The notes under the pieces are model-generated. The model saw only the letters and a list, made by a program, of their open reading frames with translations. It did no database searches and was not told where the DNA came from. From Tolypeutes matacus (Eukaryota > Chordata > Mammalia > Cingulata > Chlamyphoridae): a stretch of 64,000 nt of DNA. This document shows, in pieces, positions 1 to 64,000 of the stretch; positions within the stretch are counted from its first letter, which is position 1, and each line of letters starts with the position of its first letter. The position numbers were made by a program, and so were the translations under genes. Location: NCBI GenBank assembly GCA_026826555.1, contig JAKSZT010053887.1, forward strand, positions 62,846,167 through 62,910,166. Reading direction: 5' to 3'.

Positions 1-365
1 TTTAGTTCCCTGAGACCTTGCTGAAATTTTTCCATTATTTTCTTTATCTTTTCTTTCATATGTTCACTTTTAGAGGCACTGTCTTCAAGCTTGCTGAGCC
101 TTTCTTCTGTCTCTTTAAATCTGCTGTTATATGCCTCTAGAGTATTTTTAATTTCATTTATTGTGCTGTTCATTCCCATAAGATCTGCTATTTTTATATG
201 TATGTCTTCAAATTCTTCTTTGTGCTCACCCAGTGTCTTCTTGATGTCCTTAATCTCTTTAAGCATCTCATTGAATTTATTAAGGAAATTTGTTTGAGCA
301 TCTATGATTGTTGTCTCAACTCCTTTATGTCATCTGGAGGCTTAGTTTGTTCCTTTGACTGGGCC
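1..365 (-). pseudogene. L1 ORF1p N-terminus, frameshifted, partial
   Basis: The start codon near 365 opens MAQSKEQTKPPDD, matching MAQSNEQTK at the start of the L1 near 50.9 kb. This frame stops after about 21 codons. A +1 shift then restores a charged, coiled-coil-like stretch (…NEIKNTLEAYNSRFKETEE…) running to base 1. ORF1p is the trimeric RNA-binding protein of the L1 RNP. The frameshift makes this copy non-functional. Confidence 0.75.
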
Positions 366-639
366 ATATTTTCCTGTTTCTTAGCATGGATTGTAATTTT
401 TTGGTTGGTGTCTTAGCATCTGATTTATTAGATATATTTATTCTTGGTCCCTTTTCTCTCTTTAGTCTAGGGCTTTCTATTTGATTGGCTTTGTGCTACA
501 TACACTCTTTTGTACTTGGTTCAACCTAATTTGGAACTTTATAGTGGCTTGTCTTTAGCCAATCTGAATTTTTTCAGTTCTTTTTCATCTATTTCTTGCC
601 CATTCACCCTTGCTGATTGCAGAATAGGAGCCAAGGATG

Positions 640-1350
640 TGATTGGTACTATAAGCCATGGAGGCTGAAGCTTCCCATGTTGCCCCAGGAATGATGAAGC
701 TTCTCCTACCTTTCTCCCCTGCCACAGCTGTGTGCAGTAATCCAAGCTGTGCAGGCCAAGACTGTCTGTGTTTCCTGGGGAGACTGATGAAGCTCCACAC
801 CCCTCTTTACCTGCTTGGGGTGGGGATGGAGCAGCAGACGTGGGCTGCAAACTAAGCCATGTGAGTCAAAACTGACTGCAGTTGCCCAGGTAGACTGATG
901 AAGCACCGGCTGCCCTTCTCTTCTGCCAGGGGTGAGATTAGAGCCTCCAGTGGGCCCAGCAATCTAGTCCGTGTAAGCCAAAAGTGACTGCAGTTGCCCT
1001 GAATGGGTGAGGGAGCACTGTCTCTCCTCCTGCTCTGGCAGGGGCAGGGATGGAGCCATAGATGTGTCCAATAATCTAGTTTGTGTGGGCTGAAAGCAGC
1101 TGCAGTTCCTCAGAGAGGCTGAGGGATCACTGTCGCTTTTGCCCTGTCAGAGGTGGGGATAAATCCACAGAGTGCCCAACCCTCTAGTCCATATGGGCCA
1201 AAAGTGCTTGCAGTTATCCAGAGAGGTTGAGGAAACACTGCCTCCCTCCTATCCTATTGGGAGCAGAGATGTATCCACAGGGTTGTCCCCCTGTCTAGTC
1301 TGTTTGGGTGAAACCATCTGCAGTTGCCCAGAGAAGCTGGTGCATATCCC
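640..1350 (-). repeat. L1 5' UTR tandem monomers, about 110 bp each
   Basis: A motif of the form ctagt-ccgtgt-gcc-aaa-gactgcagttgccc-gag-tga recurs near 737, 848, 959, 1069, 1179 and 1288, with a weaker copy near 640. The spacing is 109-111 bp. Units are imperfect (by eye about 70-80 percent alike) and GC-richer than the surroundings. Tandem promoter monomers are known from rodent L1s. These sit in the same place, upstream of ORF1, so a promoter role is inferred. Confidence 0.75.
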
Positions 1351-1913
1351 CGCCCCCCCCACGACCCCCAGCTTCCTCCTTGCTGGAGGTGTGACTGGAG
1401 CCTAGGCTAGGGCTGCAATGTGACCTGGTTGGAAAGAAGCCAGTTCCAGCCGTCACTGTGATTTTCAATCAGCCCTGCTTACCTTCATGTTGGAGGTGGA
1501 GTTAAAATGGAGGCTACCAGCCTCTTTCCAACTTGGACAGGTTCAAACTTTAGCTGTGCTTAAGATTGGACTTTAGCCAGTCAAATTTACTAAACAGTAG
1601 CTGAAATTGGCACCCAACAGTCTCTTCCTCCCCCGTTTTTGGGAAATGGAGCTTCCAACTCCAACCATGGAATAGCTCCTGAGGTGGTTTGTGCCATCAG
1701 TGGAGGATGGACACCAGTCTCCATGTTGTGGAGTGCTCTAGTCATGAATCTTCCTGCAGATGAGCAGTCTCCTTCTTCCAAGGATGTTGCAGGCTGCTTT
1801 CCTGGTCTCCTGGGCCCTCCAAACAGGTGATTTGAGAGCTCTGGCTGATTACTAGCTGCCCTGTAGGACAAGCCGAATTTTGGAGTTCCTTACTCTGCCA
1901 CCATCTTGCCCCC

Positions 1914-2334
1914 TTATATCTGATTAGCTTTTGACCTAACAATAATTATGGACTTTGTTTTCTATTTTATGAAAGTTGGAAGAACTTTCAAGTTATAATT
2001 AATTTATATCTTGGGTTCTCTTTTAGTAAAAGCAATAACAATATTTTAACTATGTTATAAGTTTCTTTAGTTCGCTTTTAAGATAGATTTGTGACTGTGT
2101 ATGTATTATGTTATTTCCTTTAAATGAAAATTAATCTTCTGTTCTCCAAGTATTTCTTATACTGTCTTGTGTCACAATTACTTGTTGCATATTTCTTTCT
2201 GAATAGATTGTAAAATCCTTGAAGGGAGACATTATTTTTGATTATTTTTTTTACCCTTATAGTGCCAATGATGGAATTCACTATATAGCTGGAATTCAAC
2301 AAAAACTCATTAAATTGAGTTGATTTTATAAGAG
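1914..2334. other. Intergenic stretch with a probable L2 3' tail
   Basis: AT-rich DNA. Bases about 2205-2320 (gattgtaaaatccttgaagg … ggaattcaacaaaaactcat) resemble the 3' end of a LINE-2 in sense orientation. Nothing else is recognisable. Confidence 0.45.
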
Positions 2335-2426
2335 GAAGGAAAGAACAAAAGAAAGAAAGAAAGAAAGGCAAAGAGAGAGAGGGAGGCAGGGAGGGAGGGA
2401 AGGAAGAAGGAAGGAAGGAAGGAAGG
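2335..2426. repeat. GAAA/GGAA microsatellite, left part
   Basis: A purine tract of gaaa units grading into ggaa units. It stops abruptly at the edge of a solo LTR and resumes on the far side at 3020. See the finding on the split microsatellite. Confidence 0.95.
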
Positions 2427-3019
2427 ATTAGTCTGCCAAAGGGTGCCAATGTAAAGTACCAGAAATCGATTGGCTTTTATAAAAAGTATTTATCTGGGGT
2501 AAAAGCTTACAGTTACAAGGCCCTAAAGAGTCCAACTCATGGTTGCTTTCTCACCAAAGTCAGTTGCCACGTGTTGAAGCAAGATGGTTGCTGATCTCTG
2601 CCTGGTCTCTCCTTCTTGGGCTTCCTTTGAAGCTCTTGAGGCCCTGTGGCCCAGTTTCTTCCCGATCTCAGCTGTAGGCTGGCATAGGGCTTATCTCTCA
2701 GGGCTTCCTATATCAGTCTCAACTTTCTTCCCATGGTCAGCTGCAAACAGTCAGGCAAATGGTTAATCTCTCTTCCTGTGCATCTTCTTGGGTGACTGTC
2801 AGTTTATATCAGCTCACCAAGGGGACAGGGACTCAACCTGAGTTATGCCTTACTGACATAGCCCAATTAGAATCTTTAAAGTGATTTTATTGAGTAAACT
2901 TAATCAGAGACCCCTCACTGAATTTAATACAACCAAAGGGTATCACACCCAGAAGAAGATTAGTTTATAAACATAATCTTTCTCTTTTTGGGATTCATAA
3001 ATAATCTCAAACTGTCACA
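2427..3019 (-). mobile_element. MaLR-like solo LTR, copy A
   Basis: Antisense copy of the family that recurs ten times here. In LTR sense it starts TGTGACAGTTTGAGATT and ends in …GGCAGACTAAT, having lost the last few bases at 2427. Typical family blocks are present: the tttacaaacataat region near the start and caccaaagtcagttgccac towards the end. Both flanks read gaagg, compatible with a 5-bp TSD, but the surrounding microsatellite makes that weak evidence. There is no internal retroviral sequence. Confidence 0.8.
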
Positions 3020-3160
3020 GAAGGGGAGAAAAAGGAAGAAAAGGAAGGAAGGAAGAAAAGAAGGAAGGAGGGAGGGAGGAAGGAAGGAAGGGAGGGAGGG
3101 AGGAAGGAAGGGAGGGAGGGAAGGTGGGAAAGAGAAAAAGAAAAAAGAAAAGAAAATGTG
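3020..3160. repeat. GGAA/GGGA microsatellite, right part
   Basis: About 140 bp of ggaa, ggga and gaaa units directly after LTR copy A, continuing the tract at 2335-2426. Confidence 0.95.
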
Positions 3161-3423
3161 AGAGAGGATGAAAAAAGCAATTAAGGTATTTCATGGGGAG
3201 GGCATCCTCTTTTAGAAAAGGGCAGAGACCCTGGGATTAGTTTTCTCAGTGAAAGAATAAACCTTGTTACAGGTTTCAAGTGTCTAAAATTAAGATGAGC
3301 TTCCACAGTAGCAGGCAAAGTTAAGTAGAGATGATGATTTTTTTTTTTTTTTTAACCAGAAAAGCAGATAGAAGGCTAAAATCATAAATAAAATGGCAAT
3401 AACCCTTTGTGGTTTCAGCAGTT
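3161..3423. other. No recognised feature
   Basis: Unique-looking AT-rich DNA with a T17 run near 3338-3354. No coding frame or repeat family recognised. Confidence 0.5.
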
Positions 3424-3625
3424 ATTAATTTTTTGAGTTAATTTTTATTTTTAAAGAAGCTTTAGATTACATAAATGTAACATCAAAAATGTAGGGGATT
3501 CCCATATACCCTACTCCCTTCCCTTCCCACACTTTCCTCCATTAACAACATTTTCATTGATGTAGTACATTTGTCACAATTGATAAACACATATTGAAGC
3601 ATTGCTACCAACCAAGCATCCACTA
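3424..3625 (-). mobile_element. L1 3' UTR end fragment
   Basis: The plus strand reads aggggattcccatataccct … catttgtcacaattgataaa. This is the reverse of the common L1 3' UTR tail (compare 61856-62030, antisense, and 46338-46524, sense). About 200 bp is kept. It is 5'-truncated, with the A-tail mostly lost. Confidence 0.75.
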
Positions 3626-4079
3626 ATTTTTATGGAAGATTGAACCAGATATAAGAGATTACTTTTATAGGAGTGGGGGGCGGGGAGAACAGGGAAGAAT
3701 GTTTGGGGGAGGGAGCAACAGAAATGGAACTTGAAGAATATTATGATTTAGGCCCTCAAACAATAAGGGGAAGGAGAAGGCATTGAAGTCAGAAAGCACC
3801 TCATGAGTAAAGGCTCGGAACCGTGGGGTCTTGAATAGGGAATCGCTGGGACATAGGAGAGTCAAGATTTGAACCCAGTTTCATTGGACAGATTTAAATT
3901 CTCTTCTGGAACTTCAGCTCTTGTCCTTAAATGCTCAAAATGCTTTCTCAACACTGAAACTTTTTTTTAGTATTGTTGCATTGGAATATGAAGGATGAAT
4001 AGAGATTTCTTTGTATAGAATTGTTGAAATGAGAGAAGGGATGGGGTGAGGGTCAGTTGAGTAGCAGAATCTTCCATGG
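3626..4079. other. No recognised feature
   Basis: Moderately G-rich unique sequence with a tract gagtggggggcggggagaac at 3670-3689. I see no family resemblance and no convincing frame. Confidence 0.45.
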
Positions 4080-4225
4080 TTTGTCTTTAGAGATCATCTG
4101 GCCTTCCCCACTCCTCTTAAACTTATATGCTCACTAAAGCTCAAAGAGGTTAGACAACTTGGACAAAACAATACAGCTGGTTAGTGCCAGAGCTATGCCC
4201 AGATGTAGTCATCTGTAATGTGGTC
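4080..4225 (-). mobile_element. MIR SINE remnant
   Basis: gctcaaagaggttagacaac followed by acagctggttagtgccagag matches the reverse of the MIR core (ctcag/gaggttaag … acacagctagtaagtggcagag). Ancient and diverged. Confidence 0.65.
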
Positions 4226-4242
4226 CAGGAATCTTTCTTTAG

Positions 4243-4410
4243 TTTGGCAAAATGGTATCGTGGAAAGAGCTCAGATTGTAGAAGACAGGGCTGATTTAAA
4301 GCATGGCTCCTTTAGTTATATGTGAACTAAGAAATTCTTTGACTGTAGCCTTCTCTTTAATTATGGATAATGGATAATCTTATTTGCCTCATGGGCTTCT
4401 TTTGATGATT
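4243..4410 (+). mobile_element. MIR SINE remnant
   Basis: The plus strand reads tatcgtggaaagagctcaga…, the MIR head (atagtgg-aagagc-cagact), then a diverged body (tgtgaactaagaaattcttt…). First of three adjacent sense MIRs. Confidence 0.65.
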
Positions 4411-4417
4411 AGACACT

Positions 4418-4616
4418 ATGTTATAGTTGTTAAGACTGTGGTAAAGTTCTTAAACATTCTGTGCCTTGATAGCCTTATATCTAAAGTGAAAATAATTGCA
4501 CCTATGCATAGAAATGTTGTAAGGATTACATTGATTAATTCCTCAAAAATTGTTAATCCATCTAAGTGTTTAGGACAGTGCCTGACACACAGTAACTGCT
4601 GAATAGTTATTATAAA
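4418..4616 (+). mobile_element. MIR SINE remnant
   Basis: Contains cattctgtgccttgatagcc, then aaagtgaaaataattgcacc and a clear MIR tail ggacagtgcctgacacacag. Sense orientation. Confidence 0.75.
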
Positions 4617-4629
4617 CATCCTTGTTAAT

Positions 4630-4862
4630 GGAGCAGGACCTAGAGCTGGGGTTGCCTAAGTTCAAATCCTTCTTCCATGCATCCCTTCTCACCTTCGTGA
4701 CCTTGGTGAAGGTCATGCCTCAGTTTAGTTATCTATAAAATGCTAATCATAAGAGTACCTGTCTAATAAGTTTATTGTAAAGATCAAATTACTAAATATA
4801 TAAGTTAATAAATAAAGCACGGCACTTAGAGCAGTGTTTGGTACATGCCGAACACTATAAAA
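4630..4862 (+). mobile_element. MIR SINE, nearly full length
   Basis: Starts gagcaggacctagagctggg, continues with ttcaaatccttcttccatgc and the CORE region gtgaccttggtgaaggtcat…cctcagttta, and ends in a tail with agtgtttggtacatgcc. It is the best-preserved MIR in this cluster. Confidence 0.8.
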
Positions 4863-5369
4863 CTGCTAGTTGCTTTCTGGTTGTCATTTTATATCCCAGT
4901 GATATAATTTTATGGAATCTACAAAAAAACATGGGTTTAAAGGTTTAGAATAAGTTTTAATGTAAATATTGACATGACTACAGAGAAACAGTGAAAACAG
5001 AGAAACACTCACCACACAAAGGTATTGACACACAAGGGTATTGAGTGTTTAAAGAGATGGCTTTTTAAAATCTTTAAACTGATATAGTTCATTTCTAGTT
5101 ACCAGTTAGTCCTTATTCCAGGGAATTAATAATTTCTTCTCTTTGCCCTGAGGCTCTGGTCTCATTAAAGCTGAAGTAATTGTAGCTTCTTCATGGGGAA
5201 GGTAGATATTCTAAAGAACAAAGAAGTAATTGCTCAGCTTGGGTTTCAAACCAAACTTTTTATTATACATATATAGATAGATAGATATAAAATATATATG
5301 TAGTAAATATATATATATATATGCTTAGAAAAAGGTAGCTTTTAAAAAATTTAGCAAATCTATTTTTCA
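4863..5369. other. No recognised gene; short AT microsatellite
   Basis: Unique AT-rich DNA. Bases 5265-5325 are a compound TA/GATA-like tract (atatagatagatagatat … atatatatatatat). No frame of note. Confidence 0.6.
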
Positions 5370-5970
5370 AGATTTTAAAAATGTGTTTATAGTATTATAA
5401 TTACACAGTTCAAAATTCAAGAAGTATGTGAGCATATCAGGCAAAAATTTTCCCTCCTTCTTCTGAACCTCATCCACCCACTTCATTTGTCCACAGAAGA
5501 CCAATATTGTTAGTTTCGTGTAAACTTGCACAGGTATTTTACAGAATTAACAAGAAGTACACATATCTTTGTTTCCCCTTTGTTACATAAATGGTGCATA
5601 CTATTCAGCATCTTTTGTTTGTTTGTTTTTTTACTTAATATATCTTGGAATGCTTACAAATTAGTACATAAAGAGCCACTTCATTATTTTTCATGCCTTC
5701 TTAATATTCCATTGAATAGAATTACCATGATATTTATTTAACCAGTCTCATATTGATAAATTGTTTTGAATCGTTTACTATTACAAACAATCACACAATG
5801 AATTAGGTCGTAAAAATTTCATTTGTGAAAGCATGATTATATCTAAAAGATAAATTCCTAAAGGTGGAATTGCTGTTCAAGGTCATGTGTATTTAAAATT
5901 TGTTAAATGCTGCCAAATTACCTTCCATAGAGGTAGTACTAATTTACACTCCCACTGGAAATGTATGAGA
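5370..5970 (-). mobile_element. L1M (L1ME-like) 3' portion, antisense
   Basis: The plus strand carries the reverse of an old L1 3' region: aatatcttggaatgcttaca, attccattgaatagaatta, taaattcctaaaggtggaat and tttacactcccactgg. These match, in order, the recurring L1M antisense text. Diverged and without a usable frame. Confidence 0.78.
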
Positions 5971-8900
5971 ACTCTTCAAACTAGACTTCTTAAAATCTAA
6001 ACCAAACATCAGTTTCTTGGTTTCTCCAACTTGAGTTGAAATTCTAGAAAGGGGAGGGCTAGGGACAATGAAATAACACTCAAATAGAATTTTGAGGCTG
6101 GTGCTCACTTGCCTGGCCATCATCTGCAGAGGCAGCAAGCCTCTAGAAAGGTCGTGATTTGACATGGTGCTGTATTCCACAGGCATGGTGGCAATAGCAT
6201 AGTGAGGGAAGGAGAGGTTCCAGGACTGTGAGTCTGAAGGTGGCTTTATAGGGTTTCCCTCAGACCAGGGGGGCATAGAAGATGCACCTTAGGGTTTTGG
6301 GGGCTGACAGAGGGCTTGGAAATGCCAAAGGGAGCAGTGGAAAAGAAGAGAACTGGATTTGGGACAAGGAGGCCTCAGAGGGCAGAGAACCTGCCATCAG
6401 CAGCTATACCACATCTTCTATTTTCAGTAGCAAATGACACCAGTAAGACCAGTTGGAACCTGACAGATATCCATGAGGAATACCCTCTCCTAGGCCAAGT
6501 GATGGGGACAGGGGATGCAGCAGGATAAGATGCCTAGCTAAAGACCAACTAGAAGCAGACACCCATGCCCTAATCAGAGAATAGTATACAAACGTGAATC
6601 ACAACTGGCAGTAGTGCAAGGACTCTATACTCTCCTGCTTTACCCCTTCTGCTCGAATATTTCTTTCCCAATATGCCCAATGCCCTGATCTTGGCTCTCT
6701 TCTCTTCTTTCACTGTTTCCTTTGGTATTCACTCCTAGTCACAGACCACAAAATCTACCCTAACTAATTCAAACAGAAAGAAACTCACAAAACATTATTG
6801 GGAAGCTCCAGGAAACTCCAGAGAAACATGGAAACGAGGTTGAGATGTAAATCCAGCAGCAATGAAGCTGGCAGAAAAACCCAATAGAAACTACAGCCAC
6901 CACTGCTCATTTCCGATTCCATGATGCTAGGGAAGGGATGTTAGAAATTCTGCCACAGCTACCCTAGAATAACCGAGACCTCCACCACTGTGCCTGCCTG
7001 CTTCCCTCCTGTGAGTGTCGACTGCCCCTTTTTGCTGCCCCTTTTGATGTGAAACTGGTTGGAATCGGGCTACATATGGAGCTCTGGCCGTAAGGGTGCC
7101 TGGGGACATCTTTGTTTGGTTTCTTGGTCTACAGAATAAGAAAGCTAGAAAGAAATGTGTTGGGGTGGGTTTTGCATGAACCAGACAAAAGTATCTGCTT
7201 CATCCTATATTTCAACTGTGACCTTTATACTGAAGAGTTCCAAACACATACACATCTGAGCCTCAGGATTGCATTGTCAGCTTCCTACTAGACAGAGAAA
7301 ATGACTTGATTACAGTGTGGAAGCAACACCTCTTTTGAAATAACACCACTTTTTACCGATTCTTTTTCCTAAAGCTAGCCTTTCCCCCTATATTTAGCAT
7401 GCTTGTATGAGGTCTCTGGAGACATGTTCTCACCACCCTGTCTTCTGAGTTTTTCTTACGAACAGATCTTCCTAAGTTCCCTAAGTTGCAATCCTCAGGC
7501 TGAATGCCAGTGGCATTGCTGTCGTGCTTCAGCTGAAAATAGGTAAAAGGAGGAGCAGTTATTTCTTTAAAGGTAAGACATTTAAATTCTGACCCAACAT
7601 GTTGAATGCAAGATGATTAACCATTAAATGCTCTCCTCCCCACTTAAATGCAGATTTGGTTTCTGTGGTTTTTCTGTGTAGGTGGAATTACAGCCTGGAG
7701 CGTGGTGCCCTGGTACACACACCACAGTGGTTCCCACTGGGTCCCAGCACTTTTCAAGTTCCTTGTTCACAGTCCATTTCTCCCAGTCATTCCTGATTTA
7801 CCATGTAATTTTGCTTCTTTTTCCATTTCTTCTCCCCCTACTCTTTATTCACATGTGTTTAAACATTTCTTCTATCCATTGATTACTGCTCTGCTGTTTT
7901 ATCATTGCATGGCCAGTCCTTCAGGTAGTCCAATTACTCCAAACTGATTTTTACAAGCACATTGATATACTTAGAAGGTAGGAAGTGAACATATGCAGCA
8001 GTGAAAAAAATCTTGTTAGATATTTTTGTAAAAGGGAGCTTTGGCCTGAAGGCTGGACCATAGATTTCTGGAGTCAATGTGCCAAAAAGCACGATTATGA
8101 GAAACATTAGAGAGGTCTTTAATTTAAGCATATATGGAAATGCATTTGCATGCAAGAAATGTAGCATCTTGTGTTAGCTGATGCTGTATGTATCTTTGTT
8201 TCCTTTTTCATTTTAAAAGATGCTGTAATCTTTCAAGTCACTGAATGTGGTTAGAGGCTTAGGGATAAAACCTGTAGGCTACTGGTGGTTGGGAAATGTT
8301 GACTTTTTCCCCTTTGCATTTCACTTTCTTTCATTTAGAGAAAATATTGTGATTTTTTTCTTTGTTTCCTGCCTGGAGTTCTTGAAAAGCTTATTCTAAC
8401 AATTCCATTGGCATTTTGCCTACTTGAGCTCTTCCAGTTAAATAATACTTTATGAAGTGCAGGCTTTTCCCTTCCCCTCTGCTATTTTCTTGGTTAAAAT
8501 GTGTTTTGTGTCTTGACTCTTCAGTAAACTTTGTGAGCAAAAATTTGAGACTTTTGGGCATTAGGAATGGTGCACTAATTATTTGGTTTTCAAGAAACAA
8601 GCCTTTTAAAAGAATGGAACATGAGTAATTTTCAATTCTCATTATTTTTTAAAGTTTCTCTATAAATTGCCCTTTTCCCTGTAGGCACAGAAGCTCATTA
8701 TTTAAAGCTACAAAGGTGAATGGTTTTATTTTCACTATACAATTATTCCTGCAAAAGCCAGATATTGATTCTTCTGTTGGATGTAAAGTAATTTTTAAAA
8801 ACTTTTTCCTTATTTATCTTTAAAGATGAGCATTTTAAAGGCATGATTCTGCTTTTTCTAATAAATAACTGCATAACTTAAGTTCTCCACATCATTTCAT

Positions 8901-9242
8901 ATTTGTGTGTATGTCGTGTGTGTGGCAATAATGAGATAGAAAAGGAATTCTGAGAAGTTAATACAAAAAATATCTCTCGTGTCAAATCTTAGGAGTTTTT
9001 TTTCTAAGTGTTTTGAATGAAGCCATTTTTCACAAAGCACTATGTAGTGAAACTAAGTTGAAGAAAAGATTTTCAGTTGAAGGAGGCTTTTTTCATTGTT
9101 TAATGAAACAATAGTACTTTGTTTTCATCCGGTATTTATTGAGGAATAAGAGAAGAGAATACTTCTCTCAACATAAAACAACAATTTTATATTGACTCTA
9201 TGGTACAATAGTTATGCATCTAACATACAAATGTTCATTTCA
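5971..9242. other. 3.3 kb with no recognised gene or repeat
   Basis: Mostly unique-looking sequence. Open frames here (for example 5944-6276 minus and 7648-7947 plus) are short and lack recognisable domains or splice context. 6720-7140 has the feel of an old LTR but I cannot assign it. This is the longest repeat-poor stretch in the first 25 kb and would be the natural place to look for conserved non-coding elements. Confidence 0.45.
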
Positions 9243-9735
9243 TATACCATTGATGGGAGTGCAAACTGGAACAACATTTTTGGAAGACAATTTGGCACTC
9301 TCCATCAAAGTTGAAAATACACATACCTTTACATGCAACAATTCCAATCCTTGGAATTTATTCTGCATATCTACTTGTACATGTATGAAATAAACTATGT
9401 ATAAGGTAGATTACCAAGCATCCCCTCCTATTCTGCAAAGTTGGCAAACAACCATATCCATCTATTGGGTACTGGCTAAATAAAAATTATGGTACGGCCA
9501 TATAATGGATTAGCTTGCATGCATTTAAAAAAATAAAAAAAGGACAAGAAAAGATTGTATGCTCCACCATAAAACTATTTCCAAGGCATTTTGTTAAGTG
9601 AAAATTCACAAGGCAGAATAGTGTGTATAGAATGTTACTGTTAGTGTCACAAAGGGAGAAATAATATATATATATTTGCCTATTTCTGCCCAAAATATGT
9701 CTGGAAAGATGCTGCAATAATCCCAAATAATATCA
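9243..9735 (+). mobile_element. L1M ORF2 3' end and 3' UTR, sense
   Basis: catttttggaagacaatttg, ggaatttattctgcatatc and ggctaaataaaaattatggt match the end of old L1 ORF2 (…lggcatlyti, nkiwy) and the following 3' UTR (gtgtgtatagaatgttac). Many stops; ancient. Confidence 0.78.
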
Positions 9736-9985
9736 GTCACAAGTGGGGATCAAAATTAAGAGGCTGGGTAGAAGATAAGGGAGGACAGAGACCTTTTCTC
9801 AATGGTGTTCTGGTAAACATTTAACAACTTGCTGGGAAGGAAGGGCTGATTTGTCATATTTGCCAACTTCCTTGACGTAAATACTCCCACCCTATCTGAT
9901 TTCAGATACCAATATGATGTCATTGAACACAGAGCTGGGAAGAGCTGCATACAATTGGTTCTTATGCATCAGCTTTAGCACAACA
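9736..9985. other. No recognised feature
   Basis: Unique-looking spacer between two L1 fragments. Confidence 0.5.
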
Positions 9986-10405
9986 GTGGAAAAAACCACA
10001 TGGTCATCTCAATGGATGCAGAAAAGGCATTTGAAGAAATACAGCACCCTTTCTTGATAAAACATTTAGAACACCAGGAATAGAAGGAAACTTCCTCAAC
10101 ATGATAAAAGGCATATATGAAAATCCAACAGCTAACATCCTATTTAATGGTGAATGATTGAAAGCTTTCCCTCTACAATCAGGAACAAGACAAGGATGCC
10201 CACTGTCACCACAGTGATTCAACATTGTACTGGAAGTTCTTACCAAAGCAGTTAGACAAGAGAGAGAAATAAAATGTATCCAAATTGAAAAGGAAAAATT
10301 AAAACTCCCTATTTGCAGATAACATGATCCTAGAAACAGAAAATCCCCCAAATCCTGAATAATCCACAAAAAAGCCCCTAGAGCTAATAAATGAAAGTAA
10401 TAGCT
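9986..10405 (+). pseudogene. L1 ORF2 reverse-transcriptase fragment
   Basis: About 420 bp of the RT domain: atgcagaaaaggcatttgaa (the D-A-E-K-A-F motif), then ggaacaagacaaggatgccc (RQGCP), then tttgcagataacatgatcc. The last encodes F-A-D-N instead of catalytic F-A-D-D. An in-frame TGA at 10215-10217 follows the RQGCP block (caccacagtgattcaac). Both ends are truncated, so this is an internal fragment and not an ordinary 5'-truncated copy. It shares distinctive changes with the L1 near 44 kb. Confidence 0.85.
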
Positions 10406-10979
10406 TTTGTGTTTGAGGGGCACTGGAAAAATAATCATTCTAAGGACTAAGGAATTAGTTGGTATTGCCAAATGACATTTATGCTTTTAAATAGAAAATG
10501 ATAGGTTCAGAGCAATAAATCACCAATTTAAAGCAATAAAAAAAAAAATGAGTATCAGCTGCACTTGGCATCATTTAAAGAGATTCTTGTCTCCTGCAGT
10601 CATGGAGCAGACAGAACTGAAGACTAAGCACACAACTTCATTGTAAGAGTGGTAGAACTTAAGAGAAGTCTGAATTCTCAGCCTTGGCAAGCCTCTTACA
10701 CCAAAGTCAGAGACTGAATTAGGAGGAGTGGGACCCTGAGATTTGGCATAAGAATATCTTGGTAGAGGTCTTTGAGAAGCTTGAACCCCTAGATTCTCAT
10801 GAACCACATGGCCTGCAGAAGTGGCCCACTCCCTCTTATTAGAAGATAGAGCTCCCAACCCTTCCTTGAAGATTATGTAGAAGTCTCAAATGAAGAAGTT
10901 GCTTTATAAGGCAATGTTTTTCCTCCGAAAGATCTGCTTCTACCTTTCCTCCTGGCTACCTGATCAATAACCTGGGTCA
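10406..10979. other. No recognised feature
   Basis: Unique-looking sequence with a short A-run near 10541-10549. A 95-residue minus-strand frame at 10571-10858 shows no recognisable domain. Confidence 0.45.
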
Positions 10980-10994
10980 AATCTCAATATGACC

Positions 10995-11426
10995 AGGAAG
11001 TGAATGTGGCTCAAGTGGTTGGGCATCCATCTACCATATGGAAGGACCCGGGTTCAATCCCTGGGACCTCCTGGTAAAATAAAAAAAAAAAAAAGGCAGG
11101 TGGGTAAGCCAGGCCCATGGAGCCACGAAGCAGGATGATGATGCAACAAGAGACAGATGCAAGGGAGAGCCAAGGCGAGATGCACCAGAAACTAGGAACT
11201 GAGGTGGCACAAGTGACAGGGTGCCTCTATCCCACATCAGAAGGCCCTAGGATTGAATCTTGGTGAAGCCTGAAGGAGAAAAATGAGAAGAGAAGGCAAG
11301 AAACAGACACAGAAGATCACCCAGTGAATGGACACAGACAGCAAGTGGGGGGGTGGGGGTGGGGTCACGACGATTCATAGAACTGTACACCAAAATGAAA
11401 AAATAAAGTCAATTAAAAAACAAAAC
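10995..11426 (+). mobile_element. Dimeric DAS-type SINE with 15-bp TSD
   Basis: The tRNA-like head gaatgtggctcaagtggttg carries a B box in gggttcaatccc and gggacctcctgg. An A-rich linker follows, then a second tRNA-like unit (actgaggtggcacaagtgac … ggattgaatctt) and a cacagaagatcac-type body. It is bounded by perfect copies of aatctcaatatgacc at 10980-10994 and 11427-11441. The head-linker-second-head structure is the long form of this SINE and is the same form found inside the composite elements. Confidence 0.9.
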
Positions 11427-11441
11427 AATCTCAATATGACC

Positions 11442-12594
11442 TGAGTGGGAAAGAGCTGGGCCTGCTAAGGTGGGAAAGGAATCATATGTCAAAGACGCCA
11501 CAGTACCTGACAAATAAGTACTAGCAGGAACTGAGAAAGTGTGTCTGGTAATAGATCCTGATGAGGGTGCTGGCTCAAGAGGGGTGGAATACATAGCTTC
11601 TTAAGGGAGAGTTTGTTGGTAAAGGAATACTTTATGATAACACAAAATTTAACACCTTGGCAGGAGCCCCAGAAAGTAATTCTAATATAATATTGGGGAG
11701 GCTCTTGGAAGCTTTGATAAGGTGGTGGTCTACATTAAATGAGTTAGAGATATCAGAACTGCCATGGCAGACTCGGGGAAAGGATCAAAGGCTCAGAGCA
11801 GTGGGCGTAATAAAATGTGTCTACTCTAAAAGAGCAAAACAAATGAACAAAAATCTCACTAGCCAACTGTGTTCCATCTTTGAGAATCCAAACTTCAGAA
11901 ATAAAAGCACCAGTTTAAGTGCTAGTACACTAATGGAAAAATCTAGAATGAATCTGAATGTTGATCAATGAAAACTCCAACATAGCATGGACTGTCTCTC
12001 TTGCTCACCACACCATCTCTAGCAGCTAGCACAAGATGTGGAACATAACAGAGATTCATTAAATATGTATGAAATAAATGAATAAATAGAGAAATGCTAG
12101 ATTTACAGTGTAGTATATGCAAAACAAATATTTTATGAAGACAAATATGTCAATAGTTTCTTCTTTGACTTCTGAGATGTATATCATGGTAAAGAAAATC
12201 TCCCACTCAAAATTTATAAAGGATTTTGTCCATGTTTTAAAACACTTTAAAAAGATTTATTTTCTTGCAATCAATGCACACAAGTTTTTCACTGCCATGG
12301 TTAACACAGGTCATTGTTTCACTGAGGCTTTATATTTAAGTTGTCATGTCCTCCAAATGTGAAGCCAGCTTGAGCACACTTTACATCAAGAGCACTTTTT
12401 TTCCTCCTTGGAGGTGGAGTGAGGTGGGGGCAGATGGGAGCAGATGTACTGCCTTGTATTAAGAACTCCTACAGCAGAGGATAAACTTAAAGCAAAAATC
12501 AATTTAAATTTAAAACTTTCCCAAATTTGTAATAAAAGGGTGTCAAAGTAGGAACTTTTGCAGGTGGAGGGAGTAGTGGAGGAGTTATGAATAT
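11442..12594. other. Mostly unique; small L2/MIR tail
   Basis: Bases about 11985-12085 (tctctagcagctagcacaag … gagattcattaaatatgtat) look like the 3' tail of an L2 or MIR in sense orientation. A 104-residue plus frame at 11657-11971 has no domain I recognise. The rest is unassigned. Confidence 0.45.
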
Positions 12595-13115
12595 TTGAGA
12601 AGCTGAAAGAATGCCAGACCTGTTATAGTGATGGTAATAAAAGACTTGAGATGAAGCTCTTGAGGCAAGGAGGCATCAAATCATGAAAGGCCTTTGATAG
12701 GTTAAATCGTAGAAGTGGAATTAGTCTATTTGAATTTTTGCAAAGAACACTCTAGCTGCTTTGTAAAGAATGAAATAAATGCCTGAACCAGAGAAGTTGC
12801 AGTGGGAATGGAGGCTGGTTGGCATTGAAAGATTGCTAAGACTTGGCAACCCATTCATTGTCGGGAATGAGGAAAAATGAGGAGTAAAGGTAACTGAGAT
12901 TTTGAGCATGAGTTGGTCGAAAACAGTGAGGGAGGAGAGGCAGTTTGCAAGGAAAACTGGTGAGTGCATTTTGGGGCACATGAATTTGAGGGGCTTGTGG
13001 ACTAAGCAATTTGGAAAGGTAGGCTGAAATTCAGAGTAGAGTATAAAGTGGGAGATAAAATTTGAGAGCTACCTTCATAGATATAATCCTGTGACAGCAG
13101 TGAGGTGGGATGAAG
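12595..13115 (+). mobile_element. Ancient interspersed repeat, family uncertain
   Basis: Blocks such as aacactctagctgctttgt, gttgcagtgggaatggaggc, gggcttgtggactaagc and gagataaaatttgagagc occur in the order of a widespread old mammalian repeat (…tgacatgatc … agatcactctggctgc … gtggcagtgggaatgg …). I recognise the text but cannot name the family with confidence. Confidence 0.5.
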
Positions 13116-13692
13116 AGAGTGAGTAAAGAAAACAGAGAAATGGCTCCAAACAGATTCTAGGGCATATTGTACGTGCAATTATAAATTAGAGTTTTTTAAT
13201 GCCTTATTACTTTCCAACTTTCAAATTTAAGGGAAATTTTTTGCAAAGGAGAAATCATTATTTCATGGTGCCTGCAGCTCACAACATGATTAGAATTAAA
13301 TAGCTTTTTTTTTTGAGATATAGATCCTTTGTTTTGATAAATGTAGAAATCATGTCAGATAGAATGAATATTGCTATAAATAAGGACATACACTAGACAA
13401 TCCCAAGAGCACTCTGATTTTGGAAATCAAGCCATCAGAAGTCTAATTCTATTGGCAAGAAGAGAGGAGACTAAAGCCAAATGAGAATTTTAAGAACAGA
13501 TGGCTAACTTCAGATTACAAATATTTAACATGATCCTCAACACAATTTCTCAGTAAGTTGAAAAGATATTAATGACCTAATATTTATTTTAACTTTTACT
13601 GCTTTGATTAAAGGGAGCATCAATAGCCCCCCTTCCCTTCACAGACAAATATTGACCTGATCTATACTGACAAGGTAGAAGAGGCTACAGGG
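13116..13692. other. No recognised feature
   Basis: AT-rich unique-looking spacer up to the hAT relic. No credible frame. Confidence 0.5.
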
Positions 13693-14284
13693 CAGAGGCT
13701 CCCAAACTTCAGGGGCCCTTATCTCGATGTTTGTTTGTTTGTTTGTTTCAGAGCACTCTAGGGCCCAAATAAATACCTGACAGTTCTGGGTATTAAGTAG
13801 TTAGGTCCAAACAACTTAAGTATTATGTCCTAACAACTTAGCAGCCATTTGAAAGAATAACATTGAACACAAATTAAAAGAAAATATTATTTTATGTCAT
13901 TCTTGTATTACCACAATAACTTACTAATGAGATGTGAGTACCCATTAGGCAGTGTACAACCTCTTAAACCACGGTATCAAAGTGGAAACCATCACCCTCA
14001 TTTCCTGTTCCACATTAATTTTTGTGCAGCACTGTTTTGTTTTTTGTTTGTTTGTTTGTTTGTTTTTGTTTTCACAATGACTGTGGAAAAACCAGCTTCT
14101 AAAAGGTACAGCAGCACGCAAAGGAATGTAGTGCAATTGTGACTTACTTTGAGCTAGTAATCCATGGCTGTCTGGCAGATTCTGAGTATCACGGTGCTTC
14201 CCTTGAAAATTTAAAATATCCCACATCTCTATAGATTTTCTGTGGTGTCCTGAGGTGTCTTGACACATAGTTTGGGAACCATGG
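13693..14284. mobile_element. hAT-type DNA transposon relic (non-autonomous)
   Basis: The ends form an imperfect inverted repeat: cagaggctcccaaactt on the left, agtttgggaaccatgg on the right. The 8-bp flanks ctacaggg and cataaggg agree at 5 of 8 positions, as expected for an old hAT TSD. The interior is AT-rich, has two (gttt)n runs and holds no transposase frame. Similar non-autonomous hAT elements are common in old mammalian DNA. Confidence 0.7.
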
Positions 14285-15554
14285 CATAAGGGAATTTGCA
14301 AGTAATCAGAAATAAAAATGGGATCAGGGAACAGGAAAACATTTAGAATGTCATCTCTTCAGACGCCCAACTGGTTTCTTCACCGTGAAAAACTAAGATT
14401 CATTGAATTCATAAGAGTCTTGCTTAATCATATGGTCCCAGTTAGGAGTCAACATGAGTTTGTATAACTCTTTTTCCTAAAGAATAAAATTCATTTTCAA
14501 TATAAAGTAATTCTCTGCAGCAATAGGTCCTGTCAAAATGAGTAAAAAAAAGTGAGACTATGTCACAACTTCAGAAGGTAGAATCCAGGAATCATGTAGG
14601 TCTGACAAAGTGTAATTTGTTTTCCTCTGGGAGTATGTTGAGATATTTCTTTGGCTCCTTGTTAACGGACACAATGTCAGAGCTATTATCTATTAGAGGG
14701 GATAAGAAATAATTACGTTCTTAATTGCTACCAAGCCTAGAGATATTTTATTAGATGAATGAAATATTAGACTTCTACCTCACCTTAATTATGTTCCAAA
14801 TTCAATTCCAAAATTAAATCTTTGTATCTTGTCTTTTATGGCTTAATCTGCTTTTTTTAAATTGCTTTGACAACATAACACTGCAACTTACAGTTTATCT
14901 TCTGTCTAATATAATCATCACCTAGAACAAGTTTTCTTCTAGCTCCTAGGACAATTACAATGAAAACTTGTGCTCTTTCTGTTGGTATCCCCAGAATCAC
15001 TCTGATTCTACCATGTATTATCTGTGAAGGGAAAAGGAAAAGAAATAATTATTTATTTTTTCTAGTGTCTATTCTATACTCTGTACTTTATCTACCTTCA
15101 TGAATTCCAAACTCCCAAATTCTCTGACATGAATAGAACCTCTTTTTTTTCATTGGTAAGGAAAATCCTCAGAATTAGTAAGTGCTAAGTGGGAATTCAA
15201 ACACCAACATCTATGTTCTTTTCTCTATAACATACTACCTCTTTCTCTCTCTAGGTTACTTGAACAATATAACCTTTCAATTTAAAGCCTACATCTGATC
15301 TTCATCCTCCAAATCTAGTAACATTAGCCCAGGATCAAGCCAAGAGTCTAGGGCCACAGGTGGGAATGTCCCAACAGCCAATGTGCAGAGAAAACTTTCA
15401 TGTTGTATCCCTCAGATTCCTTAATTGAGATCATGAGGGCATCTATACTTAGAATCTTTGCCAAAGAAACCTGGGTCCAAAGGAAGATTATATTGTTATT
15501 GGAGAGTCTTAAAGATCAGTGGTTTGGTTTATATCAGTTTTCAATGTTGGGTCC
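14285..15554. other. No recognised gene or clear repeat
   Basis: AT-rich unique-looking sequence. Around 15110-15225 there may be a faint MIR-like tail, too diverged to call. Confidence 0.45.
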
Positions 15555-15675
15555 ATGATATTAAGATGAGGAAACTGAAGTCCAGAGAAGTTAATCTACT
15601 GCCTCAAATTACTAATGAGTAGGGTTTGGAACCGGGTCACCTGACACCAAAGCCAGAGTTCTACTACGCCACAAA
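15555..15675 (-). mobile_element. MIR SINE remnant
   Basis: aagatgaggaaactgaagtc, gagaagttaatctactgcc and ggtttggaaccgggtcacct follow the reverse of MIR (gatgaggaaactgag … gattcgaacccaggt). Confidence 0.8.
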
Positions 15676-15714
15676 GCCTTTTGTTCATCATGGGATTCTA
15701 ATTAATTAATTATT

Positions 15715-16290
15715 TATTTATTTTTTAAAAAAAAACACAATAATGCATATTAAAGGTAGAAAAGCAAAAAAATATATAATATAGAAATAAAAATAGAATT
15801 TACCCCAAATCCTGTAACTTGAGATAACCACTTCTGTTAAGACTTCTTTCTATGCACATATATTCATACATATTTATAAAATATGATGCTATTATGTATG
15901 GTTATTTGTAAACTCTGTTTCTTCAATATTTTTAAGTGATTTTCCAAGTAAATAAATTTATTTATGTGATCATTTTTGATAGCATAGCATACCCTAATAT
16001 GATGTGCCAAAATTTATATATATATATATTTCTTACACTTTCTTGTGGGCATTCATATTTATCCTAATTTGATGCTACTGTTATAAATATTTCCATAACT
16101 ATAATGCACACACATTTGCATAATGTTTGATTAATTGCTCAGGAGATATTCCTAGAAGTACAGCTTCAAGGTCAAAGCATGTGAAGAATTTTAGGGTTTC
16201 TGATTCATGTGCCCATGTTTGCTGTCTACTGCTCCCCATCCTTGCTAACATTGATCTTACAATGCTTATGAAATCTTTGTCATTATATGT
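15715..16290 (-). mobile_element. L1M 3' region, antisense, highly diverged
   Basis: acttgagataaccacttctg, tttctatgcacatatattc, attcctagaagtacagc and a terminal ctgctccccatccttgctaa fall in the order of old L1M 3' UTR/ORF2 text read in reverse. AT-rich decay obscures both ends. Confidence 0.62.
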
Positions 16291-16385
16291 AAAGAGTGAT
16301 TTTCTCTTATTGTTTATTTTATGTATCTTTTATTATAACCAAAGTTGAACTTTTTAAGTTTATTAACCATTTCTTCTTTATCGAG

Positions 16386-16630
16386 GCTGTCTAGTGTAGT
16401 AGTTCATGTACATTGTCTAAAATGATATCCCAGCTCCACACTTCCTAGATAGCAAGATATCTGGGTTCTAAAATGTTTTCTTCCTCACATCCATGCTTGT
16501 TTTTCCTCTTTGATGTTTCCTTTTCATGTGTAAGTGTATGATTTTTTCCAAATTTCAGGATTTTCAGTCTTATGACCTGTAAAATGAGGGTATTAACCTA
16601 GATCAACTCTAAATTTCTTTCTATTATGAA
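16386..16630 (+). mobile_element. MIR SINE, interrupted
   Basis: gctgtctagtgtagtagttc … agctccacacttcctagata resembles a MIR 5' half. cagtcttatgacctgtaaaatgagggt near 16570 resembles the 3' half. The intervening ~80 bp is unassigned. Confidence 0.55.
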
Positions 16631-17879
16631 CATTTTGGTATTCAGTGATTATTCTAATCTTTCCGAGAGGCAGAGCATGATTGATGAGATGATATCATTC
16701 ACACTTGAGTTGTTCTATAAGTATTTTTGGATTGTTGGGCTAGTCTAATTTTCTGCGATTATGTTGACTGAGATTGGTAAATGAAATCTATACTCTTTTC
16801 TTTTCATCAAATAATAATTCCTGTTTGTGTTCTATATGGTCAAAATGATTTAGACTTGCTTCTCCAGTGATCTTTATGTCTCCACTTGTCTCCACCTGTC
16901 TCCAGTTGTGCATAGATTACCCTGGAGACAAATGAATATGTTTTCCTTTTAATATAGTTGGTTATTACATAATCACTATGAAAAAGTGATGGAATTTATG
17001 ATCATTTTGGCTAAAAAAAAAAAAAAATCTGCAAAATTTGTCCTCTTACGATGTCTGATTCCAATTAAAATCAAAAATAATCTTTAGTGTGTGGTGTATA
17101 GAAGAGTTAAAGATGCTGGTAGAAAGCCATTCTTATGACAGGATTTGTAACTGTTCTCTCAAGATGTTGAAGTTTTTATATGGTCTTCTGAATCTCTCTA
17201 TACAACCTTAGAGGCAAATGTTTCGTACCTCTTCTCAGCTGCTTGCTCAGACTTGTTTTCTTCTAATCAGTCCCAGGATAAATATTCACATCCCTTATAT
17301 AGATTATGCTCAAATATATCTATCCCACCAGGACACATAATATGTTCCAAGAAGTTGCCAATGCAGAATGATAATACTTTTTAGTCATTTTCTGCAAAAT
17401 TGTCAATGATTTTTATATTTACATGATCAGACATCAATGGAAGAAAATGTACATTGTAGGAAAGAAATTCAATTATCTGTTTACAGTGGGCTTTTGTCAT
17501 TTGTGGCTTCCTAGTATCTTTTGAACACCTTCCCTACATTTTCATAATTTCCCATGCTGTGAGTTTTACTTTCCCAAAGTAGAATCCAGAAAACTCACTT
17601 CTTCAGACTCCCTTGTCCTTAGACTGAGAGCATTGGAATCTAGATTCTGTCGTCCACACTTGTGGAAGACTGATTCCAGAATAAGCAACCTGAGTACGTA
17701 GAATCTGCTTTTTCTGGAGCAGGAGGCAACTGGTATTAGCAGCTTTTGGTTGGAGGAGTTTCTTCGTCAGGCCAGATCTCCGTGTGCTCCTGTTGCTCTA
17801 ACTGGTTTATCTAGCCCTTCCAGTGACCTTATGAGCTCTCTAATGTCTCTTAAATTCCACCTCTGCTTAGATTAGGCAA
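16631..17879. other. No recognised feature
   Basis: Unique-looking DNA. Near 16883-16912 there is a small triplication of tctccacttg/tctccacctg/tctccagttg. No gene signal. Confidence 0.45.
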
Positions 17880-18780
17880 AATGTATTTTTTATTTACAAA
17901 CTAATGAAAAATATTTAAAATTTTAAAATCAAAATGGTATACACATAGTTTTAAAAAATAAAAGGGTTATTATAAATACCAGATAACTCCTCACCTCTTT
18001 TCACTTCTAGTCCCATTACCCAGAGATATTCACTTTCAACAACTTTCATTGATTCTTCTGGCATTTCCGCTTCTTCTGTATCTAAATTTTATGTACATAT
18101 ATCATTTCTTCTTACTTTATCACATAGAGATATATCTATTGCAGATATGGCTTTTTTTCATTTATACTCACTTTTCTTCCTCTTGTTGATCTTATTAATT
18201 TCTTTATAAAATATTTAAGTCAATGAACAGTGTTTATTATGCATATATTTTTATTAATAAATCATGTAGTATACTATAATTATACATATAATTATATTTG
18301 TGCACTCTTTTCCTCTTTCTGGAGTTAATAATTGCCTTATCTTTTTTTTGTTGTTTTCTTTTTTGTTCAGTTTTCAACAATCTTTTCAAATTATCTGTCA
18401 GATAACTCAAATGCTATTACTTTTTCCAATGTTCAAACAAATCTGATAAATTAGAGCTCTTATCCCAGGAGTCCTCATTCTTCCCACTTCAATCTGTATT
18501 GGTTGCTTTTTAGGTCCAAGTCATGGCTGTCCTGCTGAGACTCCACTCGGTAGGTTTCTTGTGTTGGATCCTCCAGTTTCTGGGTGGCATGTCGACCCCT
18601 TTCTTGTTTACTGCCACATTTTCCTGGAACACATCTGCTAGTAGCTTCTGGAAAATAGGTCCATGGGAAGCAATTTATTTGAATCCTGTCACTTTTGCAA
18701 ATTTTCTATTTGATCTTCATACTGAATCATTTAGATACAAATTTGAATATTTTCCCTATAGCATTTTCCTTTGAGCAACC
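17880..18780 (-). mobile_element. L1M (L1ME-like) 3' UTR region, antisense
   Basis: taaaagggttattataaata, cccagagatattcactttca and a long T/TTC-rich 3' section (tccaagtcatggctgtcctg … cattttcctggaacacatct) resemble the extended 3' UTR of L1ME-class elements in reverse. The 83-residue plus frame inside it (18523-18774) is a by-product. Confidence 0.5.
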
Positions 18781-20648
18781 CTTCTCTTTTCAATAAGGAG
18801 TAAACACTTTCAGTAATTATTTGTTCTTTTTGAAAATAGTCATTCTGATGCACATAACTTATTTAATTCATGGTCATTACAAAAGTGAATATGATCTGTG
18901 TTTGCATTTTTAGAAGGGCAATTTTATATCTGAATATATTTTGCCATCATTAAAAGAGCTAAATATTTTACAATGTCAAATTTGTGAAATATCCTATGTA
19001 CTGCCAAAATATGTTTAATGTTGTTCGTTGAGAGCTATTTCCCTCATTTCTCCAAGGCGTGAGCAAATGTAGAGAACTATGGGAACAACTGGATTCACGA
19101 CTTGATACATGTTGCCAGTTGGGAAGATCAAAACTCTGTTTTGGATATTACCATTTCTAGCAAAGGCCACCAGGCAAATGCTGAGATTTACAAGTTTTAT
19201 AATGACTTCTTTTATGCTTCTCTTCATTGCCAGAAATCTTGGTTTCTCCCATTAATCCTAATGTTGAAATGAAAAGCTAAAAAACATGAACATTCAGGTT
19301 AAAATATTAGGATGTAAAAAGTGATGTAAAAAGTATCAGGTTATAACAGGTAGTTTCCATGAAAACAAGCTTAGATCCCTTAGAAAACTCTGGGACAAGC
19401 TATATAAGCATCTCTATGAAAAACAGCAGTCCTTAAGTCCTTATTCTTAATCAGTGCTTAGGAGTTTTTGCAGTGGAAAATATGAAATTTTGGAAATTCT
19501 GCATTAATGATAAATTAGGGACTTCATATCTAAAGATTTTGCTCTCTCTTCCTCCTCCATTTTTGTCACCATTTTACTCAGGTGTTGAATTGCATATCTT
19601 GTTACCATCTCTGCCACTTAATTGTGAACTTCAGGAGAATTGGGCCAGTGATTGATGCACCTTTGTATCTACCTCAGCAGCTACCATTTTACTTTGCACA
19701 CAGAAAGTATTCAATGTCTGTAGTTTTAGGTCTTTAAGTGAATCTTTGGCTGACAATCTACCAGGTTCAACAATGTGATAAGATTTTTCCAATAAAGGAA
19801 TGAGAAACAGAAGTTTCATGGAAAAAAAATTTAAGGTACACAGTGGGATAATAATGTACAGAGAACATGGATAAATATAAGGACACCTCTTTTAAGAAAT
19901 TCATCTTAAAATTTCACAATAAGTTACTGCCTTTGAGATGCTCAAAGACACTTTAAAATAACACAAGAAGGATATTGCTTTTGACTAAACAAGGACTTGA
20001 TTTGTGCCCTTCTCTTGTTAGAATTAAAGCAATGCCTTAATAATAGTCATTCAAAATTTTTTCTTTCGGAAAAGCCTTTATAAACATATAGACCTTTTAA
20101 AGTCTATTTATTCAAATACCTGATTTTAAGAAGCCTCAGAAAATTGGAAAGGCAACTTTTTGTCATGATGGAAAAAGATTAAAAAATTAATTAAAGAATC
20201 TTACCTGGAACTAGATATGTTAATTTGGGGAGAAAGGTAAAAAGATAAAAACCAGAATGCCCAGTGATGATCTAGATTTAGGGTCTGCATCAGAGTCAAA
20301 TACATGAAGGAATTTAATTAATCGGGGAAACTCATTTTGAAATTTGACAGCTCTTTCATCATCTCATTGCGTTTGCCCATCTAGCAAGTGTACTGGGCCT
20401 ATTATAATGTCCTGTCATAACACTGAGCTAAAGCATCATAAAATTCACTTCTAGCTACAATGTCTACTCTAATCTCCATCTTTTATTGTTTATCTCTTTC
20501 TCTTAATCTCCTTGGCTGCTGGGGAGGATGCAGTTCCCTTGAGAGCATGGCTTGCTTCTTTATACAACCCTAAAATCATGCCATGCACATAAAGCATTGG
20601 AAGTATTCTTTGACGTTGATTCAAGTGGGATTTTTTTCTCTTTCTTAG
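18781..20648. other. Mostly unique; two probable L2 tails
   Basis: About 19618-19720 (attgtgaacttcaggagaat … ctttgcacacagaaagtat) and about 20530-20612 (ccttgagagcatggcttgc … catgcacataaagcattgg) resemble L2 3' tails in sense. Nothing else is recognised; no credible coding frame. Confidence 0.5.
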
Positions 20649-21297
20649 TGTATTAGTCAGCCAAAGGGGTGCTGATGCAAAATACTATAAATCTATTGGC
20701 CTTTATAAAGGGTATTTATTTGAGGTAGAAGCCTACAGTTTCCAGGCCATTAAAGCATAAGTTACTTCCTTCACCAAAGTCTGTTGCCATGTGTTGGAGC
20801 AAGATGGTTGCTGGCATCTGCAAGGGTTCAGGCTTCCTCTTCCTCCAGGCTCCATGGTCCCAGCTTCTTCCAATATCAGCTGTAGGCTGGGATATGTCTT
20901 GTCTTTCTCCCAGTACTCATATCTCTCTGGGCTCAGCCGCTCTGACCTCCCCTACAAGGTCAGCTGTAAACTCTCTTCCTGGGGTCTCTGCCTTGTCTAA
21001 TGGAGCTTTCTCTCTTTCTTAACATATCTGCTACTCTGTGTGTTTACTTCCCAGGGCTCCAACATTAAAACTCTCAACTCTGTTCTCTGTCATGTCTTTT
21101 CTCTGTGATTGCCCACCCACCAAGTGGACTCAACTTCCTACCGACATGGCCCAATCAAAGCCTTAATCATTATTTAATCAAGTAAAAGTGAAACCTCTGA
21201 ATCCAATCCAATCTAATATGCCCAGAGCAACAGAGTAGTTCACAAACATAATCCAATATCTATTTTTGGAATTCATAAACAATATCAAAGTGCTACA
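20649..21297 (-). mobile_element. MaLR-like solo LTR, copy B, full length
   Basis: The plus strand starts tgtattagtcagccaaagg and ends caatatcaaagtgctaca. The flanks cttag (20644-20648) and cttac (21298-21302) agree at 4 of 5, a decayed 5-bp TSD. In LTR sense the 3' third carries the AATA-rich tail leading to …ggctgactaataca. Solo; no internal region. Confidence 0.85.
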
Positions 21298-21778
21298 CTT
21301 ACAGATATTCTATTTGATTACTTACATGTTATCATTATATGTATCAGAAATTTAGTGGTTATGCAATTTTGTGAGCTTCTGAACTGTTAAAAGGAGGCAC
21401 TGAAGGTAGACCCTGGATCAATTCCTTCAGTTGGAAGACAGAAACAATGAAGGAGGGATCAGTTCCCATTGCAGTTATTGGTTTCCTTTCCCTTCAGAAA
21501 GGAAATCTTTTGTATCTTGACATAAACTTAACCCTAATTCCAGTTAGATGGGGTGAAAATGTGTGTGAATGGTTCAGAGCAATTTATCAATAAGTCTGAA
21601 TAAGCAAGTAACATCTCCAATACATGAATCTGGATAAATAATAAAATTTTTATATAAGGATGATACTTTACCAAAGCCCATAGACTTATTGAACAACAGG
21701 TTGAGGTTTAAAGCTGAATAAAAAATTACTAACTCCTTAGTCTATTGGCTCCATCTAAATGTTCTAAATCTAGAAACT
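21298..21778. other. No recognised feature
   Basis: Unique-looking AT-rich DNA. Confidence 0.5.
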
Positions 21779-21792
21779 AAAATACAGTTTTG

Positions 21793-21885
21793 TTTTTTTT
21801 TTTTACCGGGAGGTCCCAGGGATTCAACCCAGATCCCTCTATATGGGAGACGGACGCCCAAACATTTGAGCTACTTCCGTCCCCG
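21793..21885 (-). mobile_element. DAS-type SINE, short monomeric form
   Basis: Antisense head only: poly(T), then accgggaggtcccagggatt … gggagacggacgcccaaac and cttccgtcccc. It is flanked by aaaatacagttttg (21779-21792) and aaaatacatttttg (21886-21899), 13 of 14 identical. The SINE consists of just the tRNA-like head plus A-tail. Confidence 0.9.
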
Positions 21886-21899
21886 AAAATACATTTTTG

Positions 21900-22434
21900 T
21901 ACTCAAAATTTAATGTTTCTTCTCCCCCTGGACTATTACTAAAGGGGTTAACTGATAGGTACTTATGTTTATTTATTAATAAGTTTATTATTTATTTATA
22001 AATAAAAACCATCTAATATTAAAAGTATTTCTCTTCATGCTACTCTGCGCAAACAACATGAGTAACACTGACTTTAGAAAACTATTTAAGCCTTCCTTTC
22101 TAATTTCTCTTCTCCAATAAGCATGTTTTAAACTGTTACAATTTGGTAGTGAATTAGTGATAGATGTCAAAACATCAGTTTTTAAAGATTAGATGCTGGA
22201 ATAATTTAAATGAGTAAAAAGAGTATTGTAGTTCAAATGATACCACTTATTTTCAAGTTTTAGACTGTTTAATTATATTTCTAGGTGGATCAACAAAATA
22301 AATGCTACTCTTCTTTTTATCATGTTTTCTTCTGGTTAAGAAAATAAACATTGATTTTAGAAAATTAGAAAACCATAAAAATAAAACTAAATGGTCTTCT
22401 CATATCCTGTGATAACAACATAACTTGATATGAC
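21900..22434. other. No recognised feature
   Basis: AT-rich, including ttatttattaataagtttat near 21970. No recognisable repeat family or gene. Confidence 0.5.
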
Positions 22435-22640
22435 ATTTTGAAGATTAATTTGATAATATCTATTTTTTAAAGCATATAATCTATAACCAAACAATCACCT
22501 TCTAGGAATCTACCTGAAGAAATAACTTCCTGTGCAGTCAAGATATGTAAGAATAGTCTTGATGCATTTCTCTTAGTAGCAAGAATATCAACAAAATAAA
22601 TACCCATTAATAAGGATATAGTTAAACAAATGTGTTTATT
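22435..22640 (+). mobile_element. L1M ORF2 end fragment, sense
   Basis: caccttctaggaatctacct, gaagaaataacttcctgtg and ataaggatatagttaaacaa follow the end of old L1 ORF2 (…ttctaggaatttaccc … aataattagag …). The same element probably resumes after the L2/TA tract at about 22900. Confidence 0.7.
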
Positions 22641-22644
22641 GATT

Positions 22645-22820
22645 ATTTAAAATTTGACTCATTCAACAAATATTTATTGAGCACCTACTCTATATGACTA
22701 CTTGGCTACAGTAGTCAACAAACCAAGCCCCAAATTCTTGCCACCATGAAGCTTATATTCTAGTGTAGGAGACATAAAATAAACACAATAAATAAGTAAA
22801 TTTTATAACATGAGAAGCAA
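22645..22820 (-). mobile_element. L2 (LINE-2) 3' end, antisense
   Basis: attcaacaaatatttattgagcacctact, split here as attcaacaaatatttattga plus gcacctactctatatgacta, then gccaccatgaagcttatatt and ctagtgtaggagacataaa. This is the classic L2 3' end in reverse. Confidence 0.88.
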
Positions 22821-22837
22821 CCAATAAAAACAATAAG

Positions 22838-22847
22838 GTATATATAT

Positions 22848-22884
<37 letters not shown>
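22838..22884. repeat. (TA)n microsatellite
   Basis: Two TA runs separated by aagg, ending in acac. Likely length-variable. Confidence 0.95.
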
Positions 22885-22885
<1 letters not shown>

Positions 22886-22899
22886 AAACATTAAAAAAT

Positions 22900-23109
22900 T
22901 TTTTTTTTTTGCTTAAGACTACACCATGGACATATTTTCAGTATAGATATATTATTTTATATAAAAATATGTCTGTATGTATAAATATGAAGAAATATAT
23001 CTGTGTAGACAAAATAAAAACATCTACAAAGACCCACCCCAAACTGTTAACATAGTTCCCTCTCCAGGGTGAAATGTGGGTCAACAGAGGGAGGGGTGAT
23101 ACCGATCAA
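22900..23109 (+). mobile_element. L1M 3' UTR fragment, 5' side of an inserted LTR
   Basis: Old L1 3' UTR text (atgaagaaatatatctgtgt, caaactgttaacatagttcc). It is interrupted at 23110 by an ERV LTR and resumes at 23846. Confidence 0.65.
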
Positions 23110-23845
23110 TGCAGGGGTTCTTGGCCAGATATCCCCGCAAAAGCCAATTCCGTGACACCAGAGTTTCAAAGAGTTTATTGCTGAGCGAAAGCAAGGAAGT
23201 CCTATTGGCCATAAATCTGTCTCCTCGAACTCGTGAAACTTACAGTGTTTTATAACATTCAGACAAAGACTGGCAGGCTCAGGATAACAACGAGGTTAGA
23301 GATAGTCTAATTACTGAACATGCGCAGATGGATTACATGCTTTACTTGGTTTAAAGTTTAGGCTTTTACTCATGTCAGGCGGGCCAACTCTAATAGGAAC
23401 TGCTGTGGTTTAGCAAGATAACAGGAATTTGGGGGGTCATTTCTGGGCTGAGTCATCTTAATAAAAAAAGGCCTACGTGCAAGGGCACCCCACTTCGGGG
23501 TTGCAAAAAAAAAAAAATAAATAATGAGATACTGGCAGGGACAGTAACGGATTGTATTGTTACCATCCAGCTATCAGGTAAGGTCACGCAGCTTCAAAAC
23601 ATAGCACCAGCGTTAAAGAAACAAGGCATCTAGGTTTCAGTACAGAGATTTACAACAGTTACAGATATCTGCTTTTGGGCTACTTCAGAGGGCTAACATG
23701 CATCAAGGCTATAATTCAGAAAGCTATCCAATTATTGGTATTTTCTTTTGACTACATTGCAGACTTTCAGAAGGTTAGCAGTTGCTTAAAATACATTTCA
23801 GTGAGGCAAACACCTGTTAATTTTCTGGTTACGGGGGAGTAAACA
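23110..23845 (-). mobile_element. ERV LTR (class I-like), solo, antisense
   Basis: In LTR sense it starts TGTTTACTCCCCCGTAACC and ends AAGAACCCCTGCA. A polyadenylation signal AATAAACTCTTTG lies about 50-60 bp before the 3' end (plus strand 23167-23185). The 4-bp flanks tcaa and ttaa differ by one base, fitting a class I ERV TSD. It keeps several CpGs, suggesting it is younger than its host L1M. No second LTR or internal region is present. Class is inferred from TSD length and the terminal sequence. Confidence 0.7.
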
Positions 23846-23950
23846 TTAATGAATATAAACACTGTGGTGGAATTATAGGTGATTTCTTTTTATTTTCATG
23901 TTTAACATTTTCAGTATTTTTCAGATTTAATAAAAATAATAGAAGTATAC
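23846..23950 (+). mobile_element. L1M 3' UTR fragment, 3' side of the inserted LTR
   Basis: tggtggaattataggtgatt, then ttttcagtatttttcagatt, continues the L1M tail interrupted at 23109. Confidence 0.65.
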
Positions 23951-25859
23951 TCTCACAGTTCAGATTTATTTTTAACTCTTTGAGGATTTCTTTCCAATAT
24001 TTATTTAAATCTCTGATGACAGTGAAATAATCTCGTGGTTCTTACAAGCTTGGGAGTTCAACACCCACATAGAGTATTGAAGTACAGCTATGGATCCTCT
24101 CACAAGAAACCTACACACACAAACTTGCAGGAATTAATTGGTTATCTGAAGTATATCTTGTTTAGGAAATGCCACTATGAAGTAAAAATGCTAATTTTCT
24201 TTTTAAAAACCTGCAAACAAAAAACATTTTTCTATAGTAAGGCTGTCTAAAATGATAATATTTAACAGAATTATGCAGGTCAAATAAATTTTTCTATTTG
24301 TGGAGATCATACTCTCAAATATCTATCTATGATTAAAATGCTTATAAATCTTGGCCAAATATATTAAAACAGTCTACAAATCATTTTGAGTCTTTTAATG
24401 TGGGAAATCTTTCTTTCTCTTTGATATATGAAGATGTGCTCTATCAGCATTCAGATATTAGGATTTGGTCTGGATTTGATTTATTGATTTCCACACCCTT
24501 CTGCTCAGCTAGCAATATCTTTTGAATGTGAAGTGCATATAAATGACCAAAGCACAAATTATTTATTAAAAAAACATGCAAGCCAGCATTCCTTTTGATG
24601 ATAAGGTAAGGTATTTTGTAAAGATCTGAATAAAAGTTCCTTCCAAAAATTGGTAATATTTCAAAGATGGCAGAAGTAAGAATTTGTTAGGATTCAAAAT
24701 ATAAACAGTGATGTGAAATGACACCCACCAGTTAGAATGGATTTATGTGTGGAGGGAGGGGGGTTGCATTAGACTTTAAATAAATTTTAAAATTAATTTC
24801 CTTAGAAATGTCTGTTATGAAAAGTTGTTCATCAGAGGCAGGTATTTGATGCCTCTGAGTTTTCTAGAAATCTGTCTTAATATCCTTAAGAATAGTCACA
24901 CTGCTTAAAAACAATTCACTGTGTAAAATGGTGTTTTCCAATTTCATTTCCCGAGCATTTTAATTTTTATAGCAGGTGTATTGCAGATCCTTGGATCTAC
25001 GTTGGGAGCTATGCCATTCTCTATTGCTCTGATTATTCAATGGAACGTTAATACCAGAGATTATAAAATCCTGGTACAGCTTTAAGTTTGATGGGAAGTG
25101 AGTGTCTAGGTGTGGATGTGGTCCTTATCTGTAACAAAGGTGATTAAGCCATGGGGATTTTTGTAATATTCTGAAACACTTATGGAAATTATGCAGTGCT
25201 TTAGGTAAGGTTAACCTAGTTTATTATTATAAGGTTTAGCAACTGCTCTGCTTCTTTGCCAAAGATAAATACCACCTGGGAATAAGTGCTCTTTTGCTTC
25301 ACATATGAACAAGGGCACATTTACAGTCAATTGATTTCAGAATATGGGTACCAGCCATGCTAAGTATTAGGCCATAGCTGAGAATAAGCAAGGCAGTCTA
25401 TTTAAAAGTCCATTCATTCTGGATGGTTTGGTTTGTTTGTTTCATGGATACCACTGTAGCTATGTTCACTGGCAGGTGTATTTCAATTTTATAGTTAACA
25501 TATAAAACTTTAAATGCCATATTCAGGGGACATTTAAAGGAGTGTTCCCTGCTGTCTACATTATTTTCCTCCATCATCAAAATTTGACAGGCAGCCTTGT
25601 GCTGAATATGTTAAAGGAATGAGAAAGTTTTTTTCACTAAGAAATGCCACTATTGGGATGACAATGATTTTGGATAAAAGCCAAAGCTTTAATTATGGAT
25701 GATACTAGGAATGCTATTCATATCCTGGCATGACAAAATATCTTGGTGGGCATATTGCTGAATAAATTAAGTTTGTTATGGGTTTACTAAGAAGATTCCG
25801 TTTCTTTTTGGGATTTTGCTTTACCTGATCTCAATAAGAAAGTAATAATAATGATAGTG
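23951..25859. other. 1.9 kb with no recognised gene or repeat
   Basis: AT-rich unique-looking DNA without credible frames or family matches. A G-rich patch ggagggaggggggttgc lies near 24754. Confidence 0.5.
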
Positions 25860-25996
25860 AGACCTAACATAAAATAAGCATATATTATATGAGACAAAGC
25901 TGAGTGGTTTATGCCATTATTTTATTTGATAAGCATGCATCATCTTATGAGGTAGACAGTAGTAGTATTCTCATTTTATATGTGAGGAAACTGATA
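25860..25996 (-). mobile_element. MIR SINE, left half (split)
   Basis: agtggtttatgccattattt … tattctcattttatatgtgaggaaactga is the reverse of the MIR 3' half. The element resumes at 26629 on the other side of an MLT1-type LTR. Confidence 0.8.
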
Positions 25997-26628
25997 CTGT
26001 TAGTTTTCTATTGTTTCATAACAAATCACCACAAAATTAGCATCTTAAAACAGCAGCAATTTATTAGCTTGCAGTTCCGTACTGCAGATGTCTGGGCACG
26101 CTGTGGCTTGGTTTCTCTGCTCAGGAGAGCACAAGGCTAAAATCAAGGTGCTTGGCTGAGCTGCATTCTCATCTAGAGCTTCTGAAGAAGTTGCCACTTT
26201 CAGGTTCATTAGGATGGTTGGCAAGTCTAGTTCTTTAGGCTATAGAACGGAGGTCCCGCTTTCTTTGCTGGCTTTCGGCCAGGGACCACTCTAGCTCCCA
26301 GATGCTGCCATATTTCTTTACCTATTTCTTGGTTCCCTCCATCTTTAAAGCAGGTAACAGAGACTGTCCCTCCTGTCAAATTCCTCTTACACGTTGAATC
26401 TCAGACTTCTCTGACTCTGACCTCTAGACTCAGATTTAAAGTGCTCATGTGGTTAGGTCAGAGCCACCCAGATAATATCCCTCAAAGTCAACTATGTCCT
26501 ATAACAAAGCCTAACTGTGGGAGTGGCTGTCCTATTATAGTCACAGTTCACACCCACACTCAAGGGGGAGGAGATTTCTACAAGTGTTGCTTCATTGAGG
26601 GTAATCTTGGAATTCTGCCCACTACACG
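25997..26628 (-). mobile_element. MLT1-type MaLR solo LTR inserted in a MIR
   Basis: The plus strand starts tgttagttttctattgtttc, continues cataacaaatcaccacaaaa and ends ggaattctgcccactaca, the reverse of an MLT1-like LTR that starts TGTAGTGGGCAGAATTCC. The sequence ctgata is present on both sides (25991-25996 and 26629-26634), consistent with the TSD. Full length, about 630 bp, no internal region. Confidence 0.85.
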
Positions 26629-26720
26629 CTGATAGCATTAGTAACTTTCCTAGGTTACACAGCTAAAAACTGTAGTGCCAGGGTTTGAAACCATGGTTAT
26701 CTGACTATAATTTTGCCCAT
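26629..26720 (-). mobile_element. MIR SINE, right half (split)
   Basis: taggttacacagctaaaaac then gccagggtttgaaaccatgg completes the MIR begun at 25860. Together the halves make one full antisense MIR. Confidence 0.85.
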
Positions 26721-26904
26721 TTTGCCATATAGGCCCTACATATTGAATTTAAAGCTACAGATTAAGTGTGGGAATATCCAGCCCTTATGTTATTATTGGA
26801 GTTCTGTAGTGGTCCTGAATAGACTATATTGTGTCTTGCCTCATTCTAAACCCATATTTGATTTAAAATTTTTATTTTACCGCCATGATATATGTGCTTA
26901 GTTT

Positions 26905-27055
26905 AAAGATACAGAGGACATCAAAGGCTTATTTTTACATATATTTTCAAATAATATAGAAAAGTTGCAAAGTTTTGAAACCTTATATACCTATTACCTG
27001 GGCTCTCTAATTGTTAACATTAGGGCACATTTGCCTTATGATTTCCTCTATATTG
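26905..27055 (-). mobile_element. L1M 3' UTR fragment, antisense
   Basis: gaaaagttgcaaagttttga … taattgttaacattagggca resembles an L1M 3' UTR block in reverse, of the same kind seen from 31.1 to 33.6 kb. Confidence 0.6.
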
Positions 27056-28212
27056 CTTATTAACAGCTTTAATGAACTATAATCTACATAATATGAAGTT
27101 CACCTGTTTCAATTATGCAATTCAATGCTTTTTATTATATTTACAGAGTTGTACAACAATCACCCTAACCTAATTTGAAAACACTTTCATCATCCCTAAA
27201 AGAGGCCTTGTGCCTATTATCAGGCATCCTCATCCCTCTCCCCTCAGCTGTAGGCAACCACTAAACAACTTTTTGTCTCCATAGATTTGTCTATTCTGGC
27301 TATTTCATATTAGTCAATATGTGTTCATTTGTGATTAGATTCTTTCACGTAGTATAATGCAGGGGTTCTTAACAAGGGGTCTGTGAGCTTGAATTGAAAT
27401 TCAAAAAACTTTATTCTTGTGGGAATGTGTTGGTGTGGGTGTGATATATTTATTAAGTAATACACAGTATAGTGTGGACTTAGTAAGGGGTCCGTGGTTT
27501 TCACCTCACTGGAAAAGGGGTCTGTGGAGCAAAAAAGGTTAAGAACCTCTGGTAATGTTTTTTATGTCCATGTTGGAACATGTATCAGTACTTCATTTTT
27601 TTAATGGCCGAATAATATTCTCTTACATTGATTTTGTTTATCTGTTCACCAGTTGATGGGCATTTGCCTGGTTTCTATTTTTTGGCTCTTGTGAATAATG
27701 ATGCTTTGAACATTTGTGTACAAGTTTTGAGTGGATATATGTTTTTATGTCTTTAGGGTATATATCTAGGGTGGAATTGCTGGGTCATATGGTAATTCTA
27801 TGTTTAAGTATTTGAAAAACTGCCAATCTGCTTCCAAAGTGGCTGTACCATTACATTACCACCAAGAAATATATGAGCGTTCCAATTTTTCCACATCCTC
27901 GGCAACACTTGTTCTTGTCTTTTTTATTTTAGCTCTCCTTGTGGGTATAAAGTGGTATCTCATTGTGGTTTTGATTGGCATTAGCCTACTGACTAATGAT
28001 ATTGAACTTATTTCATTAACTTATTGGCCATAGTGTGATTTCTTTTGGGAAATGTCCATTCAAACACTTGGCTTATTTTTAAATTGGACTATTTATCTTT
28101 TGTTGTTGATTCATAAGTTTTTTATATATGTAAGAATTCTCTATATATTCTAGATGCAAGTCCCTTAACAAAAATGTGATTTATAAATATTTTTTTCCAT
28201 TCTGTGGGTTGG
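27056..28212 (-). mobile_element. L1M 3' UTR and ORF2 C-terminus, antisense, part 1
   Basis: The plus strand is a clean reverse of old L1: acagagttgtacaacaatca, taggcaaccactaaacaac, atttgtctattctggctatt, gggtggaattgctgggtcat and tagctctccttgtgggtata. The element is cut by a hAT MITE at 27360 and by LTR copy C at 28213, and continues to about 31.1 kb. Confidence 0.9.
27360..27551. mobile_element. hAT-type MITE inside L1M
   Basis: 192 bp with terminal inverted repeats caggggttcttaac and gttaagaacctctg. Inner blocks aaggggtctgtgagctt and aaaaggggtctgtggagc also mirror each other. The flank gtataatg on the left corresponds to gtaatg on the right (TSD with a 2-bp loss), and the L1 text continues across. 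No transposase; a non-autonomous hAT (Charlie-like). Confidence 0.85.
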
Positions 28213-28829
28213 TGTATTAGTCAGCCAAAGGGGTGCTGATGCAAAGTACCAGAAATCTGTTGGTTTTTAAAAAGGGTATTTATATGGGGTAAAATCTTAC
28301 AGTTACAAGGCCCTAAAGAGTTCAACTCAAGGTTGCCTTCTCACCAAAGTCAGATGCCACATGTTGAAGCAGAATGGTGGGCAATCTTTGCCTCTTAAGG
28401 CTCTGTGGGTCCAACTGCTTCCAATCTCAGTCATAGTCTGGCATTGTCTCTGAGGGCTTCCTATATCATCCTGGCATAGGTCTTGTTTCTTTCCAGGCCT
28501 TATCAACTGCTTAGCTGCTCCGTTCTCTTTGGCTGCAAACTATCAGGTGAATGGCCCATCTTTCCCTGGGGCTCTAGTATCAAACATGACAGAGCTATCT
28601 CTTCAATGTATCTTTTTCTGTGTGTTCCTGTTTGTATCAGCCCACCAAGGGGACAGGGACTCAACCAGAGTCATGCCCTACTAGTCGAATCAAAGCCCTA
28701 ATCATAATTTAATCAAAGACATCTCAACTGAATCTAATACAATCAAAGGGCAACACACCCAGAGGAATAGATTAGTTTACAAACATAATCTTTCTTTTTG
28801 GAATTCATGAATAATCTCAAACGGCTGCA
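28213..28829 (-). mobile_element. MaLR-like solo LTR, copy C, inserted in L1M
   Basis: Starts tgtattagtcagccaaagg, ends cataatctttctttttggaa…acggctgca. Flanks gttgg/gttag (4 of 5) sit exactly where the L1 reads cattctgtgggtt|…|agctttcc, so the insertion point is unambiguous. Confidence 0.9.
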
Positions 28830-29089
28830 GTTAGCTTTCCAGTTTACTGACAGTATACTTTAAAGCACAACATTTTAAATTTTGATGAGGTCCAATTTAT
28901 CTATTTTTTTTTTTTTATTGCTTGTGCTTTCAGTGCTATCTTAGGTGCCACCTAAGAAACCATTGTCTGATCCAAGGTCATGAAGATTTGCACCTATGTT
29001 TTTTTACCAAGAGTTTTATAGTTTAGTCCACACATTTAGGCCTTTGAACTATCTTATGCTAATTTTTGTATATTGTTTGAGTAGGGATC
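28830..29089 (-). mobile_element. L1M ORF2, antisense, part 2
   Basis: tttaaattttgatgaggtcc … gcttgtgctttcagtgctat … agaaaccattgtctgatcc is the direct continuation of the L1M cut by copy C. Confidence 0.88.
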
Positions 29090-29802
29090 TGTGGTAGTTC
29101 ATAATTATTTTATGAATCCAAAAAAGAGAAATATTATGTTTGTAAACTAATCTATACCTCTGGGAGTTATTCCTTCGATTGTATTAAATCCAGCTGAGTG
29201 ACCTTTGATTAGATAACTTGATAAGGTCACTTTAGGGCTTTTGATTGGACTATATCAGTGAGGCATGACTTAGGTTGAGTCTCTGCCCCCTTGCTGGATC
29301 TGATATAACCAGACACAGACTGACAGACACAGAGGGAAAAAACCAAGCTACCATGTTTGATCCTGCTGTGTAAGAGAGAGGATTGCTTAGGCATAAAGCC
29401 CCCAAGAGGCTGGGTCCACGGAGAAGCTCAAGAGGAGACCAGCACTGCTATATGCCTGATAGCTTATAGCTGAACTTGAGAAGAGACCAGAATAGCGCAG
29501 ACTGATATAAGAGGCCCGGAAAGAGACATGCTCTATGCCTGATTGCTCAAAGCTGAGCTCCAAGAGATGGTAGATTCTGGAGGGGAAAGAAGAGAGCTCC
29601 ACAGAAATCAGTGGCCATCTTGCTTCACCATATGGCAACATGCTGGGATCAACAGTAGCTGACTTTGGTGAGAAAACATCCCTGCTGATGCCTCGATTTG
29701 ATGGCCTTGGAACTGTAAGTTTCTACTGCAAATAAATCCCCATTATAAAACCCAAAAGATTTCTGGCATGTTGCATTGGCATCTCTTTGGCAAACTAAAA
29801 CA
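29090..29802 (+). mobile_element. MaLR-like solo LTR, copy D, inserted in the same L1M
   Basis: Sense LTR: starts tgtggtagttcataattatt, ends with tggcaaactaaaaca. It has aataaatccccattataaaa (polyadenylation signal) about 70 bp from the 3' end. Flanks ggatc/gggtc agree at 4 of 5. At 713 bp it is the longest copy; the extra length comes from a repeated agctgag/agagac-type segment in its middle. Confidence 0.9.
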
Positions 29803-30517
29803 GGGTCCAAATTCACTCTTTTGCATATAGACATTTAGTTGCCCCAGAACGTTTTTTGAAAAACTATTCTTTCTCCATTGAATTGCTTCACAACTTTACT
29901 GAAAATCATCTGACCATAAATGTGAGGGCATATTTTTGGACTAGCAATTCTCCTCCATTGGTCTATATATCTATCTTTATGCCAATACCAAACACTCATT
30001 AATACTGTAGCTTTGTAGTAAGTTTTGTAATCAAGGAGAGTGATTTCTCCAACTTTTTTCTCTTTCAAGATTTTTTGTGGTTATTCTTGATCCTTTGAAT
30101 TTCCATGTAAATTTTAAGATCGGCTTGGCAATTTCTGCCACCAGAAAAGTAGCTCAGATTTTGCATCAAATCTGTAAACCAATTTGGAGAGTGTAGCCAT
30201 CTTAATATTAATTATTCCAACCTATGAATACAGGATGTCTTTCTATTTACTTAGGTGTTCTTTATTTCCTTTCAAGAATGTTTTGTAGTTTTCAGTGTAC
30301 AAATCTTCCACTTCTTTGTTACTTTTATTCCCATTTTATTTTTTTTTATTGTATTATAAAATAGAGTTGTTTTCTTAATTTCATTTTCAGATTGTTCATT
30401 TCTAGTGTATAGAAATTCAAATGATACTTGCATCCTGCAAACTTTCTGAATTCATTTATTAGCTCTAAAAGTTTTTTGTGGCTTCTTTAGGACTTTCTCT
30501 ATAAAATATTATTTCAT
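29803..30517 (-). mobile_element. L1M ORF2, antisense, part 3
   Basis: tagttgccccagaacgtttt, ttctttctccattgaattgc, tatatctatctttatgccaa and tgtagctttgtagtaagttt are standard L1 ORF2 text in reverse. The 77-residue minus frame 29835-30068 is a genuine ORF2 remnant (…LLDYKTYYKATVL…KDRYIDQW…). Confidence 0.9.
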
Positions 30518-30618
30518 GGGGATGGATGTGGCTCAAATGGTTGGGCGTCCATCTCCCATATGGAGGGAACTGGGTTTGATCCCCAGGACCTCCCGGTAAA
30601 AAAAAAAAAAAGGTGTTA
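30518..30618 (+). mobile_element. DAS-type SINE, short monomeric form, in L1M
   Basis: ggggatggatgtggctcaaa … ttgatccccaggacctcccg and an A-tail. Perfect 15-bp TSD aaaatattatttcat at 30503-30517 and 30619-30633. L1 text resumes directly afterwards. Confidence 0.93.
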
Positions 30619-30682
30619 AAAATATTATTTCATTTGCCCATAGAGATAATTTTACTTTTTCCTTTTCAATAAAGAAAGGCCT
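30619..30682 (-). mobile_element. L1M ORF2, antisense, part 4
   Basis: tttgcccatagagataatttt continues the interrupted L1M up to the next SINE. Confidence 0.85.
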
Positions 30683-31090
30683 GGGAAGCCGATGTGGCTC
30701 AAGCGATTAGGCTCCCGTCTACCATATGGGAGGTCCCGGGTTCGATTCCCGGGACCTCCTGGTGAAGGCAAAAGCGGGACCGCATGGAGAGCTGATGCAA
30801 CAAGATGACACACCAAAAAAAGAGACACAGAGGAAAACGACAATGAGAGACACAATAAACCAGGGACCTGAGATGGCTCAAGTGATTGAGTGCCTCTTTC
30901 CCATGTCAGAAGGTCCCAGGATCAGTTCCTTGTGCCTCCTAAAGAGAAGATGAGAAGAGAAGACAAGCAGACACAGAAGAATGCACAATGAGTAGACACA
31001 GAGAGCAGACAGGAAGCGCAAGCAGCAAGGGTGTGTGTGTGTGTGTGTGTGTGTGTAATAAATAAAATAAAATAAATATTAAAAAAAAAA
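30683..31090 (+). mobile_element. Dimeric DAS-type SINE, well preserved, in L1M
   Basis: The tRNA-like head has an A box (tggctcaagcg, 30695-30705) and B box (ggttcgattcc, 30739-30749) in near-functional form. A second tRNA-like unit follows at 30858-30935 (tgagatggctcaagtgattg), then a body with a (GT)14 run and an A-rich tail. TSD aaaggcct at 30675-30682 and 31091-31098. The intact B box and low decay suggest a relatively young copy. Confidence 0.93.
31029..31056. repeat. (GT)n microsatellite inside a SINE tail
   Basis: About 14 GT units between the SINE body and its aataaataaaa tail. Confidence 0.95.
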
Positions 31091-31259
31091 AAAGGCCTAA
31101 TTGCCCTGGCTCGAACCACCCAATAGTGCTTTTACAACAAACATTTTTTTCTTCTGGTCCAAGATTCAACCCAGGTTTATGTGCTGAAATTACTTTTCAT
31201 GGCTCTGTAGTTCACTCCAATCTGGTAATTTTCCTCAGTATTTTCTTGTCTTTCGTGAC
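31091..31259 (-). mobile_element. L1M, antisense, part 5 and junction to another L1M-type block
   Basis: ggcctaattgccctggctcg is the last piece of the ORF2 text. From about 31140 (gtccaagattcaacccagg) the sequence matches a different old repeat, probably an L1ME-class 3' UTR, that continues after LTR J. Confidence 0.65.
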
Positions 31260-31741
31260 TGTTTTAGTTTACTTATTGATGATGCAAATACCATGCAATG
31301 GGTTGGCTTAAACAATGGGAGCTTCTTGGCTCATGGCTTTGAGGCTATGAGAAGTCCAAATCAAGTCATCATCAAGGTGATGCTTTCTTCCTGGAAACTG
31401 ACATTCTGGAGCTGGCTGCTGCTGATCCTTGGCCCTTGACTCCTTTGTCACATAGCAGTGCACATGGAGCCTCTCCTGGCCTCTCTCTTCTCTTTCTGGC
31501 TTCCATTGACTTTCAGCTTCTTGCTTCCTGAGGCTTTCTCTCTCTGTCTGAATTTTATTCTGTTTATAGAGGGTTCCAATTCTGTTTATAGAGACCCATC
31601 CTGATTGGGTGAGGCCACATCTTAATTGAAGTAACCTCATCGAAAGGTCCTACTTACCATGGGACTGCACCTGCAGGAATGGATTAAGTTTAAGAAATGT
31701 TTTAATTTTTTTCCTGGGGTACATGGCTCCAAACCGCCACA
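31260..31741 (-). mobile_element. MaLR-like solo LTR, copy J (divergent subfamily)
   Basis: In LTR sense it starts TGTGGCGGTTTGGAGCCATG and ends …GTAAACTAAAACA. The 5' part (ccccaggaaaaa … atccattcctgcaggtgcag) aligns with copies H and I rather than A-C. Flanks gtgac/gtgat agree at 4 of 5. At 482 bp it is the shortest copy. Confidence 0.8.
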
Positions 31742-32278
31742 GTGATCTTGATATTTTTCATGCGCTTTGGCCATTTATTTGGTAGAATGTCCTGCAACTT
31801 GGGTTTGTCTGATGTTTTCTCATGATCAGATCCAGGTAATGATTTTTGGTAGGAATACAACAGAAATGATTCTGTGTTCTCTGTGAGGCACATGATGTCA
31901 CTTTGCCCCATTACTGTTGATGCTAAATTTGATCACTTTGTTTAGGGTGGAATCGGTCTGCTTTCCCCACTGTAAAGTTACTGCCTTACTATTTTGAATG
32001 TAATAAATATTTTGTGAAGAGATACTTTGGTATCCTGTTATTCAACAGGTTTCACCCATGTGGTTTACATTCCTGAATCAGTTATTAGTATGATAGTTGC
32101 TAAATGGTGATTTTTCTAATTCCATCTTTCCTCCCAAATATATTATTTGGCATTCTATGATGAGCAGCTTTCCTTTCTTCCCTATTTAAAAAATTATTTA
32201 TCCATTCATTTTTTTAATGTCAGTATGGACTCATAGATTATTTTATTTAATGGGTTTTAATCTATTGTTACTATTATT
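31742..32278 (-). mobile_element. L1ME-like 3' UTR, antisense, part 1
   Basis: gtagaatgtcctgcaacttg, gtttgtctgatgttttctc, aggcacatgatgtcactttg and ctgtaaagttactgcctta follow, in order, a familiar old mammalian repeat that I believe is an L1M 3' UTR. The repeat continues past a SINE and LTR E to about 33.6 kb. The family name is uncertain. Confidence 0.65.
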
Positions 32279-32545
32279 CTTTTTTTTTTTTAAGATTTAT
32301 TTTTATTTATTTATCTCCCCCTTGCTGCTTATGCTCTCTGTGTCTGTCTGCTTTGCGTTTTTCTGTGTCTGCTTGTCTCCCTTTTGTTGCATCATCTTGC
32401 TGCACCAGCTCACCACACCGCGGCAGGCCATCAGCTCACTGCACCGCGTGGGCCTGCTTGCCTTCACCAGGAGGCCCTGGGAATCGAACCCAGGGCCTCC
32501 CATATGGAAAACGGGAGCCCAACCAATTGAGCCACAGCTGCTTCC
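32279..32545 (-). mobile_element. DAS-type SINE with long body, perfect 17-bp TSD
   Basis: Antisense head (ccaggaggccctgggaatcg … tggaaaacgggagcccaacc), then a body ending in taagatttatttttatttat and poly(T). The TSD ctattgttactattatt is identical at 32262-32278 and 32546-32562. One tRNA-like head only. The perfect TSD and intact CpGs (accgcggc, accgcgtg) point to a recent insertion. Confidence 0.95.
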
Positions 32546-32690
32546 CTATTGTTACTATTATTATTAATTACTTTGATGCTAAAATTATTTCATATTTGGC
32601 TAATGGGAGCTACTTTAAGCTAGCTCTTTGCCTTTTCAGCAATTTCCTATAATATTCTGAACAAGTTCTGTTACAAAAAATATTCCAGGC
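32546..32690 (-). mobile_element. L1ME-like 3' UTR, antisense, part 2
   Basis: tttggctaatgggagctact … aagctagctctttgcctttt continues the repeat from 31742-32278. Confidence 0.62.
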
Positions 32691-33330
32691 TGTGACAGTT
32701 TGAAGTTCTTTTATGAATCTCAAAAAGAAAAATATTTTGTTTCTTAACAAATCCATTCCTGTGGATGTGAGACCCTTTTGATGGGACTACGTCAGTGAGG
32801 CATGGGCCAGCTTGGGTCTCTGCCCTCTTGCTGGGTCTAATGTAAATGGAGACATACAAAGAGAAAGGAAGCTGCCATATTGATCCTGCAATATGAAAGA
32901 AAGGACTCCAGGTTTGCCCACAGCTGAGCTCAAAGAGAGAAGCCCAAGTGGCTCAAAGAACTGAGGCCCAGGGAGAGGTCAACCATATGCCTGATTTCTC
33001 ATAACTGAACTCAGGAAGAAAGGGGAGCAGCCGAAACTAAGAGAGGAGGCCCAGAAAGAGACAAGTCCTGTGCCTGTTTGCACACAGCTGAGCTCCAGGA
33101 GACTGTAGATTCTGGAGGGGAAGACAGAGATTGGAGGCCATCTTTGCCACATGGCAGGACATCAGGATCAACAGAAGCTGACTCTGGTGAGAAAGCATCT
33201 CTGATGGTCCCTTGATTTGGACATTTCACAGCCTCAGAACTGTAAGCTTTTACCCCAAATAAAATTCCCATTATAAAAGCCAGCCCATTTCTAGAACTTT
33301 GCATTGGCAGCCCTGTGGCAAACTAAGACA
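32691..33330 (+). mobile_element. MaLR-like solo LTR, copy E, perfect TSD
   Basis: Starts tgtgacagtttgaagttctt, ends gtggcaaactaagaca. Polyadenylation signal in ccaaataaaattcccattat. Perfect 5-bp TSD caggc at 32686-32690 and 33331-33335. It is the best template in the window for the boundaries of this family (640 bp). Confidence 0.95.
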
Positions 33331-33620
33331 CAGGCTTATGTTATATTTCCTTATTACAGCCCTGGAATCAACCATTCTTCCAAAGAGTGCTGGATCCTTT
33401 TATGGAGAATGTTAGAAACAAGTCTAGGTACTAGATGTTCTCATTGCTGCTGGGGTATCATTATTTCTAGGCTTCTCAGCTGAGAGAGCTAGAAAAGTTA
33501 TGTATCTTCACAGAAACACATGTACACCTACACTCACAATAATCTTTATCCATATTTTAAAAATATTATTATCTAACACTACAGGTTCATTCTAGTCTTA
33601 ATCCTTTCCATATTTGTACC
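33331..33620 (-). mobile_element. L1ME-like 3' UTR, antisense, part 3
   Basis: cagccctggaatcaaccatt, ccaaagagtgctggatcctt, gatgttctcattgctgctgg and ttctaggcttctcagctgag continue the same old repeat after LTR E. Confidence 0.65.
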
Positions 33621-34384
33621 TCACTTCTCCAAGAATGAGAAGTCTGGCTCACATTATCCTCAATATATTTACTTAAATGCCCATATCCTCTCTAAGTAAC
33701 ACTTCTCCCAGTCTTGAGAACCCTATTAATCACCTGCTTATACCTGTTCATCTCCTTGGCCCCAAACACCTCTTTGGTCCTGGTGCCACAGAACTTGCTG
33801 GCCCAAAAATGCCTCAAGAAATAGGAAGAAAAGGGAACAATAAATATCTGTAAAGATAGAAAGGAAAGAAAGGAAAAGGAAGGGAAGGGAAGGGAAGGGA
33901 AAGGATGGGGAAAAAGGAGATCCCATGTGGCTTTTGGTAAAAATCTACAGTCCTGTATCCTCTTCCCACCCATATTTCCTCTATAGACAAATGTTTTTAG
34001 TCATTTTAGCTGTTTCTTCTGGGATTCATCTTCATGCTAATACTCTTTTTCCTTGATTAAAAAAATAAATTTAGATATTAATTGCTGGTAGATTGGTATT
34101 TCACTCTTTTTACTATTGGGCTGCCCATAGTTTCTCTCCCCGATTCTCACAACATTGTTAAGTCACTCTGTTTTCATTACATCAATAAATCTTGTTTAAA
34201 ATATTATGAAAACTTAGCTGAGTCACATTTACATTTCTTTCCTGGTGAACATTTAGTTTTCCTTGGAAAATAATTACCTTTTGTTTGTTTGTTTATTTTG
34301 TCTTCCTATATACCTATAAGTAAATTCAACACCAAACTCTTACTGAATCATGAATTTTATATCAATGTTTTCTGCCACACTGAG
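33621..34384. other. Unique-looking DNA with a GGAAA/GGGAA tract
   Basis: No gene or family recognised. 33855-33905 is a purine microsatellite (gaaaggaaagaaaggaaaag then aagggaagggaag). Confidence 0.6.
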
Positions 34385-35535
34385 TGTGGCAGTGTATTAG
34401 TCAGCCAAAGGGGTGCTAATGTGAAATACCAAAAATGGGTTGGTCTTTATAAAGGGTATTTATTTGGGGTAGAAGTCCACAGATACCAGGCCATAAAGCG
34501 TTAAGTTTCTTCTCTCACCACAGTCCATTGCCACGTGTTAGAGCAAGTCAGCTACTGGCGTTTGCCAGGGTTCAGGTTTCTGGGGTTCCTCTCTTCCCGG
34601 GGCTGCATTTCTCTCCGGGCTTAACTCCTGTTTCCTCCACAAGATCAGCTGAGGACGATCAGGTGAACGGCTTGCTTCTCTTCTCCTAGAGCCTTCTTTC
34701 CAACATCAAAACTGCTCCTCAAAAGACTGCTTTCTCTGTTCTTCGCTTTGCTTTTTTTTATTCAATTCCCTACCCACCAAGGGGCAGGGCTCAACGCCCT
34801 AATCATAGCCTAATCATGCCCAGATTAACAGACCAGTTTACAAGCATGATCCAATTATATTTTTGGAATTCATAATTACATCAAATTGGCCAATGGTTAC
34901 AGGCAGTTTGATATTATTTAAGAATTCCAAAAAGAGATATTATGTTTGTAAACTGGTCTGTTTCTCTGGGCATGATACCCTTTGATTTAAATCTAAAGGC
35001 TTTACATTTACTTGATTAAATCAAGATTAGGGCTTTGATTTGACCATGTCATTAGGGCATGCGGGGTTGAGTCCCTACCCCCCTTGGTGGGTCAATAAAA
35101 TAGACTCATACATAGAAGTAGATACACAGAGGAAGAAAGACAGTTCCATAGACATGACAGAGACCCTGGGAAGAGAGAGGAGCCATTCGCTTGTAGTTTG
35201 CAGCTGACCTTGTAAAGAGAATAGAGTAACTGAGCCCAGAAAAAAATGAGCCCTGGGAAGATAAACGATCCCTATGCCAGCCTACAGCTGAGATCTGAAG
35301 AAGCTGGACCCATGGAGCCTTAAGAGGGAAGAGGAAGGCTGAACCCTTGCAGACGTCACTCACTATCTTGCTTCAACATGTGGCAACAGACTTTCGGGAG
35401 GAAGTACCTATTATGGTGCCTTGAGTTGGACTCTTTAGGACCTTGTAACTGTAAGCTTTTACCCCAAATAAAAATAAATAAAAGCCAGGAGATTTCTGAT
35501 ACTCTGCATCAGCACCCATTTGGCTGATTAATATA
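34385..35535 (+). mobile_element. MaLR-like solo LTR, copy G, split by copy F
   Basis: Copy G begins tgtggcag at 34385-34392. It is then interrupted by copy F (34393-34901) and resumes ggcagtttgatattattt at 34902, running to 35535 (…tggctgattaatata). The target ggcag is duplicated by F. Flanks of G itself are ctgag and ttggg (3 of 5, both differences transitions). Polyadenylation signal aataaaaataaataaaagcc near 35466. Real length without F is about 642 bp. Confidence 0.88.
34393..34901 (-). mobile_element. MaLR-like solo LTR, copy F, nested in copy G
   Basis: The plus strand starts tgtattagtcagccaaagg and ends ggccaatggttaca. Perfect TSD ggcag at 34388-34392 and 34902-34906. It is inserted in opposite orientation eight bases into copy G, so F is younger than G. 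At 509 bp it lacks part of the middle. Confidence 0.92.
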
Positions 35536-36079
35536 TTGGGTAAACCAATAGTTGATCTTTTTTTCTTTTTGGCATCCCTCCAGCAGTCATTGCCTCCCTA
35601 TTCCGATATGTACTAGTTTCTTTTGAGGCCTTATACACCGTTGTTCCTTGGGGATCAGTCCTAACCTTCGAACTAGACAGCCAGGATCCCTGCTCTACAC
35701 TTTAGAGACACTCCTTCTGGCCCTCCTCTAGTTAGGCCTCCCCAACATAGAGAAGAATGTGTGGATCCAACGAGGGGAACAATCCCACTTAGCCCGTGTA
35801 TCTATTCTTGGCCATACTCCAGATATATAGGACCCTGAATTCACTCCTAAAGCGGTCCCAAGTTGGCTTCTGTGCCCTGAGCACTCTTCCCCAATCCATA
35901 TTTGTGAAGATACACTTTTGCCATTCTTGCATCCCCACCTTAAGATAACCAAGGGACAGTTGTTTGCTGTGGCAGGGTCAGGGGAGAGAAAGCAGGTGAA
36001 GCTTAGACATGTGAGATGGGATGCTAGTGGGGGTGGACCTGTTTGGGACTTTCATTCTCCATTTCCTGGGAATTCCTTT
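35536..36079. other. No recognised feature
   Basis: Higher-GC unique-looking DNA (gttccttggggatcagtcct…). Frames here (35728-35952 minus, 35918-36217 plus) have no recognisable domain. Confidence 0.45.
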
Positions 36080-36525
36080 GACTGCTCTTTAATGTTTGAT
36101 TCTGTTTCTTCTTACTATGTATATGGGATATTTCTGTTTGCTCCTCCAGATCCATTCTCTAGCCTTCTCCACCCACCTCTGGGCCCCAGGATACTGATCT
36201 TTGTGGTTTCTGGTTGAGTTCTGCCAATGAGGGCACTGGCAGGAGCCCAGAGCATGGAGGAGAGTTAGGTTGAGACATTTAGTCTCCCAGCTAGCACCCT
36301 GAGAGGTGGCTGCGGGTTGGCTGTGTTCTCTACCAAAGACCACAACTCCTGCCAGACAGCAGACTAACTGCTCCCTCTCTTATATCCTTTCGACTGGGAC
36401 TTTGACAGCTCCCCACTGTTGCTAGTCTGAGGATACACCACCATCCCTTTACAAACTCACCTCAATTATCCGGTTTGAGTAAACCATCTCTTTCAAGACA
36501 GGATCTTGACTAATATACCATACCT
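36080..36525 (+). mobile_element. Old interspersed repeat, family uncertain
   Basis: tgctcctccagatccattct, ttctccacccacctctgggc, gccaatgagggcactggcag, ctccccactgttgctag and a terminal ccggtttgagtaaaccatct match a widely dispersed eutherian repeat I recognise but cannot name safely. Confidence 0.5.
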
Positions 36526-36592
36526 TCCTTTTTTTTCTTGATTTATACCTTCATTTTGGTGGAGCACATCATCAGATTCTCAATAGCTTTCT
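36526..36592 (-). mobile_element. L1ME-like 3' UTR, antisense, left of the composite element
   Basis: tttggtggagcacatcatca then ttctcaatagctttct. The sentence is completed at 37517 (tcaatagctttctgagaaat), showing where the composite inserted. Confidence 0.7.
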
Positions 36593-36842
36593 TTTTTTTT
36601 TTTTTAAACAATTTATTGGAATATAGCATTCATATATGAACATACATAAACTATAAGTGTTCAGTAAACATCATGAACTTACAAAACAAACATGCATGAC
36701 ATCATACAGGGCTCCCACACATCACCCCCCCAAAAAAAAACACCCTGCATTATTGTGAAACATTTATTAACAAATAATGAAAGAGCATCGTCAAAGTATT
36801 ACTAATAACTATAGTCCGTATCTTCCACTCCTATACATTTTT

Positions 36843-37299
36843 TTAAGGATTTATTTATTTATTTACTTTTATCCATTTTTAACGCCCCCCCCCGCTCCAT
36901 TTTTGTTGTTTCTGTGTCCACTCGCTGGGCGACTCTGTGTCCATTTCCTGCCCTCTCTTCTCATCCGTCTCCTCCTGTCATCACTGGGATTTGATCCTTA
37001 GAACCTCCAATGTGGGAGAGAGGCATGAGGCGTCCTACCGCCTGCATCACCTTAGTTCCCAGTTTTTTGGCGTAGCATCTAGTCTTGGCTCTCCCTTGTG
37101 TCACTCTCCTGCTACGTCATCATTTTGCTGCTCTGCTCGCAGGGCCTGGCGGCGCACCTGGGGGCAGGGCCTGGTGGCCCACGCACCTTCTATATTTGTC
37201 TTTTTTTTTTTTTTTTTTTACCGGGAGGTCCCGGGGGTTGAACTCACGTCCCTCCATATGGGAGACAGATGCCCAACCATTTGAGCCATATCTGTCCCC
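36843..37299 (-). mobile_element. Dimeric DAS-type SINE module within composite copy 1
   Basis: Antisense: gtccctccatatgggagaca and gaggtcccgggggttgaact (first tRNA-like head), a T-rich linker, then actgggatttgatccttaga and atgtgggagagaggcatg (second head), then the body and ttatttatttatttac. Same architecture as the free SINE at 10995-11426, but it has no TSD of its own that I can see. Confidence 0.85.
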
Positions 37300-37516
37300 C
37301 TATTATATCTCTTAAGGTTGACCAAAGATACCTAGAGTTACATTCATTTCCCATACAGGATGGTCACACAAAATATTAGGCTTAGTTTATCACCAGCATT
37401 CCAAAAACCAGACCTAGGGAGAAAAACTAGGTCTGAGGACATGCATGGTTTCTAATATAGCGAATGTTTAGCCTACCCTGATTATCACAAAATCAGGACA
37501 GTGAGAATATTTGCAT
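37300..37516 (-). other. Unassigned 5' module of composite copy 1
   Basis: 217 bp with no match to any element I know. It contains two conserved short inverted repeats: agacctag … ctaggtct (9-base loop, 37412-37436 region) and ctgatt … aatcag (37478-37496 region). It probably carries the promoter, since transcription must begin upstream of the SINE's internal pol III boxes. That role is inference. Confidence 0.6.
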
Positions 37517-38950
37517 TCAATAGCTTTCTGAGAAATGGTACATAGACAGTAAAATTTTGATACTTTAAAGTCTGAAAGTATCTTTCTTTTACTCTCATAC
37601 TTAAATTTGACTGGGCATAGAATTCTAAGTTGAATATATTTTTTCTCTTGAAATTTTGAAAGTATATTTCCCATTTTTCTTCTAACTTCTTATGTTGTTA
37701 ATGAAAAGGCCAATGTAATTTTGATTTGTAATTTATTTTATAAATTAACTTAATGATTTTTTTTCCTCTCTGGAACTTTAATGATTATCTTTTTATTCCT
37801 GGTGTTCCAGAATTTCATATGTCTATGCTTTGTGTATATCTTTTTCCCTTTACTGTGCTCAGTACTCAAGAGACCCATTTCATCTGGGAAATCTATGCTT
37901 TGGTTATGGAAAATGTTTTTGTTTGCATTACTTTTTATGCTTTCTATTTCTGAATACTTTTATTTTGGATGTTGGACTTGTACCAGTACCCTAATTTTAA
38001 TTTTTCTTTCATAATTTTTCTCTTTTTTTCATTTATATTTATATCCTGTGAGATTTCCTCAACTTTATTTCCCAGAACTTGTATTGAAATTCTTATTTCT
38101 GCTATATATATTTTTTTATTTTCCAAAAATCTTCTGTTAGTCATTCAATCTCTTTTTAATAGCTCCCTGCTCTTGTTCCACAAACACTGTATCTCATTTG
38201 ATCTCTCTGGGAAACTAATTAAGGTTTTTTTGTTCTTTTACACCCTCTTCTGCTCCCTGAATTGTTTCTTTTCTAGGGTTTCATTGTTTCTTTTTGCTTC
38301 TTTATTTTCACGAAAGGCCCAAATGCCTGATGATTCTTTACTGTCTGTTCATATTTACTAATTAATCAAAAGTTCTGCATGTGAGGGTGGTGCTTACTAA
38401 AAAGCTTACTATAAGGTGATCTTTAGGGGCTATCCAAATGTTAGTATCTATAGAAATTTTTGATCCTTGGGTTGTTCTGTTCCCTCAGAAGGCAATCTTC
38501 CTTGCTTTTCCTTGGGAATGAGGCTCACTTCCAAGTAGATGAAAGGAATTAGGAGGTCTCTCTGTTTTTCACTAAATACCCATTTTTAGTATGGTGCTTT
38601 CATATATCATATTGTACCTCGGCTGTATCTGGTGTGTCTTATTCCTGCAAAACTCAACATCAAATTGTCTGTCAAAGAAAGGGGGGAATATTTGCCTTGT
38701 TGCACTGGGTGAGAGGAGCTATCCAAGTCTAAGTGCCATGCATAATTTCAACAAATCCTCATGTTTTTAACCCCACTTGCATTCTTCACATCTAAGCTAA
38801 CTGATAACTCCACTTTGTGCTTTTTCTGGGGTTTTTGCACCTCGAATTTAATTGTCTTGTTTCTGGAAAAAATTGTTGCCATTTTTTTTTCCTATCTTTG
38901 TTTCCTGTCCTGCTCCAATTTTCTTGGAAATGCATGCTTTTAAAAATTTC
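37517..38950 (-). mobile_element. L1ME-like 3' UTR, antisense, right of the composite element
   Basis: ttctgagaaatggtacatag, aaatttgactgggcatagaa, ttcctggtgttccagaattt and attcttatttctgctatata follow the long 3' UTR of L1ME-class elements in reverse. Confidence falls after about 38400. The 130-residue plus frame 37969-38361 is a by-product of T-rich decay. Confidence 0.62.
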
Positions 38951-39809
38951 TAATTATTGTATTTGAAAATTTCTAATTGTCATTTTAATGGAGTTTTAGA
39001 AGACACACACAAACACACACACACACACACATGGATGTAGTCAATTCCTCATGTTTAATCAGAAGTCCCCTTTCTCTAGATACATGTTTTTGGCTCTAAA
39101 CTTATGCAAGTTTATATTAATAGATCCATATTTAAATAATTAAGAGGATGGAGTTTGTATAGGTTGTGACTTTTTATTATATTTTTCCTGGGTCATGATA
39201 AGACAGATAGGTGGATGATAATATTTGTGATATTCATTTTCAACAATTGTCTTAGATCAGCTCCAGAGCAAATATCCCACAAAAAGAGAATATTATAGTG
39301 TAATTTGAAGACAGAGAAAAACTATTGGTTTCAGAAATTATATCATCATATAAATAAAAATGTTAACAATGACAAGTAATATCATAACATATAAAAATTA
39401 TAACAATATTAGTAATACACAAAATATATACTATGAATTTCCATATATAAAATACCCAGTATAATTCTAGCATATCCTCAAAGACACCTAGGATACATAA
39501 AAGTAAGGGCAAAGGAACTAGAATCCTGGACTGTGGTCACAATATACCTTCTAGTCCTAAGATTCTAAGAATCTCTGACTTAGTATTGATATCCTAAATA
39601 ATATCCAAATGTATTTATATACTTCCATCTATGCCAGGTTAACTCCCAGGAATAGTGTGCACATGTGAGAACTTCAGTCTATGAGTTATCCCCCAGGAAA
39701 AAACCTCAGTAATTAAGAAAGAAATGAAGGAAGGTGCCTGATTTATAAGCCTTCACTAATGTCTTCTTCTTTCATATCTGTTTTGTTTGCTCTTTTGTTT
39801 GCATGTGAC
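38951..39809. other. Unique-looking AT-rich DNA with a (CA)n run
   Basis: 39004-39030 is a CA microsatellite. Otherwise nothing recognised before the TSD of the full-length L1. Confidence 0.6.
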
Positions 39810-40874
39810 AAAAACCTAGTTAAGGGGAACTTCTGGAGAAAAAGCAGAGTGGGGAGCTCTAGGACTCAGTCCCTACGAAACAACGATTTAACAGACAGGA
39901 AGTGTCTGAAACAACTATTTTGAAACTCCAGCAGCCAGAAGAACATTGTACAGCATCCAGAAAAGAGCAGGAGGAAGGGGCTGATAAATTAAAGTAAAGA
40001 ACTGTAAATTGCTTTCTCCATGGCTGCTACCATCGCCCACCCCATTCTCTCCTGGCAGGCTGCTGTGGGGTTCACTCCCAGGCTAACTGCTGGTGATAGA
40101 AGGGGACCAAAAATACTCTTCCTCAAGAACAGGGATAGGTAAGGTCAATTATCGATCACAGCTTTTGATTAGTGAATTCAGATTGCTAGGTCCCAGTTCT
40201 GAGAGCAAGTATTGTTTCAATCTGCCTCAGACAAAGGCTGCAGCAGGCATTGCTTCAAACTTCCCTGGACAGGGCCAGAAGCAGTGGAGATTTAAAGGCA
40301 AAGCACTTCCTCAGGGCTGCAGGGGACAGTTAGATGAAGGACTAGATTTGCTGGGCAGGCCAGGAAGCTCAGCCTTGGGGAGCTGTCAGAGATGATTTTA
40401 CTGCTCCTCCTGATCTCCTCCACAGGGCTACTGGGAGCTGCTATGCACCCTCTTCATGGATCCCTGGTCCTATTTTGGCTGGGAAAGACTGTTGAGTAAA
40501 TTCTCACACCCTCCTTCCAGAATCTGTCCACTAGACAAAAACAGCTTGAGAAAATGAAAGGAGTATAAAAAAATCTATTGAGGTGGATAGTCTGGGAAAA
40601 ATGTGTGCCAACTTCAAATACCCAGGAGTGAGAGGTTGTCACCTGGAAAATAGAGGGGACAACCAAACTCCTAAACAAGGAAATTCTAAGCAAGCGAAAG
40701 CCCAGGACAAGACAGAGGCCAGAAAGACAGGAAAAAACACTGCACACTGCATTTGCCTTGGGCAGACCCTTCCCAATAGGAGAAATAAAGCTCAAGAAAA
40801 TCTCTTTTTTATCACCAGCTGGTTATAAAACCAATAAACAGACACCCCAAGGAGTAAATCCCAGAGATAACATT

Positions 40875-41870
40875 TTAAAATATTAAAATGTACAATGTGC
40901 AACAAAAAATACAAGACACGCAAAGAAACAGGAAATATTAGCCCATCCAAAGGAAAACAATAAAAATATAGAAAACACCAACAAAGAAGATGAAAATGTG
41001 AACATACCAAATAAAGTCTTTAAAAATATGATCTTAAAAATCCTCAAGGAGATGAGGAAAAACAGAGAAAGAATGAAAGTATAACAAGAAAACAATGAAT
41101 AAACTATGAGAGTCTAAATAAAGAGATAGAAATTTTAAAAAGGAACCAAGAAAAACCACTGGAGTTGAGGACCACAATAACTGAAATGAAAAAAGCCCAG
41201 GAGGGTTTTGAGAGCTAATTGGGGATGACAGAAGAAAGAATCAGTGAACTTAAAGACAAGATACTTGAAATGAGTCAGACTGAGAAGCAGAAAGAAAAAG
41301 AAATATTAAAATGAAAATAGCCTAATATAGCTATGGGACACCATAAAGCACATCAATATACACATTTTGGGAGTTCAAGAAGGGGAAGAAAGAGAGAAAG
41401 GGGCAGAAGGAATAGTCAAAGAAATAATGACAGAGAACTTCACAAACATAGCAAAAGATGTGAATATGGACATCTAAGAAGCTTAGAGAACACCAAAGAG
41501 TATAAACATGAAGAAAAATACACCATTATATATTGATTACACTGTCAAATACAAAGGAAAAGCAAAGAGTTCTGAAAGCTTCAAGAAAAAAGTAATGTGT
41601 TAGGTACAAGGGGGTCTCAATTAGACTGAGTGCCGATTTGTCACCAGAAACCATGGAGGCAAAAAGGCAATGGCTTGAAATACCTAAAGTGCTGAATGAA
41701 AACTACCTACCAACAATTTTATATCCAGCAAAACTCTCACTCAAAAATGAGGGAGAGATTAATACATCTCAGATTAAAAAAAGCTGAGGGAGATCATCAA
41801 CACTAGACTTGCCTTACAAGCAATGCTAAAGAAAGTTCTTCAAACTGAAATGGAAGGATATTAGACAGTG
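40875..41870 (+). pseudogene. L1 ORF1 remnant
   Basis: Nucleotide blocks typical of L1M/HAL1 ORF1 are in order: cacgcaaagaaacaggaaat, gaccacaataactgaaatga, agacaagatacttgaaatga, agaaaccatggaggcaaaaa and gcaaaactctcactcaaaaa. Stops occur throughout (for example at the aaaatgaaaatag junction near 41310). ORF1p would bind L1 RNA; this copy cannot encode it. Confidence 0.75.
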
Positions 41871-42364
41871 GTTCAAAGTAGCATAAAGAAATAAAGACCT
41901 GCAGTAAATGATAACCATTTGGGTAATTATAAATGCCAGTATTATTGTATTGTATTTTTTGGTATGTAACTCCATTTCTTATTCTTACAGGTGCTAAAAT
42001 CTAAATGCATAAAAAGTAATGATAAATCTGTTTTTCGACATACAATGTGCAAAGATATAAGTGGTAACAAGTACAAAAAAATGGTGGGGAGACAGAGGGG
42101 TATAAGAAAAGAATATGTGCATGCTAATGATGTTAAGTTGGTATCACACCAATTACAATTGTTAGATATTTATGATATTAGATTCTAACCCCATGGTCAA
42201 CAAAGGAAAACAGATGAAAAATATATCCAGATAGAAATGAGAAGGCACTCAATATATTACAACACAAGAAGGCAAATAAATATAAAAGTAGGCTTTAGAG
42301 GAAGTGAGAGACAAAAATGGTATAACTTACAAAGTCTAAATAGCAAACTGGCAGAAGAAAGTCC

Positions 42365-45300
42365 CGTATTATCAGTAATGACTTCAAATGTAAATGGGTT
42401 TAACTTCTCCAGTCAAAAGGCAGAGATTGACAGAATGGATAAAGATGCATGACCCAATTATATGCCTTCTACAAAAGACTTACCTTAAAGTCAAAGATAC
42501 AGGTAGGTTAAGGGTTAAAGGATGGAAATAAACATACCATGTAATTAGTAACAAAAAGAAAGCTGGGGTGGTTATACTAATATTGGATAAAATAGACTTT
42601 AACTAATAAACAGTTATGAGAGATAAAGATGGTCATTACATATACTGATAAAAGGGACAGTTCATCAGGAAGATATAACAATTATAAATATATATGCAAC
42701 CAACAGTAGAGCCCCAAAATATATAACTCAAATACTGAGAGATTTGAAGGGTGAAATTGATGGTTCTACATTAATAGTAGGAGACTTTAACACAGTACTC
42801 TCTATAGTGGATAGAACATCTAGTCAGAAGATCAATAAGGAAGTACAGGAGTTGAATGATATACTAAACCAACTAGACCTAAGAGACATATGTATAACAC
42901 AGCATCCAATAAAAACAGAATACACATTCACATGAGTGCACATGTATCATTTTCTAGGATAGACCATATGTTGGTTCACAAAACAAGTCTCAATAAATTC
43001 AAAAATATTGAAATCATACAATGTGTATTCTCTGACCACAATGGAATAAAACTAGAAATCAATAACAGAAGGAGAAATGGAAAATTCACAAAATATTGGA
43101 AATTAAACAACATACTCTTAAACAACCAATGGGTTAAACAGAAAATCAGAGGCAAAATTAGGAAATATCTTTAGGTAAATGAAAAAAGAATAAAGATTTC
43201 AAATCAGAGACCCTAATCTCAAAACTGTAAGAACAAGAAAAAGAAGAACAAACTAAACCCAAAGAGAGCAGAAGGAAGGAGATAGCAAAGATTAGATTGG
43301 AGATAAAATGAAATAAAAAACAATAGAATCAACAAACTCAAATGTTGATTCTTTGAAAAGAACAATAAAGTTCACAAACCTTTAGCTAGACTGACAAAAA
43401 AAGAGAAGATACAAACTGAAATCCAAACTGAAAAGGGGAACATTACTACTGACCAAGCCAAAATAAAAAAAACTATAATTGGATACCATAAACAATTGTA
43501 TGCCAATAAATTAGATAATCTAGATGAAATGGACGAATTCTTAGAAACACACAAACTACCTACATTGAATCAAGAAGAAATAGAGGATATCAACAAACCT
43601 ATTACCAGTAAAGAGATTAAATCAGCAATCAAAAACCTCCCAACAAATAAAAGCCCAGGACCAGATGGCTTCAGAGGGGAATTCTCCCAAACATTCCAAG
43701 AAGACTTAACACCAATTCTGCTCAAACTCTTCCAAAAAACTGAAGAGGATGGAACACTCCCTAGCTCATTCAAGGCCAGCATCACCCTCATATCAAAGCT
43801 GGATAAACATACTAAAAGAAAATGTAGATGCAAAAACCTCAACAAAATACTAGCAAACTGAATCCAACAGCATATTAAAAATTACACACCATGAGTGAGT
43901 GGGATTTATCCCTGGTACACAAGATTGGTACAATATACAAAAATCATTTAATTTAAAACACCACATTAACAGAATGAGTGGAAAAAAACGACATGGTAAT
44001 CTCAATCGATGCAGAAAAGGCATTTGAAAAAAATACAGCACGCTTTCTTGATAAAAACATTTAGAACAGCAGGAATAGAAGGAAACTTCCTCAACATGAT
44101 AAAGGGCATGTATGAAAATCCAACAGCTAACGTCCTGTTTAATGGTGAAAGATTGAAAGCTTTCCCTCTAAGATCAGGAACAGGACAAGGATGCCCACTG
44201 TCACCACTGTGATTCAACATTGTACTGGAAGTTCTTGCCAGAGCAATTAAGACAAGAGAAAAATAAAATGTATCCAAATTGAAAATGAAGAAGTAAAACT
44301 TTCCTTACTTGTAGATGACATGATCCTAGAAACAGAAAATCCTGAAAAATTCACAAGAAAGCCCCTAGAGCTAAAAAAATGAATTCAGCAAAGTCATGGG
44401 GTACAAGATCAACACCCCAAAATCAATAGTGTTTCTAAACACAAGCAATGAACAATTGGAAGAAGAAATCAAGAAAAAATTCCACTCACAATAGCAACTA
44501 AAAGAATCAAATATCAAGGAATAAATCTATTCAAGGATGTAAAGGACCTATACACAGAAAACTGTGAAACAATGCTAAAAGAAATTAAACATGACCTAAA
44601 TAAATGGATGTATATTCCTTGTTCATAAGATTGGAAGGCTAAATATCATTCAGATGTCAATACTACCCAAAGCAATTTATATATTCAATGCAATCCTAAT
44701 AAAATTTCCAACAACTTTCTTTTCAGAAATGGAAAAGTTAATCATCAAATTTATATGGAAGGGTAAGGGGTCCTGAATAGCTAAAGCCATCTTGAAAAAA
44801 GAAGGATGAATATGGAGGACTCATACTTCCTTATATTAAAACTTATTAAAAAGCCACAGCAATCAAAACAGCATGGTTCCTGGCACAAGGACAGACAAAT
44901 AGACCAAGGGAATTGAATTGAGAACTCAGAAATCACCCTCACATTTAGGGCAAACTGATTTTTGATAAGGGGGGCAAAGACCTCTTATTTGGGAAAAAGT
45001 TGTCTCTTCTATAAATAGTGCTGGGAAAACTGAATCTCCAATTACAAAAAAAATAAAAAAAGGAGGACCCTTACCTCACATCATATACAAAAATCAACTC
45101 AAAATGGATCAAAGACATAAATATAAGAGCAAGAATTATCAAACTCATAGAAGAAAACAAAGGAAAGTATCTTTAGGACCTTATGTTAGGCCATGGTTTC
45201 TTGGACTTTACACTCAAATCACAAGCAACAAGAGAAAAAATAGATAAATGGGAGCTCATCAAAATGAAGACTTTTGTTTCTCAATAAATTTTATCATGAA

Positions 45301-46050
45301 AGTAAAACGACAACCTACATAATAGGAAAATGTATTTGGAAACCATACACCCAATAAAGGATTAATATTCTTTAATATTTATATATTTACATATAAAGAA
45401 ATCCTTCAACTTCATAACAAAAAGACAAACAATCTCATTAAAAATGGACAAAAGAATTGATCAGCTATCTCCTCAAGGAAGTTATACAAATGGCAAGAAA
45501 GCACATGAAAAGACACTCTACAGCATTAGCTTTCATGGAATTGCAAATTAAAACCACAATGAGATACCATTTCACACTCATTAGAATGGCTGCTATCAAA
45601 AAGAAAATTATCAAGTTTTGGAGAGCTGCAGAGTAATAGGAACCCTCATTCATTACAGGTGGCAATGTAAAATGGTGCAGCTGCTGAGGAATATAGTTGA
45701 AGACAGTTGAGTGGATCCTCAGGAAGCTAAATGTAGAACTACCATATGACCCAGCAATCACTCTACTATGTATATAGCCCCCCAAATTGAAAACAGGGAC
45801 TTGAACAGATATTTGCACACCTATATTCATAGTGGCATTATTCACAATTGCCAAAAGATGAAGCAACCCAGGTGTCCATCAACCAATGAATGGATAAATA
45901 AAATGTGGTATATACACACATGGAACATTATTCAGCTTTAAAAAAGAATAAAGTCCTGATACATGTGACAACATGGTTAAACCTTGATGACATCACATTG
46001 AGTGACATAAACCTGACACAAAAGGACAAATATTGCATGATTCCACTGAC
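42365..46050 (+). pseudogene. L1 ORF2 remnant (endonuclease, RT, C-terminal domain)
   Basis: Endonuclease motifs: VMTSNVNGFN near 42375, VGDFNT near 42780, SDHNG near 43035. RT: KSPGPDGF near 43650, GQGCPLSPL near 44190, then VDDM at 44311 in place of F-A-D-D. A TGA follows GQGCPLSPL (ccactgtgattcaac), and further stops and frameshifts break the frame into pieces of at most about 120 codons. The C-terminal region is readable to about 46050. Non-functional. Confidence 0.85.
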
Positions 46051-46538
46051 TTGAAACGATTAGAATAAACAAACATGTAGAGTTGGAATCTAGAATATAG
46101 GTTACCAGGGCATGAGGTGGGCATAGGGAATGGGAGGTTAAACCTTAAATTGTACATGGTTCCAATTTGGAATGATGGAAATGTTTTTGTAAGGATGGTG
46201 GTGATGGTAGAACAGCATTATGAATGCAATTAAAAGCACTGAACTATATATCTGAATATGATTAAAAGGGGAAATGTTAGATTGTGTATACGGTAACAGC
46301 ATAAAAATTTTTTAAAAATCCATGGACCTATACTACACAGTCAGAAAACCATACATTAAACTATGGTCTAGAAATAATAGTACAATTATAAAAATGTGCA
46401 TTTGTGTAACAAATGGTCCACACCAAAGCTAGGTATTGGTCATGGGGTGGTATGTGAGAATCCTGTATTTTATGCATGATTGTTCTATAAACCAACAATT
46501 TCTCTATAATGAAAGAAAGTAAATAAAAACTTGGTTAA

Positions 46539-46718
46539 ACTAGCATAAGCAAAAAAAAAAGAACTTACTGTAAGGATGTATGGGTATCTCATGAAACTTA
46601 GGTGCAAGTATTACACATGGTTCAGTTAGGCCTATTTCAGTTAGGCAAGTATTACACATGAATCTAAAGACAATTGCTTTGTCATTGTCTCTGTCTCTCT
46701 CTGGCTTTGTTTTGCGTC

Positions 46719-46722
<4 letters not shown>
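46539..46722. other. No recognised feature
   Basis: Starts just after the TSD of the L1, with A10 at 46551-46560. Contains a short local duplication (cagttaggc twice within 30 bp, gtattacacatg twice within 50 bp). Confidence 0.5.

Positions 46723-46766
<44 letters not shown>
46723..46766. repeat. (TC)n microsatellite with CA tail
   Basis: About 20 TC units followed by tgtcacacacacatacacac. Confidence 0.95.
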
Positions 46767-46768
<2 letters not shown>

Positions 46769-48606
46769 ACACACACATACACAGCATGAATTTTCTTTGT
46801 GTATTTTTGCACTGTCTCTGTAGCTGTTTTATTCCCTCTTATCTCAGGTGAGTTTTTTTTTTCCCCCATTTTCTCATTGCTAAAAGAATCCAATCCAAAG
46901 ACAAAAGAGTCCAAATACACCATGTGCTAAGTTCAGATAGCATCAGTAATTGAAGGCTATCACCTTGCTACATGTTTATTTAAAGCTGCTGCTGATGTAA
47001 GAGAGTCTGGGTAGAGGGTAGGAGGTATTTCTCAGCCCCAAAGCAAAAAGAAACCAAAAGATCAGAGGCTTGATTAATCTTGCCAATTCCCCCATCCTAG
47101 AGAGCCACCTACTGGGATGCCAGCAGCAAGAGATTGGTTGGGTAGTCTGTAGAGAGGAGGAAGAGACCAGACTCTGGCCAGAACTCCTACATCAGGGAAG
47201 CAGAGGAGGAATCTTAATCCTGTTATAAAGACAGTATTTATTCCCCTCCCTTTTATGGGAATCAATTGACCTGGCAGGGTTAAGAAAGACGACAAATGAA
47301 AAGAGGGCTGCCATCTGACCCGGGGCTGTCATTTAGGGCCTCTACCTTCCCTAATCCACCTCCTGCCCGATGCCAGAGAAAAAATACATGGAATGTGGGG
47401 GAGGAAATGTGGGAAGAGCATGTTATACTTCTCTTTCAAGCCACATGAGAAATTGACAGCTTGAAAGAATAAAAGGAAAAGCAGAGCATTGAATTAGATG
47501 TAGAATAGAATTTAAGAATAATCAATACTGACATGCCTAATGACACTATCAAATAATAAAAATGGACTAAAGAATTATGGAATATGGATAACATATATGT
47601 AAGGGAGTCACTATCCAGCAGGAAAAGGATGCCCAACAATGCGCAATTGAAGGCAATTAAAAATTTTTTTTATATTTATATACCAATAAGTTGAGACTCA
47701 TAAATAAACAGGTTCATGGCTACTATGGAGTTTACATATATTCAGGTCAGGAAAAGAGAAAGGTCTATCAAGGTGCTCTAAATCTTTTCCCAAATCTTTT
47801 TGCAAATTCTTGGGCAAAATATTTGAGCCAGGTTAGGCTGGGTCCCTAGCCATAATCCAATTAGATGGAGTGGGAAGATGAGGACAGATATCATGTGCAA
47901 GGGCACATAGTGTAAACATGATTCTGGGACCATTCCTATAGATAGCTGTCCGAGTAGATGAATCATGGTCTAGCAGACAGACCTGGAAAACAGCATTACT
48001 GCGAAATAGCCATTAGTAGACTGGCAATGACATCAGTATTAAAGGATCAGTTTATTTTAATATAGGTAGGATTGAAACTAATATATATTTCTGTCCATAT
48101 AATAAGCAATTTTGGGATGAGGTAAAAATAATTTAGCAACTTGCTCCAGGAAATAATTACCACTGCAAACTAAGATGGTGAACCAACTAAAATAATTAGT
48201 TACTTATCAGGACTAATAGCTTACTTATTACATACTCACTTAAAAGTCCTCAACTTGCTGTACCCACCCATCCAAAGCTATCATGTCATGGACTTTGTAC
48301 AATCCTAATCTTTTTGCAAGATACCCCTTAAAATCTCCAGTCTAGAACCTAAAACCACTGAAATATTTTCCTTTCTAATACACTATTAAGCTTCTGTCAA
48401 GGTGGTGTTCACCCTCATTGAACTAAATCTAAATAACTAAACATTGCTTAATCAATAAGTTCTTCCGGTCGTCTTTTTGTGGTACTAAGAGCTGACATGA
48501 GGAGCTGTGATTTCTGGTATTTCTCCTGTTTTGAATTAATTTCCACATTTTAATGCCATCTACTTTCCAGAGACTTATATGGACTCAACATGTCCAAAGC
48601 AATAGA
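46767..48606. other. 1.8 kb with no recognised gene or repeat
   Basis: Mixed-composition unique-looking DNA. The 127-residue minus frame 46540-46923 is driven by the TC repeat. Others are short and without domains. Confidence 0.5.
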
Positions 48607-48607
48607 C

Positions 48608-48657
<50 letters not shown>

Positions 48658-48659
48658 TT
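48607..48659. repeat. (TA)n(TG)n compound microsatellite
   Basis: About 20 TA units, then five TG units and a T-run. Confidence 0.95.
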
Positions 48660-49499
48660 TTTTTGCAAAAAAAACTTATTGAAAAGATGAATTGGTGTAC
48701 CTTGAAATAAGTTTGTCAACTTTACTTAAAATAGTCATCCTTGTAGTTGAAATGTAAGTTTAATATTCAGAGAAATAACAGCATTTTAGACCAAGTGATG
48801 ATAAAAGAATCACCTGTAAGGAACTTTACAGTATTAATATCAATAGTTAAAGAATCATAGTAAACATAGTAAAGTTCTCTAATAACCTCTAAATGGAAAA
48901 TTAAACCTAAAAGTAACAGTTTTAGATTTAATTTTCCATTTTGAGATTATTAGAGAAATTTTTCTCTGGTGTCTTTTTTTTTTTTTTATTAGTCCTCTTA
49001 ATCATTGACTGCCCACCTAGTAAATATTAGTAAAGCATAAGTTATGTAAATTTTTAATTTTTAATATAGCATTTTTCATTTTTCACATGTTCCAGAACTC
49101 CTACAGCAACATTGAATATAAAGCTCAGTATTCTGATGCTGCCTATGTTATAACCTTCATTTTTACTAATAAAAGTATATTAATGGCCATATTTAAAATT
49201 TGATGCCAAAACAAGTGAATAGGGTTGGCTTCAGTTGGAGTTAATATAGGGCAAAATTTCATGTGGAAGTTGATCTGTGTATATTTAAGGCAGAAAGCTT
49301 CTTATAAACCATTATCAGCAGGATGAACACAGGAAACTGTGCAGGTTGGGTTTCAAAATGTCTTTCCAAAGCATTAACTAAACCACAAAATTTCACTCTT
49401 TCTAACTATAGCTGTGTTGTAACAGCACCATGCATTATTGTATTGAATATTATTGACACATGGGGACAATAACATATTTAGCAAAAATGTTTTTAAAAC
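48660..49499. other. No recognised feature
   Basis: AT-rich. Around 48895-48960 there is a loose inverted pair (taataacctctaaatggaaa … attttccattttgagattat). No gene signal. Confidence 0.5.
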
Positions 49500-49672
49500 T
49501 TCAGTTTATAGCCTCTGGTTGGGTGACCTTGGGCAATTGAGTAAACTTATTTTTTTTTTTTTTTAGCTACATTTACCTTACTTGCAAATTGGGAAGAATA
49601 GTATCTACCTTGCAGGTTGTTATGAAAACTAGAGAAAATGTCCTACAACCAAGCCTAGATGTCTATAAGTGG
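49500..49672 (+). mobile_element. MIR SINE with internal T-run
   Basis: gggtgaccttgggcaattga is the MIR core. T14 and gctacatttaccttacttgc, then ttgcaggttgttatgaaaac follow the MIR 3' half. Confidence 0.8.
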
Positions 49673-50609
49673 TAGTAGTTGAGAATCTATTCAATACAAA
49701 AACAAAACAACATAAACTCATTTTGTAGCTGCACAAAAACTAGTAGGGGTCAACTCATTTGCCAGTAAAGAATTTGAGTTATAAACCTCGAAGTTCTGAG
49801 TTAACTTATCACAAATGAACCACCGGTAATGAAAGGCAAAATAAAATAAAAATAAAATAAAATAAAATAAAATAAAATAAAATAAAATAAAATAAAATAA
49901 AATAAAAAGATTGCAGCAGTTCATTCAAGTCAGAGAAAAGGCTGGTAGGTGATGCCTTTTTTGCATCATTCATTAGGTGATTTTGCACTGTGAATTTTGG
50001 AAGTCAGATTTTGTATGGTATGACAGAAAAGGAGATATCAAGATGGAAACTTCTTTTTTTGCATATTCTTTAAATATTAGTAAATAACTCATTGGGGATG
50101 ATGTAGCATAGTCTAGAAATAAACGTTTAAAAACTTATTCACAAAGGACACAGGAGAAACTTGTAGAGATTTACAGAGGATTTTTTTTTCAAATGAAGGA
50201 CATTTTTGGAATTAAAATTCACTAAAGGAACCAGCTTGTTATAAGATTATGACTCACAAGATTGAATCTTCTACTGATATTGTAAGACATCAAAACACAC
50301 ATTTTAAAATCTCAGGAAGGCATAATAAGTGCATTATTGTTTTGTTCAAGGAGGGGATAGTTCAGATTCAAACTGATTATGTGTGTAATTTGAGAGCCAG
50401 CTTGATCTGCAGCTGTGTGCACTGTTGGAACTCAGACATGACCAGGCATGTCTGGAGGACAAGTGGGTCTGATTCACCAGAAATCTATTTATATTAGGAA
50501 TGAGGTGCCTTTTGGGAAATAAATTGTCCTAAAGGGAAGAGGATTCAGATATTTGGGACTGGTCCAATGACAAAGCTTCAGTCACCTGACAGGTAATCTA
50601 TTTTTTTGC
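49673..50609. other. Unique-looking DNA with an (AAAAT)n microsatellite
   Basis: 49840-49906 is about 13 units of aaaat. The remainder has no recognised family or convincing frame. Confidence 0.6.
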
Positions 50610-50616
50610 AAAATTT

Positions 50617-50859
50617 TATTTATAAGATTCCCTTATGATATTTTAACTTCTCTAGTGATAGCTCCTCTTTCAATCCTGGTTCCTTTTCATGTACATTTAC
50701 GATTTCTTCTGTCAGTTCCCCTAGTGTGTTCTTAATATCCTTTATCTCTTCCTTTACTTCATTACGTTGATTCATGATATTTGTTTGACCATCCTTGATA
50801 AGTTGTTCCACGTTCTGCATCTCCTCTTGTCTTTTAGTTTGTTCATTAGACTGGGCCAT
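50617..50859 (-). pseudogene. L1 ORF1p N-terminus, truncated
   Basis: An open stretch of about 80 codons starting MAQSNEQTKRQEEMQNVEQL and continuing as charged coiled-coil (…EVKEEIKDIKNTLGELTEE…). It has lost everything downstream, including the RNA-recognition and C-terminal domains. It is better preserved than the ORF1 start at 365. Confidence 0.85.
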
Positions 50860-51054
50860 TGTCTTCCTGTTTCTTAGCATTTTGAAAATTTCTTAGTAAT
50901 TTTTTGCCGGTGTCTAGGCATCTGTTTATCTAGATGGGCACATTCAGTTGGTTAGCTTCTCTTTCTAGGGTTTTTCATTTTGATTTGTGTTAAGGGTCCT
51001 CTTTGACACTTGGTTCCACTTATTCTATATCTTTGTAATTGTGTTCCTTCAAAA

Positions 51055-51390
51055 AAATATTAAGACTGTAAAAAAGGAAAGAAAGAAGAGAAAAAGAATA
51101 ACGATTTTTAAAAATGGATGGAAAAGGAACCATAAAAGAGCCAGGAAAACAAGTAATAAGAGTGAAAAATCATAAAAAATAAAAAGGAATTAGAATTTAA
51201 AAAGTGGAAGAAGAAGGAAAAAAGAAGCAGGAAATAAAAGACTGGAAAGATGAAAAGAGGAAAGAAAATGAAGAGCGAACACAAGAAGGTGGAACGAAAG
51301 AAAAGCAAAGGAAGAGGGGGAAATGAAAGACAGAAAGAAATGAAGAAAATGAGAAAAAAGAAAAAAAAGAAAAAAAAAAAAGAGGAAAAA
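51055..51390. repeat. Long purine-rich low-complexity tract inside the L1 leader
   Basis: About 335 bp, mostly A and G (gaaagaagagaaaaagaata … gaaatgaagaaaatgagaaa). It lies between the monomer array and ORF1 in the antisense L1. It gives spurious open frames on both strands. Confidence 0.9.
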
Positions 51391-51597
51391 CAGGCCTCGC
51401 TCTTAGGCCACTAGCAACAGTCTCAGGCTTCCAGTGCTCACCTACCATCACCCTGCGGACTAGCCTCTGCAGGTAAGGTACCCGGATGTAGAGGGAAAAA
51501 AAGAATAAAGACTTAAAAAAACAAAACAAAAACTAAAAAAAAAAAATTTCAAAGTTCCCTGTCACGATGCTGCTGTCCTGAAGATCCTTCTTCCCCA

Positions 51598-52200
51598 GGG
51601 AGCCGGCTCGGTGCCTGACAACCTGGCGATCTTCTCTTCCAGGCCTGACAGCTTGCCGGCTGCCTTTTTCCGACCCCCTTTCTCTCAGGCTGGTTGGGTG
51701 TCTGATGGCTCCCAGACTGCCTCTCCCAGCTCCTCTCTCACCCGGGCTGTTGGGCGACGGTCAGCCCACCTGCTCACTAAACCAGTTCCTCTCTCTTCCA
51801 GGGCAGGTGGGTGTGACAGCCTACCTGATCAGCAAACCCTGTTCCCTCTCCCTGGAGTCGCTTCAGCACCAGCCGGCATCTCTCTTTTTCCTGTAAACTA
51901 TTGAAATCCAGTCCTCCTGCCCTATCTTCCCTCCCCTTCAACTCCTCTCTGCCCCTGGGCCGGCTGGCTGGATGCTGGTCTCCACACCTGTTCGCCCCAC
52001 AGCCCCACCATGTGGAGAGTCCGCTGGGCACTGATATGCACCCCTGATTACCTGGTGGCTTTCCTCACTCTGGGAGCTGGCTGAGCACTGGTCTTCCAGC
52101 CAAATCACTTCCCTGGCTTCCCTCTGAAGCTGGCTGGGTGTTGGCTTGCCTGCCTATCTCCCATAGCTTCTCTCTTCCCTGGCCAACTGGGTTCCCCCTC
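51598..52200 (-). repeat. L1 5' UTR tandem monomers, about 57 bp each
   Basis: A motif like gctggctgggtg-tgg-c-c-cctg recurs near 51598, 51688, 51744, 51801, 51957, 52016, 52073, 52128 and 52181, spaced about 53-59 bp where consecutive. GC-rich. By position this is the L1 promoter region, as with the 110-bp array near 1 kb. Confidence 0.65.
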
Positions 52201-52315
52201 TCTAGATGCCCTCTCTGATTGTCCCTGCAGTCCCATGACTTCCCTTCTGCCAGGTAAACCCACCTATCTTCCCACAGTTTCTGGAGGAGAACATCCTGCT
52301 GTTCCCTACTCCACC

Positions 52316-52939
52316 TTTTTGGATCACCTCAAGATTATGCTTTTGAACTAATCCATTCCTGCACATGTGAGATTCTTTTGATTGGACTACATCAGGGAGG
52401 CATGACTCAGGTTGAGGCTCCACTCTCTTGCTGGGTCTGATATAAATGGAGACAGAGAGAGAGAGAGAGAGAGAGAGAAGAAAAGGAAGCCACCATAATT
52501 GATCCTGCAATGTGAGAGAAAGGACTACAGGTTTGCCCACAGCTGAGCTCAAGGAGACAATCCCTAAGAGACTTAAAAAGCTGAGGCCCAGAGAGGTGAG
52601 CCATATGCCTGATAGATCACAGCTGAACTCAGGAAGAAAGTGGAGTAGCTGAGACTGAGAAAGGAGGCCCGGTAAGAAACAAACCCTATGCCTGTTTCCT
52701 CTCAACTGAGCTCCAGAAGATAGTAGATTCTGGAGGGGAAAGCAGAGACCTCAGCAGAAATTGGTGGCCATCTTGCTTCACCACATGGAAGGACCTCTGA
52801 GAAAGCATCTCTGCTGGTGCCTTGATTTAGACATTTCACAGCCTTAGAACTGTAAGCTTTTACTCCAAATGAATCCCCATTATGAAAGCCAACACATTTC
52901 TGGTACTTTGCCTCTGCAGCCCTTTGACAAGCTAAGACA
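52316..52939 (+). mobile_element. MaLR-like solo LTR, copy H, 5' end lost
   Basis: Starts within the LTR at about ggatcacctcaagattatgc and ends tttgacaagctaagaca. It includes a (GA)n run (52453-52480). The first roughly 15-20 bp of the LTR are missing where it abuts the 5' end of the antisense L1, so no TSD can be confirmed. Confidence 0.85.
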
Positions 52940-53089
52940 CCTACTAAGTAGCAGAACATGGACTTCAGCACAGACCATCTGACTTCAGAGTTCCTAACTT
53001 GACCACTGCAAGTATACCTCTCAACTTGGTTGTTTCAAGATCATCCTTTGACTCAGTGTGTTACATTTGAAATGATGTTGTGATAAAGC
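52940..53089. other. Short unassigned spacer
   Basis: Between LTR H and the sense L1 block; no family recognised. Confidence 0.5.
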
Positions 53090-55195
53090 ATCAATTCAAT
53101 CTGGGTAGAAGATAAATAAATAAACAGAGAGCTTGAATAATATGATAAATGAACTAGACTTAACAGACATCTATAGAGCATTGCACCCCAAAACAGCAAG
53201 ATATACATTCTTTTCAAGTGCCTAAGGATCCTTCTCCAAGAGAGACCATATGCTGGGTCACAAGACAAGTCTCAATAAATTTAAAAAGATTAAAATAATA
53301 CAGAACACTTCCTCTGATCATAATGGAATGAAGCAAGAAATCAATAATGAATGGAAAAAGAGAAAATTCATAAATATATGGAGATTAAACAACACACTCT
53401 TAAGTCATCTGTGGGTCAAAGAAGAAATTGCAAGAGAATTCAGCAAATATCTTGAGATGAACAAAAATGAAAACACAACATATCAAAACCTATGGGACAC
53501 AGCAAAGGTAGTGCTAAGAGGGAAATTTATAGCCCTCAATGCTTACATTACAAAAGAAAAAAGAGCTAAAATTGAAGACCTAACTGCACACCTGGAGGAA
53601 CTAGAAAACAAACAGCAAACTAATTCCAAAGTAAGCCAAAGGAAAGAAATAGTAAAGATCAGAGGAGGAATAAATGAAATTGAGAACAAAAAAACAATAT
53701 AGAGAATTAAAAAAAAAAAAAAAGTTGGTTCTTTGAGAAAAGCAACAAAATCAACAAACCCTTAGCTAGACTGACAAAGAAAGAGTGAAGATAAAAATAA
53801 AATCAGAAATGAGAGGGGGGATATTACCACTGACCCCACAGAAATAAGAGAGATCATAAGAGGATATTGTGAACAACTGTATGCCAAAGAACTAGAAAAT
53901 GTAGATGAGATGGACAAATTCCTAGAAACATGCAAACCACCTACACTGGCCCTAGAAGCAATAGAAGACCTTAACAAACCAATCACAAGTGAAAAGATTG
54001 ACAGTCATCAAAAACCTCCCAAAGATGAAAAGCCCAGGACCACATGGCTTGAAGGTGAATCCTACCAATCATTCAAAGAGGACCTAATATCGATCTTGCT
54101 CAAGCGCTTCCAAAAAATTAAACACGAAAGAATGCTACCAAGCTCATTTTATCAAGCCAACATCACCCTAATATCAAAACCAGATAAAGATACCAAGAAA
54201 AAAGAAAATTACAGACCAATATCTCTAATGAATATAGATGCAAAAATCCTTAACAAAATACTTGCAAAGAGAACTCAAAAGCACATTAAAAGAATTATAC
54301 ACCATGATCAAGTGGGTTTTACCCCAGGTATGTAAAGGTGGTTCAGCACAAGAAAATCAATTAGTGTAATAAACCACATTGATAAATTGAAGAAGAAAAA
54401 TCATATGATCCTCTTGATTGGTGCAGAAAAGGCATTTAACAAAATACAGCACCTTTCTTGATAAAAACACTCCAAAAGGTAGAAATAGAAGGAAGTTTCT
54501 CAATATGGTAAAGTGCATATATGAAATTAGCATTGTTCTCAATGGTAAAAAACTGAAAGCTTTCCCTCTGAGATCGAGGATAAGACAAGGATGTCCAATC
54601 TCACCATTATTATTCAATATTCTGCTAGGCATTCTAGCTAGAGCAATTAGGCTAGATAAAGAAATAAAAAGCACCCAAATAGGAAAGGAAGAAGTAAAAC
54701 TTTCACTATTTGATGGTGATATGATCCTATATCTAGAAAATCCTGAAAAATCCACAAGAAAGGTACTAGAATTAATAGATGAGTTCAGCAAAGTGGTGGG
54801 ATACAAGATTAATACGCAAAAATCAATAGCATTTCTATACACTATTTATGTGCATTCTGAGAAGGAAATCAGAAAAAAAATCCATTTATAATAGCAAATA
54901 AAACAATCAAATATTTAGAATAAATTTAACAAAGGACATAAATGACCTGTATTCAGAAAACTACAAAACATTACTAAAAGAAATCAAAAGATTTAAATAG
55001 ATGGAAGGACATTCTGCTTTCATTGATGGGAAAACTAAATATCATTAAGATGTCAATTCTACTCAAACTAATTTACAGAGTCAACGCAATCCCAATAAAA
55101 ATCCAACAGACTTTTTGCAGAAATCGAAAAGCCAGTAATCAAATTTATTTGGAAGTGTAAGGGGCCCCGAATAACCAAAAATGTCTTAAAAGGCA
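53090..55195 (+). pseudogene. L1 ORF2 block, sense, truncated at both ends
   Basis: Covers the end of the endonuclease domain and most of [15 protein letters not shown] near 53240, [12 protein letters not shown] near 53315, ENYRPISLMNIDAKILNK near 54205, [12 protein letters not shown] near 54580, then F-D-G-D at 54709-54720 instead of catalytic F-A-D-D. Long open pieces of 140-157 codons survive, so it is less decayed than the L1 at 39.8-46.5 kb. It stops at about 55195, before the C-terminal domain and 3' UTR, which is unusual for a simple L1 insertion. Confidence 0.88.
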
Positions 55196-56564
55196 AAATG
55201 GTAATTAGAAGCTTGTAGGAATAGAGTTTCTGTAAATTGTCATAACGTGTTTCACTTAACAATTACCTATGAAGCAGGTGATGAACTTGAAGCACATCTG
55301 CTAGATGAATTTCCATAGATTATTTTTAGAGGTGGAAATTGAGGAATGGGGCATGTTTGCTTTAGGATATGGATAAACATCTATCACACAACCTATTGCT
55401 GTTCTGGTCGTGTTGGTTCTTTGTCTGTATTGTCTTACCTGACTCCCTTCTGTTTCATTTCTAAAAAGATTAAAATAGTGTAAATGAAGAATGTATAGTT
55501 TAGTATTGGTTACTTCCTTTGCTAAAATCATTCCCTTTTGGCATTCTTTTTTTTTTGGAAATGCCAATTTTCTTCCACTTCTGCCATATGTGGTTGGATA
55601 ATCCTCTATGCTGAAGATGTTGCTGATGGTGGTAGTGATGCTGATGATACTGCTGTAGATGGCTGTAATTTAAAAATCTAAAATACGTGTCTCTTTTTCC
55701 CTCTTCCTGGAAGAGCAAATTTTACATTCTCTATTCAAGTGCATCATTTGACTCTTTGTCACTGAAAGTGATCCATTTAATCTTTTAGGATATCTTGGTA
55801 TAATGCCACAAAAGCTTTTAAAATAACATTTTAGTGGAGGAAGATGTTCTGGCTATAGAGAGCTACAGTTATGTTCAAATTATGGCTTCAAATAATCACT
55901 TTTTACTTTCCTTGTTCTTCCACCTGGGACCTGCAGTTCAAAAGAAAGTTTGATTCATTTACTCATTTAACAAACCCTTATACAACTATGAAGTTTTATG
56001 ATCTCAACAAATGTAATTCTCCCTACTTCTTATTCTTTCTCAAAAAAAGAAGAAAGTCAGCCTGTTTTCATGATTAGGTCAGGTATTTGGTCCCAGATCC
56101 TAGATTAATGAGATATAGAAGAAACAGCAGAAATACTACTATTTAGAAAATAAATCATAATTCTAAATATTTGTTCATTTCTCTTTATTAAAGAATACCA
56201 AGGTCTATCCGACACACATACTTTTCCCTTCCCTCCTGCCTCTCTCTAGCCATCTTAATGTAAAACATATAGCTGTGCATATTGGCATTTACTAGGCTAA
56301 ATGCCTTCTGCTATAGAGATGACTCTCTAATGGCAGTGTTCAGCTCTATATACCTCATATAATGAGGATGAATTTCCAGTCTTGGACCAAGGTTAACGAG
56401 ACCCTTTTGGGTAGTGATCTTGTCTTGCAGGCAGCTCTGAAAAGTACTATGAGAGCGTTTGCCTACTGAGCCTATTGTGAAACTTTGACTCCTGGAGAAT
56501 GTCAACAAATGGGGTCACATGTCCGTGGCAGATTCATACTGAAAACCACGAGGACTGGAGATGA
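55196..56564. other. No recognised gene or repeat
   Basis: Unique-looking. A weak gat/gtg-type imperfect repeat lies at 55606-55665 (ctgatggtggtagtgatgct). Short frames only. Confidence 0.5.
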
Positions 56565-56750
56565 TATGGCAAGACCATTGGTCTGGTGGTCGTAAGACCT
56601 GAGATTGAGCCAGCTCCAAGACTACTAGCTGGGTCATCCTAGGGAAGCCACTCTATCCTCTCTGAGTCTCAGTTTCCTTAACCATATAAAGGGAATAATA
56701 TTATCTCAAGGACAAGTTATGAAGATTACTTACAGTAATAATATAAGAAG
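56565..56750 (+). mobile_element. MIR SINE
   Basis: ggtctggtggtcgtaagacc, gattgagccagctccaagac, gctgggtcatcctagggaag and tgagtctcagtttccttaac follow MIR from head to core. The 3' tail is weak. Confidence 0.8.
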
Positions 56751-57224
56751 AAATGGTTTTACATAGGATACACAAACGCATAGCTTTATAGTAATAGATT
56801 CTTTAAATTTCACACCATATTTATCCCTTGTAGTTTATCCTTAAGGCTGCTAGATCAATCAGGAGCTCTCTGAGGGAGATGGCCTTTCTTGAACTGCTTA
56901 TCATTTTCTAGGCCTTTCTTGATGTTTCTAGAGCTTTCTTGAATCTCTTTTTTTTTTTTAGGGGGGGGAGGGGGGTTTCTCAAAGAAACTTGCTTCAATT
57001 TAATTTGAATTATTTCCAGTATATCTGCCTTCCCTTTGCTCAGAAATCTGCTCTTGCAGTTGCTTTCTTCAATTCCTGGTGCTAACCTTGTTTATGCAAA
57101 CAACTCTAGGCTGCCCTGGTTTAGGCTTCACTTAGGCCTCTCACCATGTCCCTGATCCCTACTGACCTCTGGTGCCCCTGGGGAATCTGCTGTCTGCATC
57201 TCCACTGTGAATCATTTTTTTTCC
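56751..57224. other. No recognised feature; poly(T)/poly(G) tract
   Basis: Contains T11 followed by aggggggggaggggggtttc near 56948-56981. No family or gene recognised. Confidence 0.5.
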
Positions 57225-57583
57225 ACTTAAAAAAATTTTTTTATTCTAATAATATATATACCACTTAAAATTTCCCTTTTTAACCACAGTCAGATATATA
57301 GTTCAGTGCTGTTAATTACATTTACAATGTTGTGCTACCATCACCACCGTCCATTACCAAAATTTTCCATCACCCAAAAGAAACTGTACCAGTTAAGCAT
57401 TAACTCCCGATTCTCTAGCTTCATCCCAGCCCCTAGTAACCTGTATTCTAGTTCCTGACTATGAATTTGCTTAATCTAATTATTTCACATCCATGAGATC
57501 ATACCATATTTGTCCTCTTGTGTTTGGCTTATTTCACTCAACATGACATCTTCAAGGTTCATCCATGTTATAGTATGTAACAG
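57225..57583 (-). mobile_element. L1 3' end fragment, antisense
   Basis: gttcagtgctgttaattaca, gtgctaccatcaccaccgtc, ccctagtaacctgtattcta and tcaacatgacatcttcaagg match the ORF2 end and 3' UTR of L1 in reverse (compare 62220-62510). Ends at the ERV1-like LTR. Confidence 0.85.
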
Positions 57584-58169
57584 TGTTAGACTGTAACTTA
57601 CTGACCCTGAGGTCAAGCTATGTGTCCAAACGCAGAATGCTCCGTTCTGGCTCCTGCTCTTTTCACACCCCTGCCGAACCACAGAAAATTCTCTTCCCCA
57701 ATGATAAGGCAGTCCTCAGAAAGTCACTCCCTGCCCCAAGAACAGCATGCATGGTACTTTTCCACCCCATATCTTTGCGCCCCTCTCCAACCCAACCTAA
57801 CTCTGCCATTTCAGAAGGTACTCCCCAGCTCAGTCAGATGGGCTGGAGTTTCCGTTCAGACCCCCGCCATGTGGGCAGGCTGGTGTCTCTCTTCAGACCT
57901 CCACTATGCTGGCAACCTAATAAACTCTTTTTTTTTTTTTTTTTTTTTTTAATTGAAGTATATCATTCATACATGAACACACATAAACTATAAGTGTTCA
58001 GTAAACATCGTGAACTTACAAAACAAGCATGCATAACACCATACAGGGCTCCCACACATCACCCCCCCACAAATACCCTGCATTGTTGTGAAACATTTGT
58101 TAACAAATCATGAAACTGCATCGTCAAAGTATTACTGACTATAGTCCGTATCTCCCTTCCCTATACATT

Positions 58170-58609
58170 TTTTTAAAGGATTTATTTACTTTTATCCATT
58201 TTTACCCCCACCCCCACCCCGTTTTTGCTGTTTCTGTGTCCATTCACTGGGCAACTCTCTGTACCCATTTCCTGCCCTCACTTCTTATCCTTTTCCTCCT
58301 CTCTTCTCTGGGATTCGATTCTCAGAATCTCCGATGTGGGAGAGAGGCATCCTACTGCGTGTACCACCTTAGTTCCTGGTTTTTCGGCATGTCTTGTCTT
58401 GGCTCTCCCTTGTGTCACTCTCTTGTTACGTCATCATCTTGCTGCATGGCTTGTGGAGACTGGCGGCACACCCGTGCACGGGGCCTAGCAGCCCATGCGC
58501 TTCCTATATTTTTCTTTTTTTAATTTATACCGGGAGGTCCCGGGGATCAAACCCAGGTTCCTAAATATGGGAGACTGATGCCCAGCCACCCGAGCCACAT
58601 CCGTCCCCC
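58170..58609 (-). mobile_element. Dimeric DAS-type SINE module within composite copy 2
   Basis: Antisense: accgggaggtcccggggatc and gggagactgatgcccagcc (first head), then ctgggattcgattctcagaa and gatgtgggagagaggcatcc (second head), then tttctgtgtccattcactgg. Positioned exactly as in composite copy 1. Confidence 0.85.
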
Positions 58610-58825
58610 TGCTATATCTCTTAAGGTTGACCAAAGATACAAAGTTACAATCTTTTCCCATACAGGATGGTCATATAATAAATCAGGCTTAGTTTATCAC
58701 CAGCATTCTAAAATCCAGATCTAGGGAGAAAAACTAGGTCTGGGGACACATGCATGGTTTCTAATACAGTGAATGTTTGGCCTACCCTGATTATCACAAA
58801 ATCAGGTCAGCGAGAATATTCGCGT
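58610..58825 (-). other. Unassigned 5' module of composite copy 2
   Basis: 216 bp, co-linear with 37300-37516. The two short inverted repeats are kept (agatctag … ctaggtct with one change; ctgatt … aatcag). There is no coding frame and no family match known to me. Confidence 0.6.
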
Positions 58826-58889
58826 CTAATAAACTCTTGCCTGAATCTTGGTCTGTCTCTGAGCCTCTTTAACCTGGGCTTTAAACACA

Positions 58890-59187
58890 GGGGTCCTTAA
58901 AAGTGGAAGAGAGAGACAGAAGAAGAAGTTTGGATTGATTAAATAGTGGAAAAGAACTTAACCCACCCTTGCTGGCTTTGAAGATGGAAAGCAGAACATG
59001 AGTCAAAGTAAGTGACCTCTAGAATCTGGAAAAAGCAAGAAAACAGATTTTCCTTTACAGCCCTCCCAAACTGACACTTGATTTTAGCCTAGTGAGACTT
59101 TTTACCTACAGAACTGTAAGATAATTTCTGTTGTTTTAAGCTAGAGTTTATGGTTATTTGTTAGCAGCCATATAAAACCAATACACT
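58890..59187 (+). mobile_element. MLT1-type MaLR LTR, 3' part, sense
   Basis: agtgacctctagaatctgga, aaaagcaagaaaacagattt, cttgattttagcctagtgag, ctacagaactgtaagataat and gttgttttaagctagagttt are in the order of MLT1-like LTRs, ending aaaaccaatacac. The 5' part is missing. Confidence 0.82.
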
Positions 59188-59545
59188 CAGTAAGTCAGAG
59201 AGTGACATTTTTAACTTGGGCTATTCCCATCTCCTTCTCTTTCCACCTCGGTGGTTTAGCAGCTAAAAACTGGCATCACTGCAGACAATGAAGACATCTG
59301 ACTGCTTTTGGAGCTCTGTTAAAATTACCATCCTCAGAGCACAGTCAATATTGTGTTAGAACTTAAAGCTACCTGGAAAATCTCTATTCTCAGATTGTGG
59401 TTTTATTTCATTTGACTCAGAGCTCAGTTTACAAGGGGGAGGAGGAGAGGCAGTAGGATGGGAGGAGGAGACCATGCCCAGGGCATTACTGAAACAATAG
59501 CAAAAAGGTGGCAACATCTCCACTGCTTATGGTTGTGATTTCAGT
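59188..59545. other. No recognised feature
   Basis: Unique-looking spacer with a G-rich patch near 59440 (gggggaggaggagaggcag). Confidence 0.45.
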
Positions 59546-61520
59546 TATGGCAAAGAACCTGTCCAGGAATTTATAAGAAAATCTGGAGGTCATAAGGATC
59601 TTCAAAAAGTTCCAACATATTCCTGGGGATCAAAAATTCTGCTTGCACTTATAAAGCTATGCAGGTGCCTGGGAAAAACTTTGGAAAGGAGAAGACACTA
59701 GTAACTCAACTCTGCTAAACTTGCGGCACTGGGAAATCTGGAAATGAAAGGTAAAGCTGTCTTGTAAAGTGCCTGAAGTTTGAAGACGTGCCTTCTCTAG
59801 CAGATCTCCTTGGCAAAAGGTGGAAGATACTTCAAAAGGCATTTAAGGAACTCCTCTAACCAATCATGGCCAACCCCTAAATTATACTGACCCAGTTAAG
59901 TATAGGACCTAGGAAGCCAGGCTTAAAAATAACTTAATGAAAAAAGGTTAGCAGAGAACTCAGTGGACACATTCTTTAGGGACTATGGAATCTACATAAT
60001 TACACCAAGAAAGTGCAAACAAATAAGCAGGAACAACAAATACCACCAACAAAAAACAACCATGTCAGTAGAGGAAATTAATACCAGAGTTATCACAATA
60101 CACTATCTAAAATGTCCAGTTTTAAGTTGAAATCATATAATACATGTAAAGAAACAAGATAATATGCCACATACTCAAGGAAAAAAGGAGCCAATAGAAA
60201 ATCATCCTGAAGAGGTCCAGATTTTGGATTTTTTGGACAAAGAACTTATTATATGTTCTGGTTTGAGTATTTTGTGGACCCCAGAAAATTATTTTCTTAA
60301 GCTAACCCATTCCTCTGCATGTAAGCCTATTGTATGTGGGACCTTTTGGTTAGATTTAAAGGATCTTTTGATTAGATCACTTCACTTAAAGGGATGTTGA
60401 TTAGATTGTGGGACCCAGGGTGGGTCCTAATCCTTTTACTGGAGTCTTATATAAACTGAAGACCTAAAGCAGAGACAGACAGAGAAAAAGAGCTACCATT
60501 TTTATCCTGCCATGTGAGAGAGGACTTCAGGTTCCCTTAAAGTCAATAGAAAGAGAAACTCTGAGAAGCTGAAAGATAGGTCAGAGGCTGGAATTATGAG
60601 AGCAGCTCAAAGCTGAAGAGACAAGGCTGGGGAGAGGTGAGCCATATGTCTAATCACCCAAAGCTAGCTCATGGAGGAAGTGAGCCCAGAGGAGATGGCA
60701 GAGACTGGCCACTATTTTGCCTTGCCACATGGCAGGAGTCCAGCGTCACCAGCAGCCGACCTTTGGTGAGACAGCATCTCTGATGATGCTTTGATGTGTA
60801 CATTTTTATAGCCTCAGAACTGTTAGAATTTACCCTAATAAATTCTCATTATAAAAGTGAACCCATTTCTGGTATTTTGCATTGGCAGCCATTATCAGAC
60901 TAAAGTATTATAAATATATTAAAAGAACTAAAGGAAAAACATGTTTAAAGAATTAAAGGAAAATATGACAATGATGTATCACTAATTAGAGACTATTGAT
61001 AAAGACATAGAAATTATAAATAAAACCAAATAGGTATTTTCAAGTTATAAAGTACAATAACTGAAATGAAAAACACTAGAGGGGCTTAACAGCAGATCTG
61101 ACCTGGAAGAAGAAAAAAAACTAGTGAATATGAAAATAGCCCAAAAGAGATTATCCAGTCTGCAGAACTGAAGGAAAAATTTTTTAAAAAATTAACAGAT
61201 CCTCTGAGGCCTGCAGGATACCACCAAGCATACCAATATATGGCAAATGGGAATCCCAGAGGGAGAAGAGAAAGAGAAAAAACAGAAAAGGTACTTGAAT
61301 TAATAATGGCTGAAAACTTGTAAAAATTGATGAAAAATACTAATCCACACTTTCAAAAAGCTCAACAAACTCTAAGTAGAATAAACTTGAAAAAATCCAT
61401 GCTTCAAACATCATTCAAATTGACAAAAGTCAAAGAAAAAGGGAAAATCTTGAAAGCAGCAAGTGAAATCAACTTACCATGTACAAGAAATCCTCAGTAA
61501 AATCAACAGCTGGCTTCTCC
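59546..61520 (+). mobile_element. L1M/HAL1-like 5' UTR and ORF1, sense, split by LTR I
   Basis: aggtgcctgggaaaaacttt and cactgggaaatctggaaatg fit an old L1 5' UTR. gtccagttttaagttgaaat, gcaaagaaacaagataat-like text and ttggattttttggacaaaga fit ORF1 upstream sequence. After LTR I the text continues as acaataactgaaatgaaaaa, gattatccagtctgcagaac, gaatcccagagggagaagag and tcttgaaagcagcaagtgaa (ORF1). Many stops. Ends near ctaagaaaccatg at about 61520. Confidence 0.75.
60254..60907 (+). mobile_element. MaLR-like solo LTR, copy I, perfect TSD
   Basis: Starts tgttctggtttgagtatttt, ends cagactaaagta. Contains a TATA-like tcttatataaactgaag near 60446 and polyadenylation signal taataaattctcattataaa near 60836. 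Perfect 5-bp TSD ttata at 60249-60253 and 60908-60912. The L1M ORF1 text reads straight across it. Confidence 0.93.
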
Positions 61521-61521
61521 T

Positions 61522-61850
61522 AAGAAACCATGTTTTATCTCTTTTATTAAAGCAGTTTTATTGACATATATTCACATACCATATAAGCTCTCCAAAATGT
61601 ACAATCAATTGGTTTAAGTATAATCAGAGTCATGCATTTATCACCACAATCAACTGTAAAACATTTTTATTACTCCAAAAAGAAAAATCCTGCACTCCTT
61701 AACAATCAAATCTCAATCCCTCTATACTTCTCCAGCCCTACATAACCACTAATCTATTTTTGTCTCTATAGATTTATTTATATTTACATTTTATATAAAT
61801 ATCATACAGTATGCAGTACTTTGTGTCTGGTTTCTTTCACTTAGCATAAT
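61522..61850 (-). mobile_element. Old L1 3' end fragment, antisense
   Basis: gttttattgacatatattca, atgcatttatcaccacaatc and gtctggtttctttcacttag are the L1MC/L1M 3' end in reverse. It is cut at ttagcataatg by the start (poly-T) of the next L1. Confidence 0.82.
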
Positions 61851-61911
61851 GTTTTTTAATTAGAGAAGTTGTAGGTTTTCAGAAAAGACATATAAAAAGA
61901 CAGTGTTCCCA

Positions 61912-62135
61912 TATGCCCCCTTATTGTTGACACTTTTCATTAGTGTGGTACCTTTGTTACAATTGATGAAAGAATATTAAAATAGTACTATTAACTACAG
62001 TCTATAGTTTACATTAGGTGTATTTTTCCATATACTACCCTATTATTAACACCTTGTAATAATGTTGTACATTTGTTATAATTCATGAAAGAACATTCAT
62101 ATACTTGTACTATTAACCCCAGTCCATCATCCACA
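61912..62135 (-). repeat. Tandem duplication within the L1 3' UTR
   Basis: tggtacctttgttacaattgatgaaagaatatt … actattaac and ttgtacatttgttataattcatgaaagaacatt … actattaac repeat with a period of about 120 bp (61945-62010 and 62063-62120). Other L1 tails in the window show only one copy of this block. Confidence 0.7.
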
Positions 62136-62419
62136 GCAGGGTTCACTGTGTTATACAGTCCTATGTTTTATCTTCTAGTGTAAACATGACCCAAAACCAC
62201 CCTTTCAATCACATTCACATACATAATTCAGTGCTGTTAATTACACTCATAATATTGTGCTACTATCACTACCATCCATTTCCAAACCTTTACAATCAAC
62301 CTAAATCCAAATTCTGTACAAATTAAGCATGAGCTCACCCATTTTGTACCCCCAATCTATTCCCTGGTAACCTATAATCTACATTCTAATGCTATAAGTT
62401 TGCTTATTAAAATTAGTTC

Positions 62420-64000
62420 ATATCTTCAATGAAATCATATAATACTTGTCCATTTGTGTCTGGCTTATGTCACTCAGCATAATGTCCTCAAGGTTCATTC
62501 ACATTGTCGCATGCATCAGGACTTCTTTCCTTTCTACGACTGAATAACATTCCATTATATGTATATACCACATTTTGTTTGTCCATTCCTTAGTTGATGC
62601 ACACTTGGATTGCTTCCATCTTTTGGCAATTGTGAATAATGCCACTATGAACATCAGTGTGCAAATATCTGTTCAAGTCCCTGCTTTCAGTGTTTCTGGG
62701 TGTATACTTAGTAGTGGAATTGCTGGGTCATATGATAATTTTATATTTAGTTTGCTGAAAAACTACTTAACTGTCTCCCACAGCGGCTGTACAATTTTAA
62801 ATTCCCACCACCAATGAATGAGTGTTCCTATTACTCCACATCCTCTTCAACACTTGTAGTTTTCTGTGTTTTTAATAGTAGCCATTCTAAAGGGCATGAA
62901 ATGGTGTCTCGTTGTGGTTTGATTTGCATTTCCCTTATAGCTGGTAATGTTGAATATCTTTTATCTTTTCATGTGCTTTTTAGCCATTTCTATATCCGCT
63001 TTGGAAAATGTCTATTCAAGTCTTTTGTCCATTTTTTTGAACTGGGTTTTTTGTCTTTTTATTGTTGAGTTGTAGGATTTCTTTATATATTCTGGATATT
63101 AAATCCTTATTGGATATGTGGTTTCCAAATATTTTCTTCCATCCAGTGGGTTGTCTTTTCACTTTTGTGACAACGTCTTTTGATGCACAAAAGTTTTTAA
63201 TTTTGAGGAGGTCCCCTTCATCTATTTTTTTTTCCTTTTGTTGCTTGTGCTTTGCGTATAAAGTCTAAGGAACCATTGCCTAACACAAGTTCCTGAAGAT
63301 GCTTCCCTACATTTTCTTCTAGGAATTTTATAAACCTGTTTCTTATATTTAGGTCTTTTATCCATTTCAAGTAAATTTTTGTGTATTGGTGTGAAATAGG
63401 GGTCCTCTTTCGTTCTTTTGCATATCAATATCGGTTCTCCCAGCACCATTTGCTGAAAAGACTATTCCTTCCTAGGTGAATGGACTTGGCAGCCTTATAA
63501 AAAATGAATGGGTTATAAATATCCTCATATTTCTATTATTGAACTCTCAGTTCAGTTCCCCTGGTTGATATATCTATCCTTATGCCAGCACCATGCTGTT
63601 TTGATCACTGCAGCATTGTAATATGCTTTAAAGTCAGGAAGCATTAGTCCTCCGACTTTGTTCTTCTTTTTCAAGATGTTTTTTTGGCTATTTGGGGGCA
63701 AATTACCATTCCAAATAAATTTGATAATTGGCTTTTTCAGTTCTGCAAAGTAGACTGTTAGAGTTTTGAGTGGGATTGCATTAAATCTGTAAATCAGTTT
63801 GGGTAGGATTAACATCTTAATGGTATTTAGTCTTCTGATTATAGATTGTCCTTCCATTTTTTTTAGGTCTTCTTTGATTTCTTTTAACAACGCTTTATAG
63901 TTTTCTGTCTATAAGCCATTTACATCCTTGGTTAAATTTATGTCAACATATTTGTTGTTTTAGTTGCTATTGTAAATGGAATTCTTTTCTTGATTTCCTC
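62420..64000 (-). pseudogene. L1 ORF2 C-terminal region, partial
   Basis: The best preserved piece is 63552-63890, an open 112-codon stretch with KMLILPKLIYRFNAIP, IKFIWNG and GGLMLPDFKAYYNAAVIKTA, the segment after the RT domain of ORF2p. A 75-codon piece at 63222-63449 also belongs to it. Frameshifts separate the pieces. The catalytic RT core lies outside the window. Confidence 0.85.

Follow-up and report, generated by a model that had tools for sequence, protein, structure and literature searches.

A SNORA72-headed composite element in the armadillo Tolypeutes matacus: evidence for a high-copy retroposon family with an L1-type tail

Two insertions in a 64,000-nucleotide stretch of the Tolypeutes matacus genome (contig JAKSZT010053887.1, positions 62,846,167 to 62,910,166; the whole stretch is referred to here as the window) raise the question of what kind of mobile element joins a SINE to an L1-like 3′ end behind a further 5′ module, and whether such an element has moved as a unit. 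A first-pass annotation had described the same three-part order in both, copy A (36593-37516) and copy B (57930-58825), called the 5′ module unknown, and read the pair as independent insertions of a composite comparable to primate SVA. Both copies lie in the minus sense and align over their full length (82.6% identity by BLAST; 86.1% over 873 ungapped columns), confirming that their modules occur in the same order. An exact 13-bp target site duplication (TSD), particular to the copy, encloses each of them, and no match was found between the flanks of A and those of B; the two are therefore separate insertions, in agreement with the annotation. A search with the joined flanks found no empty-site paralogue of either insertion within the window; the joined flank of B has two 54-bp patches of 74-76% identity elsewhere in the window. 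The parts of both copies are listed in Table 1.

Table 1. Parts and boundaries of the two window copies (window positions; nt, nucleotide of the element)
Feature	Position	Strand	Basis
Copy A SNORA72, complete H/ACA snoRNA, nt 1-132	37385..37516	-	Rfam RF00139, 130.2 bits, model 1-132 of 132
Copy A link, nt 133-217, 85 nt	37300..37384	-	No Rfam match; no L1 similarity above shuffles; accompanies SNORA72 in the genome
Copy A two-part SINE, DAS-like, with a tRNA-type head (from GGGGAC), an A-rich linker, the 25-bp repeat, a second part and an A-rich end	36838..37299	-	Matches standalone SINEs of the window; boundaries from A/B alignment
Copy A 25-bp GC-rich repeat, ~2 units	37129..37173	-	Unit phasing by eye; array detected in L054, L056, L060
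Copy A L1-type 3′-end tail, AATAAA near its end (nt 900)	36606..36837	-	L1 similarity; tail profile matches L1 3′ ends in L062, L063
Copy A poly(A) tail	36593..36605	-	Sequence
Copy A TSD, poly(A) side	36580..36592		Exact 13 bp
Copy A TSD, snoRNA side	37517..37529		Exact 13 bp
Copy B SNORA72, complete	58692..58825	-	Rfam RF00139, 127.8 bits, model 1-132
Copy B link, 83 nt	58609..58691	-	nhmmer with link profile; end from A/B alignment
Copy B DAS-like two-part SINE	58168..58608	-	Matches standalone SINEs of the window; alignment with A
Copy B L1-type 3′-end tail	57951..58167	-	L1 similarity; ATTAAA instead of AATAAA near its end
Copy B poly(A) tail	57930..57950	-	Sequence
Copy B TSD, poly(A) side	57917..57929		Exact 13 bp
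Copy B TSD, snoRNA side	58826..58838		Exact 13 bp

Further copies came from two sources. Copy A was searched against its own assembly (3.63 Gb), giving 11,463 first-look candidates, of which 40 were scored and all 40 matched, A among them. The other 39 were fetched with 300-base flanks, and one of them (L047, which has no snoRNA) was omitted from the start, TSD, divergence and tree counts, so that with A and B these counts cover 40 copies. All of them except B are best matches to a full-length query, and their completeness is thus a product of selection; the only unselected copies are four found in a sample of 20 fixed-spaced 10-kb stretches from three large contigs (668 of the 200,000 bases are N).

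The module that the annotation had left as unknown proved to consist of two parts, of which the outer one is a complete SNORA72 and the inner one is here called the link. In both A and B, position 1 of the SNORA72 model (Rfam RF00139) falls on the first base of the element, directly adjoining the TSD, and the scores in Table 1 compare with an Rfam gathering score of 43. The full model was found in 38 of the 39 fetched copies, L047 being the exception, as well as in both window copies, and its first position coincides with the first base of the element in 40 of 40 aligned copies. A loosely defined H-box pattern is present in all 40 of these copies and ATAAAC in 39, and runs of four or more T lie within the snoRNA at nt 25, 91-93 and 110-113. 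In the 5′ stem, copy A and the family majority differ from the Rfam consensus by two one-sided changes that keep pairing as G-U, and in copy B one of the two pairs is broken; perhaps the source snoRNA stayed under selection.

The link (83-85 nt) matched no Rfam family. An origin in the L1 3′ UTR was considered and rejected, its scores against the L1 3′ UTRs of the window being no better than those of shuffled sequences. An exact-pattern scan of viral contigs for the snoRNA stem and the link gave no match. In the 200-kb sample, link and snoRNA occurred only together, three times each, and only within composites.

The middle of the element begins at GGGGAC (nt 218), ends in an A-rich stretch of its own and matches the standalone tRNA-type SINEs of the window, in keeping with its earlier assignment as a SINE. 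The matching standalone sequences are monomers at 30519 and 21885 and long SINEs at 11004-11364, 30689-31085 and 32374-32548; a standalone SINE at 32469-32541 scores as a tRNA at 34.6 bits, and the head of copy L009 does so at 30.4 bits. We call this SINE DAS-like, following the annotation, which placed it in the DAS type. The head of DAS-SINEs is derived from tRNA-Ala. Between A and B, the non-CpG distance of the SINE part (0.17-0.22) exceeds those of the link (0.12), the tail (0.09) and the snoRNA (0.06). A sequence that precedes the SINE head, AAGAGATATAGCAG, resembles AAAAATATAGAAGG, which follows the A-rich linker of the head, in five of six copies (L068 is the exception); the likeness could mark the SINE head's own TSD or could derive from the long SINE itself.

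The three-part order described earlier was borne out as far as it went, and it overlooked a GC-rich 25-bp tandem repeat, placed in the sampled copies after the SINE head and before the second part of the SINE and limited to about two units in A and B. TRF counted 7.8 units in L054, 4.5 in L056 and 3.7 in L060, the three complete sampled copies, and the truncated copy in L062 has two units by motif count and none by TRF; given these differing counts, unit number varies between copies. Copies selected for their likeness to A mostly have about two units, a figure drawn from 47 copies in which the left anchor was misplaced in L009, L011, L019, L030 and A (lengths 195-225) and two gave no value. 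Nine standalone long SINEs, three from the window and six from the sample, were examined at the corresponding site; L064 ends short of it, and the eight that span it have zero or one motif unit and no TRF array. As far as examined, the 25-bp array is expanded in the composite only. One standalone SINE (L062 10-336) has at this site, as judged by eye, degenerate repeats of another unit.

The tail carries poly(A) and resembles L1 3′ UTRs, as had been noted from the letters alone: nhmmer matched it to the L1 3′ UTR-like sequences at 46401-46491 (E 1e-9) and 61898-62000 (E 4e-4), and in four comparisons by local alignment, tail and L1 scored above all 300 shuffles each time. The best L1 match within the window reaches only 75.5% over 94 bp. 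In the 200-kb sample, the tail profile, including its last part, matches L062 at 5847-6033 and 6118-6314 and L063 at 649-803. About 1 kb upstream of the L062 match is an ORF2-coding stretch (E 4.5e-14; residues 21-61 of 62 of a LINE-1 ORF2 protein), the two being taken as one element by eye. Because the tail profile matches these L1 3′ ends, the tail is the 3′ end of a resident L1. At L062 5600-6330 this resident L1 seems to have at least two tandem 3′ UTR end modules with short repeats between them.

An L1-like tail is also what would be seen if the elements were simply 5′-truncated L1s whose 3′ UTR carries a fixed SINE and whose 5′ module is L1 sequence. Under that explanation the 5′ module should continue into ORF2 or a longer 3′ UTR in some genomic copies, and no such continuation was seen. 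Instead, the module is SNORA72, and no sequence common to the copies precedes it. The link, which resembles L1 no more than shuffled sequence does, is confined in the 200 kb to the three complete composites and is absent from the L062 L1, and 40 of 40 aligned copies start from one base in unrelated flanks. We consider a truncated-L1 origin extremely improbable.

The insertion sites themselves were compared with controls made of 200 mismatched flank pairs, a TSD being sought, in copies and controls alike, only if it ended within two bases of nt 1. TSD scores exceeded the 95th percentile of the controls in 30 of the 40 copies and the control maximum in 17, and in the remaining 10 they did not rise above the 95th-percentile threshold; the cut sites of the 40 copies are mostly A-rich. 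Of 780 pairs of upstream flanks, 778 show no relationship and two are similar, L010/L013 and L014/L025. In L010 and L013 the likeness (74%) extends to the very edge of the element; the two may have inserted into one site of a repeat that both loci contain, or may go back to an old duplication.

Non-CpG divergence of the 40 copies from their majority sequence is lowest in the snoRNA (4.2%) and highest in the SINE (6.6%), with 4.9% for both link and tail. Mammalian neutral sequence changes at about 2.2e-9 per year, a rate at which the family would be some 20 million years old. The tree is star-like, the shape that amplification in a burst from a small number of sources would produce; one of its 37 inner branches is well supported, with the bootstrap not settled. 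These values bear on whether template switching or RNA ligation might have made every insertion anew, each a snoRNA-L1 chimera of its own without any family behind it. Small-RNA chimeras of this kind are known for U3 snoRNA and L1 and for U6 and L1, the U6 ones being usually not propagated according to PMC13174262. Against such an origin, the 40 copies have link, SINE and tail in common and lie within 4-7% non-CpG divergence of one majority sequence, and we regard repeated independent formation as very improbable; a single founding template switch is possible.

The unselected sample contains three complete composites (L054, L056 and L060) and a fourth copy, L062 3806-4355, that breaks off within the repeat; at seven other places the tail profile matches and the snoRNA is absent. 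The four copies have TSD scores of 7, 14, 11 and 10. As the highest score among 12 cross-controls was 7, three of the four lie above the controls and L054 ties with them. Three complete copies per 200 kb correspond to an estimate of about 54,000 genome-wide (95% Poisson range, 11,000-159,000). Overall, it appears, with a probability that we put at roughly 85%, that A and B belong to a high-copy, nonautonomous, L1-mobilised composite made up of SNORA72, the link, a two-part DAS-like SINE with a 25-bp VNTR, an L1 3′ end and poly(A). The common start base, constant module order, individual TSDs and star-like tree of the genome copies uphold the proposal that the composite moved as one unit. The TSDs, the A-rich cut sites, the poly(A) and the L1 3′ end are those of L1-type insertion, and the element was most likely copied by the L1 machinery.

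The family may well sit in a repeat library. With copies estimated in the tens of thousands, it would be expected in the library of this genome, and we see an even chance that it is real and already held in Dfam or Repbase under a library name, perhaps with the snoRNA unrecognised. On the other side, no description of it was found in the literature searched, which consisted mostly of titles and the beginnings of abstracts, with repeat libraries and most subscription papers outside its scope.

The 5′ module, as the annotation had anticipated, occurs in this genome in many copies that start from one base and are joined to the SINE and the L1 tail. With the Rfam SNORA72 consensus, 2,241 first-look candidates were obtained, of which 40 were scored, all 40 matching at 92-94%; 25 of these were inspected, most of them to about 170 nt past the snoRNA, and 21 of the 25 have snoRNA, link and SINE head. 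A covariance-model search, in which 47 of 599,819 candidates were scored, included L093, with link and SINE head within 170 nt downstream. Several matches depart from the common form. L084 has an internal deletion after the SINE head. L090 (C4318:5772638-5773000) has the family snoRNA, link and junction, but the SINE head that follows is another one (GGGAAGCGGCTG...) and the A-rich linker is missing, which suggests a swap of heads or an older form. L083 has the snoRNA and part of the link, then what looks by eye like antisense L1 ORF2. L070, L071 and L092 lack both link and SINE head, and their SNORA72 runs on into TAAGAC and A-rich sequence; L071 and L092 have, by eye, about 110 nt after the snoRNA in common; these three perhaps represent a second, short SNORA72-derived retroposon family.

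No source SNORA72 gene was recognisable among 26 inspected matches. The human host gene of SNORA72 is RPL30, and two partial exon matches place the probable armadillo RPL30 gene at C4899:45561382-45563413. No SNORA72 or link match fell at this putative locus among the 40-47 scored matches, which are part of the candidates only and make the result uninformative. We think, with slightly better than even confidence, that the founder was a SNORA72 locus that had a SINE and an L1 end on its downstream side and whose flanking sequence became the link. The extra sequence past the snoRNA 3′ end fits a precursor that was left uncut there and argues against a simple fusion to mature snoRNA. Template switching onto the snoRNA could also have made the 5′ end of the founder.

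A remaining question is what sets the first base of every copy. On balance we favour the view that the element carries its own 5′ end without a promoter, by means of trimming that is stopped by a snoRNP, with transcription, trimming and snoRNP binding all predicted from the DNA. The mobilised RNA would be made by Pol II, and its 5′ end would mark the edge of the snoRNP and not a promoter start. In a host transcript running through a copy, an exonuclease would trim the 5′ side and be stopped by the H/ACA proteins bound to SNORA72, the 3′ end would be made at the L1 polyadenylation signal, and the resulting snoRNA-ended, polyadenylated RNA would be taken in trans by L1 ORF2p by way of its L1 end and poly(A). 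Wherever a new copy landed in a transcribed region, it could then remake the template without having its own promoter. A snoRNP halts XRN2. In human cells, RNAs with a 5′ snoRNA end and 3′ poly(A) exist, and the proteins on an intronic snoRNA shield its ends from exonucleases, as stated in PMC11028025.

The SINE head has an A-box-like motif and, in B, a B-box-like one, which would suit a family made by Pol III, from the tRNA-type SINE promoter or from one upstream of the snoRNA, with the snoRNA as passive cargo. However, the A-box-like motif occurs only at nt 229, from which transcription would start after the snoRNA, and Pol III would tend to terminate at the T-runs within the snoRNA. These two features make a Pol III start at nt 1 unlikely, while copy A has AATAAA near its 3′ end, and we judge production of the family by Pol III to be improbable.

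In its widest form, our proposal is that the family represents a second independent origin of VNTR composites outside the hominoids and the first with an RNA 5′ end defined by a snoRNP: a promoterless, SINE-like element that lands in transcribed DNA, relies on host snoRNA trimming and is reverse-transcribed by way of an L1 3′ end. We hold this tentatively, at a little under even odds. If it is true, mammals acquired snoRNA-headed retroposons on at least two occasions, with LINE partners that differ, and the SVA plan of SINE parts, GC-rich VNTR and L1 mobilisation evolved outside apes as well, opening the role of the VNTR to comparison. The setting of the 5′ end of a mobile RNA by a snoRNP would become a directly testable mechanism. 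Such a family would also explain thousands of SNORA72-like candidates in a genome of this kind (2,241 at first look here), which matters for the annotation of noncoding RNAs.

Several known systems share features with the element. In U6 and U3 small-RNA/L1 chimeras the small RNA is fused 5′ of the L1 3′ end, and the U6 ones arise independently, by the account in PMC13174262; unlike the U6/L1 chimeras, which are usually not propagated, one structure has been propagated here. SPA lncRNAs, with a 5′ snoRNA end and a polyadenylated 3′ end, have the same architecture as the predicted mobilised RNA, but they are non-mobile host transcripts, and three named in PMC11028025 carry C/D snoRNAs and not an H/ACA snoRNA. 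The element resembles armadillo DAS-SINEs in its tRNA-type head and long dimer-like body, and similar standalone copies lie in the window; profile searches found no snoRNA or link adjoining the standalone DAS-like SINEs examined, which, unlike the element, have zero or one VNTR unit. DAS-SINEs were reportedly described with such a head and body by Churakov et al. in 2005.

The SVA, LAVA, PVA and FVA elements of hominoids are mobilised in trans by L1 and have a central GC-rich tandem repeat of variable number, and LAVA also contains L1 sequence (PMC4432496, in the part available). The armadillo element is likewise a composite with a central GC-rich tandem repeat whose unit number varies between copies, a feature of the genome copies that strengthens the original analogy with SVA. 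Its 5′ domain is SNORA72, whereas that of the SVA group is a CT-hexamer/Alu-like one; its VNTR unit measures 25 bp, against 30-50 bp in the hominoid composites; and its SINE parts are of tRNA type. Having no CT/Alu-like 5′ domain, it is not a member of the SVA group.

A further comparison is with platypus snoRTE and PlatSINE1, in which a snoRNA is joined to a LINE 3′ end (PMC5322556, PMC7245038 and PMC4233971, in their available parts), snoRTE having about 40,000 copies (PMC5322556, likewise). Like snoRTE, the armadillo element has a complete H/ACA snoRNA at its 5′ end and a LINE 3′ end. Some snoRTE copies are processed to mature snoRNA. Unlike snoRTE, with its RTE tail, the element has a tail of L1 type, a distinction drawn from the description of snoRTE, and it contains a SINE and a VNTR, neither of which is mentioned in the available portions of the snoRTE descriptions. 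The element works like snoRTE but, by its tail, is not one.
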